DNA from: Arthrobacter crusticola
GTDB taxonomy: Bacteria > Actinomycetota > Actinomycetes > Actinomycetales > Micrococcaceae
Direction of reading: 5' to 3'
DNA length: 64,000 nucleotides
NCBI RefSeq assembly: GCF_004357995.1
Contig: NZ_SMTK01000002.1
Span: 1 to 64,000, forward strand
The notes under the pieces are model-generated. The model worked only from the letters and a program-made list of their open reading frames with translations. It did no database searches and was not told where the DNA came from. This document shows, piece after piece, positions 1 through 64,000 of this stretch. Every line of letters starts with the position of its first letter. The stretch's first letter is position 1. The position numbers and the translations under genes are program-made.

Positions 1-1
1 C

Positions 2-181
2 AGGCGCCTGGCCACCGGACGGGCCCCGGATACGCCCGCACCGGACCCCCAGGGCCGATCACCGGCCGGCACCACCACCGGCCCGCCGGCCACCACCCGG
101 CGCAGGGGCCGTCACCCAGCCGGCCCGATCCACCGGCCACCAACCAGCCGGCCCTCGGTCCGCTGGCCCGCGCGCCGGTAG
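2..181 (+). CDS. C-terminal tail of an upstream gene (partial)
   Basis: An open frame with no start in the window ends at TAG 179-181. Its 59 residues are Arg/Pro/Thr rich with mostly G or C third positions. This resembles the disordered basic tails of actinobacterial DEAD-box RNA helicases, but no folded domain is visible, so the family is a guess. The other two forward frames are also open here, so the frame itself is uncertain. The stop codon overlaps the TAGAGT box of the next gene. Confidence 0.33.
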   Translation, partial: RRLATGRAPDTPAPDPQGRSPAGTTTGPPATTRRRGRHPAGPIHRPPTSRPSVRWPARR

Positions 182-184
182 AGT
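179..184 (+). promoter_or_regulatory. -10 box TAGAGT of a leaderless gene
   Basis: TAGAGT lies six bases before the ATG at 191, and there is no Shine-Dalgarno sequence between them. This spacing puts the transcript start at the start codon, as is common in actinobacteria. Confidence 0.5.
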
Positions 185-190
185 CGAACT

Positions 191-691
191 ATGAGTGGAC
201 TTTTTTCCCATGCGGCTCCGGAGCCCGCCGGCGGCGGCACTGGGGCGGACATCCGCGCTTCCGTGCGCGTGCCGGCCGACGTGGCCGACGCCTTTTCGGG
301 GTTCACCGAACATCTCCACCTGTGGTGGCCGGGCGCCGAGCTCAGTGTCTGGGGCGCTGGAAGCTTCTTCGACCTCGAGGGCGGCGTCTTCGTCGAAACC
401 TCAGCCGACGATGAGGAGGCCGTCTGGGCGGAGGTCATCGAGCGTGAGGACCAGCGGGAGGGTCACCGCGCCGTGTCTCTCCTGTGGCGGCACCGCCCCG
501 GCCCCTTCCCCGCGACGACGGTTGAGCTTTCCTTCGACGGGGTGGGAGGAGCGGCACCTGCCACGACCGTCGACCTCGTCCACGGCGGCTGGCCCAGGGA
601 GGAAGGCCCCGACGGCCTGCGCGGACGCTATGAGGGGTTCTGGCCGCTGGCCCTGGCCAAGTATGCGCGCTTCATGGGTGGGGCGGTCTGA
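191..691 (+). CDS. SRPBCC / AHSA1-like (START fold) protein
   Basis: A 166-residue soluble protein. After about 20 flexible residues, the segment ASVRVPADVADAFSGF and the following WWPG match the start of AHSA1/SRPBCC domains, and the C-terminal helix (EGFWPLALAKYARF) is typical of the fold. Such domains form a hydrophobic cavity that binds lipids, hydrophobic ligands or client proteins. The ligand cannot be read from sequence. The start is set by the TAGAGT box six bases upstream. The gene stands alone, convergent with the LacI gene. Confidence 0.75.
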   Translation: MSGLFSHAAPEPAGGGTGADIRASVRVPADVADAFSGFTEHLHLWWPGAELSVWGAGSFFDLEGGVFVETSADDEEAVWAEVIEREDQREGHRAVSLLWRHRPGPFPATTVELSFDGVGGAAPATTVDLVHGGWPREEGPDGLRGRYEGFWPLALAKYARFMGGAV

Positions 692-770
692 TGTCCTGCT
701 ACGCGAAGAACTAGGGGCTATCCACGGCCCGGTGTCCCGGTCCGGGCCTTTCGGGCGTTCCGAGACGGGG

Positions 771-1796
771 TTAGGGCCTGTCGGCCGGAGTTGATGTGCT
801 CGAGCGCACGAGAAGCTCGGTTTGGGCGTCCTCGTTGGCCGGCAGGATCCCGTCATCCTCCGGACCGGTGAGCATTCCAAGCAGCCTCTTCACCGCATGC
901 TCGCCCTGCTGGCCGGGGAACTGGGCGATGGTGGTAAGTCCGAAGATTCCGCCCAGGTCATGGCCGTCGATGCCAATCACAGAGAGGTCCTCGGGCACCC
1001 GGAGACCAAGGTCCCGGGCGGCAAGGATGGTTCCGATCGCCATTTCATCCGAGGCGCAGAACACCGCTGTAGGTCGGTTGTGCGGATGTCCCAGCATCCG
1101 CTTCGCTTCGGTATATCCACCGGTGATGGTGAAGTCCGCGTGAGCCCGCCAGGAGGGAAGGACCTCAAGGCCCTCCGCGGTCATCGCTGCCTCGTAGCCC
1201 TCACGGCGGGAACCTGAGATTCGAAAGTCGTTTTCAAACGCCTCGACGCCTCCAATGTGTGCGATCCTGCGGTGTCCCAGGCTGAGCAGGTGCTCGGTGG
1301 CCAGGGTGGCGATCTCCCTGTCGTTGACGCTGATCGTATGGGCGCCGGGCAGGACGCCTCCGATTCCCACAACCGGCTTGCCCACAGCGAGCAGCTGGCC
1401 CAGTTCGGACCTGCTCAACTCCAGTGCCACGGAGATGACTCCGTCGCACCGCTGGCGCAGCAGGAACTCCGACAGCACGCGGTCCCGGTGCTTCGCGCCT
1501 TCGCTGAGGTTGTAAAGGGTCAGGTCGTACCCGGCCTCCAGCAGGGCGGCCGCGGCGCTGTCGACGATCTGTGAGAAGTACCAGCGGTTGACCGAGGGAA
1601 CCACCACTCCCACATTGCGGTTCCTGCCCGAAGCCAGGGACGACGCCGAGTAGGAGAGGACAAACTCGAGTTCCCGGGCCGCCTTCAGCACTGCCAGGCG
1701 CGATTTCTCCGACACCCGGCCGTTGCCGCTAAGGGCCCGGGACACCGTGGCCGTCGACACTCCGGCGCGCTTCGCGACGTCCTTGATGCCGGCCAC
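771..1796 (-). CDS. LacI-family transcriptional repressor
   Basis: 341 residues. The N-terminal helix-turn-helix (residues 3-22, IKDVAKRAGVSTATVSRALS) is classic LacI/GalR, followed by the hinge and a periplasmic-binding-protein-like sugar domain (for example GVVVPSVNRWYFSQIVD and ASDEMAIG). Translation starts at GTG 1796 behind GGGGGAGG. It follows the alpha-glucosidase by 43 bases on the same strand, so the two are very likely co-transcribed. LacI-type operators before the glucosidase suggest autoregulation. The inducer is probably an alpha-glucoside or a breakdown product (inference). Confidence 0.93.
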   Translation of the reverse strand: MAGIKDVAKRAGVSTATVSRALSGNGRVSEKSRLAVLKAARELEFVLSYSASSLASGRNRNVGVVVPSVNRWYFSQIVDSAAAALLEAGYDLTLYNLSEGAKHRDRVLSEFLLRQRCDGVISVALELSRSELGQLLAVGKPVVGIGGVLPGAHTISVNDREIATLATEHLLSLGHRRIAHIGGVEAFENDFRISGSRREGYEAAMTAEGLEVLPSWRAHADFTITGGYTEAKRMLGHPHNRPTAVFCASDEMAIGTILAARDLGLRVPEDLSVIGIDGHDLGGIFGLTTIAQFPGQQGEHAVKRLLGMLTGPEDDGILPANEDAQTELLVRSSTSTPADRP

Positions 1797-1839
1797 GGCG
1801 TCCTCCCCCTTCGAACCGGGCTTAGCTAGCCCGGCCTCT

Positions 1840-3582
1840 TTAGTTAAGCTTCAGCCACACACAGTGATTGGGTGCCAGCAGCCCGTTAGCGCCCGCCTCG
1901 GGATGGCTTGTCGCCAGAATCGAGCCACCGGGCAGCTGCGTATCGAATTCTCCCATGTTGATCAGGACGACGACGTCGCCGTTGCGGAACGCCACGGTGT
2001 CGCTGTACTCGTACTCCACGCTCCACTGCAGCGATCCGGCTCCAAGGCCCAGTTCACGCCGCAGGCGCAGCGCCGAGCGGTAGAGGTTCAGCGTCGATCC
2101 GGGGTCCGAGTCCTGGCGGTCGACGGCGAGGGCCTTCCAGCTCTCGGGCTGCGGCAGCCAGGGGGTGTCCGCTGTCCCGAAACCATAGGCCGGCTCCTCC
2201 GCACGCCACGGAAGGGGAACCCGGCATCCGTCACGACCGAGCCGTTCCCCACCGGTCCGCGCAAAGGTGGGATCCTGGCGGAACTCGGCCGGCATGGTGG
2301 TGTGGTCGGGCAGGCCAAGCTCTTCGCCCTGGTAGAGATAGATGCCGCCGGGAAGGGCGAACATGGCAAGGGAGGCCGCGCGGGCGCGGTCCAGCCCGGT
2401 CGCGGTGTCCGGCTGCGGATCAAGGTGGCCGATTCCATCACCGGGACGGGGAAAGTCCTCGCCGAGCCCGAAACGGGTCGCGTGACGGACGACATCGTGG
2501 TTGCTCAGCACCCAGGTGGTGGGCGCGTCGACCCTGTCGAAGGCCTCAAGGGAGCTGGAGATGACGTTCCGCAGCCCGTGGGCGTTCCACGGGTGGTGCA
2601 GGTAGGCGAAATTGAATGCCTGATGCATTTCATCCGGGCGGACCCAGTCGGTCAGCCGCGGCAGGGGGTCGATGGTGGCTTCGGCGCAGAGCACCCGGTC
2701 GCCGTCGTACTCATCGAGGATCTTGCGCCAGCTGCGGTAGATCGCATGGACCTCTTCCTGCCCGAACATCGGAGCCTCATGTCCCGGGAAGCCTTCGCTT
2801 GAGCTTCCGTCGGCGCGTCCGCCCCAGTCCGGGAGTCCCTCGGCCTTGATCAGGGCATGGGCGACATCGACCCGGAATCCGCCGACGCCGCGGTCAAGCC
2901 AGAAGCGCAGGATGCGCTCGAACTCATCCCGCACCGACTGGTTGTCCCAGTTGAAGTCCGGCTGGGATGAATCGAAAAGGTGGAGGTACCACTGCCCGCC
3001 CGACCCGTCGCTGTTGAGCACGCGCGTCCAGGCCGGTCCTCCGAAGTGGGACTGCCAGTTGTTGGGCGGGAGCTCTCCATGCTCGCCCCGCCCGTCCCGA
3101 AAGACGAACATTGCACGCTCCGGTGACCCGGCCGGGGCGGCGAGGGCCTGCTGGAACAAGACATGGTCACTCGAAGCGTGGTTCGGCACGAGGTCGACGA
3201 TGACCTTGATGCCGAGTTCGGTGGCACGGGCAGTCAGGGCGTCGAAGTCGGCAAGGGTTCCGAACAAGGGGTCGACGTCGCAGTAGTCTGCGACGTCGTA
3301 GCCGCCGTCGCGCTGCGGCGAGGTGTAGAAGGGGGAGAGCCAGACGGCATCCACGTTGAGCCGCACGAGGTGCTCCAATTCCTCGCGCACGCCGGCAAGG
3401 TCACCCATGCCATCACCGTTCGCGTCCCGGAAGGACCGGGGGTACACCTGGTAGATCACCGAGGAGCGCCACCACGCATCGTCTGCGTGCTGCCGGTGGA
3501 TGGGGTCATGGAATGGAACGGCTCCGTCGGGAGCGCTAAAACCTGCCGTGTCGACGGCCGCTGAAAAGGACATGGGAAACAT
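1840..3582 (-). CDS. GH13 alpha-glucosidase (oligo-1,6-/maltose type)
   Basis: 580 residues, the normal length for GH13 exo-alpha-glucosidases acting in the cytoplasm. Conserved regions are visible: DLVPNH near residue 135, GFRVDVAH with the nucleophile Asp near 239, the acid/base Glu in CAEATIDP near 299, and SNHDVV near 358. A C-terminal beta domain follows. It hydrolyses terminal alpha-linked glucose from maltose-, isomaltose- or sucrose-like sugars; the exact linkage cannot be assigned. The start used is ATG 3582; ATG 3573 in the same frame is possible. It is the first gene of the operon with the LacI repressor and lies behind two LacI-type operators. Confidence 0.92.
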   Translation of the reverse strand: MFPMSFSAAVDTAGFSAPDGAVPFHDPIHRQHADDAWWRSSVIYQVYPRSFRDANGDGMGDLAGVREELEHLVRLNVDAVWLSPFYTSPQRDGGYDVADYCDVDPLFGTLADFDALTARATELGIKVIVDLVPNHASSDHVLFQQALAAPAGSPERAMFVFRDGRGEHGELPPNNWQSHFGGPAWTRVLNSDGSGGQWYLHLFDSSQPDFNWDNQSVRDEFERILRFWLDRGVGGFRVDVAHALIKAEGLPDWGGRADGSSSEGFPGHEAPMFGQEEVHAIYRSWRKILDEYDGDRVLCAEATIDPLPRLTDWVRPDEMHQAFNFAYLHHPWNAHGLRNVISSSLEAFDRVDAPTTWVLSNHDVVRHATRFGLGEDFPRPGDGIGHLDPQPDTATGLDRARAASLAMFALPGGIYLYQGEELGLPDHTTMPAEFRQDPTFARTGGERLGRDGCRVPLPWRAEEPAYGFGTADTPWLPQPESWKALAVDRQDSDPGSTLNLYRSALRLRRELGLGAGSLQWSVEYEYSDTVAFRNGDVVVLINMGEFDTQLPGGSILATSHPEAGANGLLAPNHCVWLKLN

Positions 3583-3605
3583 CGTAGACCTGTAAGTGCC
3601 AATAC

Positions 3606-3620
3606 TGAAAGCGTTTACAG
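3606..3620. promoter_or_regulatory. LacI-type operator, proximal
   Basis: TGAAAGCGTTTACAG contains the LacI/GalR core (AAGCGTTTACA), 24 bases before the alpha-glucosidase start. It is a likely site for the LacI protein at 771-1796, which would block the promoter. Confidence 0.65.
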
Positions 3621-3644
3621 GCCCCTATTCGCCGTGTCTAGGCC

Positions 3645-3660
3645 GTTACCAATCGGTAAC
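3645..3660. promoter_or_regulatory. Inverted repeat GTTACC-AATC-GGTAAC
   Basis: A perfect 6-bp inverted repeat with a 4-base spacer lies between the two LacI-type operators. It is unlike the LacI sites, so it may bind a second regulator. No protein in the window can be assigned to it. Confidence 0.35.
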
Positions 3661-3694
3661 CTGGGTGCCACTAGGGTCCTTGTTTCAATCGTCG

Positions 3695-3708
3695 TGTAAA
3701 CGTTTGCA
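3695..3708. promoter_or_regulatory. LacI-type operator, distal
   Basis: TGTAAACGTTTGCA is an almost perfect palindrome around a central CG, the hallmark of LacI-family operators. It lies 113 bases upstream of the glucosidase start and about 90 bases (eight to nine helical turns) from the proximal site, compatible with looping. Confidence 0.7.
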
Positions 3709-4003
3709 TTCATGATTTCTGCCACATCCCCTGCCGGGATGCCGGAGGAGGTTGCTCCCGGCCCCGCGGGGTGGCGGTAGGGGACTGGGCAGTGCTCCGT
3801 GCTGCGGCGGCGTCCCGCGTCCGTGCTCTGCAGCGGTGTCCTGCGGACGGAGGGATCGTGGTTGGACGTGAGCTGCCGCCGGGGTTCGGGCGAGCCGGCC
3901 CGAACCCCGGTCACGCCCTCTCCGCGGTGATATTCTCGGCCCAGAGGCCCGCGGGGCCCCTGCAGGAGTTCGTTCCTGCACCGACAAGATTGCAGGGGCG
4001 CAA
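3709..4003. other. Intergenic region before the DUF4190 gene
   Basis: No convincing gene. The one clear structure is a hairpin or operator-like repeat at 3961-3980 (TGCAGGA / TCCTGCA, 6-base spacer), 24 bases before the GTG of the next gene. Confidence 0.4.
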
Positions 4004-4564
4004 GTGTCAGAAAACCCAGCAGGTCCGCACGGCGGATCCGGTTCCAACGATCCGTACGGCAAGGGTCCGGGCGGAAGCTCTGGAGGTCCTGGATCCTCCA
4101 ACCCCGGCTCGAACCCGTATGGGCAGCCGTCGTACGGCCAGTCGCCTGCCCCGTACGGCCAGCCCGCCTACGGGCAGACCTCAGGCCAGCCGGTCTACGG
4201 CCAGTCGCCGTACGGCCAGCCGTCGGGATATCCGGCGGGCGGCTACCCCGGCCAGCAGGGGCCCCGCGAGAACCCAGGACGCACCCTGGGCATTGTGGGG
4301 CTTATCCTCGCGTTCATCCCCCTGCTGAACCCCGTCGGGCTGATCCTGAGCATCGTCGCGCTCGTAAAGTCGAAGAAGGCCGGGATGGGCAACGGCATCG
4401 CGGTGGCTGGCATCATCGTCGGCGCCCTGGCCACCATCATCCTGGTCCTGGTGGTCATTGCAGTTATCGCGGCGTTGCCCGTTGCCACCGAAATAGCCGA
4501 ATTCTGCCAGCAGAACGGGCCCGGTCGGCAGGTCTATGAGGGCCGGGAAATCCAGTGCCCCTAG
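4004..4564 (+). CDS. DUF4190-domain membrane protein with YGQP-rich N-terminus
   Basis: 186 residues, GTG start. Residues 1-85 are disordered and rich in Gly, Pro, Gln and Tyr, with repeated YGQP/YGQS units. Two hydrophobic helices follow (about 95-120 and 130-165, GIVGLILAFIPLLNPVGLIL then GIIVGALATIILVLVVIAVI), joined by a short basic loop KSKKAGMGNG, the layout of DUF4190. The extracytoplasmic tail holds two cysteines. Function is unknown. The TM2 protein at 54654-55379 has a similar low-complexity N-terminus. Confidence 0.85.
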   Translation: MSENPAGPHGGSGSNDPYGKGPGGSSGGPGSSNPGSNPYGQPSYGQSPAPYGQPAYGQTSGQPVYGQSPYGQPSGYPAGGYPGQQGPRENPGRTLGIVGLILAFIPLLNPVGLILSIVALVKSKKAGMGNGIAVAGIIVGALATIILVLVVIAVIAALPVATEIAEFCQQNGPGRQVYEGREIQCP

Positions 4565-4574
4565 ACGCGGGGTC

Positions 4575-4617
4575 CTGAGCGAGTCCGGGCCGGCCTCGCC
4601 GGCCCGGACTCGCTCAG
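4575..4617. terminator. Bidirectional hairpin between convergent genes
   Basis: A perfect 19-bp stem (4575-4593 with 4599-4617) and a 5-base loop sit between the DUF4190 stop and the DUF4032 stop. There is no T-tract. The stem overlaps the last codons of the minus-strand gene. Confidence 0.75.
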
Positions 4618-5975
4618 CTGTCCGGGAAGCTGCTGTCGCCGTCGAGCCCGATGGTCCTTGAATCGGCGGTCAGCATGATCTCGGCCTCGTCGCGCCGGTG
4701 CCGTAGCTCTGAGTCGAGGTAGGACTGCACTGCCTCGGCCATGGGCACGTTGCGGTCCTGCCGCTCGGACATGTACCACCGGTGTTCAAGCACCTCGTGC
4801 ACCACCTCGGCGGGCTCGAGCTTGCCGCCGAGCTCACGCGGTACCGACCGCACAATCGGTTCGAAGACTTCGCTGACCCACAGGTGGGCGCTGATCTCCT
4901 CGTCGACGTCGAGATTATTGTTGTCCGCACGGTAGGCGTCCATGTCGTTGAGCAGTCTGCGGGCCTGGTTTTCCTGGGCGTCGATGCCGGTCAGGCGGAG
5001 CAGCCGGCGGCTGTGGTGGCCCGCGTCGACAACCTTCGGCTGCAGCTGGATCCGGGAGCCGTCGGCGACCGTGCTGATGACGTATTCCTCGACGTCGAAG
5101 CCGAGGTCATTGAGTCGGCGGATGCGGGCGTTGACGCGCCAGCGTTCGCCGAGTTCGAAGGACTCCCGCGCCGTGAGTTCGGTCCACAGCCTGCGGTAAC
5201 TGTCCATGATCAGCTCGCTGGTCGCCAGCGGGTCGACCTTCTCCTCGATCAGTCCGCCCTCGGCGAGGTCCATCAGCTCGCCGGCGATGTTGACGCGTGC
5301 GATCTCGAGGTCGTACTCCCGCTGGCCGCTCGAGAGTTCCGGGTAGAGCTCTCCGGTTTCGGCGTCCACCAGGTAGGCGGCGAAGGCTCCTGCGTCCCGG
5401 CGGAACAGCGTGTTCGATAGCGAGACATCGCCCCAGTAGAACCCGATGAGGTGCAGGCGCACCAGCAGGAGGGCCTGCGCATCGATCAGGCGGGTGAGTG
5501 TGTCCCGCCGCAGTGTCTGGGAGAACAGGGCGCGGTAGGGCATCGAGAACTTCAGGTGCCGGGTGACCAGCACCGGGTCGAGCTCGGTGCCGTCGGGGGT
5601 GGTGCGGCCGGTGATGACCGCGACGGGTTCGACGCACGGCACATCGAGGCGCTGCAGCTTACGCAGCATGTGGTACTCGTGGCGGGCGACGTGCTCGCTG
5701 GTTTCCTTCACGGCGATGACCGAACCCCCGAGGTGCGCAAACCGTACGATGTGGCGGGAGATGCCGCGGGGGAGGGCAGCAAGGCTCTCTGTCGGCCATT
5801 CCTCGAGGGCGATGTGCCAGGGCAGATCGAGCAGTTCGGGGTCGGCGGAGGCCGCGGTGATGTTCAGTGAGCCCAGTGCCGACTCCGGAGGTGCGGTCCG
5901 GATGCGCGGCAGCTTGCCCGTCTGCGCATAGTCGGTCGGTTCGTCGTGCCAGTTGGCGTTGTAGGTTTCCGTCAT
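4614..5975 (-). CDS. DUF4032-domain protein, kinase-like N-terminus
   Basis: 453 residues. The N-terminal half resembles a degenerate lipopolysaccharide-kinase fold (IVRFAHLGGSVIAVKETSEHVARHEYHML, then LHLIGFYWGDVSLSNTLF, the HxDxxxxN-like loop). The C-terminal half is the conserved DUF4032 region. The WGDVSLSN loop has Gly before Asp where typical kinases have His-x, so catalysis is doubtful. ATG 5975 is chosen because AGAAGG lies seven bases upstream; an in-frame start 17 codons earlier lacks one. The biological role is unknown. Confidence 0.85.
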   Translation of the reverse strand: MTETYNANWHDEPTDYAQTGKLPRIRTAPPESALGSLNITAASADPELLDLPWHIALEEWPTESLAALPRGISRHIVRFAHLGGSVIAVKETSEHVARHEYHMLRKLQRLDVPCVEPVAVITGRTTPDGTELDPVLVTRHLKFSMPYRALFSQTLRRDTLTRLIDAQALLLVRLHLIGFYWGDVSLSNTLFRRDAGAFAAYLVDAETGELYPELSSGQREYDLEIARVNIAGELMDLAEGGLIEEKVDPLATSELIMDSYRRLWTELTARESFELGERWRVNARIRRLNDLGFDVEEYVISTVADGSRIQLQPKVVDAGHHSRRLLRLTGIDAQENQARRLLNDMDAYRADNNNLDVDEEISAHLWVSEVFEPIVRSVPRELGGKLEPAEVVHEVLEHRWYMSERQDRNVPMAEAVQSYLDSELRHRRDEAEIMLTADSRTIGLDGDSSFPDS

Positions 5976-6051
5976 GGTGTTGCCTTCTGTAGGACCGTCG
6001 GTGGGCCGGTCACTGGGAGTGCGCAAAGCAGGAGGTCTGTCAGCTTAAACC

Positions 6052-6105
6052 GCAATGCGGTGGTCCCCCGTCCGTGAAGACGCAGCATGGGAACCACCGC
6101 ATTGC
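6052..6105 (-). terminator. Hairpin downstream of the ABC ATPase gene
   Basis: A 13-bp perfect stem (6052-6064 with 6093-6105) with a 28-base loop, followed on the minus strand by GTTTAAG. It lies 16 bases past the ABC ATPase stop. Confidence 0.55.
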
Positions 6106-6120
6106 CGGAAACGCGTTGAG

Positions 6121-7209
<1,089 letters not shown>

Positions 7210-7227
7210 TTTCTTATTTCCTTTTCA

Positions 7228-7245
7228 CGGGCAGGTACGTGCCCG
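7228..7245. other. Small inverted repeat CGGGCA / TGCCCG
   Basis: A 6-bp inverted repeat with a 6-base spacer lies between the ABC ATPase start and the otsB stop. It could be a weak terminator for otsAB or part of the ATPase leader. Confidence 0.3.
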
Positions 7246-7324
7246 ACGATCCGTAGTGAATGGAGTGATATTCAGTTGTACCGGGCAGAACCGGCTGAGC
7301 CGGTCGATACCCACTTGGAGTATG

Positions 7325-8113
7325 TCACGAATGCCCGGAGGAAGCACATTGACGGCGCAGGGCATAAAGGTCTTCAAGGGCGCCGGCGAGGTCCTCGGGG
7401 GAGCCCAGACGGTAGCGGGCAGCGGTGCTGCCCTCACCGATCTTGATGCCCACGTCCTGGGGCTGCAGGACGCCGAAGGCGTGCTCGTCGGTGACGTCGT
7501 CACCGGCGAAAAGCACGGCTGTGGCCCCGCTGAGCTCCCTCAGCAGCCCCAGTCCCTGTCCCTTGTCGGCGTGGACCACCGACACTTCGAGGACGCGCTT
7601 TCCGTCGGTGACCTTGAGACCGTCAAGCCCAGCGAGTCCGTCCCGCGCAGCGGCCACAGCATCGGCGGCGACATCGTCGGCCGCGGACCGGGTGTGAAGG
7701 ACGACGCCGGCCGGCTTGGACTCAAGCCACGTGCCGGAATGGGCCGCAACGACGCTCTCGATGACGTCGGCCGCCGCGTCGAGCAGTTCGGCCTGCCGGG
7801 CGTCGAGGGTGAGGGGTGCGGCGTCCGGGCCGGTCCAGGTTTCGGCGCCGTGGCTGCCGATCAGCAGGGTTTCCGGCTCCGGGGAGGCCACCTCCCTCAA
7901 GCTGCCGAGCGCGCGCCCCGAGATCAGTGCCGTCGTCGTCGATGGCAGCGCGGCCAGGGCTTTCAGCGCGGCTGCGGAGCGCGGGAGCGGACGGGCGTCC
8001 TCGGCCCGCTCGACCAGCGGCGAGAGGACGCCGTCGAAGTCGAGTGCGATGAGCAGCACCGGTGTTGCGGCGAGTTCCTCAAGGGCCGTCCGGAGATCGG
8101 TGCGCTCAGGCAT
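7325..8113 (-). CDS. otsB: Trehalose-6-phosphate phosphatase
   Basis: 262 residues, a HAD-superfamily phosphatase that converts trehalose 6-phosphate to trehalose. HAD motif I is LDFDGVLSPL (nucleophile Asp near 26), motif II is ALISGR, the GSHGAE loop is typical of OtsB, and GDDVTDE near residue 205 is motif IV, which binds Mg2+. The start overlaps the end of otsA by 8 bases, so translation is coupled. OtsA and OtsB make the osmoprotectant trehalose from UDP-glucose (or GDP-glucose) and glucose 6-phosphate in the cytoplasm. Confidence 0.95.
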   Translation of the reverse strand: MPERTDLRTALEELAATPVLLIALDFDGVLSPLVERAEDARPLPRSAAALKALAALPSTTTALISGRALGSLREVASPEPETLLIGSHGAETWTGPDAAPLTLDARQAELLDAAADVIESVVAAHSGTWLESKPAGVVLHTRSAADDVAADAVAAARDGLAGLDGLKVTDGKRVLEVSVVHADKGQGLGLLRELSGATAVLFAGDDVTDEHAFGVLQPQDVGIKIGEGSTAARYRLGSPEDLAGALEDLYALRRQCASSGHS

Positions 8114-9569
8114 CGCTGTTGCCTGCCGAGCCGTTGCGCAGGGCGGTCAGGAAGGCCTGCGACCAACGTTCGACGTCGTTCTGGAGCACCTGGCGGCGCA
8201 TGATGCGCATCCTGCGGATGCCTTCCGCCGGGGGCATGTTCAGAGCGGTAACCATCGCGGACTTCAGCCCGTCGATGTCGTGGGGGTTGACCAGGACGGC
8301 TTGCCGGAGGGTGTCGGCGGCGCCGGCGAACTCGCTGAGCACCAGGGCGCCGCGGTTCTCGGTGCGGGCCGCAACATACTCCTTGGCAACCAGGTTCATG
8401 CCGTCGCGCAGCGCGGTGACGAGCATGACGTCAGCGGCGAGGTACAGGGCGACCATCTCCTCGACGGGGTAGCTGTGATGGAGGTACCGGATCGCTGTGT
8501 TCTTCATGGTGTCGTAGGTGCCGTTGATGCGGCCCACAGCGCCCTCGATCTCCTCCCGGAGGAGGCGGTACTGCTCCACGCGTTCCCGGCTGGGGCTTGC
8601 CACCTGGATGAGCGCGGCGTCCTCAACGGTGATGGAGCCGTCCTCGAGGAGTTCCCCGTAGGCCTTGAGCCGGTGCCCGATGCCCTTGGTGTAGTCAAGG
8701 CGGTCCACGCCCAGCAGGACGTGCTTGGGGTTGCCGAGCTCCCGGCGGATCTCGCGGGAGCGTTCGATGATGTCCTGACGTTTGGCCAGTTCGGTGATGG
8801 CGTTCACGTCGATCGAGATGGGAAACGCCTCGGCACGGGAGACGTAGGCGGGCGCATCGCCGTCGGCGGGGACCTGCACCTGCTGCTGGCGGATGGTGTG
8901 GCCGAGGAAGCGGCGGACGCAGCGCAGGAAGTTGCTGGCGTCGCTTGGACGCTGGAAACCGATGAGGTCCGCACCGAGCAGCCCCTCGATGACCTGCCGG
9001 CGCCAGGGCAGCTGCGCGAAGATCTCCAGGGGCGGGAACGGGATGTGGTTGAAGAAGCCGATGACGAGGTCGGGGCGGGCCTTGCGCAGCAGCTTCGGCA
9101 CCAGCTGCAGCTGGTAGTCCTGGACCCACACCGTGGCGCCGTGGGCCGCCGACGCGGCCGTGGCCTTCGCGAAGCGCTCGTTGACCCGGCGGTAGGCGTC
9201 CCACCAGGTGCGGTGGAACTCCGGGGGCGCGATCACGTCGTGGTAGAGCGGCCAGAGGGTCGCATTGGAGAAGCCCTCGTAGTAGAGCTCAACCTCGTCC
9301 TCGCTCAACGGCACCGGGACAAGGCGCATGTTCCCCTCATCGAAGGGGTCGAGGGCCTCGTCGGGAGCGCCGTGCCAGCCGACCCAGGCGCCGTCGGTCT
9401 TGGCCATGACCGGTGCAAGCGCCGTCACGAGGCCGCCGGGGGAGCGGCGCCACGAGCTGTTGCCTTCGTCGTCCGTGACGCGGTCGACCGCCAGCCGGTT
9501 GGAGACAACGATGAAGTCAAAGTCGCCGTAGTCGGTGTCGGAATCCGCTGCCGTTGTCGCTTCGCTCAT
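8106..9569 (-). CDS. otsA: Trehalose-6-phosphate synthase
   Basis: 487 residues, a GT20 glycosyltransferase. Family signatures are VVSNRLAVDR (N-terminal sugar-phosphate site), VWVQDYQLQLVP, GFFNHIPFP, GVDRLDYTKGI and LRDGMNLVAKEY. It joins glucose from a nucleotide sugar to glucose 6-phosphate. ATG 9569 is chosen because GCAGGAG lies six bases upstream; the TTG five codons earlier is inside the Shine-Dalgarno sequence. A near-perfect palindrome (9584-9601) just upstream is shared with a gene of the 44-48 kb stress island. Confidence 0.95.
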   Translation of the reverse strand: MSEATTAADSDTDYGDFDFIVVSNRLAVDRVTDDEGNSSWRRSPGGLVTALAPVMAKTDGAWVGWHGAPDEALDPFDEGNMRLVPVPLSEDEVELYYEGFSNATLWPLYHDVIAPPEFHRTWWDAYRRVNERFAKATAASAAHGATVWVQDYQLQLVPKLLRKARPDLVIGFFNHIPFPPLEIFAQLPWRRQVIEGLLGADLIGFQRPSDASNFLRCVRRFLGHTIRQQQVQVPADGDAPAYVSRAEAFPISIDVNAITELAKRQDIIERSREIRRELGNPKHVLLGVDRLDYTKGIGHRLKAYGELLEDGSITVEDAALIQVASPSRERVEQYRLLREEIEGAVGRINGTYDTMKNTAIRYLHHSYPVEEMVALYLAADVMLVTALRDGMNLVAKEYVAARTENRGALVLSEFAGAADTLRQAVLVNPHDIDGLKSAMVTALNMPPAEGIRRMRIMRRQVLQNDVERWSQAFLTALRNGSAGNSDA

Positions 9570-9583
9570 TGAAAACTCCTGCA

Positions 9584-9601
9584 ATTAGTAGGCCTACTGA
9601 T
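9584..9601. promoter_or_regulatory. Palindromic motif before otsA
   Basis: Minus-strand sequence ATCAGTAGGCCTACTAAT, with the perfect 12-bp palindrome AGTAGGCCTACT at 9587-9598, ends 15 bases before the otsA start. It matches 47858-47875 at 16 of 18 positions. Probably a regulator binding site in the otsA promoter or leader. Confidence 0.6.
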
Positions 9602-9691
9602 GAACTCTATCGGTTAGGGGCACCGGCCAGTCCCGATAAACTGGGGCGGATGGGGAAGCGTCCCGGAGAAGCAGGCAAGGCAGAAGGACCG

Positions 9692-10546
9692 ATGGCACCG
9701 AGCAATTCCCGTAAGCCCAGCAAGGCCGAGCGCTCAGCGGAGGCCCGCGAGCGGGCACGGCTCCAGCGCGAGGCGGCCGAACGCACCGCCAAGCGCAACT
9801 CGCTGCTGATCCGGTGGGGCGTGGTGGCCGCTGCCGTCGTCATCGCCGTCGTCATCGCGCTGGTTGTCGCCGCCAATATCCGCGGGCGGGTGCCCGATGT
9901 CGGCCCGGCACCGCAGCACGGCAACGACCAGGGCGGATTCACCCTGGTGTCCACCTCCGACCTCGCCGAGACCGAGGTCGGTGAGATCGACGTCACGTCG
10001 TTGTCGGAAGAGCCCGCGTCGGGAGCGGACCTGCCACCGGGCGTTGAGCCCGCCGCGGACGGGGCGCCCATCCCGGTGGTGGCCTATGTCGATGTGAACT
10101 GCGTTCACTGTTCCAACTTCGAGAACGAGTATTCGGATGACCTGCGGCGCTGGCTCAATGCGGGTGACATCACCCTCGAGTACCGCAACGTCGCCTACCT
10201 CGACCGCAACTCCCGCGACGACTACTCCTCGCGGGGGGCCAGCGCGCTCGCCTGCGTGGCGGATACTGCGCCGGACAGCTATTTCGACTTTTCCACCGCG
10301 CTGTTCGCCAACTTCGAAAGCGGTGAGCTCGACGACGGCGGGCTGGCCGACATGGCGGCCGAGGTGGGTGCCGGTGACATCTCCACCTGCTTGTCCGAGG
10401 GCACCTTCCGGCCCTGGGCGAAGTACACGACGGAGGCAGCGCAGGCCGCCGGCATCGAGGGCACCCCGACCGTTTATGTCGACGGTGAAGAGGTCCCGGA
10501 CGCCGTGGCAAACTTCGGCAAGATCGTCGAGGAGAAGCTCGGCTGA
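9692..10546 (+). CDS. Membrane-anchored DsbA-like thioredoxin-fold protein
   Basis: 284 residues. A charged cytoplasmic N-terminus (KAERSAEARERARLQREAAER) precedes one transmembrane helix (about residues 38-62), then an extracytoplasmic thioredoxin fold. The redox motif is CVHC in VDVNCVHCSNFENEY, and a cis-Pro loop GTPTVYVDG lies near the C-terminus. This is the actinobacterial DsbA_4/thioredoxin_4 type that oxidises or isomerises disulfides outside the membrane. ATG 9692 has GAAGG close upstream and gives the family's usual MxPSN..KPSKAER start. ATG 9650 in frame is possible. A third Cys pair member lies in ACVAD. Confidence 0.88.
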   Translation: MAPSNSRKPSKAERSAEARERARLQREAAERTAKRNSLLIRWGVVAAAVVIAVVIALVVAANIRGRVPDVGPAPQHGNDQGGFTLVSTSDLAETEVGEIDVTSLSEEPASGADLPPGVEPAADGAPIPVVAYVDVNCVHCSNFENEYSDDLRRWLNAGDITLEYRNVAYLDRNSRDDYSSRGASALACVADTAPDSYFDFSTALFANFESGELDDGGLADMAAEVGAGDISTCLSEGTFRPWAKYTTEAAQAAGIEGTPTVYVDGEEVPDAVANFGKIVEEKLG

Positions 10547-10635
10547 GTTTCCACGAACCGGAACGCTGGGCTAACCTTAGGGAGCGCCTGTTGTGTCCTG
10601 GTGACCGCAGCGGTGCCTGCTGGTGCAGCCAGCAC

Positions 10636-10712
10636 GCCTCCTTAGCTCAGTTGGCCAGAGCACCTGTCTTGTAAACAGGGGGTCGCCGGTTCGAATCCGG
10701 CAGGGGGCTCCA
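10636..10712 (+). tRNA. tRNA-Thr (anticodon TGT), CCA encoded
   Basis: A complete cloverleaf: acceptor GCCTCCT/AGGGGGC (one T-G pair), D arm GCTC...GAGC, anticodon arm CCTGT-CTTGTAA-ACAGG with anticodon TGT, T arm GCCGG-TTCGAAT-CCGGC, discriminator T 10709. The CCA at 10710-10712 is in the DNA. A TAACCT box at 10572 may be its promoter. Confidence 0.96.
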
Positions 10713-10714
10713 GA

Positions 10715-10757
10715 AACCCCTTCTGACTAGGCGAAACACCTAGCAGGAGGGGTTTTG
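10715..10757 (+). terminator. Terminator after tRNA-Thr
   Basis: Stem AAACCCCTTCTG...ACTAGG paired with CCTAG...CAGGAGGGGTTTT, a long hairpin ending in TTTT directly after the tRNA. Confidence 0.85.
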
Positions 10758-10780
10758 CCATACGGTCCACTTAGCCAAAG

Positions 10781-10854
10781 AGGCGTTTGGGCGAATTGGT
10801 AGAGCCGCCGAGCTTTGGACTCGGAGTTTTCAGGTTCGAGTCCTGGTGGAGCAG
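10781..10854 (+). pseudogene. tRNA-Gln-like relic (anticodon TTG) without acceptor stem
   Basis: From 10788 to 10846 the sequence fits a tRNA position by position: U8, D arm GGC...GCC with GG18-19 and A21, anticodon arm CCGAG-CTTTGGA-CTCGG (anticodon TTG, U33 present), 5-base variable loop, T arm TCAGG-TTCGAGT-CCTGG, and discriminator G73. But the 5' seven bases AGGCGTT cannot pair with the 3' seven TGGAGCA (2 of 7). The 5' acceptor strand appears to have been replaced. A functional tRNA is unlikely. Confidence 0.6.
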
Positions 10855-10899
10855 CTCAGGAAAGCACGGCCGCTGCCGTCCGGTAGAAGCCCGGACCCC

Positions 10900-10979
10900 G
10901 CCCCGATCGTTCAGCGGCCAAGGACACTGCGGACAGGAGGGACTCCCAGCCACCCTCGGCTGGGGATCCCGGTGGAGCA
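10900..10979 (+). pseudogene. tRNA-Glu-like 5' half fused to other sequence
   Basis: 10900-10926 reads like the first 26 bases of a tRNA-Glu (GCCCCGA-TC-GTTC-AGCGGCCAA-GGAC-A, D stem pairs). No anticodon or T arm follows. Instead a hairpin (10940-10970, CCAGCC/GGCTGG core) comes next, and the unit ends in GGTGGAGCA, the same 9 bases that end the tRNA-Gln-like relic. Read as a decayed tRNA cluster. Confidence 0.4.
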
Positions 10980-10982
10980 CTG

Positions 10983-11306
10983 TTATACGGCCTTCACTCC
11001 GAAGGAGCGCAGGCGGAGAAGCGTGGCGTTATCAGGAGCGGTTTCCAGCGCCTCATAGATGTGAACCGAAAAGAGCTTAAGTTTGGTGTCTATCGACGAA
11101 GCGTCCTCGCCTGGATACAAGCCCTCCGCGTCCGTGTTCTCAACCGCGGTGTAGACGTCATCAAGCGTGCCGTCGAAAGGCAGCTTCCTCCCGTTCGGGG
11201 CCTGGACGATCACCTGGGCCGAGCCTCCTTCACCCTCCACGGAGATCCGGGCGACGTCGGTGGTGACGTCGCTCAGGGCGGCGATGAAATGGTCGTAATC
11301 GCGCAT
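10983..11306 (-). CDS. Hypothetical protein, 107 aa
   Basis: A small soluble protein with no family I recognise. It has a mixed alpha/beta look, starting MRDYDHFIAALSDVTTDV and ending in a Leu-rich helix (DNATLLRLRSFGVKAV). ATG 11306 follows GAGGTGG at good spacing; open frame upstream of it lacks a ribosome site. Codon use is typical of the genome. It lies just past the tRNA relics. Confidence 0.6.
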   Translation of the reverse strand: MRDYDHFIAALSDVTTDVARISVEGEGGSAQVIVQAPNGRKLPFDGTLDDVYTAVENTDAEGLYPGEDASSIDTKLKLFSVHIYEALETAPDNATLLRLRSFGVKAV

Positions 11307-11520
11307 GGGCCCACCTCGCGTTGGTCTGGAATGCAGTGATCGCTCCGAAAGCGGTTGGGGTTCATTATGCGTCACACCGGAGGGGCGGGCCCATGCCAGA
11401 CTGGGCGCCAGCAATGGCCCTGAACCAGACGGATACGTGGCGGGTACGGGCACGAGCGAGGAATCACCCAGCCGCTGGGTGACAGCGGAGCGGTGGGCGA
11501 CCGGCGTCAAGGACAACGGC

Positions 11521-11732
11521 ATGGGTGAGGCGGTCCGGATCTGCTACACCCGGTATCTCCCCGCCGGAGCCCTGTTGCTCCTCGCTCTGGGAACCGGGGT
11601 CTCCTGGCTGCTGTGGCGGGGGCAGGTTTCCTGTACGCACGCATCTCAGACATCGAGATGGACGGCGGCGCTTTCCGGGTGCATGGCTCACCCTTCAGCG
11701 ACAGCGGCGCGGCCCCCACCCCTCTTGAGTAA
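11521..11732 (+). pseudogene. Small membrane protein gene with a frameshift
   Basis: ATG 11521 opens a frame with a clear membrane helix (YLPAGALLLLALGTGVSWLLW). At the G-run near 11617-11621 the sensible reading moves to another frame: GAGFLYARISDIEMD continues and ends at TAA 11730-11732. One extra G in the run would give an intact 70-residue protein. This is either a true single-base deletion or a sequencing error. No recognised family. Confidence 0.45.
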
Positions 11733-11816
11733 TCTCCACTCGATGCCCTATTGCCGCAGCGCAGCGGCGAGGCCGTGACGCTGGACTGGTAAACCGACGG
11801 ACCACACTGAGAGAGG

Positions 11817-11822
11817 TAGGCT
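11817..11822 (+). promoter_or_regulatory. -10 box TAGGCT, leaderless
   Basis: TAGGCT, then CAGGCCC (7 bases), then ATG 11830. The same arrangement with the same CAGGCCC precedes the paralog at 20035. Confidence 0.5.
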
Positions 11823-11829
11823 CAGGCCC

Positions 11830-12252
11830 ATGTTGATCCGCGAAGACACCAGCACCGCCGCCCCGGACCCGCGTAGCGACCAGGTCATGCTGAAAGGCAT
11901 TGGCGCCGGCGCCGTCCTGGGCCTGGTCAGCGGCGGCCTAATCCTGCTGCTGCCCGGATACTGGTCTGTGGGCGCAGTCCCCTTTGCCATGGTCGCCGGG
12001 TTGATTGCGGGCACCGCCGTAGGCCTTGTCTGCACCGTCCTTGGGCTGCTGCTGCACCTCCTCGCCGAGCGCTTCGTCCCCGTGCTGCGTGCACCGGCGG
12101 CCGCCCTCGGCGCGGCGCTGGTGCCGCTCGTTACGGCTGTTGGATCCCCAGGGACTTGGCATGACCTCTGGCCGGTCCTGGCGGCGGCCGCCGTTGCCGC
12201 CGTCCTGGCCGTCTGGTTCACCCGACCCTTGAGGCGGACACCTGAACGCTGA
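11830..12252 (+). CDS. Unknown membrane protein, three-copy family, copy A
   Basis: 140 residues, four predicted transmembrane helices. Hallmarks shared with copies B and C are MLKGIGAGAVLG near the N-terminus, LAERFVPVLRAPAAALGAA in the middle, and DLWPVL...VWFTRPLRR at the C-terminus. No known domain recognised. Leaderless start at ATG 11830. Copy B begins four bases after its stop, so the pair is a translationally coupled tandem duplication. Confidence 0.75.
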   Translation: MLIREDTSTAAPDPRSDQVMLKGIGAGAVLGLVSGGLILLLPGYWSVGAVPFAMVAGLIAGTAVGLVCTVLGLLLHLLAERFVPVLRAPAAALGAALVPLVTAVGSPGTWHDLWPVLAAAAVAAVLAVWFTRPLRRTPER

Positions 12253-12256
12253 CCGG

Positions 12257-12682
12257 GTGGAACACGGAACAACTCCCGTTCCAGCAGGACCCGCCCTCGG
12301 CATCCTGCTCCGGGGCATAGGCGCAGGCGGCGTGCTGGGCCTGATCGCGGGGCTCATCGTGGGCCTGACAGATCGTGCGCCTGGGTGGGGCTGGCTGGTC
12401 TTCACACCACTCTTCGGGATGGCCGTCGGCCTCGTTGCAGGCTTCACCTGCGCGGTCACGGGTCTGGCCCTGCACACCATCGCCGAACGGTTCCTTCCGG
12501 TCCTGCGGGCCCCGGCCGCCGCCGCCGGCGCCGCGGCCGTCGTTATTCTCGCCTGGCGGGCCATCATCGGAAACCTCGAGGTGGAATACATGTGGCCGGT
12601 GCTGCTGCTGGCAGCCATTGCGGCGGCCCTGGCCATCTGGCTCACCCGCCCCCTGCGCAGGAGCACCCGACCTCCGCAGTAG
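12257..12682 (+). CDS. Unknown membrane protein, three-copy family, copy B
   Basis: 141 residues, GTG start four bases after copy A, no strong ribosome site, so probably re-initiation. It has four predicted helices and the same signature segments: LLRGIGAGGVLGLIAG, IAERFLPVLRAPAAAAGAA and MWPVLLLAAIAAALAIWLTRPLRR. It is closer to copy A by position, but its N-terminus (PAGPALGILLRGIGAG) is closer to copy C (PAGPAMGILLKGIGAG). Function unknown. Confidence 0.75.
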   Translation: MEHGTTPVPAGPALGILLRGIGAGGVLGLIAGLIVGLTDRAPGWGWLVFTPLFGMAVGLVAGFTCAVTGLALHTIAERFLPVLRAPAAAAGAAAVVILAWRAIIGNLEVEYMWPVLLLAAIAAALAIWLTRPLRRSTRPPQ

Positions 12683-13233
12683 CGTCCGGGAAGGGCGCCC
12701 GGCCCGTCTCCGCATGTTCCTTGGCATAACCCCTTCCTACTTCCACAGCATCGACGCCGATCCGGCCGCGGCCGCTCCCCTGGACTTGACGCTGGTCTGC
12801 CACCGGAACCATGACTCGGGTGTGGACCAGTCGTCGGCAGCCCTTGTTCATCCGGAGCAGGCCGAAGGCGAACCGGTCGAAGTGTCGGTGGTGGGTGGCA
12901 CCGGCTTCATCCCCTCGCGTTTCGGCAACGGCATCTCGCCCGTCGAATCAGCGTTGGAGGACTTCTTCAGGAACCCGGCCTCCGAGACACTGGGGGCGGG
13001 GTGGGTCAGTGGATTATGGCGGAAGTGATCTTGAGGGCGGGCGGGTTCCTGTAGGCGAGATTCCCCACGAGCACAGCGGGTTGGTGGGACGACGCGGCCG
13101 GCTCGGCCATCGACGGTCCGTCCCAGCCGCCGACGATCCCGCGGATCCGGCACCCTGTATTGAAAGGACAAGGACCGGTTCCGTCCGCAATCGGGCCTAC
13201 CCTGCAGTCATAAGGACCAACAGGAGGAACCTC
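12683..13233. other. Region with one weak gene candidate
   Basis: Besides the candidate at 12714-13028, no gene is supported. 13029-13233 contains only the leader of the VOC gene, with CAGGAGG before its start. Confidence 0.4.
12714..13028 (+). CDS. Possible small protein, 104 aa
   Basis: ATG 12714 to TGA 13028 has high G/C at third positions and a protein-like composition (for example VVGGTGFIPSRFGNG and SALEDFFRNPASE). There is no clear ribosome site and no recognised family. It may be the remains of a longer gene. The opposite strand has no better candidate. Confidence 0.38.
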   Translation: MFLGITPSYFHSIDADPAAAAPLDLTLVCHRNHDSGVDQSSAALVHPEQAEGEPVEVSVVGGTGFIPSRFGNGISPVESALEDFFRNPASETLGAGWVSGLWRK

Positions 13234-13617
13234 ATGGACTGGAAAATCGAGCTCGTCGCCATCCCGGTCTCCGACGTTGACCGGGCGATCGGCTTCTACC
13301 GCGACAGGGTGGGCTTCGTGCTGGATCACGACCACCGTGTGGGCGAAGGCGTCCGTTTCGTACAGTTGACCCCACCCGGCTCTGCCTGCTCCATTGTTTT
13401 GGGGGAGGGAATGACGGAGATGGCCCCTGGTTCGCAGAAGGGCGTCCAGATCGTCGTGCCGGACGCGGCCGGGGCCCGTTCAATGCTCCTCGAAAACGGC
13501 GTGGAGGCAAGCGAAGTCGACCTCCAGCCATGGGGCAGTTTCGTGTACTTCTCCGACCCGGACGGCAACACCTGGTCCCTTCAGCAGCTGCCCGACTACG
13601 GGGTCACCCAGAGCTGA
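13234..13617 (+). CDS. VOC-family (glyoxalase/bleomycin-resistance fold) protein
   Basis: 127 residues, one vicinal-oxygen-chelate domain made of two beta-alpha-beta-beta-beta halves: IPVSDVDRAIGFYRDRVGF at the start and VYFSDPDGNTWSLQQLP at the end. The metal or ligand positions are compatible with either an enzyme or a binding protein. The substrate is not predictable. ATG 13234 has CAGGAGG upstream. Its 3' end overlaps a weak convergent candidate by 22 bases. Confidence 0.88.
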   Translation: MDWKIELVAIPVSDVDRAIGFYRDRVGFVLDHDHRVGEGVRFVQLTPPGSACSIVLGEGMTEMAPGSQKGVQIVVPDAAGARSMLLENGVEASEVDLQPWGSFVYFSDPDGNTWSLQQLPDYGVTQS

Positions 13618-13889
13618 GGGGCGTCACGGTGGCGCCTTTGGCTCCAGGCGGAGTCCGGTGCCTGGCCCCACTCCACGTTGCTGAAACACATGGCGGTGCT
13701 CAGGGCGCCCAGCGGTTCGGTTGCAGGCGTGTGTGCGAGGGCGAGGGTTTGGCTTCTGACTTTGCGCCTTAGTGCTCCGGGATCGTCCTTAACGGCCCAG
13801 ACAGTGAAGCGGGCGGGCGTCGGTCGGCGGCGGCTAAACCAGGTGAAGCCCGCAACGAACGCTGCGGCGAACGAGCCGAGCACGGTCAT
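13596..13889 (-). CDS. Possible small membrane protein, 97 aa
   Basis: From ATG 13889 a hydrophobic N-terminal helix (MTVLGSFAAAFVAGFTWF) is followed by RRR and a soluble part with TVWAVKDDPGALRRK. Composition is plausible, but there is no ribosome site and no recognised family. It overlaps the convergent VOC gene. It may be a degraded gene. Confidence 0.38.
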   Translation of the reverse strand: MTVLGSFAAAFVAGFTWFSRRRPTPARFTVWAVKDDPGALRRKVRSQTLALAHTPATEPLGALSTAMCFSNVEWGQAPDSAWSQRRHRDAPQLWVTP

Positions 13890-14208
13890 CCGATCAGGGC
13901 ACCCGATCGTGAGACCGATCAGCACGTTGACGGTCCGGGCGAAACCCGACGCCCGAGGCAGGACCGACAGGAACTGGTCTGCCTTGACGGCGCGGCGGTG
14001 GGTGGGCTCCCGGGAGCACCGAGTGTACGGCTGCGCGTCCGCCCAGCCCTTCGCATTTTCGGCTCCGCGAAACGCTCGTGCTGCCCGAGAGCGCCAGCCG
14101 GACCAAGGGGTGGCCCTGGAAGGAAGTTCTCGACATCCGGGACGACTGATCCCGGCCGGGTAGGATGCAGCGCATAGCAATGGGGGGACACATGAAAGCA
14201 GTGCATCC
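13890..14208. other. Probable gene debris
   Basis: No intact gene. On the plus strand a start-less frame ends at TGA near 14150 and reads LVLPESASRTKGWPWKEVLDIRDD, which looks like the C-terminus of a real protein cut off from its front. No family can be named. Confidence 0.35.
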
Positions 14209-14418
14209 ATGAGCACCATCATCGAGATCGTCCTCGACGTGCTCCTCGAATTCTTCGTGTACATGGGCCACGGCGCAGGCAGGAGCGAATACAAGACGTA
14301 CCGCCGAAGCCTTCCGCAGGATGCCCAGCCAATGACCCGCCGCGAATGGAAGAAAAGCCACCCGGCAGAGCGCCGACGCCGGGTGAAGACCGACATTGCG
14401 GACCCTGGGAACGATTGA
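14209..14418 (+). CDS. Hypothetical small protein, 69 aa
   Basis: A short hydrophobic/amphipathic N-terminus (STIIEIVLDVLLEFFVYMG) is followed by a strongly basic tail (RREWKKSHPAERRRRVK). It could be a membrane-associated peptide. No ribosome site is evident, and no family is recognised. Codon use is in line with neighbours. Confidence 0.45.
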   Translation: MSTIIEIVLDVLLEFFVYMGHGAGRSEYKTYRRSLPQDAQPMTRREWKKSHPAERRRRVKTDIADPGND

Positions 14419-14516
14419 TCATGCCGGGCGCGAAGTAGGTCGTGGCGGGACTGGACACCGAAGCGCTGACGCCCGCCACCAGCGGGAGCTGGTCCTTTAC
14501 ACCATCCGGGTCCTCC

Positions 14517-14753
14517 TCAACGAGGAGTAGGAGCCTCCGCGGGGGTCTTCCGGATGAGCAGCCTCAATCGGGCGAGGTCGGCACGGCTGAAGCCGCGGGA
14601 GCGCATGTCCTCAAGAATCGCGTCCGGGCCGATCAGCCCGCCCTGCCGCAGGCCGGCGAGGATTTCCAGGACGCGGGCTGCGGAGTCGTCGTCACGCCAG
14701 CCGCGCTGGCCCAGGTTCGCTACCTGATCGAGTTCGCGTTGCGGTGAAGCCAT
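14517..14753 (-). CDS. Hypothetical small protein, 78 aa
   Basis: A soluble, largely helical peptide. The middle (DDDSAARVLEILAGLRQGGLIGPDAILEDM) looks like a folded helical unit and the C-terminus is basic (LARLRLLIRKTP). No family recognised. The start ATG 14753 lies near GAGGAATGG, which may serve as ribosome site. Confidence 0.48.
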   Translation of the reverse strand: MASPQRELDQVANLGQRGWRDDDSAARVLEILAGLRQGGLIGPDAILEDMRSRGFSRADLARLRLLIRKTPAEAPTPR

Positions 14754-14981
14754 TCCTCCAATTTATCCGGGCCCGCCCGGGCTCCGATGCCGCCGCGTGC
14801 AGGGATACCGGCCCGGCCGCACTCGGATGGCGGGGGATGGGGATGAAGTGTCGGCGCCATGAAGCGGCTCCTGCGGGGCGGGTGGGCGAATTCGAGTAAT
14901 GACGAGGCTTTCCACCGGTGCCAGACTGGGGTGTATCTGCCGGCGGGGCCGATGGGGCCCCCGCGACTAAGGAACTTGGCC

Positions 14982-15776
14982 ATGGCCGACACAGCAGCCC
15001 CAGCAGATCCCCAGCAACACACGCTCGCCCTTCTCCTGGTCGAAACTGCGGCGGTGACGGTCGTGCCGGTTCTATGCAGGTGGGCCCGCTGGGACGAGGG
15101 CACCACCACCGTCATCACAACGGCAGCGGCCGCCGTACCTCCCTGGTATGTCTACCTAAACCGCAGGCACCGTCGTGACCCTGTTCAGGAAGCCGACGCG
15201 CTGGGCCATGCTGTCATCACACGGCCGGTTGTTCTCGTCGTCCTCATCCTCGCCGTTTCCCTGCTCGCAGCGGACAGGCTCTTGTCGGGCCTCATGGGCT
15301 TCCTGGCCGGCATGATCGTCGCGACCACCGGCGGGGACGAGACGACGATGATGGTGGTTGCGGGCCTGCTGTCGCTCGGGGTGACCATTCCGTGCTTGCT
15401 GCTGGCCACATTCCTCATGTCACGACACGCCGGTTACTACCTCGGGGCCAAGCCCATCCAAAGAGCCATGGTGGCCGTCGTCCTGTACACCGTCCTGTCG
15501 ATCGTCATCGCCGCCTTCGCCGGGCTCCCGCTCAACCTCATCCTCTTGACCAACCTTGCACTGTTCCCCGTATTGATTGGCCTTGCCGCGTGGGGGGCAT
15601 GGGCATCCAGGAAACGGCGTGCGAAGTATGCGGCGTCGAAACTGTTCGAGAAGCTGGGTCCCGAGGACCAGCTGAAAGCACTGGCCCATCTGGGCCAGGA
15701 GACGAGCCAGGCGGTGCGGGATCATCGTGCACCCGTGCAGGTAGGCGCCAAACCGCGCCACCTTCCCCGGGTCTAG
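14982..15776 (+). CDS. Hypothetical membrane protein, 264 aa
   Basis: Five to six hydrophobic segments, for example LALLLVETAAVTVVPVL, PVVLVVLILAVSLLAADRLL, VVAGLLSLGVTIPCLLLATF and AMVAVVLYTVLSIVIAAFAG, then a basic cytoplasmic tail (RKRRAKYAASKLFEKLG). No known domain. ATG 14982 is chosen because AAGGAA lies upstream and the N-terminus becomes sensible; the frame is open further upstream but that part is not protein-like. It converges with the exported protein at 15824. Confidence 0.62.
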   Translation: MADTAAPADPQQHTLALLLVETAAVTVVPVLCRWARWDEGTTTVITTAAAAVPPWYVYLNRRHRRDPVQEADALGHAVITRPVVLVVLILAVSLLAADRLLSGLMGFLAGMIVATTGGDETTMMVVAGLLSLGVTIPCLLLATFLMSRHAGYYLGAKPIQRAMVAVVLYTVLSIVIAAFAGLPLNLILLTNLALFPVLIGLAAWGAWASRKRRAKYAASKLFEKLGPEDQLKALAHLGQETSQAVRDHRAPVQVGAKPRHLPRV

Positions 15777-15823
15777 GCAGCAGTCGGGAGAGCGCGCTAA
15801 GCGTCAGGCCCTGCCACGGAAGA

Positions 15824-16645
15824 TCAACACCCGAAGCCCTTGAAACGGACGTTCGTGTGCAGGCAGAAATCAGAAATGGTTTCCACGGCGTTGCGAACCC
15901 GCGCCTGCGTCTGGCCTGTCCCTGTCGCTTTCTCGACCCACGTAGCCCATTTCTTGACCTTCTGGCTTCCCGGTCTGGACTTCAGGTCTTCGTCCATATC
16001 GGCGACGGCTGCAACGCACCTAGCGTCACCATGGGTGCGGGCCAACACCCGGTCCATGGTGGCCAGTGCAGTTTCGGGGTCGGTCGGCTCTCCAGCAGTG
16101 AAGTCCATGACGTGTTCTTCGACCGCCCATGCGCATTCATTCAGTGCGGTTCGGGTCAACGGAGAAGTCAACAGCAGTGTTGATGCGGTCTGCAGGGAGA
16201 TTCGCTTGGCCCGCGTGGCAACCAGCTTGTAGGCCGCCCATGCGGACGTCAGTGACAGGTCGGGTGCCGGGAGAAACTGGGATGATGAGGCCACTGAGAC
16301 GGCCTGCCCGGGCACGACATGCGGGGTGCCGCTGAACAAGCCGCTGAAGTGCGTTCGGAAGGGGCTTGAATCAACCGCGCTGACGAAAACATCTCCGGGG
16401 AAGATCCACACCTGTTTCGTCAGGTTCCGCAGGACATACCTCCCGCTTGCATCCCGGCAGAGATGGAAATCTTGGTAATACTGCTCGTATGCAAGCTCCC
16501 AGGCCACCTTGGTCGGGTAGCCGGGCAGGCAGCCCGGATCAGCGGTTGCGCTGATTCTTGGAAGAGCGCTGCCGGTGAGGGCAAGAATGAGCGCGGTGGC
16601 CGAGGCGGTCATCACCGCGAAGGGTTGCCTGAATGGATTGTTCAT
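15824..16645 (-). CDS. Exported hypothetical protein, 273 aa
   Basis: ATG 16645, with GGAG five bases upstream, opens a signal peptide (MNNPFRQPFAVMTASATALILALTGSALP), so the protein is secreted or periplasm-side. The mature part carries several cysteines (PGCLPGYP, FHLCRD, NECAWA, ARCVAA, FCLHT, FGC at the very end), enough for internal disulfides. No family recognised. An open frame extends upstream but only as the shadow of the next gene. Confidence 0.62.
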   Translation of the reverse strand: MNNPFRQPFAVMTASATALILALTGSALPRISATADPGCLPGYPTKVAWELAYEQYYQDFHLCRDASGRYVLRNLTKQVWIFPGDVFVSAVDSSPFRTHFSGLFSGTPHVVPGQAVSVASSSQFLPAPDLSLTSAWAAYKLVATRAKRISLQTASTLLLTSPLTRTALNECAWAVEEHVMDFTAGEPTDPETALATMDRVLARTHGDARCVAAVADMDEDLKSRPGSQKVKKWATWVEKATGTGQTQARVRNAVETISDFCLHTNVRFKGFGC

Positions 16646-16823
16646 GGCACTCCACGTCTCCATTGACGATGATGCGGCCGAGCTTACGCCTGCCCCTGCC
16701 CGGCTGGAAGTAGTTTTTGGGCTGATCCCCACTTCACCCGCCACCCCGGGCAGCACCGCAATTTTCCGGGATTCCGGCACATAGGTAAGGCCAGCGACGG
16801 CCGCCCAACAGGCTCGACGGCGG

Positions 16824-17417
16824 CTACTGCTGCGCGCTGGCCCAGAAGCCCCCGCTGCGCTGTGCGGCCCGGCGGATTTCCCCGGCATCAAGGACCATCG
16901 TTGACACCGGAATTCCCAGCAGGGCGCCCTCCACGGCCAGCAGCAGTTCCCCGGCCGCCGGCAGCGGGTACAGCCACAGTTCCACCGACCCGGTGATGGC
17001 GCTCTTCGACGCCCCGGCCTCCGCCCGCGCCATAAGGACCGGTCCCGTGACGGGCCCAGACCCGGACCGTGGGACGTTCTGGGTGGAGGCCTTCTGGCCG
17101 TCCGGCAGGCCGACCCCGAAGCGCAGGACCTCCCCGCTCTGCCGGTCCTGGCCCATCCACCGATCCAACAGGGCGTTCCAATCCCCGTCGGTTTTGGAGC
17201 CGCGGCGATGCATCCAGCGGATCTGGATGGAGCACCCGGTGGAGTAGGCCTCCAGATGGGAGACCCCCACCACGGCGTCCCCGCCACGCCAGAGGAGCCG
17301 GCCCACGGGAAGGACCGCCGGCAGCTCATCTGAGGGTGGACGAAGCCAGTCGAGGCTCGGTTCCCGGTGCCGCTGCGGCGGGGGCGGCGGGGCCGGAATA
17401 CTGTCGAAGAAGCTCAC
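16824..17417 (-). CDS. Hypothetical protein, 197 aa
   Basis: A proline-rich N-terminus (PAPPPPPQRHREP) is followed by a compact alpha/beta domain with several Trp (for example LLWRGGDAVVGVSH and WALLDRWM-like WNALLDRWMG) and a hydrophobic segment ELWLYPLPAAGELLLAVEGALLG. Actinobacteria have many such unnamed proteins. GTG 17417 start, preceded six bases upstream by GACACT, possibly a leaderless -10. Function unknown. Confidence 0.62.
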   Translation of the reverse strand: MSFFDSIPAPPPPPQRHREPSLDWLRPPSDELPAVLPVGRLLWRGGDAVVGVSHLEAYSTGCSIQIRWMHRRGSKTDGDWNALLDRWMGQDRQSGEVLRFGVGLPDGQKASTQNVPRSGSGPVTGPVLMARAEAGASKSAITGSVELWLYPLPAAGELLLAVEGALLGIPVSTMVLDAGEIRRAAQRSGGFWASAQQ

Positions 17418-17558
17418 GGCCCCAGTGTCCCAGCGGTGTCAACAGGCCATGGACACCTCGAACAGCGCAACCCGGAAGGCGGCACCAGTGGCGCAGCTGA
17501 GAGGGACCTCATCCCCGGCCCGGCGGCAGTCGCAGCCCCGCGGCGTGGAGGGCGTCCG

Positions 17559-17819
17559 TTACTGGCGCAGCGGCAAGCGGTCGGCGTGGCGCCGGTGCGC
17601 GAGCCGCCTTGGCAGTTCGCGGATGGCCCAGAACGCGACGGCGACCGAGGCAATCAGGAGTAAAAACATCAGGTAGAGCCCGATCAACTCCGCCAACGGG
17701 GAGCGGAATCCATTCAGCACCCTCAGACCGCCAAAAGCTCCGGCAGTCCAGAATATGAGCACGCCCGCGAGCGCGCCGGCGGACGGAAGAAGGTCACGAT
17801 TGTTATTCAGCCACTGCAT
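17559..17819 (-). CDS. Small membrane protein, 86 aa
   Basis: Two predicted transmembrane helices (LLPSAGALAGVLIFWTAG and LIGLYLMFLLLIASVAVAFW) and a basic C-terminal tail (RRLAHRRHADRL). No recognised family and no close gene partner. Start ATG 17819. Confidence 0.55.
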   Translation of the reverse strand: MQWLNNNRDLLPSAGALAGVLIFWTAGAFGGLRVLNGFRSPLAELIGLYLMFLLLIASVAVAFWAIRELPRRLAHRRHADRLPLRQ

Positions 17820-17955
17820 TCAGCGTTCCTCAAGATACGGTCCCCACCACAGGTTCCATTGTCCAGATAGGCGCCGCTTTCTCCGCCTCGGGCGCGTATT
17901 GGCTTCGTCACATTGCAAAGGACGGCTCGATGTGGTGCGGCCTGCGTCCGCGGTA

Positions 17956-17993
17956 CCCGAAAGCGACGGCGGCGCCCGAAAGCGACGGCGGCG
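17956..17993. repeat. Perfect 19-bp tandem repeat, two copies
   Basis: CCCGAAAGCGACGGCGGCG occurs at 17956-17974 and again, identical, at 17975-17993. Confidence 0.9.
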
Positions 17994-18001
17994 CCCGGTT
18001 T

Positions 18002-18039
18002 ATCGGGTGAGCCGGTCGCAATCGGGTGCGCCGGTCGCG
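18002..18039. repeat. Second 19-bp tandem repeat, two near-identical copies
   Basis: ATCGGGTGAGCCGGTCGCA (18002-18020) is followed directly by a copy with two changes (18021-18039). The unit length equals that of the neighbouring repeat, but the sequence is unrelated. Confidence 0.85.
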
Positions 18040-18112
18040 CGTCGACGCCGTCACTACGACCAGCCCCACGGTACGGCCAATTCCGGTCAGGCTCCGGGCG
18101 GAAGCATGACGA

Positions 18113-18769
18113 TTAGCCAGCCAACCGCCCAGCGAAGTCGACCAAGGCGGCGGCAACCGCGCCCGGGTGGCTGAGGGCGGCATAGTGCCCGCCGTCGACC
18201 TCAACCGGCTCGATCCCCAGCCGCTCGCGCACCTGGCGCCTCATGAAGGAGGTCGGGAAGAGGTTGTCTTCCCGGCACAGGATGGCCAGCGTGGGCACCG
18301 CGGGGTGCCGGTCCGCCGGCCACGGCAGGGACATCCAGTCGCCCTGCTGATCCCGCTCACGCGCCCGTGCTTCGCGGGCAAGAGCATCAGGGACGCCATT
18401 GAAGTAGAGAACCTCGGGGTCGTCATCGACGCTCTCCAGGTCGTGCCCCGTAGCCGTCCACCAGTCGGCGAAGCTCTCACCGGGCAGTGGAATCATTCCG
18501 GCGAGATAGACGAGGCCGTCGGCGTCGAGATATTCACAGGCCAAAGGAGCGATGAAGCCACCGAGGGAATGCCCGACGACGATGACCTGCGGGGCGGCCG
18601 GCACAGCGGCGCCGATGACGGCGACATACTGCTCGAGCCCGGCGTCGGCATCCTCGATCGGCAGATCGACGGCAACGGCGTCGTGTCCCGCGCCTTCAAG
18701 AAGCGGACCAACCAGATGCCAGTCCCACGCAGTGGAACCGCCGCCGTGGAGGAGCACGAAAGTCGCCAT
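18113..18769 (-). CDS. Alpha/beta hydrolase
   Basis: 218 residues. Oxyanion-loop motif LLHGGGSTAWDWH at the N-terminus, nucleophile elbow GHSLGG (Ser near 69), a likely acid Asp in the CREDNLFP strand, and catalytic His in VDGGHYAALSHP. This matches the salicylate-esterase / EstC-like branch of small cytoplasmic hydrolases. Substrate unknown. It is followed on the left by repeats and no partner gene; the gene upstream is the phosphotransferase, 42 bases away on the same strand, so they may be co-transcribed. Confidence 0.88.
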   Translation of the reverse strand: MATFVLLHGGGSTAWDWHLVGPLLEGAGHDAVAVDLPIEDADAGLEQYVAVIGAAVPAAPQVIVVGHSLGGFIAPLACEYLDADGLVYLAGMIPLPGESFADWWTATGHDLESVDDDPEVLYFNGVPDALAREARARERDQQGDWMSLPWPADRHPAVPTLAILCREDNLFPTSFMRRQVRERLGIEPVEVDGGHYAALSHPGAVAAALVDFAGRLAG

Positions 18770-18811
18770 AGGATTCCCCGTTCCGACAACAGATAGATTC
18801 AGCGTCCCCGA

Positions 18812-19918
18812 TCAGGAAACCGAGGAGGCGGCCAGTTCGGCGATGAGGAAACGGGCCATATCGGCCCGTGCGGCGATCAGCCGGTGCAGGTGCTCGGAGT
18901 CCGGCCCGTCAAGCTCAGGGGGGAACAGGGCCGAGAGCCCGCTGACGATCGCGGTGGAGATGGCGAAGCCCCTCCGTACCAGTTCCCGGGGGAGGGGCGC
19001 CCCTTCATCCTGCAGTCCCCACAGATAGGCATCGAGACAACGAGGCGCGAGCTCAGGCAGGGCCGATCCGGGAAGCAGCCCCTCATTGACGAGTCCGGTC
19101 AGCAGTTGGCCGAGGTCGAAGCCGGCCGGGGCGGTGCCGAAGCTGCCCCAGTCGATGGCCACGACGCCATCGCGGCACTGCAGGAGGTTCTGGGGGCAGG
19201 CATCGCCGTGCGCGCGCGTGCGGGGGAGTGCCGACAGTTCCGAAAGGAGCGCGGGAAGCTGCCCGGTCAACGCGATCAAGTCCTCCTCGAGGCGGTCATC
19301 CACGCTGCCTTCGAAAGCGGGGTGGGAACGGGATGTCCCTGAACGAAGCCGAGGAATGAAGATGTGCTCGCCCGGCCCGAAGACGTAGTCGGCGAGGTCG
19401 CGATAGTTCCCGCGTGGCGCCCCCGCTGCTCCGGCCAAACGGCCGAGCAGGTAGGCCGTCCGGGCGAAACGGTCGGGGTCCCACTCAGCGTGCGGGTCGT
19501 GCCGAACGTCCTCCATCCAGATCGCCGTACTGTCCTCGTCAAGCTCCTCGATGTGGTGCACCCTGGGCAGCCGCAGTCCTTCGGGCAGGTACTGTCCCAG
19601 GCTGCCGGCGTAAACTTCGGCCTCGGTCCGCCAGGGATAGTGTTCGACGACGAACCCCCGCAGCTCCTCAGGGATCTGCTCAATCCCGGCCCAGCGCAGC
19701 GGAGTATGGATCACCTTGAGGATCGATGAGAAGGCGTGACGGTCCTCTCCCTCGCCCGCCGCGCCCTGCAATCGCCACAGCCCGGCCGTTGTCATGTTCG
19801 ACAGCGGGACGCCGAGGGGGACCAGCACATGGTCGTCCACGGGAAGCGGGCGGCACGCACCAACCGCCGACCCAGCCACCTTTGCCAAAGTCTCAGGGGA
19901 CGGCTGCACGTTCTGCAC
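18812..19918 (-). CDS. Aminoglycoside-phosphotransferase-family kinase
   Basis: 368 residues with an APH/choline-kinase fold. The Brenner loop HGDACPQNLL (catalytic Asp near 240) and metal site IDWGSFG near 257 are intact. The family phosphorylates small molecules such as aminoglycosides, choline, homoserine or macrolides; the substrate is not evident and the length is larger than resistance enzymes. ATG 19918 start. It probably forms a unit with the alpha/beta hydrolase downstream. Confidence 0.85.
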   Translation of the reverse strand: MQNVQPSPETLAKVAGSAVGACRPLPVDDHVLVPLGVPLSNMTTAGLWRLQGAAGEGEDRHAFSSILKVIHTPLRWAGIEQIPEELRGFVVEHYPWRTEAEVYAGSLGQYLPEGLRLPRVHHIEELDEDSTAIWMEDVRHDPHAEWDPDRFARTAYLLGRLAGAAGAPRGNYRDLADYVFGPGEHIFIPRLRSGTSRSHPAFEGSVDDRLEEDLIALTGQLPALLSELSALPRTRAHGDACPQNLLQCRDGVVAIDWGSFGTAPAGFDLGQLLTGLVNEGLLPGSALPELAPRCLDAYLWGLQDEGAPLPRELVRRGFAISTAIVSGLSALFPPELDGPDSEHLHRLIAARADMARFLIAELAASSVS

Positions 19919-20021
19919 AGGCCCATTGTCCCGCCTGGTCCGACGGCGGACAAGGCCGCGCGGCCATACTGCGGCTCACGCGGACGCGCGGGACCGTGGC
20001 TGGGCCCGAGGAAATTGGGAG

Positions 20022-20027
20022 TATTCT
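20022..20027 (+). promoter_or_regulatory. -10 box TATTCT, leaderless
   Basis: TATTCT, then CAGGCCC, then ATG 20035. The segment CTCAGGCCCATG is identical to that before copy A (11830). Confidence 0.55.
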
Positions 20028-20034
20028 CAGGCCC

Positions 20035-20493
20035 ATGGTGATCAGTGACGCCGACGCCCCTGCCGCGCCGGCCGGACCGGCAATGGGCATTCTGCTAAAG
20101 GGCATCGGTGCCGGCGCTGTCCTGGGCACTGCCTGCGGGGCCTTCTTGGCGTCCGGCGGGGGCGGAGCGGTGCTGCTCCCCGTGGGGGTATGTTTCGGAC
20201 TGGCCGCGGGGATCACCCTGGGGTTCCTTTGCAGCATGGCGGGGCTCGGACTCCATGACCTCGCGGAGCGCTATGTTCCGGGGTTGCGAACCGCAGCCGC
20301 GGCCGTCGGCGCAGCAGCGATGGTGCTCGTCTCGGCAGCGGCAATCCTCGCCCCTGCCGTCGACGTCCCCTTGGCCCTGCACGACGTTTGGCCCGTTCTG
20401 GTCCTGGCCCCAGCCGCTGCCATCTTGGCCGCCTGGCTCACCCGGCCGCTGCGGAGCAGCCCATCGCGGGCGGCCGGCCCGCCTGCGGGATGA
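20035..20493 (+). CDS. Unknown membrane protein, three-copy family, copy C
   Basis: 152 residues, four predicted helices. Shared signatures: ILLKGIGAGAVLG, LAERYVPGLRTAAAAVGAAA, VWPVLVLAPAAAILAAWLTRPLR. It lies 7.4 kb from copies A and B. A CPBP protease gene begins 20 bases downstream, probably in the same transcript. This context suggests a membrane role, perhaps as partner or substrate of the protease (inference). ATG 20035 is fixed by the leaderless -10 box. Confidence 0.75.
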   Translation: MVISDADAPAAPAGPAMGILLKGIGAGAVLGTACGAFLASGGGGAVLLPVGVCFGLAAGITLGFLCSMAGLGLHDLAERYVPGLRTAAAAVGAAAMVLVSAAAILAPAVDVPLALHDVWPVLVLAPAAAILAAWLTRPLRSSPSRAAGPPAG

Positions 20494-20512
20494 CGGCGTC
20501 GCGGGGAAAATA

Positions 20513-21289
20513 ATGGACCCACATGGAAGCCCAGATCAGGACACCGGTGGCGCAGGCGCAGTCCGCCGATTACCCGAAGGGGTGCAGGAGGCTCCGGAAG
20601 TGACCCTGAGGCAGGCCGGCTGGGCGATGCTCTTCGTGGGAATCTATGCCGCTGCCTTCCTCGGCGCGGTGCTGACGGTCGGGCTGTTCGGCGTCATTAC
20701 TTCCGTCGAAGCCCTTGTTGTTGTGTGCCTCTGCGGGGCGACCGCCGTCATTTTCCTCTCGCTGTACCTCCATCTTTTTCGGCGGAACCGCCTGAGCCTC
20801 GGTGATCTGGGGTTCCGGCGTCCCACGCGCCGGATGTTCCACCTGCTGTGGCAGATCCCCGTCTCAATGCTGGCCGCCGGAGCGCTGCAGGGGCTTTTCC
20901 TGGCTGCCCTCGCACCCTTGGGCGTGGACACCTCATCGGCTGGATCGTCCGACGACACCCTCACCGAGGCCATCACCGGAGTGCCCGCCGCGGTTTTTGT
21001 AATCGCATTTATCGTCATCGCCGTCCTCACCCCGCTGTGGGAGGAGGTGCTGTTCCGGGGCGCCTTCCTCAGCGGTTTCCTGAGGCGGTTCCGACCTTCC
21101 GCGGCCATCCTGCTCTCGGCTGCACTCTTTGCCGCCGTCCACCTCGTGCTGCTGACCTTTGCCTATCTCTTCGCACTCGGAGTGGCCCTGGCACTGCTTC
21201 AACGGTTCCACCGGAACCTCTGGGCGCCCGTACTGCTTCACGCGGCCAACAACGCGGTGGTCACGCTCGTGGCATTTTCGGTTGCCTAG
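20513..21289 (+). CDS. CPBP-family (Abi/CAAX) intramembrane protease
   Basis: 258 residues, about seven transmembrane helices. All three motif regions are present: EEVLFRG (EExxxR, near residue 180), FAAVHLVL and HAANNAVV near the C-terminus. These make up the glutamate/histidine active site of the CAAX protease and bacteriocin-processing family. Targets are unknown; in bacteria such proteins handle peptides, sigma-factor signalling or immunity. ATG 20513 follows GGGGA. It converges with the cold-shock-domain gene, and the two stop codons overlap at a CTAG. Confidence 0.88.
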   Translation: MDPHGSPDQDTGGAGAVRRLPEGVQEAPEVTLRQAGWAMLFVGIYAAAFLGAVLTVGLFGVITSVEALVVVCLCGATAVIFLSLYLHLFRRNRLSLGDLGFRRPTRRMFHLLWQIPVSMLAAGALQGLFLAALAPLGVDTSSAGSSDDTLTEAITGVPAAVFVIAFIVIAVLTPLWEEVLFRGAFLSGFLRRFRPSAAILLSAALFAAVHLVLLTFAYLFALGVALALLQRFHRNLWAPVLLHAANNAVVTLVAFSVA

Positions 21290-21684
21290 GGTGAAGCGTG
21301 GCCGTCGTCGTCGAAAGTGATGTGCAGGTGGCTCTCGTAGGGTCGGCTTGAAGGAACCCCGCGGGCGCGCAACCGGGCGGGATTGTCGTCGCCGGTCGTG
21401 AACCGCAGCTCTTCCTCAACGGGCAGATTCGTTGAGGCTCCGCCTTCCTCCGCGCGGTCGGGCCGGACACCCGGGGACCACACCCGGGTGGCGTAGAAAC
21501 GATACCCGTCCTTCTCGACCCGTTCGTAGTCCATTTCGAGGAGCTGACCCTCTTCCAGATCCCGGAAACCGCTTTCGGCGGCTGCACTGAAGTGCACCCA
21601 GCACCCGCCGGGGGTTTCTGGAGAGGAAATCACTCCCCACCCTTCCTCGGCCGACCAGTACGAAACTTCTCCCAGCGCCGCCAT
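21286..21684 (-). CDS. Cold-shock-domain protein with a long C-terminal extension
   Basis: 132 residues. The first ~65 form a cold-shock domain (GEVSYWSAEEGWGVISSPE, VHFSAAAESGFRDLEEGQ), a nucleic-acid-binding OB fold. The RNP1-like segment is EEGWGVI and the RNP2-like segment is CWVHFS, with aromatic positions altered from the usual GFGFI/VFVHF. The remaining ~65 residues are an unassigned extension ending in HLHITFDDDGHASP. ATG 21684 is set by TATGAT seven bases upstream. Probably an RNA chaperone or transcription modulator, but not a standard 67-residue Csp. Confidence 0.8.
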   Translation of the reverse strand: MAALGEVSYWSAEEGWGVISSPETPGGCWVHFSAAAESGFRDLEEGQLLEMDYERVEKDGYRFYATRVWSPGVRPDRAEEGGASTNLPVEEELRFTTGDDNPARLRARGVPSSRPYESHLHITFDDDGHASP

Positions 21685-21691
21685 GGAGAGA

Positions 21692-21697
21692 ATCATA
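21692..21697 (-). promoter_or_regulatory. -10 box TATGAT, leaderless
   Basis: TATGAT on the minus strand, seven bases before the cold-shock-domain gene's ATG, with no ribosome site between. Confidence 0.6.
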
Positions 21698-21890
21698 GGG
21701 CGCACCGCGCCCGTCGCTGGTGGGTTACAGTACTTTTCAAACGTCATCGACTGGATCCCGGTCCAGGGGTCGAGCTCGGGCCAACACCCCGCCGTTCCAC
21801 TAGGCCGCTCCATTGCCCCTGATCGGGCGCTCTGTGCGTACCAGCCGCAGGCCCGGATCCATCCACCATCCCAGCAACCGAGAGCCGACC

Positions 21891-22337
21891 ATGACCGATA
21901 TCCATGGCCCATCAGCGGGGAATCGGAATCGAGCCCGCCGAAGTGCGTCCCTTTCCATCGGTGTGACGGCGCTTCTTGCAAGCGCCGTGCTCACCGGCTG
22001 CTCGCCCTCGGGCGAGGTGATCGACGCCGACTACGCCCAGGTCTGCCAGGACCGCACCACCCAGGAGCGGGTCGAGGACAGCAAGTGCAGCGAGGAAGGC
22101 CGGTCCTCCGGCGTCTACGGGTGGTACTTCTTCGCCATGGGGGCGCGCAGCGCGGCCATCAGCAGGTCCATTCCTCCCGTCGGGTCGCAGCTTGCAGGCG
22201 GCGTCACCACGGTTCCTGCTGGTGCTTCGACTCGAAGCGGACTGCCCGCCTCGGGGTCTTCGGCGGTAAGCCGGGGCGGTTTTGGCGACAGTGCCAAGTC
22301 GGGCAGCGGCGGCCGCTCGGGAAGCATGGGGGGCTGA
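21891..22337 (+). CDS. Lipoprotein, YgiB/DUF1190-like by context
   Basis: 148 residues. A basic N-terminus (NRNRARRS), a hydrophobic stretch and the lipobox LTGC (LLASAVLTGCSPSG) give a lipid-anchored exported protein. Two more cysteines (VCQDRTT, SKCSEEG) and a Gly/Ser-rich tail follow. It ends one base before the ATP-grasp gene, the same arrangement as ygiB-ygiC in enterobacteria. The sequence match to YgiB itself is weak, so the family name rests mainly on context. ATG 21891 follows GAGAG. Confidence 0.7.
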   Translation: MTDIHGPSAGNRNRARRSASLSIGVTALLASAVLTGCSPSGEVIDADYAQVCQDRTTQERVEDSKCSEEGRSSGVYGWYFFAMGARSAAISRSIPPVGSQLAGGVTTVPAGASTRSGLPASGSSAVSRGGFGDSAKSGSGGRSGSMGG

Positions 22338-22338
22338 G

Positions 22339-23520
22339 GTGAAACGCATCCCCTCCGTTCCGCGCCCTGACTGGAAACAGAAGATCGAAAGCCAGGGCCT
22401 CGTCTTTTCGACGACGGTCCTGCCCGATGGCTCCTCAATCGAGTACTGGAACGAAAGCGCTTTCTACCAGTTCGACCTGGCCGAAGTCGAGATGCTCGAA
22501 AAGGTCACCGAGGAACTGCATGGCATGTGCATCGAGGCCGCCCGTTACCTTGCAACCGGGGCTATGGGCACCATCGGCATCGGTCCGGAGGCCCTGAAGC
22601 TGGCAGCCAGCTCCCTCTCGCGCAGTGAACCCGCCGTCTACGGGCGCTTCGACTTCGCCTACGACGGCGTGAACCCGCCCAAGATGCTCGAATACAACGG
22701 CGATACCCCCACCGGCCTGATCGAAGCGTCGATCGCACAGTGGTACTGGCTGCAGGACGTGATGCCCCACAAGGACCAGTGGAACGGCATCCACGAAGCC
22801 CTTGTCCGGGCGTGGGAAAAGCAGCGTGGAGGCCTCGATGGAGCAAGGCTGCACGTGGCCCACACCGAAGTCGAAGAGTCGGGCGAAGACTGGATGACCG
22901 CCGCATACATGCTCGATGTCGCCAACCAGGCGGGGTGGGAGACCGTCGGCATCAACATGAGCGACATCGGCTGGAACGCCCGCACCAAGCGGTTCGTCGA
23001 CCTTGACGAGAACGTCATCAGCAGCATCTTCAAGCTGTATCCGTGGGAACACATGATGAAGGAGGACTTCGGCAGGAACATCCGCGAATGGCCGGTGATG
23101 ACCCGATGGTATGAACCAGCGTGGAAAATGTTCCTCTCGAACAAGGCGCTCCTTGCCGCGCTCTGGCATCTCTACCCCGGGCACCCGAACCTCCTGCCGT
23201 CCTACCTGGACAGCCCCCACGGAATGGAGGAATGGGTAGCCAAACCCCTTCACGGACGCGAAGGGGACAATATCCGCATCCATGCCAAGGGGGTCGAGCT
23301 CGAACAGCCCGGAGACTACGGTGCCGAAGGTTGGTGCTACCAGGCCTGGAGCCCCCTGCCCGACTTCGACGGCAATCACCCGGTCCTCGGGTCCTGGATT
23401 GTCGACGGAGAAGCGGTCGGTGTGGGCATCCGCGAATCGGACGGGTACATCACCGACTACTTCTGCCGCTTCGTCCCCAATGTCATCGATGCCCCCGCCC
23501 CGGTCCTTGGCAGGGCCTGA
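22339..23520 (+). CDS. Glutathionylspermidine-synthase-like ATP-grasp protein (YgiC type)
   Basis: 393 residues, the usual size of the YgiC/YjfC branch. Typical segments are PRPDWKQKIESQG, YWNESAFYQF, PKMLEYNGDTPTGLIEAS (ATP-grasp region), LYPWEHMMKEDF and KPLHGREGDNI. The fold makes C-N bonds with ATP. The true substrate in this branch is unknown, and the N-terminal amidase of glutathionylspermidine synthase is missing. GTG 22339 starts one base after the lipoprotein stop behind a GGGGGG tract, so the two are coupled. Confidence 0.88.
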   Translation: MKRIPSVPRPDWKQKIESQGLVFSTTVLPDGSSIEYWNESAFYQFDLAEVEMLEKVTEELHGMCIEAARYLATGAMGTIGIGPEALKLAASSLSRSEPAVYGRFDFAYDGVNPPKMLEYNGDTPTGLIEASIAQWYWLQDVMPHKDQWNGIHEALVRAWEKQRGGLDGARLHVAHTEVEESGEDWMTAAYMLDVANQAGWETVGINMSDIGWNARTKRFVDLDENVISSIFKLYPWEHMMKEDFGRNIREWPVMTRWYEPAWKMFLSNKALLAALWHLYPGHPNLLPSYLDSPHGMEEWVAKPLHGREGDNIRIHAKGVELEQPGDYGAEGWCYQAWSPLPDFDGNHPVLGSWIVDGEAVGVGIRESDGYITDYFCRFVPNVIDAPAPVLGRA

Positions 23521-23565
23521 AGTCGAGCTCCTGAGGGCCGGCCGGGTGCCGCCGTCGTCCAGCGG

Positions 23566-24306
23566 CTAGAGCGCTGCCACCACCATTCCGACGGCTCGCC
23601 AGGCGAGAAACCAGGAGCCGCCGATCACCGCGGTGAACAGGAACAGCCATACGGCGGAGGGGATGACGGTTCGCCGGGAGAGCAGGTACGCGTCCGAGGT
23701 TTCAAGTCTGTGCCGGTGCCGGAGATGCACCAGAGTGACGTTGAGCAGGTCGCGTACCGAGCCCACCAGGAGGGCCAGCCCGAGTCCGACGACGATGTGC
23801 CCGGTGAACACCGGTGGGACGAAGAGCATCAGCCCGACGGCGGCGGCGATGGTGCCGAGGAGGATCAGCAGGCCCCCGGCGTTCCGGATGAAAAGGACGG
23901 TCAGCACAAGGACGAGGGTTCCGGCCGACATCGCGGCCGGCCCCCACCCGGTAAGGCCGGCCCAGACGAGGCCGGCCCCGACCACCGCCGGAACGGGGTA
24001 GCCCCAGAACCCCGACCACACCGTCCGGAGCCCGCTTCGGCCAAAGGAGGTGGTTCTGCCGGAGTGGTCGAGCCTCAGGGTGATGCCGGTGATCCTGTGC
24101 CCCACCATCAGGGCTGAAAATGCATGCCCGAGCTCGTGTACGACCGTCGACACCAGGCCGAACCACCGCCAGGTGGCCCGCGGAACCGACAGCGCTGCCG
24201 CTCCGGCAAGGATGAGTACCAGTTCTATCGACGACACCACCGGAGCCTGACCCCGCGCAAAGGTGCCCAGAAACCATTCACCGAAGGTGCTCAACCGCCC
24301 GCCCAT
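23566..24306 (-). CDS. M50-family membrane metallopeptidase-like protein
   Basis: 246 residues, about six transmembrane helices. The zinc motif HELGH (near residue 57, in STVVHELGHAFSAL) is intact. The second metal ligand typical of site-2 proteases may be the Asp in SVRDLLNVTL. This matches the M50B-like proteins of actinobacteria. Substrate unknown. No anti-sigma or signalling partner is adjacent. Confidence 0.8.
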   Translation of the reverse strand: MGGRLSTFGEWFLGTFARGQAPVVSSIELVLILAGAAALSVPRATWRWFGLVSTVVHELGHAFSALMVGHRITGITLRLDHSGRTTSFGRSGLRTVWSGFWGYPVPAVVGAGLVWAGLTGWGPAAMSAGTLVLVLTVLFIRNAGGLLILLGTIAAAVGLMLFVPPVFTGHIVVGLGLALLVGSVRDLLNVTLVHLRHRHRLETSDAYLLSRRTVIPSAVWLFLFTAVIGGSWFLAWRAVGMVVAAL

Positions 24307-24379
24307 TTACTCATGCCGGTCAGCCTAGCGCCTGCCGGCGGGGAACCGGTCGGCGGGGGATCGGACGGCGGATCGACGC

Positions 24380-25342
24380 CTAGGTGGTTCGGACCGTGGA
24401 GGACCGGCCGGCGCGAAGGATGACCGCGATCGCTGCTGCCGCTGCGACGAACAGCCCCGTAGCGGCGGTGGCGGTCACCGGACCCGGTTGGACGATAGAT
24501 TCACCGGCAAGGGCCTGAAGTGTGAGCACCACAAGCGTTCCGGCGTACAGCAGCGACAGGACGATGACGATACCCAGTCGAACTCCCTCGGGCCGGAGAA
24601 CCGGGAGCCTGCGGGCAGCCGATGCCAACGCGAGCGCCGCGATCGGCAGTAGCTGCAGGGCGTGCATCCCCACGAAGTGCGGGACCCGCAGGTCGCCGCC
24701 CACGGTGCTCCATCCCAGCAGGAACAGCCCGGGACCGCCGTCGGGCACGCCGACGGCGTGGGCTCCGGCCACCCCCTGGAAATCCTCGAGCTGGGCACTG
24801 GTGGGTGAGGTCATGAAGTATGCAACACCCATACCGGCCAGGCCAAGGACGACCCCGGCCCGGACCGCCCACGAGACCGTGCGGTCGCCGAGCCGGCTGA
24901 GGGCCAGGAGAATGCCGACGAGCAGCGTGGCAAGCCAGACCACCACAATCGAAAGCGCCATGACCCCCCACAGGGTGGCGTGAAGCGGAGTCGAGACGTT
25001 GAAGTGGCTCGTGGTACCGAACAGCACGGCGCCGACAATGACGACCATTTCGGCAGCGAGCGCAGCGGCCGCCGCGGTGGCCGTCCACCAGGCGAGTCTC
25101 CGTCCGCGGGTGAGAAGGCCCATGAGCCAGGCAAGTGTGAGGGCGTAGATGAAAATCGACAGGGCGAACTTCAGTGGTTTGGCCCACGCCGGAGCGCCGG
25201 TGATTTCGCGGGGATCGAGGATCAGCCCCAGCAGGCTGATGACGGCAAGCAGGGCCATGGCCCCGGCGAGGACAAGCAGCGGGCGGTGCCACGTCAGCGA
25301 GGCACGGATGGGACGCGGGGAATCCGGGATGAGCAGTTCCAT
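24380..25342 (-). CDS. Membrane protein under MerR control, 320 aa
   Basis: Eight or so predicted helices (for example LLVLAGAMALLAVISLLGLIL and LALSIFIYALTLAWLMGLL). Conserved-looking loops DPREITGAPAWAKPLKFALS and VPHFVGMHALQLLP suggest a defined family I cannot name. It starts 29 bases after the MerR gene on the same strand, so it is probably its main target. It may be a transporter or a membrane stress protein (inference). Confidence 0.68.
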   Translation of the reverse strand: MELLIPDSPRPIRASLTWHRPLLVLAGAMALLAVISLLGLILDPREITGAPAWAKPLKFALSIFIYALTLAWLMGLLTRGRRLAWWTATAAAAALAAEMVVIVGAVLFGTTSHFNVSTPLHATLWGVMALSIVVVWLATLLVGILLALSRLGDRTVSWAVRAGVVLGLAGMGVAYFMTSPTSAQLEDFQGVAGAHAVGVPDGGPGLFLLGWSTVGGDLRVPHFVGMHALQLLPIAALALASAARRLPVLRPEGVRLGIVIVLSLLYAGTLVVLTLQALAGESIVQPGPVTATAATGLFVAAAAAIAVILRAGRSSTVRTT

Positions 25343-25371
25343 GATGTCTCCAAGGTGATCAGGGAGATGCG

Positions 25372-26001
25372 TTAGGGAGCGGTTTCGGTGCTCCTGGAGG
25401 GGTAGCGCTGACTGGAGAAGTGCTCCTGCGCAGCGCGGCGGAGGGCGGCGAGGAGGGCATCGCCGAGCACGGTGCCGATCACGACGGTCTCGGCTTTGGC
25501 CAGCCGGCCCTCCCGGCGGTCAATCAGGTCGATATCGGCTTCGCCGATGATCTCGGCCGCTTTGCGGTAGCTTTCCCGCCACGCGCCGTCGGCCTCAAGC
25601 CCGGCATCGGCCATGGCCCTCAGTGCTTTCGCCACGCCGAAACGGCCGGGGCCGTCGTGGTAGGTCAGGCCGGCGAGAAAATCGTCCGCGCGGGCAAGGT
25701 CGGCGTCGCTGAGGTCGGTTCCGTCGACGTCGGGTGAGGCCGCGCGCTGGGCGAGGCCGAAGGTCCAGTTCAGCGGCAGGTCGGAGTCGATGGCGTCAAG
25801 GACGGTCTTGGCCGAAGCGACAGAGAGTCCGCCCACCTGGGTGAGCGTGCGGATGATCCCGAGGCGCCGCACATGGGCTTCCGAGTAGGCCGCCTGATTG
25901 GCATGGGTCTTGGCTCCTGGAGGGAGGAGGCCCTCGCGCAGGTACAGCTTGATCGTGGGCTGGGAGACGCCGCTGGCGGCACTCAGCTGCGAGATCTTCA
26001 T
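25372..26001 (-). CDS. MerR-family transcriptional regulator
   Basis: 209 residues. The N-terminal winged helix (MKISQLSAASGVSQPTIKLYLREGLLPP, then YSEAHVRRLGIIRTL) is a MerR domain. The C-terminal ~130 residues are helical, without the cysteine set of metal sensors, so a small-molecule effector is likely. Direct repeats upstream (26015-26041) are probable binding sites. First gene of an operon with the membrane protein at 24380-25342. Confidence 0.87.
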   Translation of the reverse strand: MKISQLSAASGVSQPTIKLYLREGLLPPGAKTHANQAAYSEAHVRRLGIIRTLTQVGGLSVASAKTVLDAIDSDLPLNWTFGLAQRAASPDVDGTDLSDADLARADDFLAGLTYHDGPGRFGVAKALRAMADAGLEADGAWRESYRKAAEIIGEADIDLIDRREGRLAKAETVVIGTVLGDALLAALRRAAQEHFSSQRYPSRSTETAP

Positions 26002-26014
26002 AATGGATAGTTTA

Positions 26015-26041
26015 GGTATCTATAGTGGTGGTGTCTATAGT
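26015..26041. promoter_or_regulatory. Direct repeat before the MerR gene
   Basis: GGTATCTATAGT (26015-26026) and GGTGTCTATAGT (26030-26041) differ at one base and are 15 bases apart start to start. The AT-rich stretch just upstream of the merR start is the likely promoter, so this looks like an autoregulatory site. Confidence 0.6.
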
Positions 26042-26067
26042 TTCGGACACCCTATCGGCCGGACCGC

Positions 26068-26441
26068 TTATCCCCGGGCGGTGCCGCGGCGGCTTTCGCC
26101 CAGAAGGATCGCGGAATCGAGGAACTCCACGATCCTCCGTTTCGTCCGGTCGTCCTGTGCCGAAATGGGAAGGGAGCGCACCTGCCGGCCATCTCCGATG
26201 AGGAGGCTGCCAGGGTCGGGCAGTCGCGCACCGTGCTCGAAGGTGAGCAGCAGGGCACCCGGCCGCGGAAACAGGCCGCAGACGTAGCCGGCACTGGCAT
26301 GGACGAACCCGATGGTCTGCCACCCTAGGAACACCCGCTGTTCAAGCCCCGGAGCCGCCTCAAGCAGCACGCCGCGGACCAGAGCGCCAACTCGGCGGCG
26401 TCGGGGTGGTGCCCGCGGAGGTAGGCCGCGGTGTGGTCCAC
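26068..26441 (-). pseudogene. DUF1801-like protein gene, frameshifted
   Basis: GTG 26441 opens VDHTAAYLRGHHPDAAEL, but the sensible continuation (ALVRGVLLEAAPGLEQR, FVHASAGYVCGLFPRPGALLLTFEHGARLPD) is in another frame from about 26390 down to the stop at 26068. A single-base change near the GAGTTGGCGC stretch separates them. The start overlaps the stop of the upstream gene (TAGTG) behind GAGGG, so the pair was once coupled. Read as a broken gene or a sequencing error. Confidence 0.6.
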
Positions 26442-26824
26442 TACACCCTCATCCAACGGTCGACGAGTCTCAGGAACTCTCCCCGCTTCCGCTCGGCGTC
26501 GTCGGCACTGGTGAAGGACACGGTTCCCCGGTCCGGGGCAAGCCACTGCACGAGTCCCGCCTCATCGACGAACTGAAAGCCCACGACGTCGTCGCGGGTC
26601 TTCGCGCCGCGGTGCAGGACGATCTGGAGGCGGTCCGTCGGGCGGAGGTTCAAGGTCACGCGGTCCGCTCCCGCAAAACCGAAACTTGGCGCCTTCCACT
26701 TGATCTGTTCGGTGATGCCGGGATCAAGGGAGAGAATCTCCGACCGAAGAACCCCGATGACCTCCTTGAAGGGGTGGTGAAGATCGCGCATGAACGCTGT
26801 CACCGCCGGCGATTGGTTCTCCAT
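26441..26824 (-). CDS. DUF1801-domain protein
   Basis: 127 residues. The core FMRDLHHPFKEVIGVLRSEIL, then EQIKWKAPSF and LNLRPTDRLQIVLHRG are typical of DUF1801 (YdhG-like), a small soluble fold of unknown activity. ATG 26824 follows AGATGAGGA. The DUF1801-like pseudogene overlaps its stop. Confidence 0.85.
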   Translation of the reverse strand: MENQSPAVTAFMRDLHHPFKEVIGVLRSEILSLDPGITEQIKWKAPSFGFAGADRVTLNLRPTDRLQIVLHRGAKTRDDVVGFQFVDEAGLVQWLAPDRGTVSFTSADDAERKRGEFLRLVDRWMRV

Positions 26825-27056
26825 GGTCGTCCTCATCTCCCGACGGTCCGTCGCTCCAGCGGGGGGCCCGTGGAGCAGTTTCGTTACGGAGGGGCGCCCA
26901 ACCATTCTCGCCCCACCCGCGGCCGGCCGGTAGGCCCCGGACCGTGGTGCCACCCCAGCTACCAGGACGGCACTTCAGCCCTATGCGGTGTCGTCCGGCG
27001 CTTCCTAATCTCGAAGAGGAGGCCCAGCCGGGCTCCCGACGAGAAAGGAACCTCCG

Positions 27057-27740
27057 ATGACCCCCTATCTCACCCGCTGGGTCGGCGCCGGACTCATCGC
27101 CCTGCCCGTCTCCGCGCTGATGACTGCCTTGTCCACGCTCAAACCACAGCCCGACCAGGAAAAGGACCCTCAGGCGTGGGCCGAGTTCGTCACCGCACCG
27201 ATATACCTCACAAGTCACCTGATCGGCAGTACCGGTGGCACAATTCTGGGGATCTTCGGATTCCTCACCCTGGGCATCTACCTCACCGGCGGAAGGGCCG
27301 CCCGGATCGCGGTTCCCGCAATGGTCATCGCGGTCTTCGCCCAGACTCTGCTGCTGGTGCCTTCGGTCATCTCAACGTTCGTCACGCCGGCCGTCGGCCG
27401 CGCCTATCTGACGGGGATGCCGGAGGTCATGGAGCTTGAATTCCCTGCTTCAATGGTGGCCACGTTCGTGCTCGGGCTCCTGCTCGCCTTCGTCGGCCAG
27501 GTGCTCCTCGGGGTGGCCGTGTGGCGCTCGACCGTCCTCCCCAAGGCGGCCGGAGCCCTGTGGATCGCCGCCACGGTGATCTTCTACCCGCTGGGGGTAG
27601 TGCTGGGAATGGTGACCACCGGCAGCAGCCTGCCCACCCAGCCGGTCGGCGCCCTCCTTGCGGCCGTCGCCGGCGGTTGGATCGCCTGGACCGCTCGTCC
27701 TCGGCAGCGGGGCCGGCTTCAGCGCAGTGGGTCGGCCTGA
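27057..27740 (+). CDS. Hypothetical membrane protein, 227 aa
   Basis: Six predicted helices (for example WVGAGLIALPVSALMTALS, GGTILGIFGFLTLGIYLTGG, VATFVLGLLLAFVGQVLLGVAV and VGALLAAVAGGWIAWT), a layout like DUF4386/DUF998-type proteins but not assignable. ATG 27057 behind AAAGGAA. It converges with the PEBP gene. Confidence 0.68.
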   Translation: MTPYLTRWVGAGLIALPVSALMTALSTLKPQPDQEKDPQAWAEFVTAPIYLTSHLIGSTGGTILGIFGFLTLGIYLTGGRAARIAVPAMVIAVFAQTLLLVPSVISTFVTPAVGRAYLTGMPEVMELEFPASMVATFVLGLLLAFVGQVLLGVAVWRSTVLPKAAGALWIAATVIFYPLGVVLGMVTTGSSLPTQPVGALLAAVAGGWIAWTARPRQRGRLQRSGSA

Positions 27741-27805
27741 CCGGGCGTCAGGTCCACCCGCGGGCGTCGGCCCCTCCACCGAGGAATATTGGCCGTCGCG
27801 CCTTT

Positions 27806-28333
27806 TTACTGCTCGAACGTACCGATCACTCGTGCCCGGCCCAACGTATGCGGGTACAGGTTGAAGCCCAGGAACGCGACACCGGCGTCGGCGGGCAGCT
27901 CAAGCCGCTCGACATCGACGGCGTGCACCACGAAATGGTAGTGGTGGGTGCCATGGCCGGGAGGCGGCGCGGCGCCGACGTAGCCCCGGAATCCGGCGTC
28001 GTTGCGCAGCTGAACTGCCCCATCGGGCAGCAGCGACCCGTCCTCGGATCCTGCACCTGCGGGCAGGGACGTGACGTCGGTTGGAATGTTGAAGACGCCC
28101 CAGTGCCAAAATCCGCTGGCCGAGGGTGCGTCCGGGTCATAGGCGGTGACGGCGAAACTCTTCGTCCCCTCGGGGAAGCCACGCCAGGACAGCTGTGGCG
28201 ACACGTCCTCGCCACCGGCGCCGAAAACGCCGGAGACCTGCGGCGCCCGAAGCGGCTGAAGATTTTCGACGTCGTCACTGGTCACCTCAAACTCGGCTAC
28301 CACCGGCAGATCGGCGTAGGGGTCGCGGGTCAT
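27806..28333 (-). CDS. YbhB/YbcL-type phosphatidylethanolamine-binding-like protein
   Basis: 175 residues. The PEBP fold is shown by [39 protein letters not shown], and [24 protein letters not shown], which line the conserved anion pocket (Asp, His, GPPPG-like loop). These cytoplasmic proteins have no firm function in bacteria. ATG 28333 follows GAGGAGG; a GTG one codon earlier is the alternative. Confidence 0.92.
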
Positions 28334-28925
28334 CACTGCCTCCTCGATTCATTGGGATATCGGAGTGCTTGTCCACGGGACGGCCCGGTTCCGGCTGCCC
28401 TGTCCATCGACGGTGGCCCGGCCGCGCTGCGGGGTGCCAGCCTAACAGAGCCGCAATCCCGGCTGAATGCCCTCGTCACGGCTTTTTTGGCGCGCGGCGG
28501 CGGTACCGCAGCGGCACCGAATTGCCGTCCATTGGCGGTGAATAACGGTCCGGCTTTCGGCCTGCACACTGGGTCATCGACGGAATCCGGGACGGATAAC
28601 CATTCGGCGACAGGATCTACCGGGAACTTTGCGGCTCCCCGTGAATCCGATACGCTCCGGTGATCAGGTTTAATATGGGGGGATTTGGGATGATGAAATC
28701 ATCGTTTGGCGTGGCAACATCACCGCCGACCGCAACGAGTGGGTAATTACGTTTCTGCACTGCCCTTTCCGGGAAAGCCCGGCGGTTAACCGCCTGCGGC
28801 ACACGGCAGCGGCCCTTCCGCAACCCACCCTCCGCTGACTCCAGCGCTCTGCCCGCTTGCTCTGTCGCGCGCCCGGCGGTCCTCTCTGCGGTAATTCCTC
28901 CCTTCACTTTGCGCAAAAGGTATCT
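28334..28925. other. Long leader region of the L,D-transpeptidase-like gene
   Basis: 592 bases, lower in GC than its surroundings, with no long gene. It holds a promoter-like pair (28629-28656), an inverted repeat GATGAT-GAA-ATCATC (28689-28703), and nested palindromes at 28765-28794 (CTTTCC-G-GGAAAG, CCGGG-AAAG-CCCGG, then the perfect GGCGGTTAACCGCC). A short frame, GTG 28660 or ATG 28675 to TAA near 28746, could encode a 23-28-residue leader peptide. No known riboswitch class was recognised. Confidence 0.45.
28629..28656 (+). promoter_or_regulatory. Promoter TTGCGG - 16 - TACGCT
   Basis: A -35-like TTGCGG and a -10-like TACGCT are spaced 16 bases apart. The 14-mer starting at the -10 (TACGCTCCGGTGAT) recurs at 32170-32183 with one change. 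It would give a leader of about 265 bases before the gene at 28926. Confidence 0.42.
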
Positions 28926-30188
28926 ATGAAAACACGATCCGCGGGGCTGCGGACCATCGCCGCGGTACTTGCCGCGGCCGGCATACTGGGCGGCCTCCTC
29001 GTACAAGCGCCCGCGGCACGGGCCGACATTCGAGAGGCCGTCCAGGAGACGAACCCCTGCGAACGGTTGAACGCAGGCCAGGTGCTGTATCCGGGGTACG
29101 GAGCAAACCGGGTCACGTTCGCGACCACGGCCCACCGCAGCAGCAGTGGCGCCCTGGTCACCACCTGCGTGAGGTCGGGTGAGCGCTACGTGCAGGACTG
29201 GCAGAGCCCCGGAAACGTGGGGCGGAATGGGTTTCGGGCACCCGGGGTCCCAAGCGGCCACACGGCGGCGGAGTATTCCCCGACGGGCTCCTACTCGGTC
29301 ACCGAAGGCTTCGGGCTGTGGAACCCGGGCACCCGGCTCCGCTTCCGGATCCTTAACAGTCGATCCCGCTGGGGCGGCGGCGGAGAATATTCGTCCGATT
29401 ACAATCGATATTTCGAATCGACTTCCCACGACTTCCCCGACGAAGACATGTGGGATTTCGCGACGCGCCCGACTGGAGATTACCGGCAGGGCGTGGTCCT
29501 AAATTACAACAGGCCACCGGATTCACCCATCCGGGAGGGTGCCGGATTCGCAATTTTTATGCATTCGAATCCGGCGCCGACGGCGGGATGCATCGCGTTG
29601 CCTGAGGCGCTGGTCACCCGCTATCTCAAGCATGCGGTGCCCGGTGACCGGGTCATCATGGGCGCGGTGGGTGATGTCTTCACCCCCTACTCCGCTGACC
29701 CGACCGGTCCGGTCACCAGCAAATACACGGTGGCCGGTGGGCGGGTGGCGTTGGGCGGGCCCGTGGGCGATGAGGTCACGGGGCTGACGCGTGGCGGGAG
29801 TTCCCAGGATTTCGAGCGGGGGACCGTTCGCTGGTCACCGGGCGGCGGGGCGCACGTCGTCCGGGGTGCGATCCGGGGCGCCTATGACCGGTCGGGCCGG
29901 GAGCAGGGAGCCCTGGGGTATCCGACGTCGGATGAGGCGGGCGGAAACGGCGGGGTTTTCCAGACGTTCGAGGGCGGGGCGGTCTACTTCTCCCGTGCGA
30001 CCGGTGCCCGGATCTCCACGGGCCTGATCCACGACCTCTACGTGGCGGAGGCTCGGGCGGGCCGGTTGGGCTATCCGACGTCCAACCCAACTCCGATCCT
30101 CGGCGGAGTCCGCCAGGCCTTTCAGGGCGGGTCGATCACCTGGTCCCTGGCCGCAGGGATCCGGGTGGAACGGCTGCCTTCTCTGTAA
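28926..30188 (+). CDS. Exported L,D-transpeptidase-like protein with LGFP repeats
   Basis: 420 residues. A signal peptide (cleavage after ARA near residue 35) leads to a YkuD-like catalytic domain: the His in FMHSNPAPTAGCIAL near 211 and Cys near 220 match the active site, though the usual SHGC(I/V)R ending is GCIAL. From about 275 on there are three LGFP-type repeats (LGGPVGDE, LGYPTSDE, LGYPTSNP), which anchor proteins to the envelope in actinobacteria. Expected to act on peptidoglycan outside the membrane. ATG 28926 behind AAAAGG. The long structured leader suggests post-transcriptional control. Confidence 0.85.
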   Translation: MKTRSAGLRTIAAVLAAAGILGGLLVQAPAARADIREAVQETNPCERLNAGQVLYPGYGANRVTFATTAHRSSSGALVTTCVRSGERYVQDWQSPGNVGRNGFRAPGVPSGHTAAEYSPTGSYSVTEGFGLWNPGTRLRFRILNSRSRWGGGGEYSSDYNRYFESTSHDFPDEDMWDFATRPTGDYRQGVVLNYNRPPDSPIREGAGFAIFMHSNPAPTAGCIALPEALVTRYLKHAVPGDRVIMGAVGDVFTPYSADPTGPVTSKYTVAGGRVALGGPVGDEVTGLTRGGSSQDFERGTVRWSPGGGAHVVRGAIRGAYDRSGREQGALGYPTSDEAGGNGGVFQTFEGGAVYFSRATGARISTGLIHDLYVAEARAGRLGYPTSNPTPILGGVRQAFQGGSITWSLAAGIRVERLPSL

Positions 30189-30239
30189 CTTCTCGGGGCA
30201 ACAGCCAACTGGCAGGGGGGCAGCGGGCAATGGGCGGGG

Positions 30240-30947
30240 CTATTCGGCCGGTTCGATGAGGTGCGGCCCGTCGTTGCGGACCGAGCCCACTTCCTTGCCC
30301 ACGACGCGGGGGACGAGGACGGGTTCAGGGATCGCGTCGATCAGTTCCTGGACGTCCTGTTTCGAGGTCACCGCCGGATCGAGCCAGTCCGCATGGAGGT
30401 CCTTCGGGACGATCAGCGGGGAGCGGTCGTGGATGTGCCCGAGGCTGTCGGTGGCGTCCGTGGTCAGGATGGTCGCCGTGGTCAGCCACTTCTCCGGATC
30501 TCCATCCGCCTTCTCCGGATCCGGCCAGAACTCGTACAGGGCGGCGAAGGCGATCAGGTCGTCCTCCCGCTCCGGGTGGAGGTATGTGGGGGTCTTCGTT
30601 CCGTCGGGATTCTTCTGCCATTCGTAGTAGCCGTTCGCGGGCACCAGGGCCCGGCGTTTGGCGGCCGCGGTGCGGAAGGAGGGCTTGTCGAGGACCGATT
30701 CGGCGCGGGCATTGATCATCCGGGAGCCGATCTTGGGGTCCTTCGCCCATACGGGGACAAGGCCCCAGCGGGCAATGTCCAGCCGGCGGGTCAGGGTGCC
30801 ATCACTGAGTCGTTCCGAAACGAAGGGGATCCCTGTCATCGGGGCCACGTTCCAGGACGGGTTCATTTCGTCCTCGAACGACTCGTCCACGCTGAACGCA
30901 TCGAGCATTGCCGCCTTGTTTCCCGCGATCACGAAACGTCCGCACAT
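30240..30947 (-). CDS. SRAP-family (YedK/HMCES) DNA-lesion protein
   Basis: 235 residues. Met-Cys start (MCGRFVIAG) gives the N-terminal Cys2 that forms a covalent bond with abasic sites. The conserved NPSWNVAP, RWGLVPVWA, INARAES, ANGYYEW (catalytic Glu) and IHDRSPLIV (His) motifs are intact. It protects abasic sites in single-stranded DNA. ATG 30947 is fixed by the need for Cys2. Convergent with the LGFP-protein gene. Confidence 0.94.
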   Translation of the reverse strand: MCGRFVIAGNKAAMLDAFSVDESFEDEMNPSWNVAPMTGIPFVSERLSDGTLTRRLDIARWGLVPVWAKDPKIGSRMINARAESVLDKPSFRTAAAKRRALVPANGYYEWQKNPDGTKTPTYLHPEREDDLIAFAALYEFWPDPEKADGDPEKWLTTATILTTDATDSLGHIHDRSPLIVPKDLHADWLDPAVTSKQDVQELIDAIPEPVLVPRVVGKEVGSVRNDGPHLIEPAE

Positions 30948-31099
30948 GCTGCTATTGTGCCGCACTCCCCGCCCGGAGTCCGCTCCCTTCCGGTGGTGTC
31001 GAGACCGAATCGTCAGCCGTACGGCGGGCCGCCGATAAGCGGGCGTGCCCCGGCGGTAGTGTCGAGGCTCAGCAATTGCACCATCACACCCTGGGAACC

Positions 31100-32077
31100 A
31101 TGCACCTTCGTACCACGAGAGCCGCCATCCTGCTCGGGGCCGCCCTGGCCGCCGGGGCCGTCGGCTGTTCGCCCGCCCTGCAGGGCGCCCCGGCCCCCGC
31201 GCCGTCAGCGGCCGCCGCCCCGTCCCCCACCCCGACGGGCGGGGAGTCGGACGGGCCGACAGCTCCCGGCGCACCGGCCGCCCCGATGCCGCCGGCCGGA
31301 ACGGCGCTCGCAGGCCTCGAGGCGCTCCCCGTCAAGGGGCGGGCGCCGAAGACCGGATACGACCGGGAGAAGTTCGGGCCGGCCTGGGCCGACGTTGATC
31401 GGAACGGCTGCGATACCCGCAACGACATCCTTGCCACAAATCTCTCCGAGGAGAGTTTCAAGCCCGGCACCCGGGACTGCGTGGTGCAGGCCGGTGTCCT
31501 GGAGGACCCCTACACTGCGGCGACCATAACGTTCGTCAAGGGTGGGGAGGCCCTCGTCGACATTGATCACGTCGTGGCGCTGGGAAATGCCTGGGCAACG
31601 GGCGCCCAGCAGCTTTCGGACCAGGACCGGCTGCACTTCGCCAATGACCCGCTGAACCTCCTCGCCGTCGACGGGCCGGCCAACCGGCAGAAGGGCGACG
31701 CCGATGCCGCAACGTGGCTTCCGCCCAACACGTCGTTCCGGTGCGCCTACGTGGCCCGGCAGACGGCGGTCAAGCTCAAGTACCGCCTGTGGGTGACGGC
31801 CGCCGAACGAGGCGCCATTGAGCGGATTCTCAGGTCCTGCCCCGGCCAGCCGCTTCCCGACGCAACCACCGCTCCGCCCGCCGGCGCCGCCGGGGAGCCC
31901 GGGGAAACTGCGCCCACCGGGCCCGGCGGTGGGGGGAGCGTGCCGCCGGCCGGGAAGGTGACCTACGGAAGCTGCTCGGACGTAGAGGCGGCCGGCGCCG
32001 CGCCGATCACTCCGGCGGACCCGGGGTGGGATGCCTCGTTCGACCGGGACGGCGACGGTATCGGGTGCCAGTCCTAG
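31100..32077 (+). CDS. Lipoprotein HNH nuclease (DUF1524 type) with Excalibur domain
   Basis: 325 residues. Lipobox VGC in AAGAVGCSPA, then ~45 Ala/Pro-rich linker residues. The nuclease core is VDIDHVVALGNAWATG and DPLNLLAVDGPANRQKGD...TWLPP, the DHxxxL..A..N..xK pattern of DUF1524/GmrSD-C-like HNH enzymes. After a second Pro/Gly linker, the C-terminal ~35 residues (YGSCSDVEAAG, FDRDGDGIGCQ) form an Excalibur calcium-binding domain. It would cut DNA outside the cell, perhaps for nutrient use or competence. ATG 31100. Confidence 0.9.
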   Translation: MHLRTTRAAILLGAALAAGAVGCSPALQGAPAPAPSAAAAPSPTPTGGESDGPTAPGAPAAPMPPAGTALAGLEALPVKGRAPKTGYDREKFGPAWADVDRNGCDTRNDILATNLSEESFKPGTRDCVVQAGVLEDPYTAATITFVKGGEALVDIDHVVALGNAWATGAQQLSDQDRLHFANDPLNLLAVDGPANRQKGDADAATWLPPNTSFRCAYVARQTAVKLKYRLWVTAAERGAIERILRSCPGQPLPDATTAPPAGAAGEPGETAPTGPGGGGSVPPAGKVTYGSCSDVEAAGAAPITPADPGWDASFDRDGDGIGCQS

Positions 32078-32382
32078 GCCCGTTCCAGACGATCAGCGCG
32101 CTTTCAGACGCTCCAGACACGCCCACGGTTGCCCTTTTTCGAATTGCGTGCGACGCGGAAATTGCATGTTACGCTCCGGTAATGTCGCCGACTCTATCGG
32201 TCGACTAATGCGCCACCGATGCATTTAAGTGACGTGGAGCCGGGGCCCGCGAGGGCAGGTCGGCCGCCGAACAGCGAAGGTCTCACCATGCCATGTGCAC
32301 ACCACGGGTTCGCCCCTGTCGCGGCGGACGCCGCATCAATCGGCCATCGGGCCGCCCTCCCCACACGCTTGAGGCGCACCGC
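32078..32382. other. Lower-GC intergenic region
   Basis: No long gene. At 32170-32183 the sequence TACGCTCCGGTAAT repeats the promoter box seen at 28651-28664. Here TACGCT lies six bases before ATG 32182, which would open an 8-codon leaderless micro-frame (MSPTLSVD). Confidence 0.4.
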
Positions 32383-32841
32383 GTGAGTGCGGCTGCAGAA
32401 TACGATCCCGGGTCCGGAGCCCTTTCGGGCCGGAACACGCTGAGGCATCGCAGCGGCGCTGAGCGGGACCCTGAAAAGTGGACCGGGAACCTCGTGGACT
32501 GCGACGCGGGCATCGAGCAAAGCGGTTCTCCGGCCCAGGGAACCACTCGGGGCCCTTCCCTGATCGACGTGGTGCTCGATACCGCCGATCCCAGCCCGGA
32601 CGAGCTGCTTTGGGCCATCGAGGGGCTGGCCGCCGAACTCGATCACTGCATCGTCCGCCTCGCGCATGCTTCCTCGGCAGGAATCGCCGATCGGGACCTG
32701 CGGGTTGCCAACAGTTCGGCGGCGGAGTGGGTGCGGCGGACCCTCGAGGACATCGTGGCCACCTCGGCGGGGATCCGCTTCGCCGGCTGGGATCAGCTCC
32801 AGTCCTCCCCGGCGAGGGAAGACCTTCCCGCTGCCGGCTGA
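32383..32841 (+). CDS. Hypothetical protein, 152 aa
   Basis: The C-terminal ~90 residues look like a real helical domain (PSLIDVVLDTADPSPDELLWAIEG, AAELDHCIVRLAHASS, VRRTLEDIVATSAG). The N-terminus is unclear: GTG 32383 is the start used here, and an in-frame ATG at 32293 would add 30 Arg-rich residues. No known family. It is 75 bases upstream of the iron-boxed fusion gene, with a hairpin (32842-32860) between. Confidence 0.45.
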   Translation: MSAAAEYDPGSGALSGRNTLRHRSGAERDPEKWTGNLVDCDAGIEQSGSPAQGTTRGPSLIDVVLDTADPSPDELLWAIEGLAAELDHCIVRLAHASSAGIADRDLRVANSSAAEWVRRTLEDIVATSAGIRFAGWDQLQSSPAREDLPAAG

Positions 32842-32860
32842 CGGGGCCGGTCCGGCCCCG
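32842..32860 (+). terminator. GC hairpin after the 152-aa gene
   Basis: CGGGGCCGG-T-CCGGCCCCG is a perfect 9-bp stem around a single base, starting next to the stop codon. The tight loop is unusual for a terminator. Confidence 0.35.
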
Positions 32861-32885
32861 GCAGCAGACGCGGAGCCGTTTTTAC

Positions 32886-32904
32886 TTAGGTAAGCCTTCC
32901 TCAT
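32886..32904. promoter_or_regulatory. Candidate DtxR/IdeR iron box
   Basis: TTAGGTAAGCCTTCCTCAT agrees with the consensus TTAGGTTAGCCTAACCTAA at 13 of 19 positions, with the left half almost perfect. It ends 11 bases before the GTG of the fusion gene, where a bound repressor would block transcription when iron is plentiful. Confidence 0.6.
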
Positions 32905-32915
32905 AAGGTTACGCA

Positions 32916-35465
32916 GTGACCTCGAACCTGTTCCTCACGCGTGCCTCCTTCGCCGCTGATCTCGCCCACTTCGGGGACCGCCCCGCGGTGCTGACCGAGG
33001 GGTCGACCCTCAGTTACCGTGAACTGGCCGGCCGCGTCGAGGCCTTCGCCGCCCGCCTTGGCACCCAGCGGCGGCTGGTGGCCCTCGCGGCCGCCAACGA
33101 TCTTGATTCGCTCATCGCCTACCTCGCGGCGCTCACGGCCGGCCACCCCCTCATCCTCGTCCCGGGCGACAAGCCGGCGGCCCTTGACTCCATCGTGGCG
33201 GCGTACGACCCCGACGTCGTCCTGCGCTCCGGCGGTTTTCCCTCCTTCGAGGAGCGGCGCCCCGGCACCGTGCATGAACTGCACCCCGAGCTTGCCCTGC
33301 TGGTCAGCACGTCCGGCTCAACCGGTTCCCCCAAACTGGTAAGGCTCTCCCACGAAAACCTCCAGTCCAACGCCGAGGCCATCGCCGGGTATCTTGCGAT
33401 CGGACCCGAGGACCGCGCCGCGACGACGCTGCCCCTGTCCTACTGCTACGGACTGTCGGTGATCAACAGCCACCTGCTCCGGGGGGCGGGCCTGGTGCTG
33501 ACCGACCTGTCCGTCGTCGACCCCTGCTTCTGGGAGCTGTTCCGCGCCCACGGCGTGAGCTCCTTCGCGGCCGTGCCCTACACCTTCGAGCTCCTTGAAC
33601 GGGTGGGCTTCGCCGCCCTTGACCTTCCTTCCCTGCGGTACGTCACCCAGGCCGGAGGCCGGCTCGCGCCCGAGCAGGTGCGCCGGTACGCGGCGCTCGG
33701 CTCTGAGCGCGGCTGGGACCTGTTCGTCATGTACGGTGCCACCGAGGCCACGGCCAGGATGGCCTACCTTCCCCCGGACCTTGCGGCCTCCCACCCGGGC
33801 ACCATCGGCATCGCGGTGCCGGGCGGGGCCTTCCGTATCGACCCGGTGCCCGGGCTCGATGACGGCGAACTCGTGTACACCGGCCCGAACGTCATGCTCG
33901 GCTATGCCGAGGTGCCGGCCGATCTGGCGCTGGGCCGGACCGTTGAGGAGCTGCGCACCGGGGACCTGGCGCGCCGGCACCCCAACGGCCTGTACGAGGT
34001 GGTGGGGCGGCGCAGCCGGTTCCTCAAGATCGTCGGACTGCGCGTCGACCTCGGCCAGGTTGAACGGATTCTCGACGGCCTCGGTGTGCGCGCCCTCAGT
34101 ACCGGAACCGACGAGCGGCTCGTGGTCGCGGCCGAGGGCGGAGCCGATGTGAGGCTGCTCGGCAAGGTCCTCGCCCAGCAGTTGGGGTTGCCCCGGGCCG
34201 CCGTCGAGGTTCACGGCGTCGATCGGCTCCCGCGCCTGTCCAGCGGAAAACCCGATTATCCAGCTGTGCTCGCCCTGGCGGCGGCATCGGTAGGGGCGGT
34301 GCAGGAGGAGCCCTCTGCCGGGGACGGCCCGGAGGACCTTCGAAGGATCTACGCTGAACACCTTGAGTGCGGCGCCGTCCGGGACGAGGACACCTTTGTC
34401 TCCCTCGGCGGAGATTCGTTGTCCTACGTGGCACTGTCGGTCCGGCTCGAAAAGGTCCTTGGTGCCCTTCCGGCCGACTGGCACCTGATGCGGGTCGGGG
34501 ACCTCGCCCGGCCGGCCCGGAAGGCATACCCGGCGCGGCGCTTCCTCGCCCCGCTCGAGACGAGCATCGTCCTGCGCGCCGTCGCCATCATTTTCATCAT
34601 CAGCACCCACGTGGGCTTGTTCACGTGGCCGGGAACCGCCCATGTGCTGATGGCCGTGGCCGGTTACAACTTCGCCCGGTTCCAGCTCGCGGGGGAGCGG
34701 GTTGCCCGCCTGCGGCGCCAAATACGGAGCCTCGGACGGATCGTGGTGCCCAGCGTGGCCTTTATCGCCTTTGCCTACCTGGTGACCGACCGGTACTCCC
34801 TGGCGAACATCGCGCTCCTGAATTCGCTGATCGGGCCCCGGCACGTGACCGCGGAGTGGCAGTTCTGGTTCGTCGAGGTGCTCGTGTATGTCCTGATCTT
34901 CCTGCTGGCGCTGCTCGCGCTTCCGTGGGTGGACCGGGCCGAGCGGGCCGCACCGTTTGCCTTCCCGCTCGCCCTGACGGCCCTCGGCATGCTGGGCCGC
35001 TACGACCTCCCGCACATCAGCGTCCCGCACACCGCACCGGTGCTGTGGCTCGTTGGCCTGGGCTGGCTGATGGCCCGGTCCCGGACCACCCTCCAGCGGG
35101 CGGTAGTGACGGTCATCGCGGTGCTGAGCGTGCCCGGCTTCTTCGATGACGCGGCACGCGAAGCGACCCTGCTCGGAGGGCTCCTGCTGCTGACCTGGCT
35201 TCCTGCCATCCCCCTGCCGCGCCGGCTCCACCGACCGGTCGGGGTCCTTGCCAGTTCCTCGCTGTATGCCTACCTCACCCACTGGCTGGTCTTTCCCCTG
35301 CTGGAGCCCTTCAGTCCTGCGCTCGCAGTGGGCGCCTCGTTGGCCGCCGGCGTGGTGTACTGGGCCCTGACGCAGCGCATTGTAGGCGCAGCCGGCCGAG
35401 TCAGGGCGCGCCGGGCACCGGGGCCTCGCAAGGCCCCCGTAACGGAAACGGCGTCCACCCGCTAG
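32916..35465 (+). CDS. Adenylation - carrier - membrane acyltransferase fusion, 849 aa
   Basis: One polypeptide with three parts. Residues ~1-450 are an AMP-forming adenylation domain: P-loop STSGSTGSPKLV (~130), MYGATEAT (~271), RTGDLA (~346), GRRSRFLKIVGLRVD (~365-380) and the A10 lysine in SSGKPDY (~441). Residues ~465-535 are a carrier domain with the phosphopantetheine serine in LGGDSL (~499). Residues ~545-835 carry about ten transmembrane helices in an acyltransferase-3-like arrangement with a conserved His (IISTHVG, ~564). It should load an acid or amino acid on the carrier and pass it to a membrane or exported acceptor, as DltA-DltC-DltB do with three proteins. GTG 32916 start, iron box upstream. 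Substrate and acceptor unknown. Confidence 0.88.
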   Translation: MTSNLFLTRASFAADLAHFGDRPAVLTEGSTLSYRELAGRVEAFAARLGTQRRLVALAAANDLDSLIAYLAALTAGHPLILVPGDKPAALDSIVAAYDPDVVLRSGGFPSFEERRPGTVHELHPELALLVSTSGSTGSPKLVRLSHENLQSNAEAIAGYLAIGPEDRAATTLPLSYCYGLSVINSHLLRGAGLVLTDLSVVDPCFWELFRAHGVSSFAAVPYTFELLERVGFAALDLPSLRYVTQAGGRLAPEQVRRYAALGSERGWDLFVMYGATEATARMAYLPPDLAASHPGTIGIAVPGGAFRIDPVPGLDDGELVYTGPNVMLGYAEVPADLALGRTVEELRTGDLARRHPNGLYEVVGRRSRFLKIVGLRVDLGQVERILDGLGVRALSTGTDERLVVAAEGGADVRLLGKVLAQQLGLPRAAVEVHGVDRLPRLSSGKPDYPAVLALAAASVGAVQEEPSAGDGPEDLRRIYAEHLECGAVRDEDTFVSLGGDSLSYVALSVRLEKVLGALPADWHLMRVGDLARPARKAYPARRFLAPLETSIVLRAVAIIFIISTHVGLFTWPGTAHVLMAVAGYNFARFQLAGERVARLRRQIRSLGRIVVPSVAFIAFAYLVTDRYSLANIALLNSLIGPRHVTAEWQFWFVEVLVYVLIFLLALLALPWVDRAERAAPFAFPLALTALGMLGRYDLPHISVPHTAPVLWLVGLGWLMARSRTTLQRAVVTVIAVLSVPGFFDDAAREATLLGGLLLLTWLPAIPLPRRLHRPVGVLASSSLYAYLTHWLVFPLLEPFSPALAVGASLAAGVVYWALTQRIVGAAGRVRARRAPGPRKAPVTETASTR

Positions 35466-35479
35466 TGGTGGACGCCGTT
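35447..35479. terminator. Bidirectional hairpin between convergent genes
   Basis: A perfect 13-bp stem (35447-35459 with 35467-35479) and 7-base loop spans the stop codon of the fusion gene. It lies just past the DUF1684 stop on the other strand. No T-tract. Confidence 0.75.
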
Positions 35480-35494
35480 CGGCCGGGGTGATCC

Positions 35495-36325
35495 TCAGCC
35501 GGCAGGCTGGATGTCGAAGGCCTTTTCGCCGGCTTCGATCTCCACATCGAGGCTGTTGTTCCTCACCGGCATCGCGCAGGTGCCGTAGGGAGTGAAGGCG
35601 CTCGGATAGTTGATCGCACGGTTGAAATCGAGGACCACTGTTCCGTCGGGGCGGGGCCGGCCCGTTTCCACCTTCCGCCAGTCATCCGTCGTTTCGCCGT
35701 TGGTCTTGTCGTGGAAGGTCACGGTCAGCGCGCCGAGTTTCCCTTCCTCAGCCTGCAGCCGGTACTCGTGGTCGATGCCGGGCAGCCGGAACACGAGCTC
35801 GCCGGCGCTGCGGTGCACCCCGTCCACGAGTGGGTTCGCCGTTCCGATCGGCACGTCGACCGGCTCCGGGTAACGCTCGAAGCGGGCAAGGACGGCGAGT
35901 TCCGGGCGGTAGTCGAAGGTGGGAACTCCCTCAAACTCGGTGAACACCGGGGAGCGCGAATCTCGGGTGCGGATGGCGTACCTGTCACCCCGGACGGCGA
36001 GCTCGACCACAACGCGCCGGCCGTCCTCGCCGCCGAAGGCGACCCACATGAGCGACTCCTCATTGGCGAGGCTGGCGGTGAGGGTTCCTTCGACGGGCTC
36101 GCCCGTCTCCACAAGCGTCAACCCGTCCGCGGCGGCGGCCGTGAGGACGGCCTTCGTACCGTCTGTCGACCACAGCCCGGGAACCAGCTCCAGCGGGGAG
36201 GGCTCGGCCGGAAGCCACTGCAGCGAGGTGAGCGTCAGCCAGCCGTGCTCCTTGGCCAGAGCGGTGTTCCGGCTGTTGCGAAAGCGAAGCCATCGCTCCA
36301 GCTGGGCATTTTCGGGGGTGCTCAT
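35495..36325 (-). CDS. DUF1684-domain protein
   Basis: 276 residues, the usual family length. Diagnostic segments are HGWLTLTSLQWL near the start, LARFERYPEPVDVPIG in the middle, and DFNRAINYPSAFTPYGTCAMP near the end. These proteins are soluble beta-rich proteins of unknown activity, sometimes proposed to bind small ligands. ATG 36325 follows GGAGGAAG at ideal spacing. Confidence 0.92.
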   Translation of the reverse strand: MSTPENAQLERWLRFRNSRNTALAKEHGWLTLTSLQWLPAEPSPLELVPGLWSTDGTKAVLTAAAADGLTLVETGEPVEGTLTASLANEESLMWVAFGGEDGRRVVVELAVRGDRYAIRTRDSRSPVFTEFEGVPTFDYRPELAVLARFERYPEPVDVPIGTANPLVDGVHRSAGELVFRLPGIDHEYRLQAEEGKLGALTVTFHDKTNGETTDDWRKVETGRPRPDGTVVLDFNRAINYPSAFTPYGTCAMPVRNNSLDVEIEAGEKAFDIQPAG

Positions 36326-36464
36326 TCTTCCTCCAAGGATAGTTAATTCCCTTCTCTCAACCGCCTGCCGGGGTCCAGAATTCCCGGCAGGACGGCGACG
36401 GGAGCCCACCCCGGGCGGTGCTTCCCGGGGGCATCAACCTCTGGCTGTTCACGTCCGCGCGGCG

Positions 36465-36470
36465 TAGCAT
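36465..36470 (+). promoter_or_regulatory. -10 box TAGCAT, leaderless
   Basis: TAGCAT, seven bases, then ATG 36478; no ribosome site. Confidence 0.45.
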
Positions 36471-36477
36471 GACCGCC

Positions 36478-36918
36478 ATGGCTGAGTCTGACATCGGGAC
36501 TCTCATCCGCCGGGGGATCGACGCCGGTGACGCATCGGTGATGCGCGAGGCGTTCCTGTGCCTGATCGGCGGTGGCCATGACTCGCTCTCTCCCGAGGCC
36601 GAGTACGAACTGCGGCATCCGGACTACGTCATGGAAATGCCGCAGTCCGGGGAACGGATCCGCGGGCGGGACGCGATGCGCTCCATGCAGGAGCAATTCC
36701 CAGCACCACCCGACGTCACCGTCCGGCGGGTCACCGGCGCCGGGACGGTCTGGGTTCTTGAAGGGGTCAACGACTACGGCGGCGGAGAGCTGTGGAGCGT
36801 CGTCGTCATCCTCGAATTCGACGGCGAAGGGCGGATCCTGCGCGACACCCGCTACTACGCAAAACCGTTCGACCCTCCGGACTGGCGCGCCGGCCTCGTT
36901 GAGCGAATGGGCGAGTGA
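36478..36918 (+). CDS. NTF2/SnoaL-like protein
   Basis: 146 residues. The cone-shaped NTF2 fold is suggested by ELRHPDYVMEMPQSGERIRGRDAMRSMQEQFP, then EGVNDYGGGELWSVVVILEFDGEGRILRDTRYYAKPFDPPDWR, which matches the SnoaL-like pattern ending. Ligand or reaction unknown. An in-frame ATG three codons earlier lies inside the TAGCAT box, so 36478 is preferred. Confidence 0.82.
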   Translation: MAESDIGTLIRRGIDAGDASVMREAFLCLIGGGHDSLSPEAEYELRHPDYVMEMPQSGERIRGRDAMRSMQEQFPAPPDVTVRRVTGAGTVWVLEGVNDYGGGELWSVVVILEFDGEGRILRDTRYYAKPFDPPDWRAGLVERMGE

Positions 36919-37145
36919 AGCCAATTGCGCTCGGGTTGACGGCCACTTGCTGGCACCTAGGCGTCCGCACCGCCCCGGCGCCAGGAAGAAGCCCTTGCTC
37001 CCGCGATGGGGCAGCAGGTAGATCGGCGCCCCGCTGACCAAGTAGTCCGAAGGGCATTGGGGTAGTGGGTACTGTGTCCTAGCGCAACTAATGGCCATAG
37101 GTTCTTTGAGGCATCCAAATCATCTTTTCGGTCTCAGGAGTATTC

Positions 37146-39485
37146 ATGCGCGACTCTTTCGCGACATCCGCCCTTACCCGCCGTGTTGCAAGCGCAGTGA
37201 TCCTGCCGGGCATCCTGACAAGCGTGCTCGTCTTCGCCCCGCAGGCGTCGGCGACGACCGGCCCGACTTCGGGTATCTGCAACGGTGTGGTCAATCAGCA
37301 GGCGCACCGCGGAAGCGTGCAGGAAAACCTCCTCCGGGCCGCCGCCAAGAAGAACGCCGAGCAGATCACCAAGCTGCAGACCGAGCGGACCCAGCTTCAG
37401 GCGACCGCCGCCGCCCTCACGTCCCAGATCGTCGAGGCCGATAAGGCGATCGCCGCCCTCGACACCGAGGCCGCGCAGCTAGACCTCGATATGAAGGATG
37501 CCGAAGCGGAAATTGCGGCGCTGACGGCGGATCAGGCGAGCACCGGCAAGTCGATCCAGGAAGCCGAAGCGGCCCTGGCTGGCCTCAAATTGCAGCAGGC
37601 AGACGCCTCGGCAAAGCTGGTGCCCCTCCAGGAACAGCTGGCTGCCGCACAGGAAGCCACAGCCACCCTGCAGGAGCAGGCCGCGGCTGTCGACGCCGAC
37701 CTTGCCGTCAATCGGGAGGCGGCCGACGCCGCCGCCGAGGGGTTGGCCCTGCTCGAAGCGACGGCCGCCCAGGCAACCGGTGAGCTCGATGCACAGAATG
37801 ACGCAATCGCCGCCGCCGAGGCTGCACTCGTTTCACTGACCACAACTGCGGAGGATGCCGCCGCCGCGGTGGCGGCCGCCACGCAGGCCATCACCGACGC
37901 GGAGGCGGAACTCCAGCACCTCGTGGACTCCGGCACCGCAGCCCAGGCCGACCTCGATGCCCAGATGGCCAAGATTGACGAGGCGAAGACCAACCTCGCC
38001 ACCCGCCAGGCCGACGCCGAGAAGGCAGCGGACGCCGTCACCGCGAAGAACGTCGAGATAAACACCGCACAGGGCCAGCTCACAGCACTTCAGGCCGATG
38101 CACAGAAGGCGGCGGACGCGGTCACCGCGAAGAACACTGAGATCGCTGCCGCACAGAATCAGCTTCCGGCCCTGAAGTCCGCCGCCGCGGATGCGGCCAA
38201 TGCGGTTGACGCCAACAACGCTGCCATCACTTTGGTTGGCGGGCAGATCACGAAGCTCCAGCAGGACATCGATGCAGCCACGTCTGCCATCTCAACCAAG
38301 CAGGCCCAACTGACGAAGGCGAAGGAGGAGCTGGCGGCCGACCAGAAAACGAAGTCGGCCCTGGAGGCGGTCATTGCGGACCTCACGGCCCAAATCAATG
38401 CGTTCAACGGCAACGGCACACCCCCCAGGAAGCAGGCATTGATCGACCAGCGCGCCGAGAGGCAGGCCCAGCTGACCTCGGTGACAAACCAGATCACCGA
38501 CAAGAACACGTTGATCTCCGGCCTGCAGGGTAATCTCACCACGCTCCAGAACCAGGTCAACGCACTCAACACCCAACTGGCTGCCAAGCAGGGCGAGAGC
38601 AGCGCCCTGCAGCGGCAGACGGCTCCACTGCAGGCCGCGCTGACCGCGGCCCAGGGAGCTGTCGCCACCAAGGAAGCGGAAATCCTGACCCTCCAGGGCC
38701 AGCTGCCCGCCCTTGGAACGGCTCTGACCGAGGCCAACGCCGCGGTGGCTTCCAAGCAGGGCGAACTGACTGTCCTGGAGGCGAAGCTGCCGGCCCTCGA
38801 GGACGCTGCAGCCGCCGCCGCCGGTGCCGTGAGCGCCCAGGAGAAGGTCGTCGCCGACCTCGAAGCGGGCCTGCAGGCCCTCACCGAGGGCGTCGCGGAG
38901 GCCGGGGCGGCCATCGCCGCCCAGCGGGTGGCGCTCGAGGATCGGCGGGGGGACCTAGCGGAGGCCGAGGATGCGCTCGAAGCTGCGGCTGCGGCCGTGG
39001 ACGCCAAGAACGCAGAGCTTACGGGCCTGAAGGACCGGCTGCCAGCGCTCCAGGCTTCGGCGGACAGCGCTGCTGCGGCCGTGACTGCCAAGCGGAGCGA
39101 GATCGCGAAGCTGAATGCCGATATGGACAAGCTCGTGACGGACCTCGCGGCGCTGAACGGGCAGCTCACCGCCAAGGAGGCCGAGGTCCTCGGGCTCCAA
39201 AACCGGGTGGCTCCGCTGCTGACCCAGTTGAACAGCCTCAATGGGGAGATCAGCGCTGCGGAAGCAGCCCTCAAGACCCTCCAGGGCCAGCTGACCACCC
39301 TCGACAAGCAGGTCACCGATGCCCAGGCGGTCCTTCGGAATCTCGAGGCGCAGAAAAAGGTGAATACGGCGGCCGTCGCGGCCCAGCGGGCCACAGTGAA
39401 GTCGCTGGGGGACCAGCTGGGAGCCGTCCAGTCCAAGATCCGCTCCATCGATGCGCAGATCGCGCCCGGTGGCTGCGTCGCCTGA
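37146..39485 (+). CDS. Exported giant coiled-coil protein, 779 aa
   Basis: A signal peptide (cleavage near ASA-TT, residue 36) leads to a nearly uninterrupted Ala/Glu/Gln/Leu/Lys-rich coiled coil from about residue 60 to 770. There is a clear 28-residue (four-heptad) periodicity: DAEKAADAVTAKN and DAQKAADAVTAKN start neighbouring units, and PAL...AAV..K..EL units recur later. The only break is NAFNGNGTPPRK in mid-rod. The only two cysteines are Cys45 (SGICNG) and Cys777 (GGCVA at the end). There is no LPXTG, LysM or membrane anchor. RBS CAGGAG. Function unknown; a rod of about 100 nm outside the membrane is expected if it is a continuous coil. Confidence 0.85.
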   Translation: MRDSFATSALTRRVASAVILPGILTSVLVFAPQASATTGPTSGICNGVVNQQAHRGSVQENLLRAAAKKNAEQITKLQTERTQLQATAAALTSQIVEADKAIAALDTEAAQLDLDMKDAEAEIAALTADQASTGKSIQEAEAALAGLKLQQADASAKLVPLQEQLAAAQEATATLQEQAAAVDADLAVNREAADAAAEGLALLEATAAQATGELDAQNDAIAAAEAALVSLTTTAEDAAAAVAAATQAITDAEAELQHLVDSGTAAQADLDAQMAKIDEAKTNLATRQADAEKAADAVTAKNVEINTAQGQLTALQADAQKAADAVTAKNTEIAAAQNQLPALKSAAADAANAVDANNAAITLVGGQITKLQQDIDAATSAISTKQAQLTKAKEELAADQKTKSALEAVIADLTAQINAFNGNGTPPRKQALIDQRAERQAQLTSVTNQITDKNTLISGLQGNLTTLQNQVNALNTQLAAKQGESSALQRQTAPLQAALTAAQGAVATKEAEILTLQGQLPALGTALTEANAAVASKQGELTVLEAKLPALEDAAAAAAGAVSAQEKVVADLEAGLQALTEGVAEAGAAIAAQRVALEDRRGDLAEAEDALEAAAAAVDAKNAELTGLKDRLPALQASADSAAAAVTAKRSEIAKLNADMDKLVTDLAALNGQLTAKEAEVLGLQNRVAPLLTQLNSLNGEISAAEAALKTLQGQLTTLDKQVTDAQAVLRNLEAQKKVNTAAVAAQRATVKSLGDQLGAVQSKIRSIDAQIAPGGCVA

Positions 39486-39503
39486 TCACAGGGGCAGAAC
39501 CCA

Positions 39504-39547
39504 CGGAAGGCCGCCGCCCGATGCATCGACCGGGCGGCGGTCTTCCG
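39504..39547 (+). terminator. Terminator hairpin after the coiled-coil gene
   Basis: A 17-bp stem (39504-39520 with 39531-39547, one G-T pair) with a 10-base loop, starting 19 bases after the stop. Confidence 0.75.
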
Positions 39548-39700
39548 CAGGTCCGGGGGCCGGCCGGCCCGTCACGTCTTGGCACTAACGGCAGCAACGC
39601 GCCGGGCGGGGTGCATCCAACACCCTTCTTGACCCTTTTTCCGCGGGCGTGGAACGCTACGCCTGGGAAAGCCACCTCTGGCCAGATCCGGCTGCTCCGT

Positions 39701-39961
39701 TCAGCGGGTGACGCGGCGGCGCCCGGCCACGCCTTCGGCGACACCGATCAGCAGGACGGCAGCGATCACCGAGACGATGAAACCGAGGACATTGAGTTCA
39801 AAAATGTTTCCGGTGCCCAGGAGGCTGGCGATCGAGCCACCGATGACCGAGCCAACGAGGCCCAGCAGCAGGGTGGCGACCAGCCCGAGGTTCTGCTTGC
39901 CCGGCTTGATCAGCCGCGCTAGTGCGCCGATGATGAGCCCGGCAATGATGAATCCAATCAC
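39701..39961 (-). CDS. GlsB/YeaQ/YmgE-family small stress membrane protein
   Basis: 86 residues, three transmembrane helices rich in Gly and Ile. The starts IIAGLIIGALARLIKPGKQNLG and LLGLVGSVIGGSIASLLG are the family signature (transglycosylase-associated protein). In actinobacteria such genes are often general-stress induced. GTG 39961 start behind GAAGG. No partner gene. Confidence 0.92.
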   Translation of the reverse strand: MIGFIIAGLIIGALARLIKPGKQNLGLVATLLLGLVGSVIGGSIASLLGTGNIFELNVLGFIVSVIAAVLLIGVAEGVAGRRRVTR

Positions 39962-40174
39962 TGTTGCGTACCTTCCTCGCTGATGTACCCGCTGGTGCGG
40001 GGCGCGTTGCCATGATGCAACGCCGTTCTCCTCGATCCTATGGCCCCGGTGGACCGGGGACCGGAATGGGAGGGCGGCGCACTATCACTCGCTCCGGTTG
40101 CTGGCGGTGGTGTAAAAGCACTGGAGAGGCACTTCAAGCGCGCCGAGGGGCCTGCGTGAGTGACCGGGGCGGGC

Positions 40175-40588
40175 TCAGTCGAAAAATGCCCTTGCCACTG
40201 CCTCGGTGTCCTCGGAGAGATGCATTCGAACGAACTCGCCGTCGGCGGCAACGAGGTGGAGGACGGCCGGGGTCACAAAGGAGCGGCCGGTGCTGCGGGC
40301 CGTATGCGCGAAGGTTGCGAAGATGACGGCGTCCTCTCCCGAGAGGACGAGCTTGTCGAGTTGCACACTGCTCTTATCGGAGTCGAAATGTGGCCACATC
40401 GTGTGGAAGTACTCAGCGACCTGGGATCCCTTGGAACGGGCGCCCGTCCACGGCAGGTCCGGGTGACCGGGGACGAACCAGTCAATCTCGTCGGCGAACA
40501 GGGCTTCGACGCCTGCGGCGTCCTTGTTGGCCAGAGCCTGGAGGAAACGCGCGACGAGGCTCTCGAGGGATGAATCATTATTTACCAT
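40175..40588 (-). CDS. NTF2/SnoaL-like protein, divergent from TetR
   Basis: 137 residues. Pattern LVARFLQALANKDAAGVEALFADEIDWFVPGH is the SnoaL/NTF2 start, with EAVIFATFAHTARSTGRSF strands and HLSEDTEAVARAFF at the end. Likely a small-molecule enzyme or binding protein. ATG 40588 has no clear ribosome site. It is divergent from the TetR gene, and a candidate operator (40593-40624) sits immediately upstream, so it is the likely TetR target. Confidence 0.85.
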   Translation of the reverse strand: MVNNDSSLESLVARFLQALANKDAAGVEALFADEIDWFVPGHPDLPWTGARSKGSQVAEYFHTMWPHFDSDKSSVQLDKLVLSGEDAVIFATFAHTARSTGRSFVTPAVLHLVAADGEFVRMHLSEDTEAVARAFFD

Positions 40589-40592
40589 ACAT

Positions 40593-40624
40593 TCAAGAGT
40601 GACGATTCTTGACCCGATCGTCAA
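40593..40624. promoter_or_regulatory. Overlapping inverted repeats, candidate TetR operator
   Basis: TCAAGA (40593-40598) pairs with TCTTGA (40607-40612) over an 8-base spacer. TTGAC (40609-40613) also pairs with GTCAA (40620-40624). Three half-sites therefore overlap in the region between the NTF2-like start and the tetR gene. Confidence 0.5.
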
Positions 40625-40810
40625 ATACGGCCCTCCGCGTGCCGGCAGCCGGCCCGTCACCCGTGTGCCCCGGGCCTCCGGCCCTTGTGCGTCGGGGTGG
40701 TGCCGGCACCCGGTGCGGGCGCTGGTCCATGGGAGAATTGGGTGGAATCACGGCTGCGGCTCGTCCGTTGATTTCCGCGGATGCGGTCGATGGCAGGAGG
40801 GTGAAGGCTG

Positions 40811-41401
40811 ATGGCGGCTCGAGGCAGGCCCCGTGAATTCGATGTCGATGAGGCCCTTGAGCGCGCGGTCGACGTCTTTTGGCGCCAGGGGTATGAGGGC
40901 ACGACCCTTGAGGACCTCACGAACGCGATGAGCATCAGCCGCCCGAGCCTGTATGCGGCCTTCGGCAATAAGGAAGGCACGTTCCGGCAGGCGATCGGCC
41001 GGTACGCACGGGTCGAGATGTCCTATATCGATGCGGCCCTTGCTATGCCCACCGCGCGGGCGGTGGCTGAGCATTACCTGCGCTCCAACGTTGTCTCGAT
41101 CACGCTGCCCGATCGCCCCCGTGGATGCCTCTCCATCCAGGGCGGACTCGCAGGCCATCCCGCCGACCAGCGGATCGTCGATTTCCTGAACGAGAGCCGC
41201 GGCGCCGGCGAGGCGCGGTTTGTCCGCCGCTTTCAGCAGGCCATCGACGAGGGTGATCTTTCCGCAGCCGAGGACCCTGCGGAGCTGGCCCGGTATCTTG
41301 CCACGGTCACGGCAGGGCTCGCCGTCCAGGCCTCGGCCGGGGCCACCCGTGCCGAGCTGGCCCGGGTGGCGGAGCGCGCATTGGCCGCCTTTCCCCAGTG
41401 A
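40811..41401 (+). CDS. TetR-family regulator
   Basis: 196 residues. N-terminal helix-turn-helix: RGRPREFDVDEALERAVDVFWRQGYEGTT then LTNAMSISRPSLYAAFGNKEGTF, the standard TetR DNA-binding domain. The helical C-terminal ligand domain includes DRPRGCLSIQGGLAG. Similar regulators of the AcrR type control drug efflux or small oxidoreductases. Divergent from the NTF2-like gene, which it probably controls. Confidence 0.92.
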   Translation: MAARGRPREFDVDEALERAVDVFWRQGYEGTTLEDLTNAMSISRPSLYAAFGNKEGTFRQAIGRYARVEMSYIDAALAMPTARAVAEHYLRSNVVSITLPDRPRGCLSIQGGLAGHPADQRIVDFLNESRGAGEARFVRRFQQAIDEGDLSAAEDPAELARYLATVTAGLAVQASAGATRAELARVAERALAAFPQ

Positions 41402-41585
41402 CCCTCCCGCCCGCGGGGGATCGGCGGCATGTTCTTTGGCAAGAGTGCCGGTGATCTCATCGACCTTGAAGGTGACTGGGGCGTTCGTAGCCCCCGATGG
41501 AAGGTGAGTGTCGATGCCGGCGGCCCGGGGGTCTGGAGCCCGGTGGCGGTCTCGCCGTTGCGCAGGTCCCATTTGTAGGTACGGT
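41402..41585 (-). other. Possible coding remnant
   Basis: Directly after the metallophosphoesterase stop on the minus strand, GTG 41589 opens NRTYKWDLRNGETATGLQTPGPP. The protein-like continuation (DTHLPSGATNAPVTFKVDEITGTLAKEH) is in another frame. It resembles a short frameshifted gene. No family identified. Confidence 0.3.
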
Positions 41586-42704
41586 TCACTGCGTGGGCAG
41601 GGCCGTGGAGGCGTCTAGTCCGCAGGCCAGGCCTGCGCAGTCGTCGATGAAGGAAGCCTCGGCCGCCCGGCCGAGGCTCCTGCGGATGGTGAAGGAGTCA
41701 TCGAAGGTTCCCCCGGACGCCCGGACGAACTTGGCCGAGAGTGAGCGTTCGGTGACGGCGACGTCGAGCAGCCCGTGGGTGGGATTGGCGTTGGTACCGG
41801 AGTAGGCCGCGAAGTAATCCGCCTCAGGGTCCGCGCGGTGGGCCTTGCGCAGTCCGCTTCCGCCGGTGCCGATGGTGGCGAAGACCGTGCCCGGGCCTTG
41901 AGTAAGGGAACTGTCGGTGTCGGTGATGCACTCCTCATTGACGTTGTCGGGGACGATCTCGGCGCAGTCGTCCCCATGCCCGATCTGGTAGGTGCGCTGG
42001 TAGAGGTGCTCGTGGCCGCTGAGCACGAGGTCGACCTTCTTGCTGATGAGCAGGTTGGTGAGCTCCTCACCTGCGGTGCAGCTGTACTTGCCAACTGAGA
42101 GGCACGTCATGTGGTTTCCGACAATCACCCACGGGATGCCGCTTTCGCGGGCCCCGTCGATCGCTGACTCCGTCCACGCATAGTGCTCCGAACCCGGACT
42201 GTAATCCCAGGGGGTTTCGCTTTCGGGAAAGACCAGGCCCGGGGAGATCAGCACGAAACGGGCGATCGGGTCTCCGGCCGGCACATCGACGTACCACTGG
42301 CGGCCATAGGTGCCGACGATTCCGGGCAGCCGGTTGGGAAGGCAGGCGGAGAATTCACCGATGCTCCCGTCATGGCCATCGCTCTCGTGGTTGCCGGCGA
42401 TCAGCTGGAAGGGAAAGCCGGTTCCCACCTTGCTCGTGACGAAGTCACACCATTCCTGCTCCCCGCCCGGAGGGCCGTAGGACAGATCCCCCAAAGCCAG
42501 GATGAAATCCGGGGACAGTGACGCATTCTTCGTCAGGACGGCCGCCGTGTCCTTCGTGGCAGCGAAATCCCCCGCCGCGGTGAAATGAATTTCGGCTGCC
42601 GCATCGGGCGCTTCGCCGTCGCCGCGGTTGAGCAAGAGGAGAGCAAGCACCAGAAGGGCGAGAGCAGCGATCACTGCCGCCGCTATCCCGAAGACACGGG
42701 CCAT
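41586..42704 (-). CDS. Membrane-anchored calcineurin-like metallophosphoesterase
   Basis: 372 residues. One N-terminal anchor helix (FGIAAAVIAALALLVLALLLL) then an extracytoplasmic phosphoesterase. The two-metal motifs are complete: AAGDFAA, LGDLSYGP, GNHESDGHDG, VGNHMTC and SGHEHLYQR. It resembles purple-acid-phosphatase-like enzymes. Cysteines suggest disulfides outside the cell. Substrate unknown. ATG 42704 behind AGAGGTAG. Confidence 0.9.
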   Translation of the reverse strand: MARVFGIAAAVIAALALLVLALLLLNRGDGEAPDAAAEIHFTAAGDFAATKDTAAVLTKNASLSPDFILALGDLSYGPPGGEQEWCDFVTSKVGTGFPFQLIAGNHESDGHDGSIGEFSACLPNRLPGIVGTYGRQWYVDVPAGDPIARFVLISPGLVFPESETPWDYSPGSEHYAWTESAIDGARESGIPWVIVGNHMTCLSVGKYSCTAGEELTNLLISKKVDLVLSGHEHLYQRTYQIGHGDDCAEIVPDNVNEECITDTDSSLTQGPGTVFATIGTGGSGLRKAHRADPEADYFAAYSGTNANPTHGLLDVAVTERSLSAKFVRASGGTFDDSFTIRRSLGRAAEASFIDDCAGLACGLDASTALPTQ

Positions 42705-42808
42705 CGCTACCTCTTGTCATCGAAGGGGCCCCAGCACCAGCCTTCGACCTCCGGCTCGTGATGTATCCGCAGTATATGAGGGCTCTGGAGGATTTGACCA
42801 CGGCCCTC

Positions 42809-43651
42809 TTAGTGGGCCCTTAGGATCCGCACCGCGTCGGCCTGGGCCGTCAGCTGCTCCGGACTGAGGGTTGTCCCCGGTAAGAACCCTGCGGCGGACC
42901 TCAGTGTGCGCAGTTCGGCAGGCGAGTAGGGGTCCGGGAGACGCCGGTGTGCCATGGAGTGGCAGTTGGGGCACAGCGGGACAAGGTCGGCGATCGGGTC
43001 GAGTTCGTATCCCGGCCCGAGGCCGGCGGCCGGGACGACGTGGTGCACGTGGATGAAGTCCCGACCTGGCGGCCCGAAGGCCTCCTCGAAGGAGAAGCCG
43101 CAGACCGCGCAGGAGGTTCCGTGGTGGGCCAGGCAGACGCGGCGTGCGGAGGGGTCCCTTTCGTACCGGTTGACCCGGGCCTGGGCCAGCGCGCCCGGGG
43201 GAAGGGTTCCGGGGGGTGGATAAAGGGGATCTGCCTCGTCGAGGCTGCTCGTCTCAGCCCACAGGGTGCGCAGTGCCGGCCCGGCTGGTGCTGGGATCCG
43301 GCGGGAAGAACGGTTCACCCCCCAGGCGATGCCTGGGACGCGCAGGGTCAGCAGGTCCTGGGGGATCGAGTCGCCCCGGGGCCTCAACGCATCGAATTCG
43401 ACGATCCCCGGCGACCCGTCCCGGTCCGCCGGCTGGGGCTCGGGGGACAAGACGACCCTGCCGTGGCCCAGAACGCCGCGGTCGCGGCCTCCCTGGCTGA
43501 ACAGCCACACCTCGGTTCCTGCCGTTGCCTGGCGGGGAGGAAGGATCCACCTGCAGCGGAAAAGTCCCGCCCCGGTGACCTCGTCCACAGCCCGCCGATA
43601 CCCGCCAAAGGGATCATCACCCCGGTCGGGATTCCAGCCAAGCAGGATCAT
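42809..43651 (-). CDS. HNH endonuclease with possible EVE-like N-terminus
   Basis: 280 residues. The C-terminal HNH module is clear: CAVCGFSF, HVHHVVPAAGLG, DPIADLVPLCPNCHSMAHR, including two Cys pairs for structural zinc. The N-terminal ~110 residues (LGWNPDRGDDPFGGYRRAVDEV, VWLFSQGGRDRGVLGHGRVV) resemble an EVE/PUA-like pocket that in other enzymes reads modified bases, but this is only a weak match. It would suit a restriction system against modified DNA. No methyltransferase is nearby. ATG 43651, possibly leaderless (CACACT six bases upstream). Confidence 0.82.
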   Translation of the reverse strand: MILLGWNPDRGDDPFGGYRRAVDEVTGAGLFRCRWILPPRQATAGTEVWLFSQGGRDRGVLGHGRVVLSPEPQPADRDGSPGIVEFDALRPRGDSIPQDLLTLRVPGIAWGVNRSSRRIPAPAGPALRTLWAETSSLDEADPLYPPPGTLPPGALAQARVNRYERDPSARRVCLAHHGTSCAVCGFSFEEAFGPPGRDFIHVHHVVPAAGLGPGYELDPIADLVPLCPNCHSMAHRRLPDPYSPAELRTLRSAAGFLPGTTLSPEQLTAQADAVRILRAH

Positions 43652-43701
43652 AGGGCCAGTGTGCCATGCCCGGGAGCGCTCGCGGAGGCCCGCCCGACAG
43701 G

Positions 43702-44208
43702 TCAGGTCCGGACCGGCAGCAGGTGAAGCTCGACGTCGAGCCGGTGGCCGTCGACGGTTGCCGTGAGGTACGAGCAGTGCGGCTGCCGTCGCCGATCGGT
43801 CGGGGACCCCGGGTTAAGCAGCCTCATGCCGGCCCCGGTGACGGTATCCCACGGAATGTGGCTGTGGCCAAAGACCAGTACGTCCGTATCGGGGAATTCA
43901 CGGTCCATCCGCTGCTCCCTTCCGGTTTTGGCACCCGTCTCATGGACGACGGCGAACCGGAGCCCCTCGATCTCTTCCCGCGCAACGAGCGGCAGCCGGG
44001 TCCGCAGTGCGTCGCCGTCATTATTGCCGTAGCAGCCCACGAGGCGACGGGAACGCTCGTGCAGTTCTTCGAAGAACGCGATGTCCGTCCAATCCCCGGC
44101 GTGAACCACGATGTCGGCGCTTTCGACCGCGGACCAAAGGTCTTCGGGCAGGGTTTTCGCACGGGAGGGGATGTGGGTGTCCGAAAGGATCAACAGGGAA
44201 GTCGGCAT
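43702..44208 (-). CDS. YfcE/MJ0936-type metallophosphoesterase
   Basis: 168 residues, a compact single-domain enzyme. Motifs: LSDTHIPS, VHAGDWTD, GNNDGD, VHETGAK, FGHSHIPWD and LLNPGSP. All metal ligands are present. These cytoplasmic enzymes hydrolyse phosphodiesters or phosphomonoesters; physiological substrate unknown. Starts ATG 44208. Confidence 0.92.
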   Translation of the reverse strand: MPTSLLILSDTHIPSRAKTLPEDLWSAVESADIVVHAGDWTDIAFFEELHERSRRLVGCYGNNDGDALRTRLPLVAREEIEGLRFAVVHETGAKTGREQRMDREFPDTDVLVFGHSHIPWDTVTGAGMRLLNPGSPTDRRRQPHCSYLTATVDGHRLDVELHLLPVRT

Positions 44209-44276
44209 GGCAGGAATTGTGCCAGCTTCAAAGGATTGACGCCCGTGACAATCAGCAGGGGGTGTGCGATGCTCTC

Positions 44277-44292
44277 AGTAAGCGTGCTTAGT
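44277..44292. promoter_or_regulatory. Palindromic motif AGTAAGC-GT-GCTTAGT
   Basis: Inverted repeat with one mismatch, 57 bases before the small protein at 44349. Related to the motifs at 9584, 46722 and 47858. Confidence 0.5.
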
Positions 44293-44348
44293 ATTCCAGT
44301 TTGTCGAACCGGCGTCCAAGGTCTGGACGTCCGAGCCACGGAGGAACT

Positions 44349-44543
44349 ATGAACATTGATAAATCGCAAATCATCGAGTTGTTGAAGTCGCAGGGTAATT
44401 CCGACAAGGCGGACCAGGCCGAGTCCGAGCTTCCCGACACGGTAGACACCGAGCAGCACGCGGGACTCCTCGCCAAGCTCGGCATCGACCCGCAGGACCT
44501 CCTGGGCAAGCTGCCCGGCGGCCTTGGCGGTTTCGGCGGTTAG
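44349..44543 (+). CDS. Small hypothetical protein, 64 aa
   Basis: MNIDKSQIIELLKSQGNSDKA begins an amphipathic helix; the C-terminus is Gly-rich (LLGKLPGGLGGFGG). Actinobacteria carry several such short proteins with the GIDPQDLL motif and no known function. ATG 44349 has GAGGA upstream. Next to a palindrome shared with stress-related genes. Probably soluble. Confidence 0.7.
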   Translation: MNIDKSQIIELLKSQGNSDKADQAESELPDTVDTEQHAGLLAKLGIDPQDLLGKLPGGLGGFGG

Positions 44544-44611
44544 GCCGCCGCTCCAGCACATATGAATGAGGCACCCCGCACTTCAAGGACGACAGGGAAG
44601 GTGAACGGGCA

Positions 44612-44989
44612 GTGGAGACAAGCCAACTGATCTGGATCATTGTTGGGATCATCGTCGTGCTGGCGGTGATCGGAGTGGTGATAGCGCTGAGCCGGAAGCG
44701 CCGGCAGGCCCACGTTGAGCGACAGAAAGAAAAGGGCCGGCGGCAGGCGGCCGAGATTCGGGAGAAGGCACAGGAGACCGAACTCGAGGCGCGTGAACGC
44801 GAAGCCAAGGCAACCATGGCCGAGGCCGAGGCGCAGCGTGCCGAGGTTGAGGCCGAGAGGCTTCGCCGTCAGGCCTCGGAGCGGCAGTCGGACGCCCAGA
44901 GTCTGAGGGAGGAAACGATGAATCATGCCCGCAAGGCTGACGAGCTCGATCCCGACGTCGACACCCGCCGCCGCGACGGCGGCAGGTAG
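44612..44989 (+). CDS. Membrane-anchored coiled-coil protein, 125 aa
   Basis: An N-terminal anchor helix (LIWIIVGIIVVLAVIGVVIAL) is followed by a long basic/acidic coiled coil (QEKGRRQAAEIREKAQETELEARE, AEAQRAEVEAERLRRQASERQ) on the cytoplasmic side. Common short actinobacterial membrane protein of unknown role. GTG 44612. 68 bases after the previous small gene, likely the same transcript. Followed by a terminator (45046-45081). Confidence 0.75.
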   Translation: METSQLIWIIVGIIVVLAVIGVVIALSRKRRQAHVERQKEKGRRQAAEIREKAQETELEAREREAKATMAEAEAQRAEVEAERLRRQASERQSDAQSLREETMNHARKADELDPDVDTRRRDGGR

Positions 44990-45045
44990 GTTCGGCCGCG
45001 GCAGCGGCAGGTAGGTACCTGCCAACCTACGTCGGACGACACAAA

Positions 45046-45081
45046 AACGGGACTCCCCGGCTGAGGCTGGGGAGTCCCGTT
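45046..45081. terminator. Terminator for the minus-strand baeRF-like gene
   Basis: A perfect 13-bp stem with a 10-base loop. On the minus strand it is followed by TTTTT, a proper intrinsic terminator for the gene at 45098-46255. It can also stop plus-strand transcripts. Confidence 0.85.
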
Positions 45082-45097
45082 GTGGGTGGCCCTGGAC

Positions 45098-46255
45098 CTA
45101 TGTCGCCGCCGGGACGGCCGGGCCGGTGGGCCAGCGCAGCAGGGCTGCGATGGGCCTGGAATTAAGCGCTCCCGGGGGATAGAGCACTGTCTCGGCGTCG
45201 GTCAGCGCCGCCGCCCGCAGGATCGCGGCGAGAGCAGGGACGCTGCCGAGCGTGCCAGCTCCGGCGGTGGCCTCCTCGTCAGTGGCGATCCAGGGCGGGG
45301 CGTCGAGGGCGAGCAGCGTCCTGTCGCCCCAGGCCGTGGATTCGAGGAGCAGGGTTTCGACCTGTGCCTGCTGCAGCGCGGTGACGACCGCGTCCAGGCC
45401 GGCTGCCGAGATTCCGGATCCCTGTCCTTCGTGCTCGGCGAGCCGCTCGAGCAGGTGATGCTGGTGGTCCGCCATCACCCTCGTGACGAGCCGGTCGACC
45501 TGCAGCGTGAAGGTGTCGGCATCGGATCCGCCGGTACGCGTGTGACTGTCGACCACGCCGAGGAGCCCCCGGGTCTCCTCCGACACCTGGTCGGCGACGA
45601 GCTGTCGGGCGCGGATGTCCCCGGAGAGGACGACGAGTTTCGCGCGCGAGGCGGAGGCAGCCCGGTCGATCTCCGCGGCGACCTCCGCCGCATTGGACTT
45701 CCAAACCTTTTCTGCGTGGTGGTGGTACCGCCCATGGGCCCAGCCGCCGGCGTGAACCTTGCGCATGTGTTCGGTGTCCCCCTCAACGGCGGCCACGGGC
45801 TCGCCGCGGTCCGGTGCCCCCCATTCCCGATCCGCCCTGCGCAGGTACACCTCTCCGCCGTCGCGCCCGACTTCGGCCACGACATAGGCGAACCCGCCCG
45901 GGCAGTGGCGGGCGAGCGGGCTGAGGTCGGGGATGGGTCCGACGGCGATGACAGGGGATCCGGTGACGAGACTGCCCGGGAGGAAGTCGTCCACGACGGC
46001 TTCACCGTCGCGGACCAGGACGAAGCGGGCGACCGGGTCGGGCAGGCCCCGGGCCGACTTCGACAGCGCTGCCATCGCGGCCTTGATGTCCTCCTTGGGC
46101 GCGCCGTTGCGCTCCATCGCGTCGGCGACGGTGAGGGGAAGGGTGTCGTCGCTCGCGAACGAGTCGTCGGCGCCCGCGCTTCCATCGACATAGATGGTCG
46201 TCCAGGGCCCGGCGAGCTTGTAGAGGCCCGCATGGTCTTTCACTGCTTGGGTCAT
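45098..46255 (-). CDS. baeRF/Vms1-like (Rv2629-type) ribosome-rescue family protein
   Basis: 385 residues. The segment HAGGWAHGRYHHHAEKVWKSNAAE and the LVVLSGDIRARQLVADQV Rossmann-like core match the bacterial eRF1-like family 2, which includes mycobacterial Rv2629 and is related to Vms1/ANKZF1 peptidyl-tRNA hydrolases. Its activity on stalled ribosomes is not established and a GGQ motif is not evident. ATG 46255 follows AAAGG; a GTG three codons earlier is the alternative. In a stress-like gene group. Confidence 0.82.
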   Translation of the reverse strand: MTQAVKDHAGLYKLAGPWTTIYVDGSAGADDSFASDDTLPLTVADAMERNGAPKEDIKAAMAALSKSARGLPDPVARFVLVRDGEAVVDDFLPGSLVTGSPVIAVGPIPDLSPLARHCPGGFAYVVAEVGRDGGEVYLRRADREWGAPDRGEPVAAVEGDTEHMRKVHAGGWAHGRYHHHAEKVWKSNAAEVAAEIDRAASASRAKLVVLSGDIRARQLVADQVSEETRGLLGVVDSHTRTGGSDADTFTLQVDRLVTRVMADHQHHLLERLAEHEGQGSGISAAGLDAVVTALQQAQVETLLLESTAWGDRTLLALDAPPWIATDEEATAGAGTLGSVPALAAILRAAALTDAETVLYPPGALNSRPIAALLRWPTGPAVPAAT

Positions 46256-46429
46256 TGGCAGCACCTTTCTAAGTGTGCTTGTGCGCCGTCACCGGCGCAG
46301 CCTGCGTGAGGTACGTACGGTTTACCACTGCGGCCCGAACGCTGGAAAGCGCACGGATCGAAATGACGGCGGGACCGCGCTTTAAGACTTCCTGCCGGCA
46401 GCTGTGCGCGGCGGCCCCTGGCTCAGTGG

Positions 46430-46594
46430 TCAGGAGTCCTTGCCGGAGGGGGAGTCTTCGTACTCGGCGGCAGAGTCGTCGCCCTCGGCGGCATCCTGCG
46501 TGTGTTGGCGAAGATCGGCCGGGTCTGCGGCGGGATCGCCCTCGGCAGGTGCCTCGTTGTGGGTTCGTTCCTGCGGCTCTGAAGCTTCTGACAT
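46430..46594 (-). CDS. Small very acidic protein, 54 aa
   Basis: Composed mostly of Glu, Asp, Ala, Ser and Pro (SEASEPQERTHNEAPAEGDPA), disordered, no hydrophobic core. ATG 46594; AAAGGA lies rather far upstream. Unknown function. Located between the baeRF-like gene and the CBS gene. Real gene status is moderate. Confidence 0.45.
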   Translation of the reverse strand: MSEASEPQERTHNEAPAEGDPAADPADLRQHTQDAAEGDDSAAEYEDSPSGKDS

Positions 46595-46721
46595 GGCGGC
46601 GACCGGTCCTTTCAAAGGCGACGGGAGGAGATGGGTTCCCTGAGGGGCAGTCTACGGAGCGGCCGGGCCGAGCATAACCCCCTTCAACTCCTTTGCTTCA
46701 GGGGCGGTTGGGCGGATACTG

Positions 46722-46735
46722 CTAAGCAGGCTTAC
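46722..46735. promoter_or_regulatory. Palindromic motif CTAAGC-AG-GCTTAC
   Basis: Inverted repeat TAAGC/GCTTA around AG, about 67 bases before the CBS gene start. Same family as the motif at 44277. Confidence 0.5.
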
Positions 46736-46801
46736 GGTTAATCACCGAAGCCTGCGGCCGCGTCCACCGACGCGGCGCACCTAAGCAGGAAGGAGAGCGT
46801 C

Positions 46802-47218
46802 ATGCCAACCACAGCGCGAGACATCATGACCGGCAGCGTCGAATGCATCGGCGAAAAGGACACCCTGCAGCAGGCGGCAGTGAAGATGAGGGACCTCGAT
46901 GTGGGGTCGCTTCCGATCTGCGGCGAGGACGGCCGGCTCAAGGGTATGCTGACGGACCGCGACATCGTGGTGAGGTGCCTGGCCGACGGAGGCGACCCAA
47001 CCAGCGTCACGGCCGGCGACCTCGCCCAGGGCAAGCCGGTGACCATCGGCGCCCACGACACCGTTGAGGAAGCGATCCGCACCATGCAGGACCATCAGGT
47101 CCGGCGCCTGCCCGTGATCGACGGGCACGACCTCGTCGGGGTGATCAGCCAGGCCGACATTGCACGCAACTACCCGGAGGACCGGGTGGGCGACCTCGTC
47201 GAACTGATTTCGTACTGA
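46802..47218 (+). CDS. CBS-domain pair protein
   Basis: 138 residues, two tandem CBS domains: ARDIMTGSVECIGEKDTLQQAAVKM with LPICGEDGRLKGMLTDRDIV, then DTVEEAIRTMQDHQVRRLPVIDG with DLVGVISQADIAR. CBS pairs bind adenosine nucleotides and act as energy or redox sensors. Matches the hypoxic-response-type (HRP1-like) standalone proteins of actinobacteria. ATG 46802 behind AGGAG. A stress palindrome lies upstream. Confidence 0.93.
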   Translation: MPTTARDIMTGSVECIGEKDTLQQAAVKMRDLDVGSLPICGEDGRLKGMLTDRDIVVRCLADGGDPTSVTAGDLAQGKPVTIGAHDTVEEAIRTMQDHQVRRLPVIDGHDLVGVISQADIARNYPEDRVGDLVELISY

Positions 47219-47319
47219 CCCCGGTTCGAGCCGGCCCTGCCCGGCCGCTGTGCCGGTCTGCAGGTCGGCCCGGGCCCGCCCTCCCCGGGTTCGAACGCAT
47301 CGCCCGGTCCGGAACGGCA

Positions 47320-47352
47320 ACGGCGGCCGCCCCCGCGAGGGGCGGCCGCCGT
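47320..47352. terminator. Shared terminator between CBS gene and acidic-protein gene
   Basis: A perfect 14-bp GC stem (47320-47333 with 47339-47352) and a 5-base loop between two convergent genes. Confidence 0.8.
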
Positions 47353-47376
47353 CGCGCGTGCGGTTCGCAAGGACGC

Positions 47377-47793
47377 CTACTGGAGGTCCTTGTCGTCGAT
47401 GTGGCTCAGCGGCGATCCGCCACGGTTGGAGGGGTCGTCGCTCGAGTCCACCTCGTCGTCCTCGCCGATGCCGAAGTCGACGTCGTCGGCGGCCTCGCCC
47501 AGGGTCGGGACGTCCGGGGGGATCTGCTCGTCGCCGCGCTCCCAGCGTGCCCGCGCCGTTTCGTCGCGGAGGATCTGGTCAGTAAGCAGCGAGTCATCCT
47601 CCTCGTCGTACCCCTCGCCCTGAAGCAGTGGGTCCTCCTGCCACCGGTCCGGGTTGTCCTCCGCCGCGCCCGGGTATAGGTCCGCGTTGTCTCCGGTCAG
47701 CGGATCGAGGTCGGCCAACGACCTTTCCTCAGCTTCGAGCTCGTCGTCGGTGATGATGGTGAGGTCCTCGTCGGGGAGGTTCTCTTCGGTCAT
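47377..47793 (-). CDS. Acidic disordered protein, 138 aa
   Basis: Very rich in Asp and Glu (TDDELEAEERSLADLDPLTG, DDVDFGIGEDDEVDSSDD), little hydrophobic content, probably disordered. No known domain. ATG 47793 behind GAGAGGTG. Its promoter region has a 23-bp tandem duplication and the same 18-bp palindrome as otsA, which supports co-regulation with trehalose synthesis (inference). Confidence 0.65.
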   Translation of the reverse strand: MTEENLPDEDLTIITDDELEAEERSLADLDPLTGDNADLYPGAAEDNPDRWQEDPLLQGEGYDEEDDSLLTDQILRDETARARWERGDEQIPPDVPTLGEAADDVDFGIGEDDEVDSSDDPSNRGGSPLSHIDDKDLQ

Positions 47794-47815
47794 GGTTTCA
47801 CCTCTCGTTGCGGTG

Positions 47816-47862
47816 GGCGCACTGTCCATCCTTCATCAGGCGCACTGTCCATCCTTCATCAG
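47816..47862. repeat. Tandem duplication, 23-bp period, upstream of 47793
   Basis: Positions 47816-47838 repeat exactly at 47839-47861. The two copies lie between the start of the acidic-protein gene and the palindrome 47858-47875, which overlaps the end of the second copy. Confidence 0.9.
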
Positions 47863-47875
47863 TAAGCCTACTGAT
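47858..47875. promoter_or_regulatory. Palindrome ATCAGTA-AGCC-TACTGAT
   Basis: Perfect 7-bp arms around AGCC. Matches the otsA motif (9584-9601, read on the minus strand) at 16 of 18 bases. Lies 65 bases before the acidic-protein start. Confidence 0.65.
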
Positions 47876-47904
47876 CTTTTTTCCCCGACGGTAGTCGCCG
47901 CCCC

Positions 47905-48759
47905 CTAGCGGGGGTCCCGCCAGCTGTGCCGGGGTTCAAAGCCGAGCGCCCGGCGCGCCTTGTCGATGGAGAGCAGTGTTCCGTTCCCGCCGACGTCCCT
48001 GCGGAACTCCACCTTCGGAAACACCTCGGCGGCCAGTTCCGCAGTGGAGCGGGTCATCACCGTATCGGCGGCGGCGATCAGGAAGGTGTCGAAGCCGGGC
48101 CCCGCATTCTCAAGTGCCTTCTGCACCGCCTGCGCGCCGTCGCGGCCGTCGATGTATCCCCAGAGGTTCCACTTCCGCAGCCGGGCGTCGGCGTCGAAGG
48201 ACGGGAATTCGTCGTAGTCCTCCGGGTCCATCACATTGGAGAAGCGGAGGGCCGTGATGCTCAGGGCGGGATCCCACCGGGCGAGCTCGGCGGCCATCTG
48301 CTCCTCGAGGTGCTTCACCAGTGAATAGGTGCTCTCGGGGCGTGCGGGGTACTCCTCGTCGACGGGCAGGTACGGCGGATCCGTGTCGAAGGGCAGGCCC
48401 TGGACGGTCTCGCTGGAGGCGTAGACGATCCGCCGGATGCCGGCGCGCCGGCACGCCTGAAAGACGTTGTAGGTGCAGGCCATGTTGTTCGCGAAGGTCG
48501 CCGCATCCGCCGTGATCCCCGGTGCGGGGATCGCCGCAAGGTGCACCACCGCGTCGAAGCCGTCGTGCACGCCGTCCACGCCGAGCAGGGCGTCGAGCAC
48601 CTGCCCGTAGTCGCGCAGGTCGATCTGCAGGAAACCGTCGCCGCGCTCACCGTGCTGGTCGAGTTCAAGGACCGTGTTGCCCGCCTCGCGCAGCCCGCGC
48701 ACCACGCTGCGGCCCAGCTTCCCCGACGCGCCCGTAACGGCGATGCGTGAGCCGCCCAT
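47905..48759 (-). CDS. NAD(P)-dependent epimerase/dehydratase (extended SDR)
   Basis: 284 residues. Nucleotide motif TGASGKLG at the N-terminus, active-site Tyr/Lys in YSLVKHLEEQ (near 143-147). Similar to UDP-glucose 4-epimerase-like SDRs. Exact substrate unknown. The start codon overlaps the aldo/keto reductase stop by one base (TGATG), so the two are coupled and may act in the same sugar pathway. Confidence 0.9.
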   Translation of the reverse strand: MGGSRIAVTGASGKLGRSVVRGLREAGNTVLELDQHGERGDGFLQIDLRDYGQVLDALLGVDGVHDGFDAVVHLAAIPAPGITADAATFANNMACTYNVFQACRRAGIRRIVYASSETVQGLPFDTDPPYLPVDEEYPARPESTYSLVKHLEEQMAAELARWDPALSITALRFSNVMDPEDYDEFPSFDADARLRKWNLWGYIDGRDGAQAVQKALENAGPGFDTFLIAAADTVMTRSTAELAAEVFPKVEFRRDVGGNGTLLSIDKARRALGFEPRHSWRDPR

Positions 48760-49763
48760 CAGGCTGGCCGCTTCTCGGGGGACTGCGTGCGGGCCGGGGC
48801 CCGTTCGGCGAGTGCACCGACCGCCTCATCGATGGCCACCATAACGTCCGCCTCAAGGACGACGCCGGAGGCCGCCGCGTTTGACTCAACCTGCTCGGGC
48901 CGGGAAGCGCCGATGATGGCCGAGGCGACATTCGGGTTCTGTAGCACCCAGGCGATGGCCAGTTGGGCCATCGTGAGCCCGACGCCGTCGGCGATCGGCT
49001 TCAGCCGCTGCACACCGGTAAGGACGTCGTCCTCCATCCAGCGTTTGATCACTGAGGCGCCGCCCTTCTCGTCCGCGGCGCGGGTGCCCGGCTCGGGCTC
49101 CCGTCCCGGCAGGTACTTGCCGGTCAGGACGCCCTGGGCGACCGGAGACCAGACGATCTGAGACAGGCCCAGTTCCTCGGAGGCCGGTACGACCTCCTCC
49201 TCGATCACCCGCCACAGCATCGAGTACTGCGGCTGGTTGGAGACCAGCTGGATTCCCAGCTCCCGGGCCAGGGCGTGCCCGGCGCGGATCTGGTCCGCCG
49301 TCCACTCACTGACCCCGATATAGAGGGCCTTGCCCTGGCGGACGACGTCGGCGAAGGCCTGCATCGTCTCCTCAAGCGGGGTCTCGCTGTCATACCGGTG
49401 CGCCTGGTACAGATCGACGTAGTCCGTCTGCAGGCGGCGCAGGGAGCCGTCGATGGAGTCCCGGATGTGCTTGCGGGACAGCCCCACCTCGTTGTGGCCC
49501 TTCGACCCGGTAGGCCAGTAGACCTTGGTGAAGATCTCGATGGTTTCCCGGCGCTCGCCCTTCAGCGCCTCGCCCAGCACCGTCTCCGCCGCCGTATTGG
49601 CGTAGGCGTCGGCGGTGTCGAAGGTGCTGATGCCGGCGTCGAGGGCAGCACGGACGCACCGCATCGCCACGTCGTTTTCCACCTGCGACCCGTGGGTCAA
49701 CCAGTTCCCATAGGTGATTTCGGAGATTTTCAGTCCACTGTTGCCGAGGTATCGAAAGTCCAT
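48759..49763 (-). CDS. Aldo/keto reductase, Kv-beta-like (AKR6) type
   Basis: 334 residues. MDFRYLGNSGLKISEITYGNW is the typical start. Catalytic residues sit in STFDTADAYANTAAE (Asp, Tyr), the Lys in FTKVYWP, and the His in LYQAHRYD. NADPH binding is shown by LGASRP-like IIGASRPEQVESN near the C-terminus. Reduces carbonyls in the cytoplasm; substrate unknown. Leaderless start: TAGCAT six bases upstream. First gene of the operon with the epimerase. Confidence 0.93.
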   Translation of the reverse strand: MDFRYLGNSGLKISEITYGNWLTHGSQVENDVAMRCVRAALDAGISTFDTADAYANTAAETVLGEALKGERRETIEIFTKVYWPTGSKGHNEVGLSRKHIRDSIDGSLRRLQTDYVDLYQAHRYDSETPLEETMQAFADVVRQGKALYIGVSEWTADQIRAGHALARELGIQLVSNQPQYSMLWRVIEEEVVPASEELGLSQIVWSPVAQGVLTGKYLPGREPEPGTRAADEKGGASVIKRWMEDDVLTGVQRLKPIADGVGLTMAQLAIAWVLQNPNVASAIIGASRPEQVESNAAASGVVLEADVMVAIDEAVGALAERAPARTQSPEKRPA

Positions 49764-49769
49764 GCCCCG

Positions 49770-49775
49770 ATGCTA
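49770..49775 (-). promoter_or_regulatory. -10 box TAGCAT, leaderless
   Basis: TAGCAT (minus strand) six bases before ATG 49763. Confidence 0.5.
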
Positions 49776-49920
49776 CAGAGGTCGAATGCTCCTGCGCGCC
49801 AAAGCGGTTCCCGCGTCGCGCCATGCGGTCCGCCTTCGGCGCAACAGTTAGACTTGGGCGGGTAAATCCGTGAGCCGGGACCCCGCCGGCCACCCTCGGG
49901 CCACCAGCAGAGAAGGCAAC

Positions 49921-50994
49921 TTGATCAACTTCACCGCGCGTTTCGCCACGAAAGCGGAACAGGACAAGTGGGACGACCTCGTTCCATCCAACCCGGACGG
50001 CGGAAATGTCCTGCAATCGGCCTCTTTCGCCGAGGTGAAGTCGCATCATGGGTGGAAGCCGCTGTTCCTGGTCTTCGAGTCCGCCCAGTACTCGAGCTAC
50101 AACCTGGTGCTCGAGAAGTCCTTCCCGGTCCTTGGCAGGCTCTGGTACCTCATCAAGGGCCCGGGCGCGGCCGAACCGGCTCACGTGCCGGCCATGCTCG
50201 ATGCACTGAAGGACTTCACCGCCGCGTCGCGCCTGAACGTCTTCGCGGTGAAGATCGAGCCCGACATCGTCGACGCTCCGGAGGTCCGGCAGCTTTTCAC
50301 CGCCGCCGGCCTGCACAAGACTTTCGACCTGCAGCCGAATGACCATACGGCCCTCCTCGACACCACGCCGGAGCCGAACCAACTGCTCCGCAACCTCTCC
50401 TCCCGCGGCCGCAACGCCGTGCGCCGGGCGCTCCGGGAGGGCGTCGAAGTGCGCCGGGTCGAGCCCACCGAGGAAAACTTCCGCATCATGTACCGGCTGA
50501 TGGCCCACATCGAGGACCGCTCGGCCGCCCGCCTGCGCTCCTTCGAGTACTACAGCCGGTTCTGGGGGAACTTCGCCGCCGCCGGCCAGGGCCGCCTCTA
50601 CTTCGTCTACGAGGACGGCGAGCCCTCGGTGGGCGCGTTCATCATCAACTATGGCAGCAAGGGAACCTATAAGGACGGCGGGTCCAAGCCCGGGCGCTCA
50701 CAGTACGGGGACTCCCACCTGCTGCAGTGGACGGCCATCAATGACCTCAAGGACGAGTTCGCCATCCGCGAGTACGACTTCTGCGGAACCCCGCCGGCCG
50801 ACCGGCTCAAGGACACCTCCCACCCGCACCACGGCCTCGGCCTCTTCAAGACGAGCTTCTCCAAGACGGTCACCGACTTCACCGGCTGCTGGGACCTCGC
50901 CCTGAACGAGACGAAATACAGGCTCTGGACTGCGGTGGGGGAGCGGGTGGCCCGCCAGATTTACTGGCGCCGGCACCAGCAGCCCTTCTACTGA
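49921..50994 (+). CDS. FemAB-family peptidyl/aminoacyl transferase
   Basis: 357 residues with the double GNAT fold of the Fem family: NVLQSASFAEVKSHHGWKP and LVLEKSFPVLGRLWYLIKGPG in the first half, RNLSSRGRNAVRRALREGVEVRR, YYSRFWGNFAAAGQGRLYFVY and YDFCGTPPADRLKDTSHPHHGLGLFKTSF in the second. These transfer an amino acid from aminoacyl-tRNA to peptidoglycan precursors. TTG 49921 is preferred because AGAAGG lies upstream and INFTARF is the family's usual start; GTG 49870 adds 17 residues. Stands alone between divergent operons. Confidence 0.88.
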   Translation: MINFTARFATKAEQDKWDDLVPSNPDGGNVLQSASFAEVKSHHGWKPLFLVFESAQYSSYNLVLEKSFPVLGRLWYLIKGPGAAEPAHVPAMLDALKDFTAASRLNVFAVKIEPDIVDAPEVRQLFTAAGLHKTFDLQPNDHTALLDTTPEPNQLLRNLSSRGRNAVRRALREGVEVRRVEPTEENFRIMYRLMAHIEDRSAARLRSFEYYSRFWGNFAAAGQGRLYFVYEDGEPSVGAFIINYGSKGTYKDGGSKPGRSQYGDSHLLQWTAINDLKDEFAIREYDFCGTPPADRLKDTSHPHHGLGLFKTSFSKTVTDFTGCWDLALNETKYRLWTAVGERVARQIYWRRHQQPFY

Positions 50995-51035
50995 TCGAAG
51001 AACAGCCCGCGGGGCAGCAAGGCAGGGAACACACC

Positions 51036-52763
51036 GTGGATGACAAGGCCGGCTCGAACGGGGGCCGGAAGCCCGAGACCAATCCCTCACCAGCGGCGGG
51101 GCCGCTGCCGGTGATCCAGCGACCGCTTCGTCCACCGTCGACCGAAAGTCCGTCGGTCGCCCGAAAGCCCGGAGGCGACCCGTCGCCTCCCGCGCAGGGC
51201 GCTCAACGGGCCGCTTCCACCCGGCAGCCGCCCGCGCCGGGGCCCGCGCAGCTCTCGACGCCGGGCGCCAAGCCCCGCCCGCGGCCTGCCCGGCGTCCCT
51301 CACGGGCGCCGTCGCCGACGGACGCGCTGCCGACGACGCCGCGCACCGTGCGCCCGGACCGCTCGAACGCCGCAGCGCGGAACGTGCTTCGCCGGCTCGT
51401 CCAGGGCGAGGAACCGCCCACGCAGGCGATGAGCATTGTTGAACGGCTCGCCGGCAGCCCCTACGCCAACCCCACCATCCAGGTCGGGGGACCGGATGCC
51501 AGCGCCCGCAAGACCCTCGACTTCGCCCTGAGCCTGGCCGAGACGATGTTCCGCTACGGCGCCGGAGCCCTTGAGGTCGAGACGAGCATCATCGCCGTCA
51601 CGGCGGCCCTGGGCCTTGACCACATCGAGGTGGACATCACCAACCAGTCGGTGGTGATCAACTACTCGGCCAAGGACCAGACGCCCACCACGGTGCTGCG
51701 CGTGGTGCGGTCCTGGACCAACAACTACGCGGGCCTGACGGCGATCCACCAGCTGGTCTCCGACATCGCCGCCGGTGGTGTCTCGCGCATTGAGGCGGCC
51801 CAGCGGCTCGAGCAGATCACCCGACGGCCCAAGCCGTTCCCGCGCTGGATGGTCACCGCCGCGTTCGGGATCTTCGGTGCGGCAATCGTCGCCTTCATCG
51901 GCGGGGGAGTGTTCGGGGCCCTGATCGGGCTGGGCAGCTGTATCCTCGTCGACCTCGTCTCCCGCCAGCTCGGCCGGTGGAGGGTGCCCGAGTTCTTCTC
52001 CGTGGCCACCTCCTCGGCGATGGCCACCCTGATTGCCATGCTGTTCTGGTGGCTCGAGGTGCCGATCGCGCCATCGCTGGTGGTGGTCGGCGGCATCCTG
52101 CTCCTCCTGCCCGCCGGACGCCTTGTCTCGGCCACCCAGGACGCCATCAACGGATTCCCCGTCACGGCAGCGGGGCGGTTCCTGTCGGCGCTGCTGATTT
52201 TCGGCGGGGTGGTCTCCGGCATCGCTGTCGCCCTGGTGTTCGGTGCTGCCATCGGCATTCCGGACCTCGAACTGCTCGCGGCCCCGGCGTCGCCGTACCC
52301 CTGGCCGGTGATCGCGGTGCTGATCTTCATTGCCGTGGCGATGTTCGCCGTCACCGAGCAAACAGACCTGTCGCTCGTGGTTCCCACGGCCCTGGTGGGC
52401 ACCGCCGGCTACGTCCTTTGGATCTCGGCCATCAATGCGGGCGTCGGGTACCGGCTGGCACCGGCGCTGGCGGCCGTGCTGATCGGCGCGCTGTCCCGCA
52501 TCGTGGCGCTGCGGATGGGCGCACCGCAGCTGGTGCTGGCGGTGCCGGCGGTCATGTTCCTCTACCCCGGACTCGCCATCTTCCGCGCGATGTACATGCT
52601 CACCACCAACACCGGTATCCCGAGCGCCGGCGCGCTGGGGCTGTTCAACGCGTTCACCGTCATCCTCGCCGTCGCCGGCGGCGTGGTGCTCGGAGACAAC
52701 CTCGCGCGCCCGCTCACCCGCGGCCTGGGCAGCAACGAGCGGCGGCGGAACCGCCGGCGGTAG
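51036..52763 (+). CDS. Threonine/serine exporter, ThrE family
   Basis: 575 residues. Residues 1-130 are disordered and Pro/Ser-rich. Then the ThrE cytoplasmic domain (DFALSLAETMFRYGAGALEVETSI, VVINYSAKDQTPTTVLRVV, GLTAIHQLVSDIAAG) and about ten transmembrane helices. It exports threonine and serine by proton-driven efflux in Corynebacterium. GTG 51036. 41 bases after the FemAB gene, so possibly in the same transcript. Confidence 0.92.
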   Translation: MDDKAGSNGGRKPETNPSPAAGPLPVIQRPLRPPSTESPSVARKPGGDPSPPAQGAQRAASTRQPPAPGPAQLSTPGAKPRPRPARRPSRAPSPTDALPTTPRTVRPDRSNAAARNVLRRLVQGEEPPTQAMSIVERLAGSPYANPTIQVGGPDASARKTLDFALSLAETMFRYGAGALEVETSIIAVTAALGLDHIEVDITNQSVVINYSAKDQTPTTVLRVVRSWTNNYAGLTAIHQLVSDIAAGGVSRIEAAQRLEQITRRPKPFPRWMVTAAFGIFGAAIVAFIGGGVFGALIGLGSCILVDLVSRQLGRWRVPEFFSVATSSAMATLIAMLFWWLEVPIAPSLVVVGGILLLLPAGRLVSATQDAINGFPVTAAGRFLSALLIFGGVVSGIAVALVFGAAIGIPDLELLAAPASPYPWPVIAVLIFIAVAMFAVTEQTDLSLVVPTALVGTAGYVLWISAINAGVGYRLAPALAAVLIGALSRIVALRMGAPQLVLAVPAVMFLYPGLAIFRAMYMLTTNTGIPSAGALGLFNAFTVILAVAGGVVLGDNLARPLTRGLGSNERRRNRRR

Positions 52764-52765
52764 CC

Positions 52766-53536
52766 TCAGCCCGCCAGCCAGTCCACCGGGTCCGCGCCCT
52801 GCTGCTCCAGGAGCGCATTGACCCGGCTGAAGGGCCGCGACCCGAAAAAGCCGCGGGAGGCCGAGAGCGGGCTGGGGTGCGCCGACTCCACCGTGGGGAC
52901 GCCGGCGAACACCGGCTTGAGCTTCAGTGCGTCCCGGCCCCACAGGACGGCGACCAGCGGACCTCCCCGTGCCACGAGCGCGCGCAGCGCCGCGTCGGTG
53001 ACGTCCTCCCAGCCCCAGCCGCGGTGCGACGCGGGTTCGCCCGCCCGCACCGTCAGTACCCGGTTCATCAGCAGGACGCCCTGCCGGGTCCAGCCCGAGA
53101 GGTCTCCGGTGGCGGGGGCGGTGACGCCGAGGTCCTCCGAGAGTTCCTTGTAGATATTGACCAGGCTCCGGGGCAGCGGCCGGGTTGCCGGATCCACCGA
53201 AAACGCCAACCCGACCGAATGCCCCGGCGTCGGATAGGGATCCTGCCCCACGATGACGACCTTCACCCCGGCCAGGGGGCCGCTGAAGGCCCGGAGGATG
53301 TTCCCGGGCTGCGGAAGGATCCGATGGCCGGCGCGGCGATCCTCCTCGAGCCGCGCGGCCAGACGGTGGAGTGCCGGTTCGTGGGGCGCCAGGGCAGGAG
53401 CCCAGTCCGCCGCGACGACCGACCCGACCGGGACGGGGGCGGCAAAGGGGAAACCGGGGACGCCCGGGGCTCCGCCCGTCGCGGCCGGCTCCGGGGCCGG
53501 GGGCAAGGGGAACAGGGGAACGTCCTCGTAGCGCAT
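52766..53536 (-). CDS. ung: Uracil-DNA glycosylase
   Basis: 256 residues, family 1. Catalytic Asp in [18 protein letters not shown], uracil-binding Asn in LLMNRVLTV, and the DNA-intercalation loop [18 protein letters not shown] are all present. Removes uracil from DNA in base-excision repair. The first ~45 residues (Pro/Ala-rich) are an unusual extension. ATG 53536, possibly leaderless (CAGAAT six bases upstream). Divergent from DUF3263; the palindrome at 53594 lies between. Confidence 0.95.
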
Positions 53537-53593
53537 TCCCTCATTCTGGCGGATCCCTCCGCGAGTCAGGGAACCCCATGGGAGAGCCGTACG

Positions 53594-53617
53594 GTGAATG
53601 ACAGGTATGTCATTCAC
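53594..53617. promoter_or_regulatory. 24-bp palindrome between ung and DUF3263
   Basis: GTGAATGACA-GGTA-TGTCATTCAC, perfect 10-bp arms and 4-base spacer, 58 bases before the ung start and 44 bases before the DUF3263 start. Highly unlikely by chance; a strong operator candidate. Confidence 0.75.
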
Positions 53618-53660
53618 AACTACCATGGGTGCGGAAGCATTACCTAGAAGGAGGAGCGGC

Positions 53661-53957
53661 GTGAGCGAGCCAGCGGGGGCACCTGCCCCAGCCCCCGGCA
53701 GCCGGGGCGCCCTCAGCGAGCGGGAACAGCAGATGCTGGCGCTCGAGCGGGAGTGGTGGAAGTACTCCGGAGCCAAGGAACAGGCCATCCGGGACCTCTT
53801 CAACATGTCCGCGACCCACTACTACCAGGTTCTCAATGCGCTGATCGACTCGGAGGCGGCCCTCGCCCACGACCCGATGCTCGTGAAGAGGCTGCGCAGG
53901 CTGCGGACATCGCGCCAGCGCGCACGCTCCGCCCGCCGCCTCGGCGCCGACATCTGA
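53661..53957 (+). CDS. DUF3263 protein, probable DNA-binding
   Basis: 98 residues. The core [51 protein letters not shown] is the DUF3263 domain, which has a helix-turn-helix shape ([14 protein letters not shown]) like sigma region 4. A basic tail follows ([18 protein letters not shown]). GTG 53661 behind AAGGAGGAG; in-frame ATGs upstream lack a site. The 24-bp palindrome next door may be its autoregulatory site. Followed at 24 bases by the LytR_C gene, the usual order in actinobacteria. Confidence 0.87.
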
Positions 53958-53981
53958 CCAACGCAAGGATCCCTTCACCGC

Positions 53982-54611
53982 ATGAGCAAGTACCCCCAGG
54001 ACGAGTTTGACCGCATCCCCGAGACGGCGTCGCGCCAGGGGGTGCACCGGGAACGGCTCGTCGCCGTCAGGGGAAGCGGCCTCGGATTGAAGATCGCCGT
54101 GGGAGTGCTCGCTCTGCTCGTGGGACTCGCCGCGTACTTCCTGCTCCCGCGGCTCGAGCTCGGCGGGGCAGGGTCCGCCTCCGCGGCCAATGCCGGCTCG
54201 GCCGCGGCCAGCACCCCCGCGCCCACCGGATCGTCGGACAGGCTGCGCTCGCCGGAACCGGGATCCCCGGAGGCCACCGGCACTGCGGCGCCGTCCGCGC
54301 CGGCGACACCGTCCCCGGATCCGACGCCGGCCAGCGTCGATAAGGCGCAGAAGGTCAACGTGCTCAACAGCACCGGTGTCCCCGGGCTCGCCGGAACCGT
54401 GGTGGGCCGCCTGGCCGCCGACGGCTGGACCGGTGCTTTGCCCGGAAACTGGGCCGGAAGCCCGCTCGAGGGCTCGGTGGTTTTCTATAACGGGGCGGAG
54501 CAGCGGGCCGGAGCCGAAGCCGTGGCCTCGGCACTGGGCATCGCCGCGGTGCAGGACGGCGCAGGCGTTTCCCCGGACCTCACCGTGGTCATCGGCCCCG
54601 AGCTCCAGTAG
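53982..54611 (+). CDS. LytR_C-domain membrane protein
   Basis: 209 residues. One transmembrane helix (about 35-57, LKIAVGVLALLVGLAAYFLL), a ~65-residue Ser/Pro/Ala linker, then a LytR C-terminal domain (VNVLNSTGVPGLAGTVVGRLAADGW, FYNGAEQRAGAEAVASALG). LytR_C domains are thought to bind envelope polymers or partner proteins. Operon with DUF3263. Confidence 0.88.
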   Translation: MSKYPQDEFDRIPETASRQGVHRERLVAVRGSGLGLKIAVGVLALLVGLAAYFLLPRLELGGAGSASAANAGSAAASTPAPTGSSDRLRSPEPGSPEATGTAAPSAPATPSPDPTPASVDKAQKVNVLNSTGVPGLAGTVVGRLAADGWTGALPGNWAGSPLEGSVVFYNGAEQRAGAEAVASALGIAAVQDGAGVSPDLTVVIGPELQ

Positions 54612-54653
54612 CCCGGCAACGGCCAGCCCGGCGGGAGCCGGCCGGCCTGCTGC

Positions 54654-55379
54654 TTACTCCTTGAGGGGTATGCCCTTGGCATCCCGCCGGAAGGACTCGG
54701 CGCCGACGAGGATCATGATGCCCTCGATGAAGCCCCAGACAGCTCCCAGCCCCAAGGTCACAATCGTGACGGCGATCTGGGCGATGCCGATGCCCACATG
54801 TCCGAGGTAGAACCTGTGGATGCCCAGGGAACCGAGCAGGACCCCGAGGAGTCCGGCCACCAGGCGCGACTTCTGCTCGGGATAGCCCGAGCCATAGGGG
54901 TAGCCGGGAACACCGTACGGCTGGCCCTGCGGGTACTGGCCCTGGTACTGGCCCTGCGGGTAGTGCCCGCCCGGGAGCGGGCCCTGCTGGAACTGGCCCT
55001 GCGGGAACTGGTTCCCCGGATACTGATTCTGCTGGTACGGGTTTTGCTGGTATTCACCTGTCGGGTACGGGTTGGGCCCGGACGGGTCCTGGCTATAGCC
55101 GTCCCGGGTGTAGGCATCTTGGGTGTAAGCGCCCTGAGTGTAGGCGTTTCGGCTGTAGGCATCCTGGTGCGGGATTGAGGGCCCGGTGGGCTCCCGGTAG
55201 CCGGCGTCGCCATCGTCCGGGGGGCTGTCCTTCCGCTCGAACAGCTGCACCTGCGGGTCCTGCGCTTCTGGGACGTCCTGCTCCCGCGCTTCGCCCGGCA
55301 GGGGATGCCCGTCCAGCGGGACGGCTGCATGCGGCACAGGGTCCGACTCGGAGCGGGTTTGGTCTGGGGTCGTTGACAC
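54654..55379 (-). CDS. TM2-domain membrane protein with Tyr/Gln/Pro-rich N-terminus
   Basis: 241 residues. Residues ~75-165 are low-complexity repeats of Y-x-Q/N-P/D and QYPQGQ type (AYTQDAYTRDGYSQD, QQNPYQQNQYPGN). Two helices follow in a TM2 domain: SRLVAGLLGVLLGSLGIHRFYLGHVGIGIAQI then VTIVTLGLGAVWGFIEGIMIL, with the FYLG motif. Function in bacteria is unknown. GTG 55379 behind AAGGAG. Confidence 0.88.
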   Translation of the reverse strand: MSTTPDQTRSESDPVPHAAVPLDGHPLPGEAREQDVPEAQDPQVQLFERKDSPPDDGDAGYREPTGPSIPHQDAYSRNAYTQGAYTQDAYTRDGYSQDPSGPNPYPTGEYQQNPYQQNQYPGNQFPQGQFQQGPLPGGHYPQGQYQGQYPQGQPYGVPGYPYGSGYPEQKSRLVAGLLGVLLGSLGIHRFYLGHVGIGIAQIAVTIVTLGLGAVWGFIEGIMILVGAESFRRDAKGIPLKE

Positions 55380-55503
55380 ATTTCTCCTTGGTTGTTGGTG
55401 CTGCTTTTACGCTATGCCCGGGCGAAAGGCCGCACATCAGGTGGAACCCCGGATCCGGCCCCCGGGTTTTCAGGGTCATCCCCGGCACTTCAGGCCCCGG
55501 TGG

Positions 55504-55530
55504 CTTGCACTCATGCGGTGGGAGTGCTAA
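55504..55530. promoter_or_regulatory. CIRCE element 1 (HrcA site)
   Basis: CTTGCACTC - 9 bases - GAGTGCTAA. The left arm has two changes from the consensus TTAGCACTC; the right arm is perfect. Confidence 0.8.
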
Positions 55531-55538
55531 TTATTGAC

Positions 55539-55565
55539 TTAGCACTCGAACCCGCTGACTGCTAA
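55539..55565. promoter_or_regulatory. CIRCE element 2 (HrcA site)
   Basis: TTAGCACTC - 9 bases - GACTGCTAA. The left arm is perfect and the right arm has one change. Eight bases separate it from element 1. Confidence 0.85.
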
Positions 55566-55719
55566 GTCATGGGCATCGAGCAAAGCAGGCATACCACTGT
55601 GGTGAGGGTGCACCCGGAGCGTAAAGAGATCGTTTCCGGGGAAGCCCGTCCGTCGCGGGCACCGCAGGCTGGTGACCACTCGTTTGCTGAAATGCATAAC
55701 TGTCCCCGAAAGGACCTAA

Positions 55720-57354
<1,635 letters not shown>

Positions 57355-57382
57355 TCCCCAACCCCCGGCTCTCCAGCCGACC

Positions 57383-57418
57383 AGGAGCGGCATCCCCTTG
57401 TGAGGGGGTGCCGCTCCT
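57383..57418 (+). terminator. groEL terminator
   Basis: A 15-bp stem (57383-57397 with 57404-57418, one G-T pair), 6-base loop, then TT. Confidence 0.85.
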
Positions 57419-57512
57419 TTGGGTTAACGAACACCTGCGGCAGGACCGCGGTTTCCGGCGAAGGGACAGAGGGTTCCTGCGAGGGGCAGCGGGTCCGGCC
57501 TTGACCGGGTGA

Positions 57513-57803
57513 TCAGGGCAGGAACATTCGAGCGTTGTTCAGTTCCGCCTCGGCGTAGTGGCGACCCGCGGCGGCGAGCGCCTCACTGATGGCTGCCAGG
57601 GATTCCTCGACCTTCGCCTGCGTTCCCCGCCACTGGGCGACGAGTGCCTGGAAGTTGGCGGCGGCCTGGCCGGTCCACAACGCCTCGAGCTCCCGCAGCC
57701 CGGCCTGCATAGAGTCGACCTCGGCCTGCAGCCTACCGATGGTTCCCTGCACCTGCGCGCTGCGAGCGGCAAGGCTGTCGGTGTCGACGTTGAAATGTGC
57801 CAT
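57513..57803 (-). CDS. WXG100-family (ESAT-6-like) protein
   Basis: 96 residues, helical hairpin with WTG at the turn (ALWTGQAAANFQAL). The N-terminal FNVDTDSLAARSAQVQGTI and C-terminal AGRHYAEAELNNARMF (YxxxE-like YAEAE) fit the family and its secretion signal. Such proteins are exported by type VII secretion as dimers. No EccC or partner gene is in the window. ATG 57803 behind GGGAGGAA. Confidence 0.9.
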   Translation of the reverse strand: MAHFNVDTDSLAARSAQVQGTIGRLQAEVDSMQAGLRELEALWTGQAAANFQALVAQWRGTQAKVEESLAAISEALAAAGRHYAEAELNNARMFLP

Positions 57804-57909
57804 GAATTCCTCCCGGGCCGGTTCCCTCCCGGCGGGTGCCGGTTCCGCAACGGTAGGTCACTGCAGACCGGGCCGGGCTCCTGGTTGCCCGGTTGGGGAC
57901 AACCGGGCC

Positions 57910-59373
57910 TCAGGCGGACTCTGGGGAGGAAAATTCATGGGGGTGCTCGTCCACGGCGTGGGGCAGCCGGATCGACAGGGTGGCGCCGCCGCCGGGGGTC
58001 TCCTCAAGCCTCACCGTGCCGTCATGCTGGGCGACGAGCGCGGCAACGATAGCGAGCCCCAGCCCGGTACCTCCGGTTTCCCGGTGCCGGGAGGAGTCGG
58101 CACGGTAGAAGCGCTCGAAGACCCGCGCGGCGTCCTCCTCGGAAATTCCGGGCCCGTGGTCGCGGACTTCGATCACCGAGTCGCTCCGTCCGTGGATGAC
58201 GGGCGCCACCCCGACCGCGACCTCGATGGGGGTTCCCTCCGGGGTGTAGCGCAGCGCATTGGTCATGAGGTTGCCCACCACCTGCCGCAGCCGGGCTTCA
58301 TCACCCACAGTGGGCGCCGGACGCGGCGCACCGCCGTCGAGCCCGGTGACGGTGATGGTGCGGTCCGGGGCGATGGCCCGGGCGTCGAGGGCGGCGTCGT
58401 TGCCGAGGACCATCAGGTCGATGGGCTTCACCTCGAGCGGCCGCTGCTCGTCAATCCGTGCGAGTGTCAGCAGGTCCTCCACCAGATGGCCCATCCGGAT
58501 GGCTTCGCTTTCAATCCGGCCCATGGCCGCCGCGACGTCCTCCTCCTGCTGCAGCGCTCCGTGCCGGTACAGCTCCGAGAACCCGCGGATGGTCACCAGG
58601 GGCGTGCGCAGTTCGTGGGAGGCGTCGGCGACGAACCGGCGCATCTTCCGTTCGGACTCGGTGCGTGCGGCGAAGGCCCGCTCGATATGGGCGAGCATGG
58701 CGTTCAGGGAGCGGGAGAGGCGCCCGACCTCCGTGGCGGGCTGCTCGACCTCGACGCGGCGCGAGAGATCCCCGGCGGCGATGGCGGCCGCGGTGCGCTC
58801 CACCCTGGCCAGCGGGCGGAACTGGCGGGTCACTGCGACGAAGGCGATGGCCGAGGCGATCATCGTCGCCACCAGGCCCACCGTGAAGATGATCTCGGAA
58901 GCCTCCTGGACGGAGTCGTCCACGGTGGTCATGGGGGAGGCGATGGCCAGGGTCTGCGGCCCGTCCTCGTACTCGAGGACCTTCACCCGCCAGCCCGGGC
59001 TGTCCGGGGCGGTGCCGCGCACCTCGAACGCCTCGCCCTTGAGCTGGTTCACCTGCTTCGAGGTGAGGTGCGGAAGCCGGGGAACGTCGGACTCCGCAGC
59101 GGAATGGGAGGTCTCGAGGATCGTGCCGTCGGGGCCGAGGAGCGCCCCGTAAAAACGCAGGAGCGGGCGGTCGCTCGCGCTGCGGTCGTGGAAGAACGCA
59201 TTGGAGACGTTCTGGGCGTTGGCGGTCAGGTCACCGTCCATGCGTTCGATCAGCCCGTTGCGCAGCAGCGAAACCGTCACGATCCCGGTAATGCCAACGG
59301 TCACCACCATGAGCAGGGTCATGATGGCCACCAGCTGCGAGCGCAGCGAAGCCGAATTCCACCGTCGGATCAA
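57910..59373 (-). CDS. Sensor histidine kinase
   Basis: 487 residues. Two transmembrane helices flank an extracytoplasmic sensor (~35-170), then HAMP (FRPLARVERTAAAIAAGDLSRRVEVEQP), H-box ASHELRTPLVTIRGF (phospho-His ~266), N-box NLMTNALRYTPEG, G1 DHGPGISEEDAARVF and G2 GTGLGLAI. Complete and typical of the OmpR-paired class; closest in layout to mycobacterial TcrY/TrcS. The response regulator gene ends 12 bases before its start, so they form an operon. Signal unknown. Confidence 0.94.
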   Translation of the reverse strand: MIRRWNSASLRSQLVAIMTLLMVVTVGITGIVTVSLLRNGLIERMDGDLTANAQNVSNAFFHDRSASDRPLLRFYGALLGPDGTILETSHSAAESDVPRLPHLTSKQVNQLKGEAFEVRGTAPDSPGWRVKVLEYEDGPQTLAIASPMTTVDDSVQEASEIIFTVGLVATMIASAIAFVAVTRQFRPLARVERTAAAIAAGDLSRRVEVEQPATEVGRLSRSLNAMLAHIERAFAARTESERKMRRFVADASHELRTPLVTIRGFSELYRHGALQQEEDVAAAMGRIESEAIRMGHLVEDLLTLARIDEQRPLEVKPIDLMVLGNDAALDARAIAPDRTITVTGLDGGAPRPAPTVGDEARLRQVVGNLMTNALRYTPEGTPIEVAVGVAPVIHGRSDSVIEVRDHGPGISEEDAARVFERFYRADSSRHRETGGTGLGLAIVAALVAQHDGTVRLEETPGGGATLSIRLPHAVDEHPHEFSSPESA

Positions 59374-59385
59374 GGGCCCTGCTAC

Positions 59386-60105
59386 CTACCGTCGGTCCGT
59401 CGAGCGCAGGAGGTAACCCACGCCCCGCTTGGTCTGGATGAGTGCCGCCGCGTCGGCGTTCTTGTCGATCTTCCGGCGGAGGTAGGAGATGTAAGACTCG
59501 ACGATCGAGGCATCCCCGTTGAAGTCGTACTCCCACACGTGGTCGAGGATCTGCGCCTTGGAGAGCACCCGGTTGGGGTTCATCATGAGGTAGCGCAGCA
59601 GCTTGAACTCGGTGGGGGACAGTTCGATGATCTCCCCGGCCCGGCGGACCTCGTGCGCGTCGTCGTCGAGTTCGAGGTCGTCGACCCGGATGACGGCGTC
59701 GTCGTCGGACAGGGGCTGGGTCCGGCGCAGTACGGCCCGGATCCGGGCGACCACCTCATCGAGGCTGAAGGGCTTGGTGACGTAGTCGTCACCGCCGACG
59801 GTGAGACCGGTGACCTTGTCTTCGGTGTCGTCGCGCGCGGTGAGGAAGACCACCGGGAAATGCCGGCCCGCCGCCCGCAGGCGCCGGGTGACGGTGAAGC
59901 CGTCCATATCGGGAAGCATGACATCGAGGACGGCGAGGTCGGGGTTGTGGACCTCGGCCGCGGCCAGGGCCTCCCTGCCATTACCGGCGGCGACGACGTC
60001 GAAACCGGCGAACCGCAGGGAGGTGGACAGCAGTTCGCGGATGTTCGGTTCATCGTCGACGACGAGGAGCTTCGCTTCGGGGGTCGGTTTCTTCACCTGC
60101 GCCAT
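59386..60105 (-). CDS. OmpR/PhoB-family response regulator
   Basis: 239 residues. Receiver: LLVVDDEPNIRELLSTSL (acidic pair), phospho-acceptor Asp in LAVLDVMLPDMDGF (~61), Thr in VFLTARDD, Lys in DDYVTKPFSLDE. Winged-helix domain: ELSPTEFKLLRYLMMNPNRVLSKAQIL, then YISYLRRKID and IQTKRGVGYLL. First gene of the two-component operon. ATG 60105. Close to the XPB gene but probably a separate unit. Confidence 0.95.
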   Translation of the reverse strand: MAQVKKPTPEAKLLVVDDEPNIRELLSTSLRFAGFDVVAAGNGREALAAAEVHNPDLAVLDVMLPDMDGFTVTRRLRAAGRHFPVVFLTARDDTEDKVTGLTVGGDDYVTKPFSLDEVVARIRAVLRRTQPLSDDDAVIRVDDLELDDDAHEVRRAGEIIELSPTEFKLLRYLMMNPNRVLSKAQILDHVWEYDFNGDASIVESYISYLRRKIDKNADAAALIQTKRGVGYLLRSTDRR

Positions 60106-60180
60106 TATCCGCTCGTTTTCTGGAAATTGGCTGGACGTCCACTGGATGCCGGCCCGACGGGAGGGCCGCATCCCGCGGCG

Positions 60181-61821
60181 TCACCCGGGGAGGCCTGCCG
60201 CGTCGAGGATGCGGTAGGCGTAGCCCTGCTCGGCGAGGAAGCGCTGCCGCTTGGCGGCGAAGTCCTGGTCGAGGGTGTCGCGGGCGACCACTGTGTAGAA
60301 GCGGGCGGCGCGTCCATCGGCCTTGGGCCGCAGCAGCCGGCCCAGGCGCTGGGCCTCCTCCTGGCGCGAGCCGAAGGACCCCGAGACCTGGATGGCGACC
60401 GAGGCCTCGGGCAGGTCGATCGAAAAGTTGGCCACCTTCGACACCACCAGAGTCGAAATCTCCCCGCTGCGGAAGGCGGCGAAGAGCCGCTGGCGCTCCT
60501 TCACGGAGGTGTCGCCCTTGATCACCGGCGCGTGCAGCCGTTCGCCGAGGTCATCGAGCTGGTCCAGGTACTGCCCGATGACCAGCAGCTGTTCGCCCTT
60601 GTGGGCGGCGGCGAGCTTCTCGACGACGCCGGACTTGGTGTCCGACGTCGCGCACAGCCGGTACTTGTCGCCGTCCTCGGCCATGGCGTAGGCCACGCGT
60701 TCGTCCCGCGGCAGGTCGACGCGGACCTCGACGCAATCGGCCGGGGCGATGTACCCCTGGGACTCGATGTCCTTCCAGGGTGCGTCATACCGCTTGGGGC
60801 CGATCAGCGAGAAGACCTCACCCTCGCGGCCGTCTTCCCGGACGAGGGTTGCGGTGAGGCCGAGGCGGCGCCGTGCCTGCAGGTCGGCCGTCATCTTGAA
60901 GATGGGCGCCGGGAGCAGGTGGACCTCGTCGTAGACGATCAGGCCCCAGTCGTTCTTATCGAGCAGCTCAAGGTGCGGGTAGAGCCCACCGCGCCGGGTG
61001 GTGAGGACCTGGTAGGTGGCGATGGTCACCGGCCGGACCTCCTTCACGGCGCCCGAGTACTCACCGATGTCCGACTCGGTCAGCGAGGTGCGCTTCAGTA
61101 GTTCGTCCTTCCACTGCCGGGCGGAAACGGTGTTCGTGACGAGGATCAGGGTGGTGGTCTGGCTGGTGGCCATGGCCGCCGCCCCGACGATGGTCTTGCC
61201 TGCGCCGCAGGGCAGCACAACAACCCCGGACCCGCCGGAGAAGAAACTGTCGGCCGCCAGCTTCTGGTAGGGCCGCAGCGACCAGCCGTCCTCGGTCAGG
61301 GCGATGGGGTGGGGGGTGCCGTCGACGTACCCGGCAAGGTCTTCGGCCGGCCAGCCCAGTTTGAGCAGCAGCTGCTTGAGCTGGCCGCGCTGCGAGGAGT
61401 GAACGACGACGGTTTCACCGTCGATACGCGGACCAAGCAGGGGCGCGATCTTCCTCGCGTGCAGGACCTCCTCAAGCACCGGGTAGTCCGTGGTGCGCAG
61501 GACCAGCCCGTGCTGGGGGTCCTTCTCCAGCCGCAGCCGACCGTAGCGGGACATCGTGTCCTCGATGTCGATCAGCAGGGCGTGGGGGACGGGGAAGCGG
61601 GAGTATGACAGCAGGGTGTCGAGGACCTGCTCGGCGTCGAGACCGGCGGCGCGTGCGTTCCACAGTCCCAGCGGAGTCAGGCGGTAGCTGTGGACGTGTT
61701 CAGGGGCACGCTCAAGCTCCGCAAAAGGCGCGATGGCATGGCGCGCCTCGTCGGCCTGCGGGTGGTCGACCTCCAGCAGGAGGGTCTTGTCGCTCTGGAC
61801 GATCAGCGGTCCATCAGCCAT
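60181..61821 (-). CDS. XPB-type DNA repair helicase (ERCC3-like)
   Basis: 546 residues. N-terminal XPB_DRD-like domain, then a superfamily-2 helicase: Walker A LPCGAGKTIVGAA, DEVH in IVYDEVHLLPAP, motif III GLTATLVREDGREGE with the XPB-specific RED motif (REDG), then the ThM-like RRLGL region, motif V and VI QVSGSFGSRQEEAQRLGRLLRPK. Matches mycobacterial Rv0861c. Role in repair or transcription. ATG 61821 overlaps the end of the upstream gene by 8 bases (coupled). Confidence 0.95.
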   Translation of the reverse strand: MADGPLIVQSDKTLLLEVDHPQADEARHAIAPFAELERAPEHVHSYRLTPLGLWNARAAGLDAEQVLDTLLSYSRFPVPHALLIDIEDTMSRYGRLRLEKDPQHGLVLRTTDYPVLEEVLHARKIAPLLGPRIDGETVVVHSSQRGQLKQLLLKLGWPAEDLAGYVDGTPHPIALTEDGWSLRPYQKLAADSFFSGGSGVVVLPCGAGKTIVGAAAMATSQTTTLILVTNTVSARQWKDELLKRTSLTESDIGEYSGAVKEVRPVTIATYQVLTTRRGGLYPHLELLDKNDWGLIVYDEVHLLPAPIFKMTADLQARRRLGLTATLVREDGREGEVFSLIGPKRYDAPWKDIESQGYIAPADCVEVRVDLPRDERVAYAMAEDGDKYRLCATSDTKSGVVEKLAAAHKGEQLLVIGQYLDQLDDLGERLHAPVIKGDTSVKERQRLFAAFRSGEISTLVVSKVANFSIDLPEASVAIQVSGSFGSRQEEAQRLGRLLRPKADGRAARFYTVVARDTLDQDFAAKRQRFLAEQGYAYRILDAAGLPG

Positions 61822-64000
61822 CGGAGGTCCCTTCGATAATTTCAACATCCATCACCCGGTGCACCGAGACAACCTTCTCGACCTGCCGCACCGGATCGAA
61901 AACCCGCACCCTGCCGCCGGAGACCGACAGGGGCACAAGGACCTGCCGGACGGCGTTGCCCTGGCTGTCGGCGGTTCCGAGGCGCACCGGGGAGCGCTGC
62001 CGGATGGCGGTGCGCAACGTCTCGAGTCCGAGCAGGGTTTCCCCTTCGGGGCCCGCCACCCGTCCGGACGCCTGCCGGGCGCCGGCCCGCAGTGACACCA
62101 CCTGGGCGGCGATCTCCTCCTCGGTGATGGACCACGGGCCGGACCGGGTGCGCGCAGGCCCTGCGGGCAGGGCCGGCGACGGCGCCGATGGTGGGGCGGG
62201 GGCCTGGGGAGGGGCACTGCCGGATGGGGTGGGGTGCTCGGGGGCGGGCGTATAGCCAAGGTCCCGCAGCAGCGCCGTGAGCTCGTCGGCGCCTGCACGG
62301 GCTGCCACGACGGTCGGAGCGAGCTTGACCACACCCAGCGCCGCGGCGCGCGGATCGGCAAGCAGGGCCTCGACGGCGGCGTCGTCGTCGGTGCGCAGGT
62401 AGCTGCCCGCGCTTCCCACCCGGAGGGCGCCGTACCGGGCGGCGGTATCTTCGACGAGGTAGGTGAGGGCCTGGGGCAGGTCGGTTGCCGAATGCCGGGT
62501 CAGGAAGGCGAGAATCGACTTGGCGTCCTGCCCCGCGTCAAGAGCCGGACGGATCGAGGCCGGTGAAAACCGGTAGGTCGTGGCCGGCCCCCTGCCCTCG
62601 GGTGCCGCCAGCAGCAGCAGCTCCCGCGCCACCGCCGGGTCGAGGTACCCGGGGGCGACTGCGGTGAGGTCCGCCTGGACGACGAAGTGGCTCACGGGCG
62701 CCGGGAGGGCTTCCCGGACCGCGGCGGCGGCCTCCGGCAGGCGGTCCTGCTGCACGAGCTCCCCGATGGGAGTCAGGGCACCGCCGCCGAAGAGCCCCAG
62801 CGCCTCCGCCTCGGCCAGGATTCCGGGGACGAGACGTTCGAAGCGCCGACGGAGCCGGGGCTGGTGCCAGGCGAGCCGCGCGGTCAGGGAGGAGGCGTCG
62901 ATGCCTGCCGCTGCGGCGCCGTCGTGTTCGGCGGTCAGTTCGACGGCGGCGTCGAGCACCCGCCGGCGCACCCGGGGTGCGTCGGGGCGGGAGGCCTCGG
63001 CGGCCAGCGCGTTGATGGTGGCCCCGTCGGGGGATCGAGTTCCCACCATCGCGGGGGCGCGCTCGAGGTCGAGCCATCCGTCGGCCAGGGCCAGCCACAG
63101 CGCCTCCCGGTCGCCGGCGGCTGCGGCCGCCCCGGTGGGCTTCCACCGTGAGTCGTCGACATCGAGCCCGAGCAGGCCCGCGCCGGCGGCGAGCTCAAGG
63201 AGCCACGGCGTGGCGGCCGGCTCGACCTGCAGAGCCTCGGTCAGCCGCTTCACTTCCCGCACGCCGACGCCGCCCGAGCGCAGGGTGGCCACCGGGGTGG
63301 GTCCGCCGGGGGCCAGCAGGGCATCCACGAGGCGCAGGGTCTCGGCGACGGCGCTGTGGGCGGCGTTGTCACGGACCGCAGGGCGCACCGGGCGGAGGTC
63401 GGGATCCGGTGGCGCGGCCTGCAGCGAAGCGGCGATCCGGTGCCCCCGCACCGCCCTGCCCACGCTGCGGGGCAGCTCCACATGGGCGATGTCGAGAGGC
63501 GCGAGCAGCCCGTGCCCGAGCAGCCAGTCCACCGGAGCCGCGGCGGGCCCGGGCCGGTACCCGGCGCGGGCCGCGGCGGGAACGACGCCTACGGGCGCTC
63601 CGGCGAGCCGCTCAAGCAGCTCCGCAGCGCCCGTCGGGGCCGCGGCCAGCAGGACGTTCCAGTCCGTCGGACGTCCGACGGCGCCGGACAGCTCATGGGC
63701 GGCGGCCTCAGGATCCGGGGTCGGACCCAACGCGATGCCGAGCGACCGGACCCGCCCGGCCGCCTCCAGGAGCTGCCCGCCAAAGCCGGGCAGGACGCGG
63801 ACGAGGGTCTCGAGCGGGCGGCCAAGGCCGGCGGGGTACGGTCCGAGCGCCTCGGCCAGTGCGCCGACGGGAACGTAGCAGGTACCGGCCGGCGTCGAGC
63901 CGTTCGTCGCTCCGTCCTTCGGCTTTCCGACCTGCGACACCGGGGGAGCCTGCAGCAGGGCCCGTGCGGTGAGCTGAGCCAGGACCGGCTCGAGCACCGG
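61814..64000 (-). CDS. Helicase-associated (Rv0862c-like) protein, partial at the 5' end
   Basis: At least 727 residues in the window; the true start is past the right edge. It is the conserved neighbour of XPB in actinobacteria, with repeated Leu/Ala-rich helical segments and the C-terminal block LGYTPAPEHPTPSG, IRQRSPVRLGTADSQGNAVRQVLVPLSVSGGRVRVFDPVRQVEKVVSVHRVMDVEII, a small beta-rich WYL-like fold. It probably works with XPB as a regulator or DNA-binding partner. XPB follows with an 8-base overlap. Confidence 0.88.
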   Translation of the reverse strand, partial: PVLEPVLAQLTARALLQAPPVSQVGKPKDGATNGSTPAGTCYVPVGALAEALGPYPAGLGRPLETLVRVLPGFGGQLLEAAGRVRSLGIALGPTPDPEAAAHELSGAVGRPTDWNVLLAAAPTGAAELLERLAGAPVGVVPAAARAGYRPGPAAAPVDWLLGHGLLAPLDIAHVELPRSVGRAVRGHRIAASLQAAPPDPDLRPVRPAVRDNAAHSAVAETLRLVDALLAPGGPTPVATLRSGGVGVREVKRLTEALQVEPAATPWLLELAAGAGLLGLDVDDSRWKPTGAAAAAGDREALWLALADGWLDLERAPAMVGTRSPDGATINALAAEASRPDAPRVRRRVLDAAVELTAEHDGAAAAGIDASSLTARLAWHQPRLRRRFERLVPGILAEAEALGLFGGGALTPIGELVQQDRLPEAAAAVREALPAPVSHFVVQADLTAVAPGYLDPAVARELLLLAAPEGRGPATTYRFSPASIRPALDAGQDAKSILAFLTRHSATDLPQALTYLVEDTAARYGALRVGSAGSYLRTDDDAAVEALLADPRAAALGVVKLAPTVVAARAGADELTALLRDLGYTPAPEHPTPSGSAPPQAPAPPSAPSPALPAGPARTRSGPWSITEEEIAAQVVSLRAGARQASGRVAGPEGETLLGLETLRTAIRQRSPVRLGTADSQGNAVRQVLVPLSVSGGRVRVFDPVRQVEKVVSVHRVMDVEIIEGTSDG

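Follow-up and report, generated by a model that had tools for sequence, protein, structure and literature searches.

A 64,000-nucleotide stretch of the genome of the soil bacterium Arthrobacter crusticola (contig NZ_SMTK01000002.1, positions 1 to 64,000), here called the window, encodes a protein in which an adenylation domain, a carrier domain and a membrane domain follow one another in a single chain, with a DtxR/IdeR-like iron box upstream (Table 1). A preliminary description made from the sequence alone had read this 849-residue protein as an adenylation domain, a carrier with an LGGDSL motif and an acyltransferase-3 (AT3)-like membrane domain, and matches to PF00501, PF00550 and PF01757 bore this out. 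PF00501 matched the adenylation domain with an E value of 2e-45, and the adenylation motifs were intact with Lys445 in place; the ligase part also matched Aas-type NCBIfam families, far below their cut-offs. The carrier scored 24.1 bits with PF00550 (cut-off, 20.8). The membrane domain of the window protein reached 25.9 bits with PF01757, below the cut-off of 31, yet the assignment is firm at the family level despite this weak score, since 36 of 38 aligned family members match PF01757 (E value, 0.001); all 38 match PF00501 and PF00550. The window genome has no second full-length copy, and three other places match part of the adenylation (A) or A-carrier region. A second A-carrier region of this genome (L116, G000:C2:643898-645139; 31% identity) lies inside a 1411-codon open frame, possibly an NRPS-like gene. 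An antisense open frame of 654 codons inside the gene (33318-35282, minus strand) is probably a high-GC artefact.

Table 1. Features of the locus (positions are those of the window)
Feature	Positions	Strand	Remarks
DtxR/IdeR-like iron box	32886..32904	+	Ends 11 bases ahead of start codon; 13/19 to the assumed consensus
Single-chain adenylation-carrier-AT3 protein, 849 aa	32916..35465	+	GTG start; best 80 relatives match nearly whole length
Adenylation domain, ~residues 12-455	32949..34280	+	PF00501; STSGSTGSPK loop, Cys177, Arg281, Lys445
Carrier domain, LGGDSL	34323..34505	+	PF00550 above cut-off; phosphopantetheine site Ser501 at 34416-34418
AT3/TmAT membrane acyltransferase domain	34560..35414	+	PF01757; Arg554 and His565 (34608-34610) form R-X10-H

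A structure model of the AT3 domain (pLDDT 91) contains the ten-helix TmAT fold. A second structure aligner matched it to the HGSNAT/GWT1 fold, with HGSNAT as the best solved match; Foldseek returned no match for this model at an E value of 0.001. The portions seen of two sources (PMC9833829, PMC12423673) describe for AT3/TmAT enzymes an R-X10-H motif whose His lies in the first membrane helix, and Arg554 and His565, which form this motif on TMH1, were invariant in all 38 aligned members. These matches are to acyltransferases. The earlier proposal that DltA-, DltC- and DltB-type steps are combined in one chain is retained for the predicted Dlt-like working order but not for the membrane part, which is AT3/TmAT and not DltB. 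For the RxxR of TMH3, an Arg pair at columns 605 and 608 was present in 0 of 81 sequences and Arg608 in 80 of 81; an R-x-x-R in an earlier register of the same helix (601/604) was found in the window protein and some relatives, and one canonical AT3 of the window genome (L145) is likewise without a clean RxxR on TMH3. Loss of RxxR as a mark of a carrier donor was rejected, since such an Arg pair is found elsewhere in the helix, in a different register.

Alignment to PltF, VinN and LgrA placed Cys177 at the position of the Asp that binds the amine in adenylation domains activating amino acids, and this position was Cys, Ser, Thr or Ala across 22 relatives compared. The pocket stretches of the window protein (YCYGLSV, AVPY, TQAGGRL and MYGATEATAR) were kept with small changes among these 22, from Arthrobacter to Rhizobium and in relatives consisting of the A domain only; a 23rd compared row, an unrelated ligase beside an A-only relative, did not share them. 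Because Asp is absent at position 177 and the pocket is conserved in relatives, an alpha-amino acid appears an unlikely substrate, and one common acid is likely for the whole enzyme family. Where an acid or an amino acid had both been envisaged, the carboxylic acid reading is thus retained and the alpha-amino acid is disfavored. Calling the substrate itself from the pocket was rejected, the pattern being conserved but with no characterized twin. A full-length structure search returned EntE-EntB first, which shows the A-carrier type and not the substrate. Arg281 aligns with an Arg of VinN that has a role in carboxylate binding; the Arg281 motif recurs in A-only relatives, including one next to LuxE-type genes, and this hints at a simpler acid. 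The carrier Ser501 was invariant in 38 of 38 aligned members.

When the same domain order was looked for in other genomes, as had been proposed, the adenylation-carrier-AT3 fusion proved common across Actinomycetota, and orphan homologues occur in Alphaproteobacteria. Relatives are encoded in 389 stretches of genome contigs (E value, 1e-3), the best 80 of which are treated here as near relatives; genes around them were called with a simple composition script, and neighbor sizes are approximate. Two contigs of one Arthrobacter metagenome-assembled genome (JAHFUZ01; L054 and L061) each carry a family gene, which may reflect paralogues or strain mixing. Matches were also found in 242 plasmid records, of which 53 cover at least 80%, and 12 regions of such records were opened. 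Most plasmid records listed with full-length matches are annotated plainly as "AMP-binding protein," so routine annotation hides the role of the family. Five full-length alphaproteobacterial homologues, from Rhizobium, Sinorhizobium, Shinella, Leisingera and Paracoccus (L130, L135, L136, L137 and L141), lie on plasmids or chromids and share ~36-42% identity.

Iron boxes were scored against a 19-position consensus that we take to represent the DtxR/IdeR box, and with a matrix built from 43 distinct sites of relatives, the window and its closest kin (L005 and L006) excluded. Under this matrix the window box ranked first of 63,982 window positions, with 17.6 bits against 11.1 for the next. In the same genome, a site by a FecB-type gene scored 18.0 and that by its own FbpABC genes 13.2. 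A DtxR/IdeR-type regulon very likely exists in the window genome, since stronger boxes (up to 29.9) adjoin genes for FecB, FecCD and partner ATPases, identified by reading their open frames.

By consensus score, a box of at least 14/19 lay just upstream of the family gene in 53 of 81 loci (the 80 near relatives and the window) versus 24 of the 1433 other genes predicted in these loci, an enrichment whose Fisher value is overstated because the loci are related. Among these 24, the 15 scoring at least 15 all occupy positions -1 or -3 relative to the family gene, and are either genes on the FbpA side or divergent genes with which it shares a spacer. The score was 13 in seven of the 81 loci, including the window, and below 13 in 21. 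In 20 loci where the enzyme follows FbpABC on one strand and FbpA was recovered, 14 scored below 13 at the enzyme, and 13 of these had at least 13/19 ahead of FbpA (the exception, L049, had 11); the other six (L037, L045, L052, L058, L063 and L064) scored 13-15 at the enzyme itself. Five loci (L005, L006, L035, L054 and L079) had a box below 13/19 and no adjacent FbpABC to account for it. A box of at least 14/19 was present in 9 of 18 distant loci, where box positions rest on estimated starts and L113 is without its gene start. The best sites in plasmid regions were 13-15/19 in four actinobacterial and 9-11/19 in five alphaproteobacterial ones, and none of at least 12/19 of the DtxR type was found in these five. 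The box that had been placed right before the start is therefore upheld, as far as sequence conservation can tell, as a conserved operator, and the gene is predicted to be under DtxR/IdeR and made when iron is short.

The gene adjoins those for the ferric-iron importer FbpABC in 27 of 80 near relatives; in L069, at a contig end, FbpB and FbpC only are seen. The order ABC-then-enzyme was found in Arthrobacter, Pseudarthrobacter, Paenarthrobacter, Kocuria and Actinotalea, and a divergent arrangement in Streptomyces and Micromonospora. Among 18 distant loci (all 14 nonself matches of a phylum genome sample and the 4 most distant of 19 nonself matches of a family sample), 7 had FbpABC: three as enzyme-ABC, three as ABC-enzyme and one split around the enzyme. 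In the stretch examined, the other 53 near relatives and the other 11 distant loci showed no FbpABC, which counts against the best explanation given below. FbpABC adjoins the gene in three of the four full-length actinobacterial plasmid regions opened, those of Rhodococcus opacus, R. fascians and Mycolicibacterium chubuense, whose neighboring genes are independently annotated as parts of an iron ABC transporter; the Pseudarthrobacter plasmid carries the family gene without FbpABC neighbors. In these Rhodococcus and Mycolicibacterium plasmids (L131, L132 and L133) the enzyme-FbpABC cassette is itself plasmid-borne. The cassettes of L132 and L133 adjoin cadmium-resistance, P-type ATPase, LspA and TlpA-like genes, with arsenic genes in L132, and that of L131 adjoins an MMPL transporter, ctaD and a CopY-type regulator.

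FbpABC is present in the window genome but on another contig, where its box is no more than weak; in the window's genus, the four other carriers from the family sample have FbpA on the gene's own contig, ~5 kb away. A candidate FbpC in the window near 7.2 kb was rejected as a sugar-type ABC ATPase by reading. The FbpA of L046 matches the solved ferric-binding protein 7li0 (E value, 2e-87) and that of the window genome matches 1xvx YfuA (E value, 1e-122); these are different types, and tblastn scores assign the FbpA of each distant locus that has one to either type. The FbpA proteins of L046 and L071 show a lipobox and are presumably lipoproteins. On a 70-row tree, FbpABC adjacency required nine changes, at least seven of them forced by starred branches; the tree was made by a quick method from 70 of 106 rows, with long branches flagged. 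In the Micrococcaceae sample, FbpA (E value, 1e-20) was found in 20 of 20 carriers versus 7 of 20 noncarriers, the latter being the 20 listed among 129 genomes without a match (p 1e-5, kinship ignored). FbpABC has been reported in some Frankia strains, and the portion of that source seen describes no such partner gene (PMC4531530).

In the five alphaproteobacterial homologues, no FbpABC was found beside the gene in the stretches opened. As these homologues are without FbpABC and a DtxR-type box, and an A-only relative lies beside LuxE/LuxC-type genes, the chemistry may predate the iron role or be independent of it, and iron may be the actinobacterial setting of the enzyme rather than its chemistry. 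That A-only relative, from Ponticoccus (L138:4975-11873), is accompanied by a carrier, an SDR, an acyl-protein synthetase (LuxE-type) and an acyl-CoA reductase (LuxC-type), a possible acyl-reducing pathway.

Around the gene in the window, no siderophore cluster was identified among ten open frames tested, in agreement with the preliminary description. Upstream (28857-32077) lie a protein that combines LGFP repeats with a YkuD L,D-transpeptidase domain, and a GmrSD_C/Excalibur protein. At 37146-39485 is a 779-amino-acid coiled-coil protein whose matches are all SMC-like and whose place near the gene is conserved in L005 and L006. Further shared neighbor clusters occur mostly among close kin, and few are annotated. 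Ten neighbors tested in distant loci revealed no common pathway, those of L104, L108 and L120 having no Pfam match and the other seven all differing.

The best explanation, to which we assign an even chance as a whole, is that the gene encodes a one-protein, iron-repressed transmembrane acylation enzyme, which would place a carboxylic acid on its own carrier and transfer it outside to give a product that helps FbpABC take up Fe(III). Judging from its domain type, the adenylation domain would convert a common carboxylic acid without a recognized alpha-amine to the acyl-AMP, and the acid would then be loaded on the phosphopantetheine at Ser501. Because the phosphopantetheine arm of a carrier is chemically the arm of CoA, it could occupy, instead of acyl-CoA, an OafB-like cavity that the AT3 domain opens to the cytosol; fold and motif suggest that His565 may then assist acyl transfer to an outer-face acceptor. 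Such a cavity is described for OafB in the part of the source seen (PMC9833829). Under DtxR/IdeR control the enzyme would be made during iron shortage, like FbpABC, whose lipoprotein sits on the same outer face. The acylated product, surface-bound or released, might then bind, solubilize or release Fe(III) for pickup by FbpA.

Activation, carrier loading and transmembrane transfer are, taken jointly, probable, and an iron role of the enzyme is equally so; that the product makes Fe(III) available to FbpA is tentative. A narrower version, in which an iron-binding acid is fed through the AT3/TmAT pore from the enzyme's own carrier and planted outside as a one-gene "surface siderophore" that hands Fe(III) to FbpA, seems somewhat unlikely. 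Further points count against the best explanation: FbpABC lies on another contig in the window genome, some loci have neither a box of 13/19 nor adjacent FbpABC, the alphaproteobacterial homologues are without both, the full-length structure model has a low pTM of 0.51, which bears on docking of carrier to pore, and acyl-CoA is the published AT3 donor in the text seen (PMC9558356), where the fused carrier points to another donor here. Overall, the observation in the preliminary description is confirmed and its interpretation supported in part.

A Dlt-like envelope modification, in which an acyl group on a wall or membrane polymer alters charge or porosity under iron shortage and aids iron uptake only indirectly, is unlikely but deserves most attention among the alternatives. 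AT3/TmAT enzymes mostly acylate surface glycans, according to the sections seen (PMC9558356, PMC12423673), the same fusion occurs in Alphaproteobacteria without adjacent iron genes, and a glycosyltransferase follows the gene in L084. Against it stand the recurrence of FbpABC beside the gene, in various gene orders and with FbpA of two kinds as judged by tblastn scores, and the lack of any further cluster holding a constant position in distant groups, although most clusters are unannotated and a polymer gene could be missed.

Somewhat less probable is a one-enzyme synthase of a diffusible siderophore or lipid chelator, in which the acid, coupled to a small acceptor on the outside, would itself serve as iron ligand. 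The three annotated plasmid regions hold no biosynthetic gene beside the four-gene cassette, the family-wide pocket conservation is as expected for one common metabolite, and the alignment of Arg281 with the VinN Arg is consistent with it; however, no chelator structure is derivable, and the Arg motif of the A-only relatives points to a simpler acid.

It is less likely still that the enzyme acylates, during export, a siderophore made elsewhere in the genome. The iron box and the EntE-EntB match of the A-carrier part would suit such tailoring, as would IucA/IucC in 10 of 20 carriers, but these were found in 5 of 20 noncarriers (p 0.19) and are not clearly enriched, and a search of the window genome for IucA/IucC, the only siderophore genes sought there, identified none. 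The partner importer is also FbpABC, which takes ferric ion, and not the FecBCD type, which carries siderophores. Finally, a chance box before a gene unrelated to iron, which the window score of only 13/19 and the 12 of its closest kin (L005 and L006) might suggest, is very unlikely at the family level given the enrichment in 81 loci, the 9 of 18 distant loci, the first rank in the window and the FbpABC linkage.

No description of the single-chain combination, its iron box or its FbpABC tie was found in the open-licence full-text literature, nor any paper there on a fourth gene partnering FbpABC, consistent with the earlier remark that a described system of this design was not known. The parts are known. 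The AT3 fusions named in the excerpts seen are with SGNH, alanine racemase and unspecified others in Eukarya (PMC9558356, PMC9833829). A carrier-fed AT3 would be new, and to our knowledge the first carrier-fed TmAT enzyme, because the AT3 donor is held in the part seen to be acyl-CoA and not ACP (PMC9558356); the family would also test whether AT3/TmAT pores accept a carrier-bound acyl group. If the narrower version above is true, a single membrane enzyme paired with FbpABC would provide a route of iron acquisition that has not been described before. The association of the gene with iron-uptake genes and an iron box in many relatives hints at a way of supplying cells with ferric iron that has been little explored. 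The conserved, iron-box-bearing fourth gene, with a product expected to act on the outer face, makes it testable how Fe(III) stays available outside cells without an outer membrane.

Among known systems, the FbpABC/FutABC/SfuABC importers are neighbors of the enzyme family in many actinobacteria. The AT3/TmAT enzymes OafB, OatA, HGSNAT and GWT1 share the TmAT fold and the R-X10-H motif with His in the first membrane helix, whereas here acyl supply would fall to adenylation and carrier domains within the enzyme itself. NRPS loading modules and A-carrier pairs (EntE-EntB, PltF-PltL and VinN) have the same A and carrier domain types, but the enzyme has no condensation or thioesterase domain, its next domain being a membrane acyltransferase. 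Aas-type acyl-ACP ligase/acyltransferase fusions resemble it in joining an AMP ligase to an acyltransferase, although they pair the ligase with a non-AT3 acyltransferase and lack the carrier and AT3. Closest in working is DltABCD, which D-alanylates teichoic acids through adenylation, carrier loading and a membrane acyltransferase acting across the membrane, with a carrier phosphopantetheine serine common to both (Ser501 here). Dlt, however, uses three or four proteins rather than one chain, an MBOAT (DltB) rather than AT3/TmAT and an amine-binding Asp for D-Ala where Cys177 stands here, and the window has an iron box and no DltD among the ten open frames tested; the enzyme would work in the manner of Dlt without belonging to that system.
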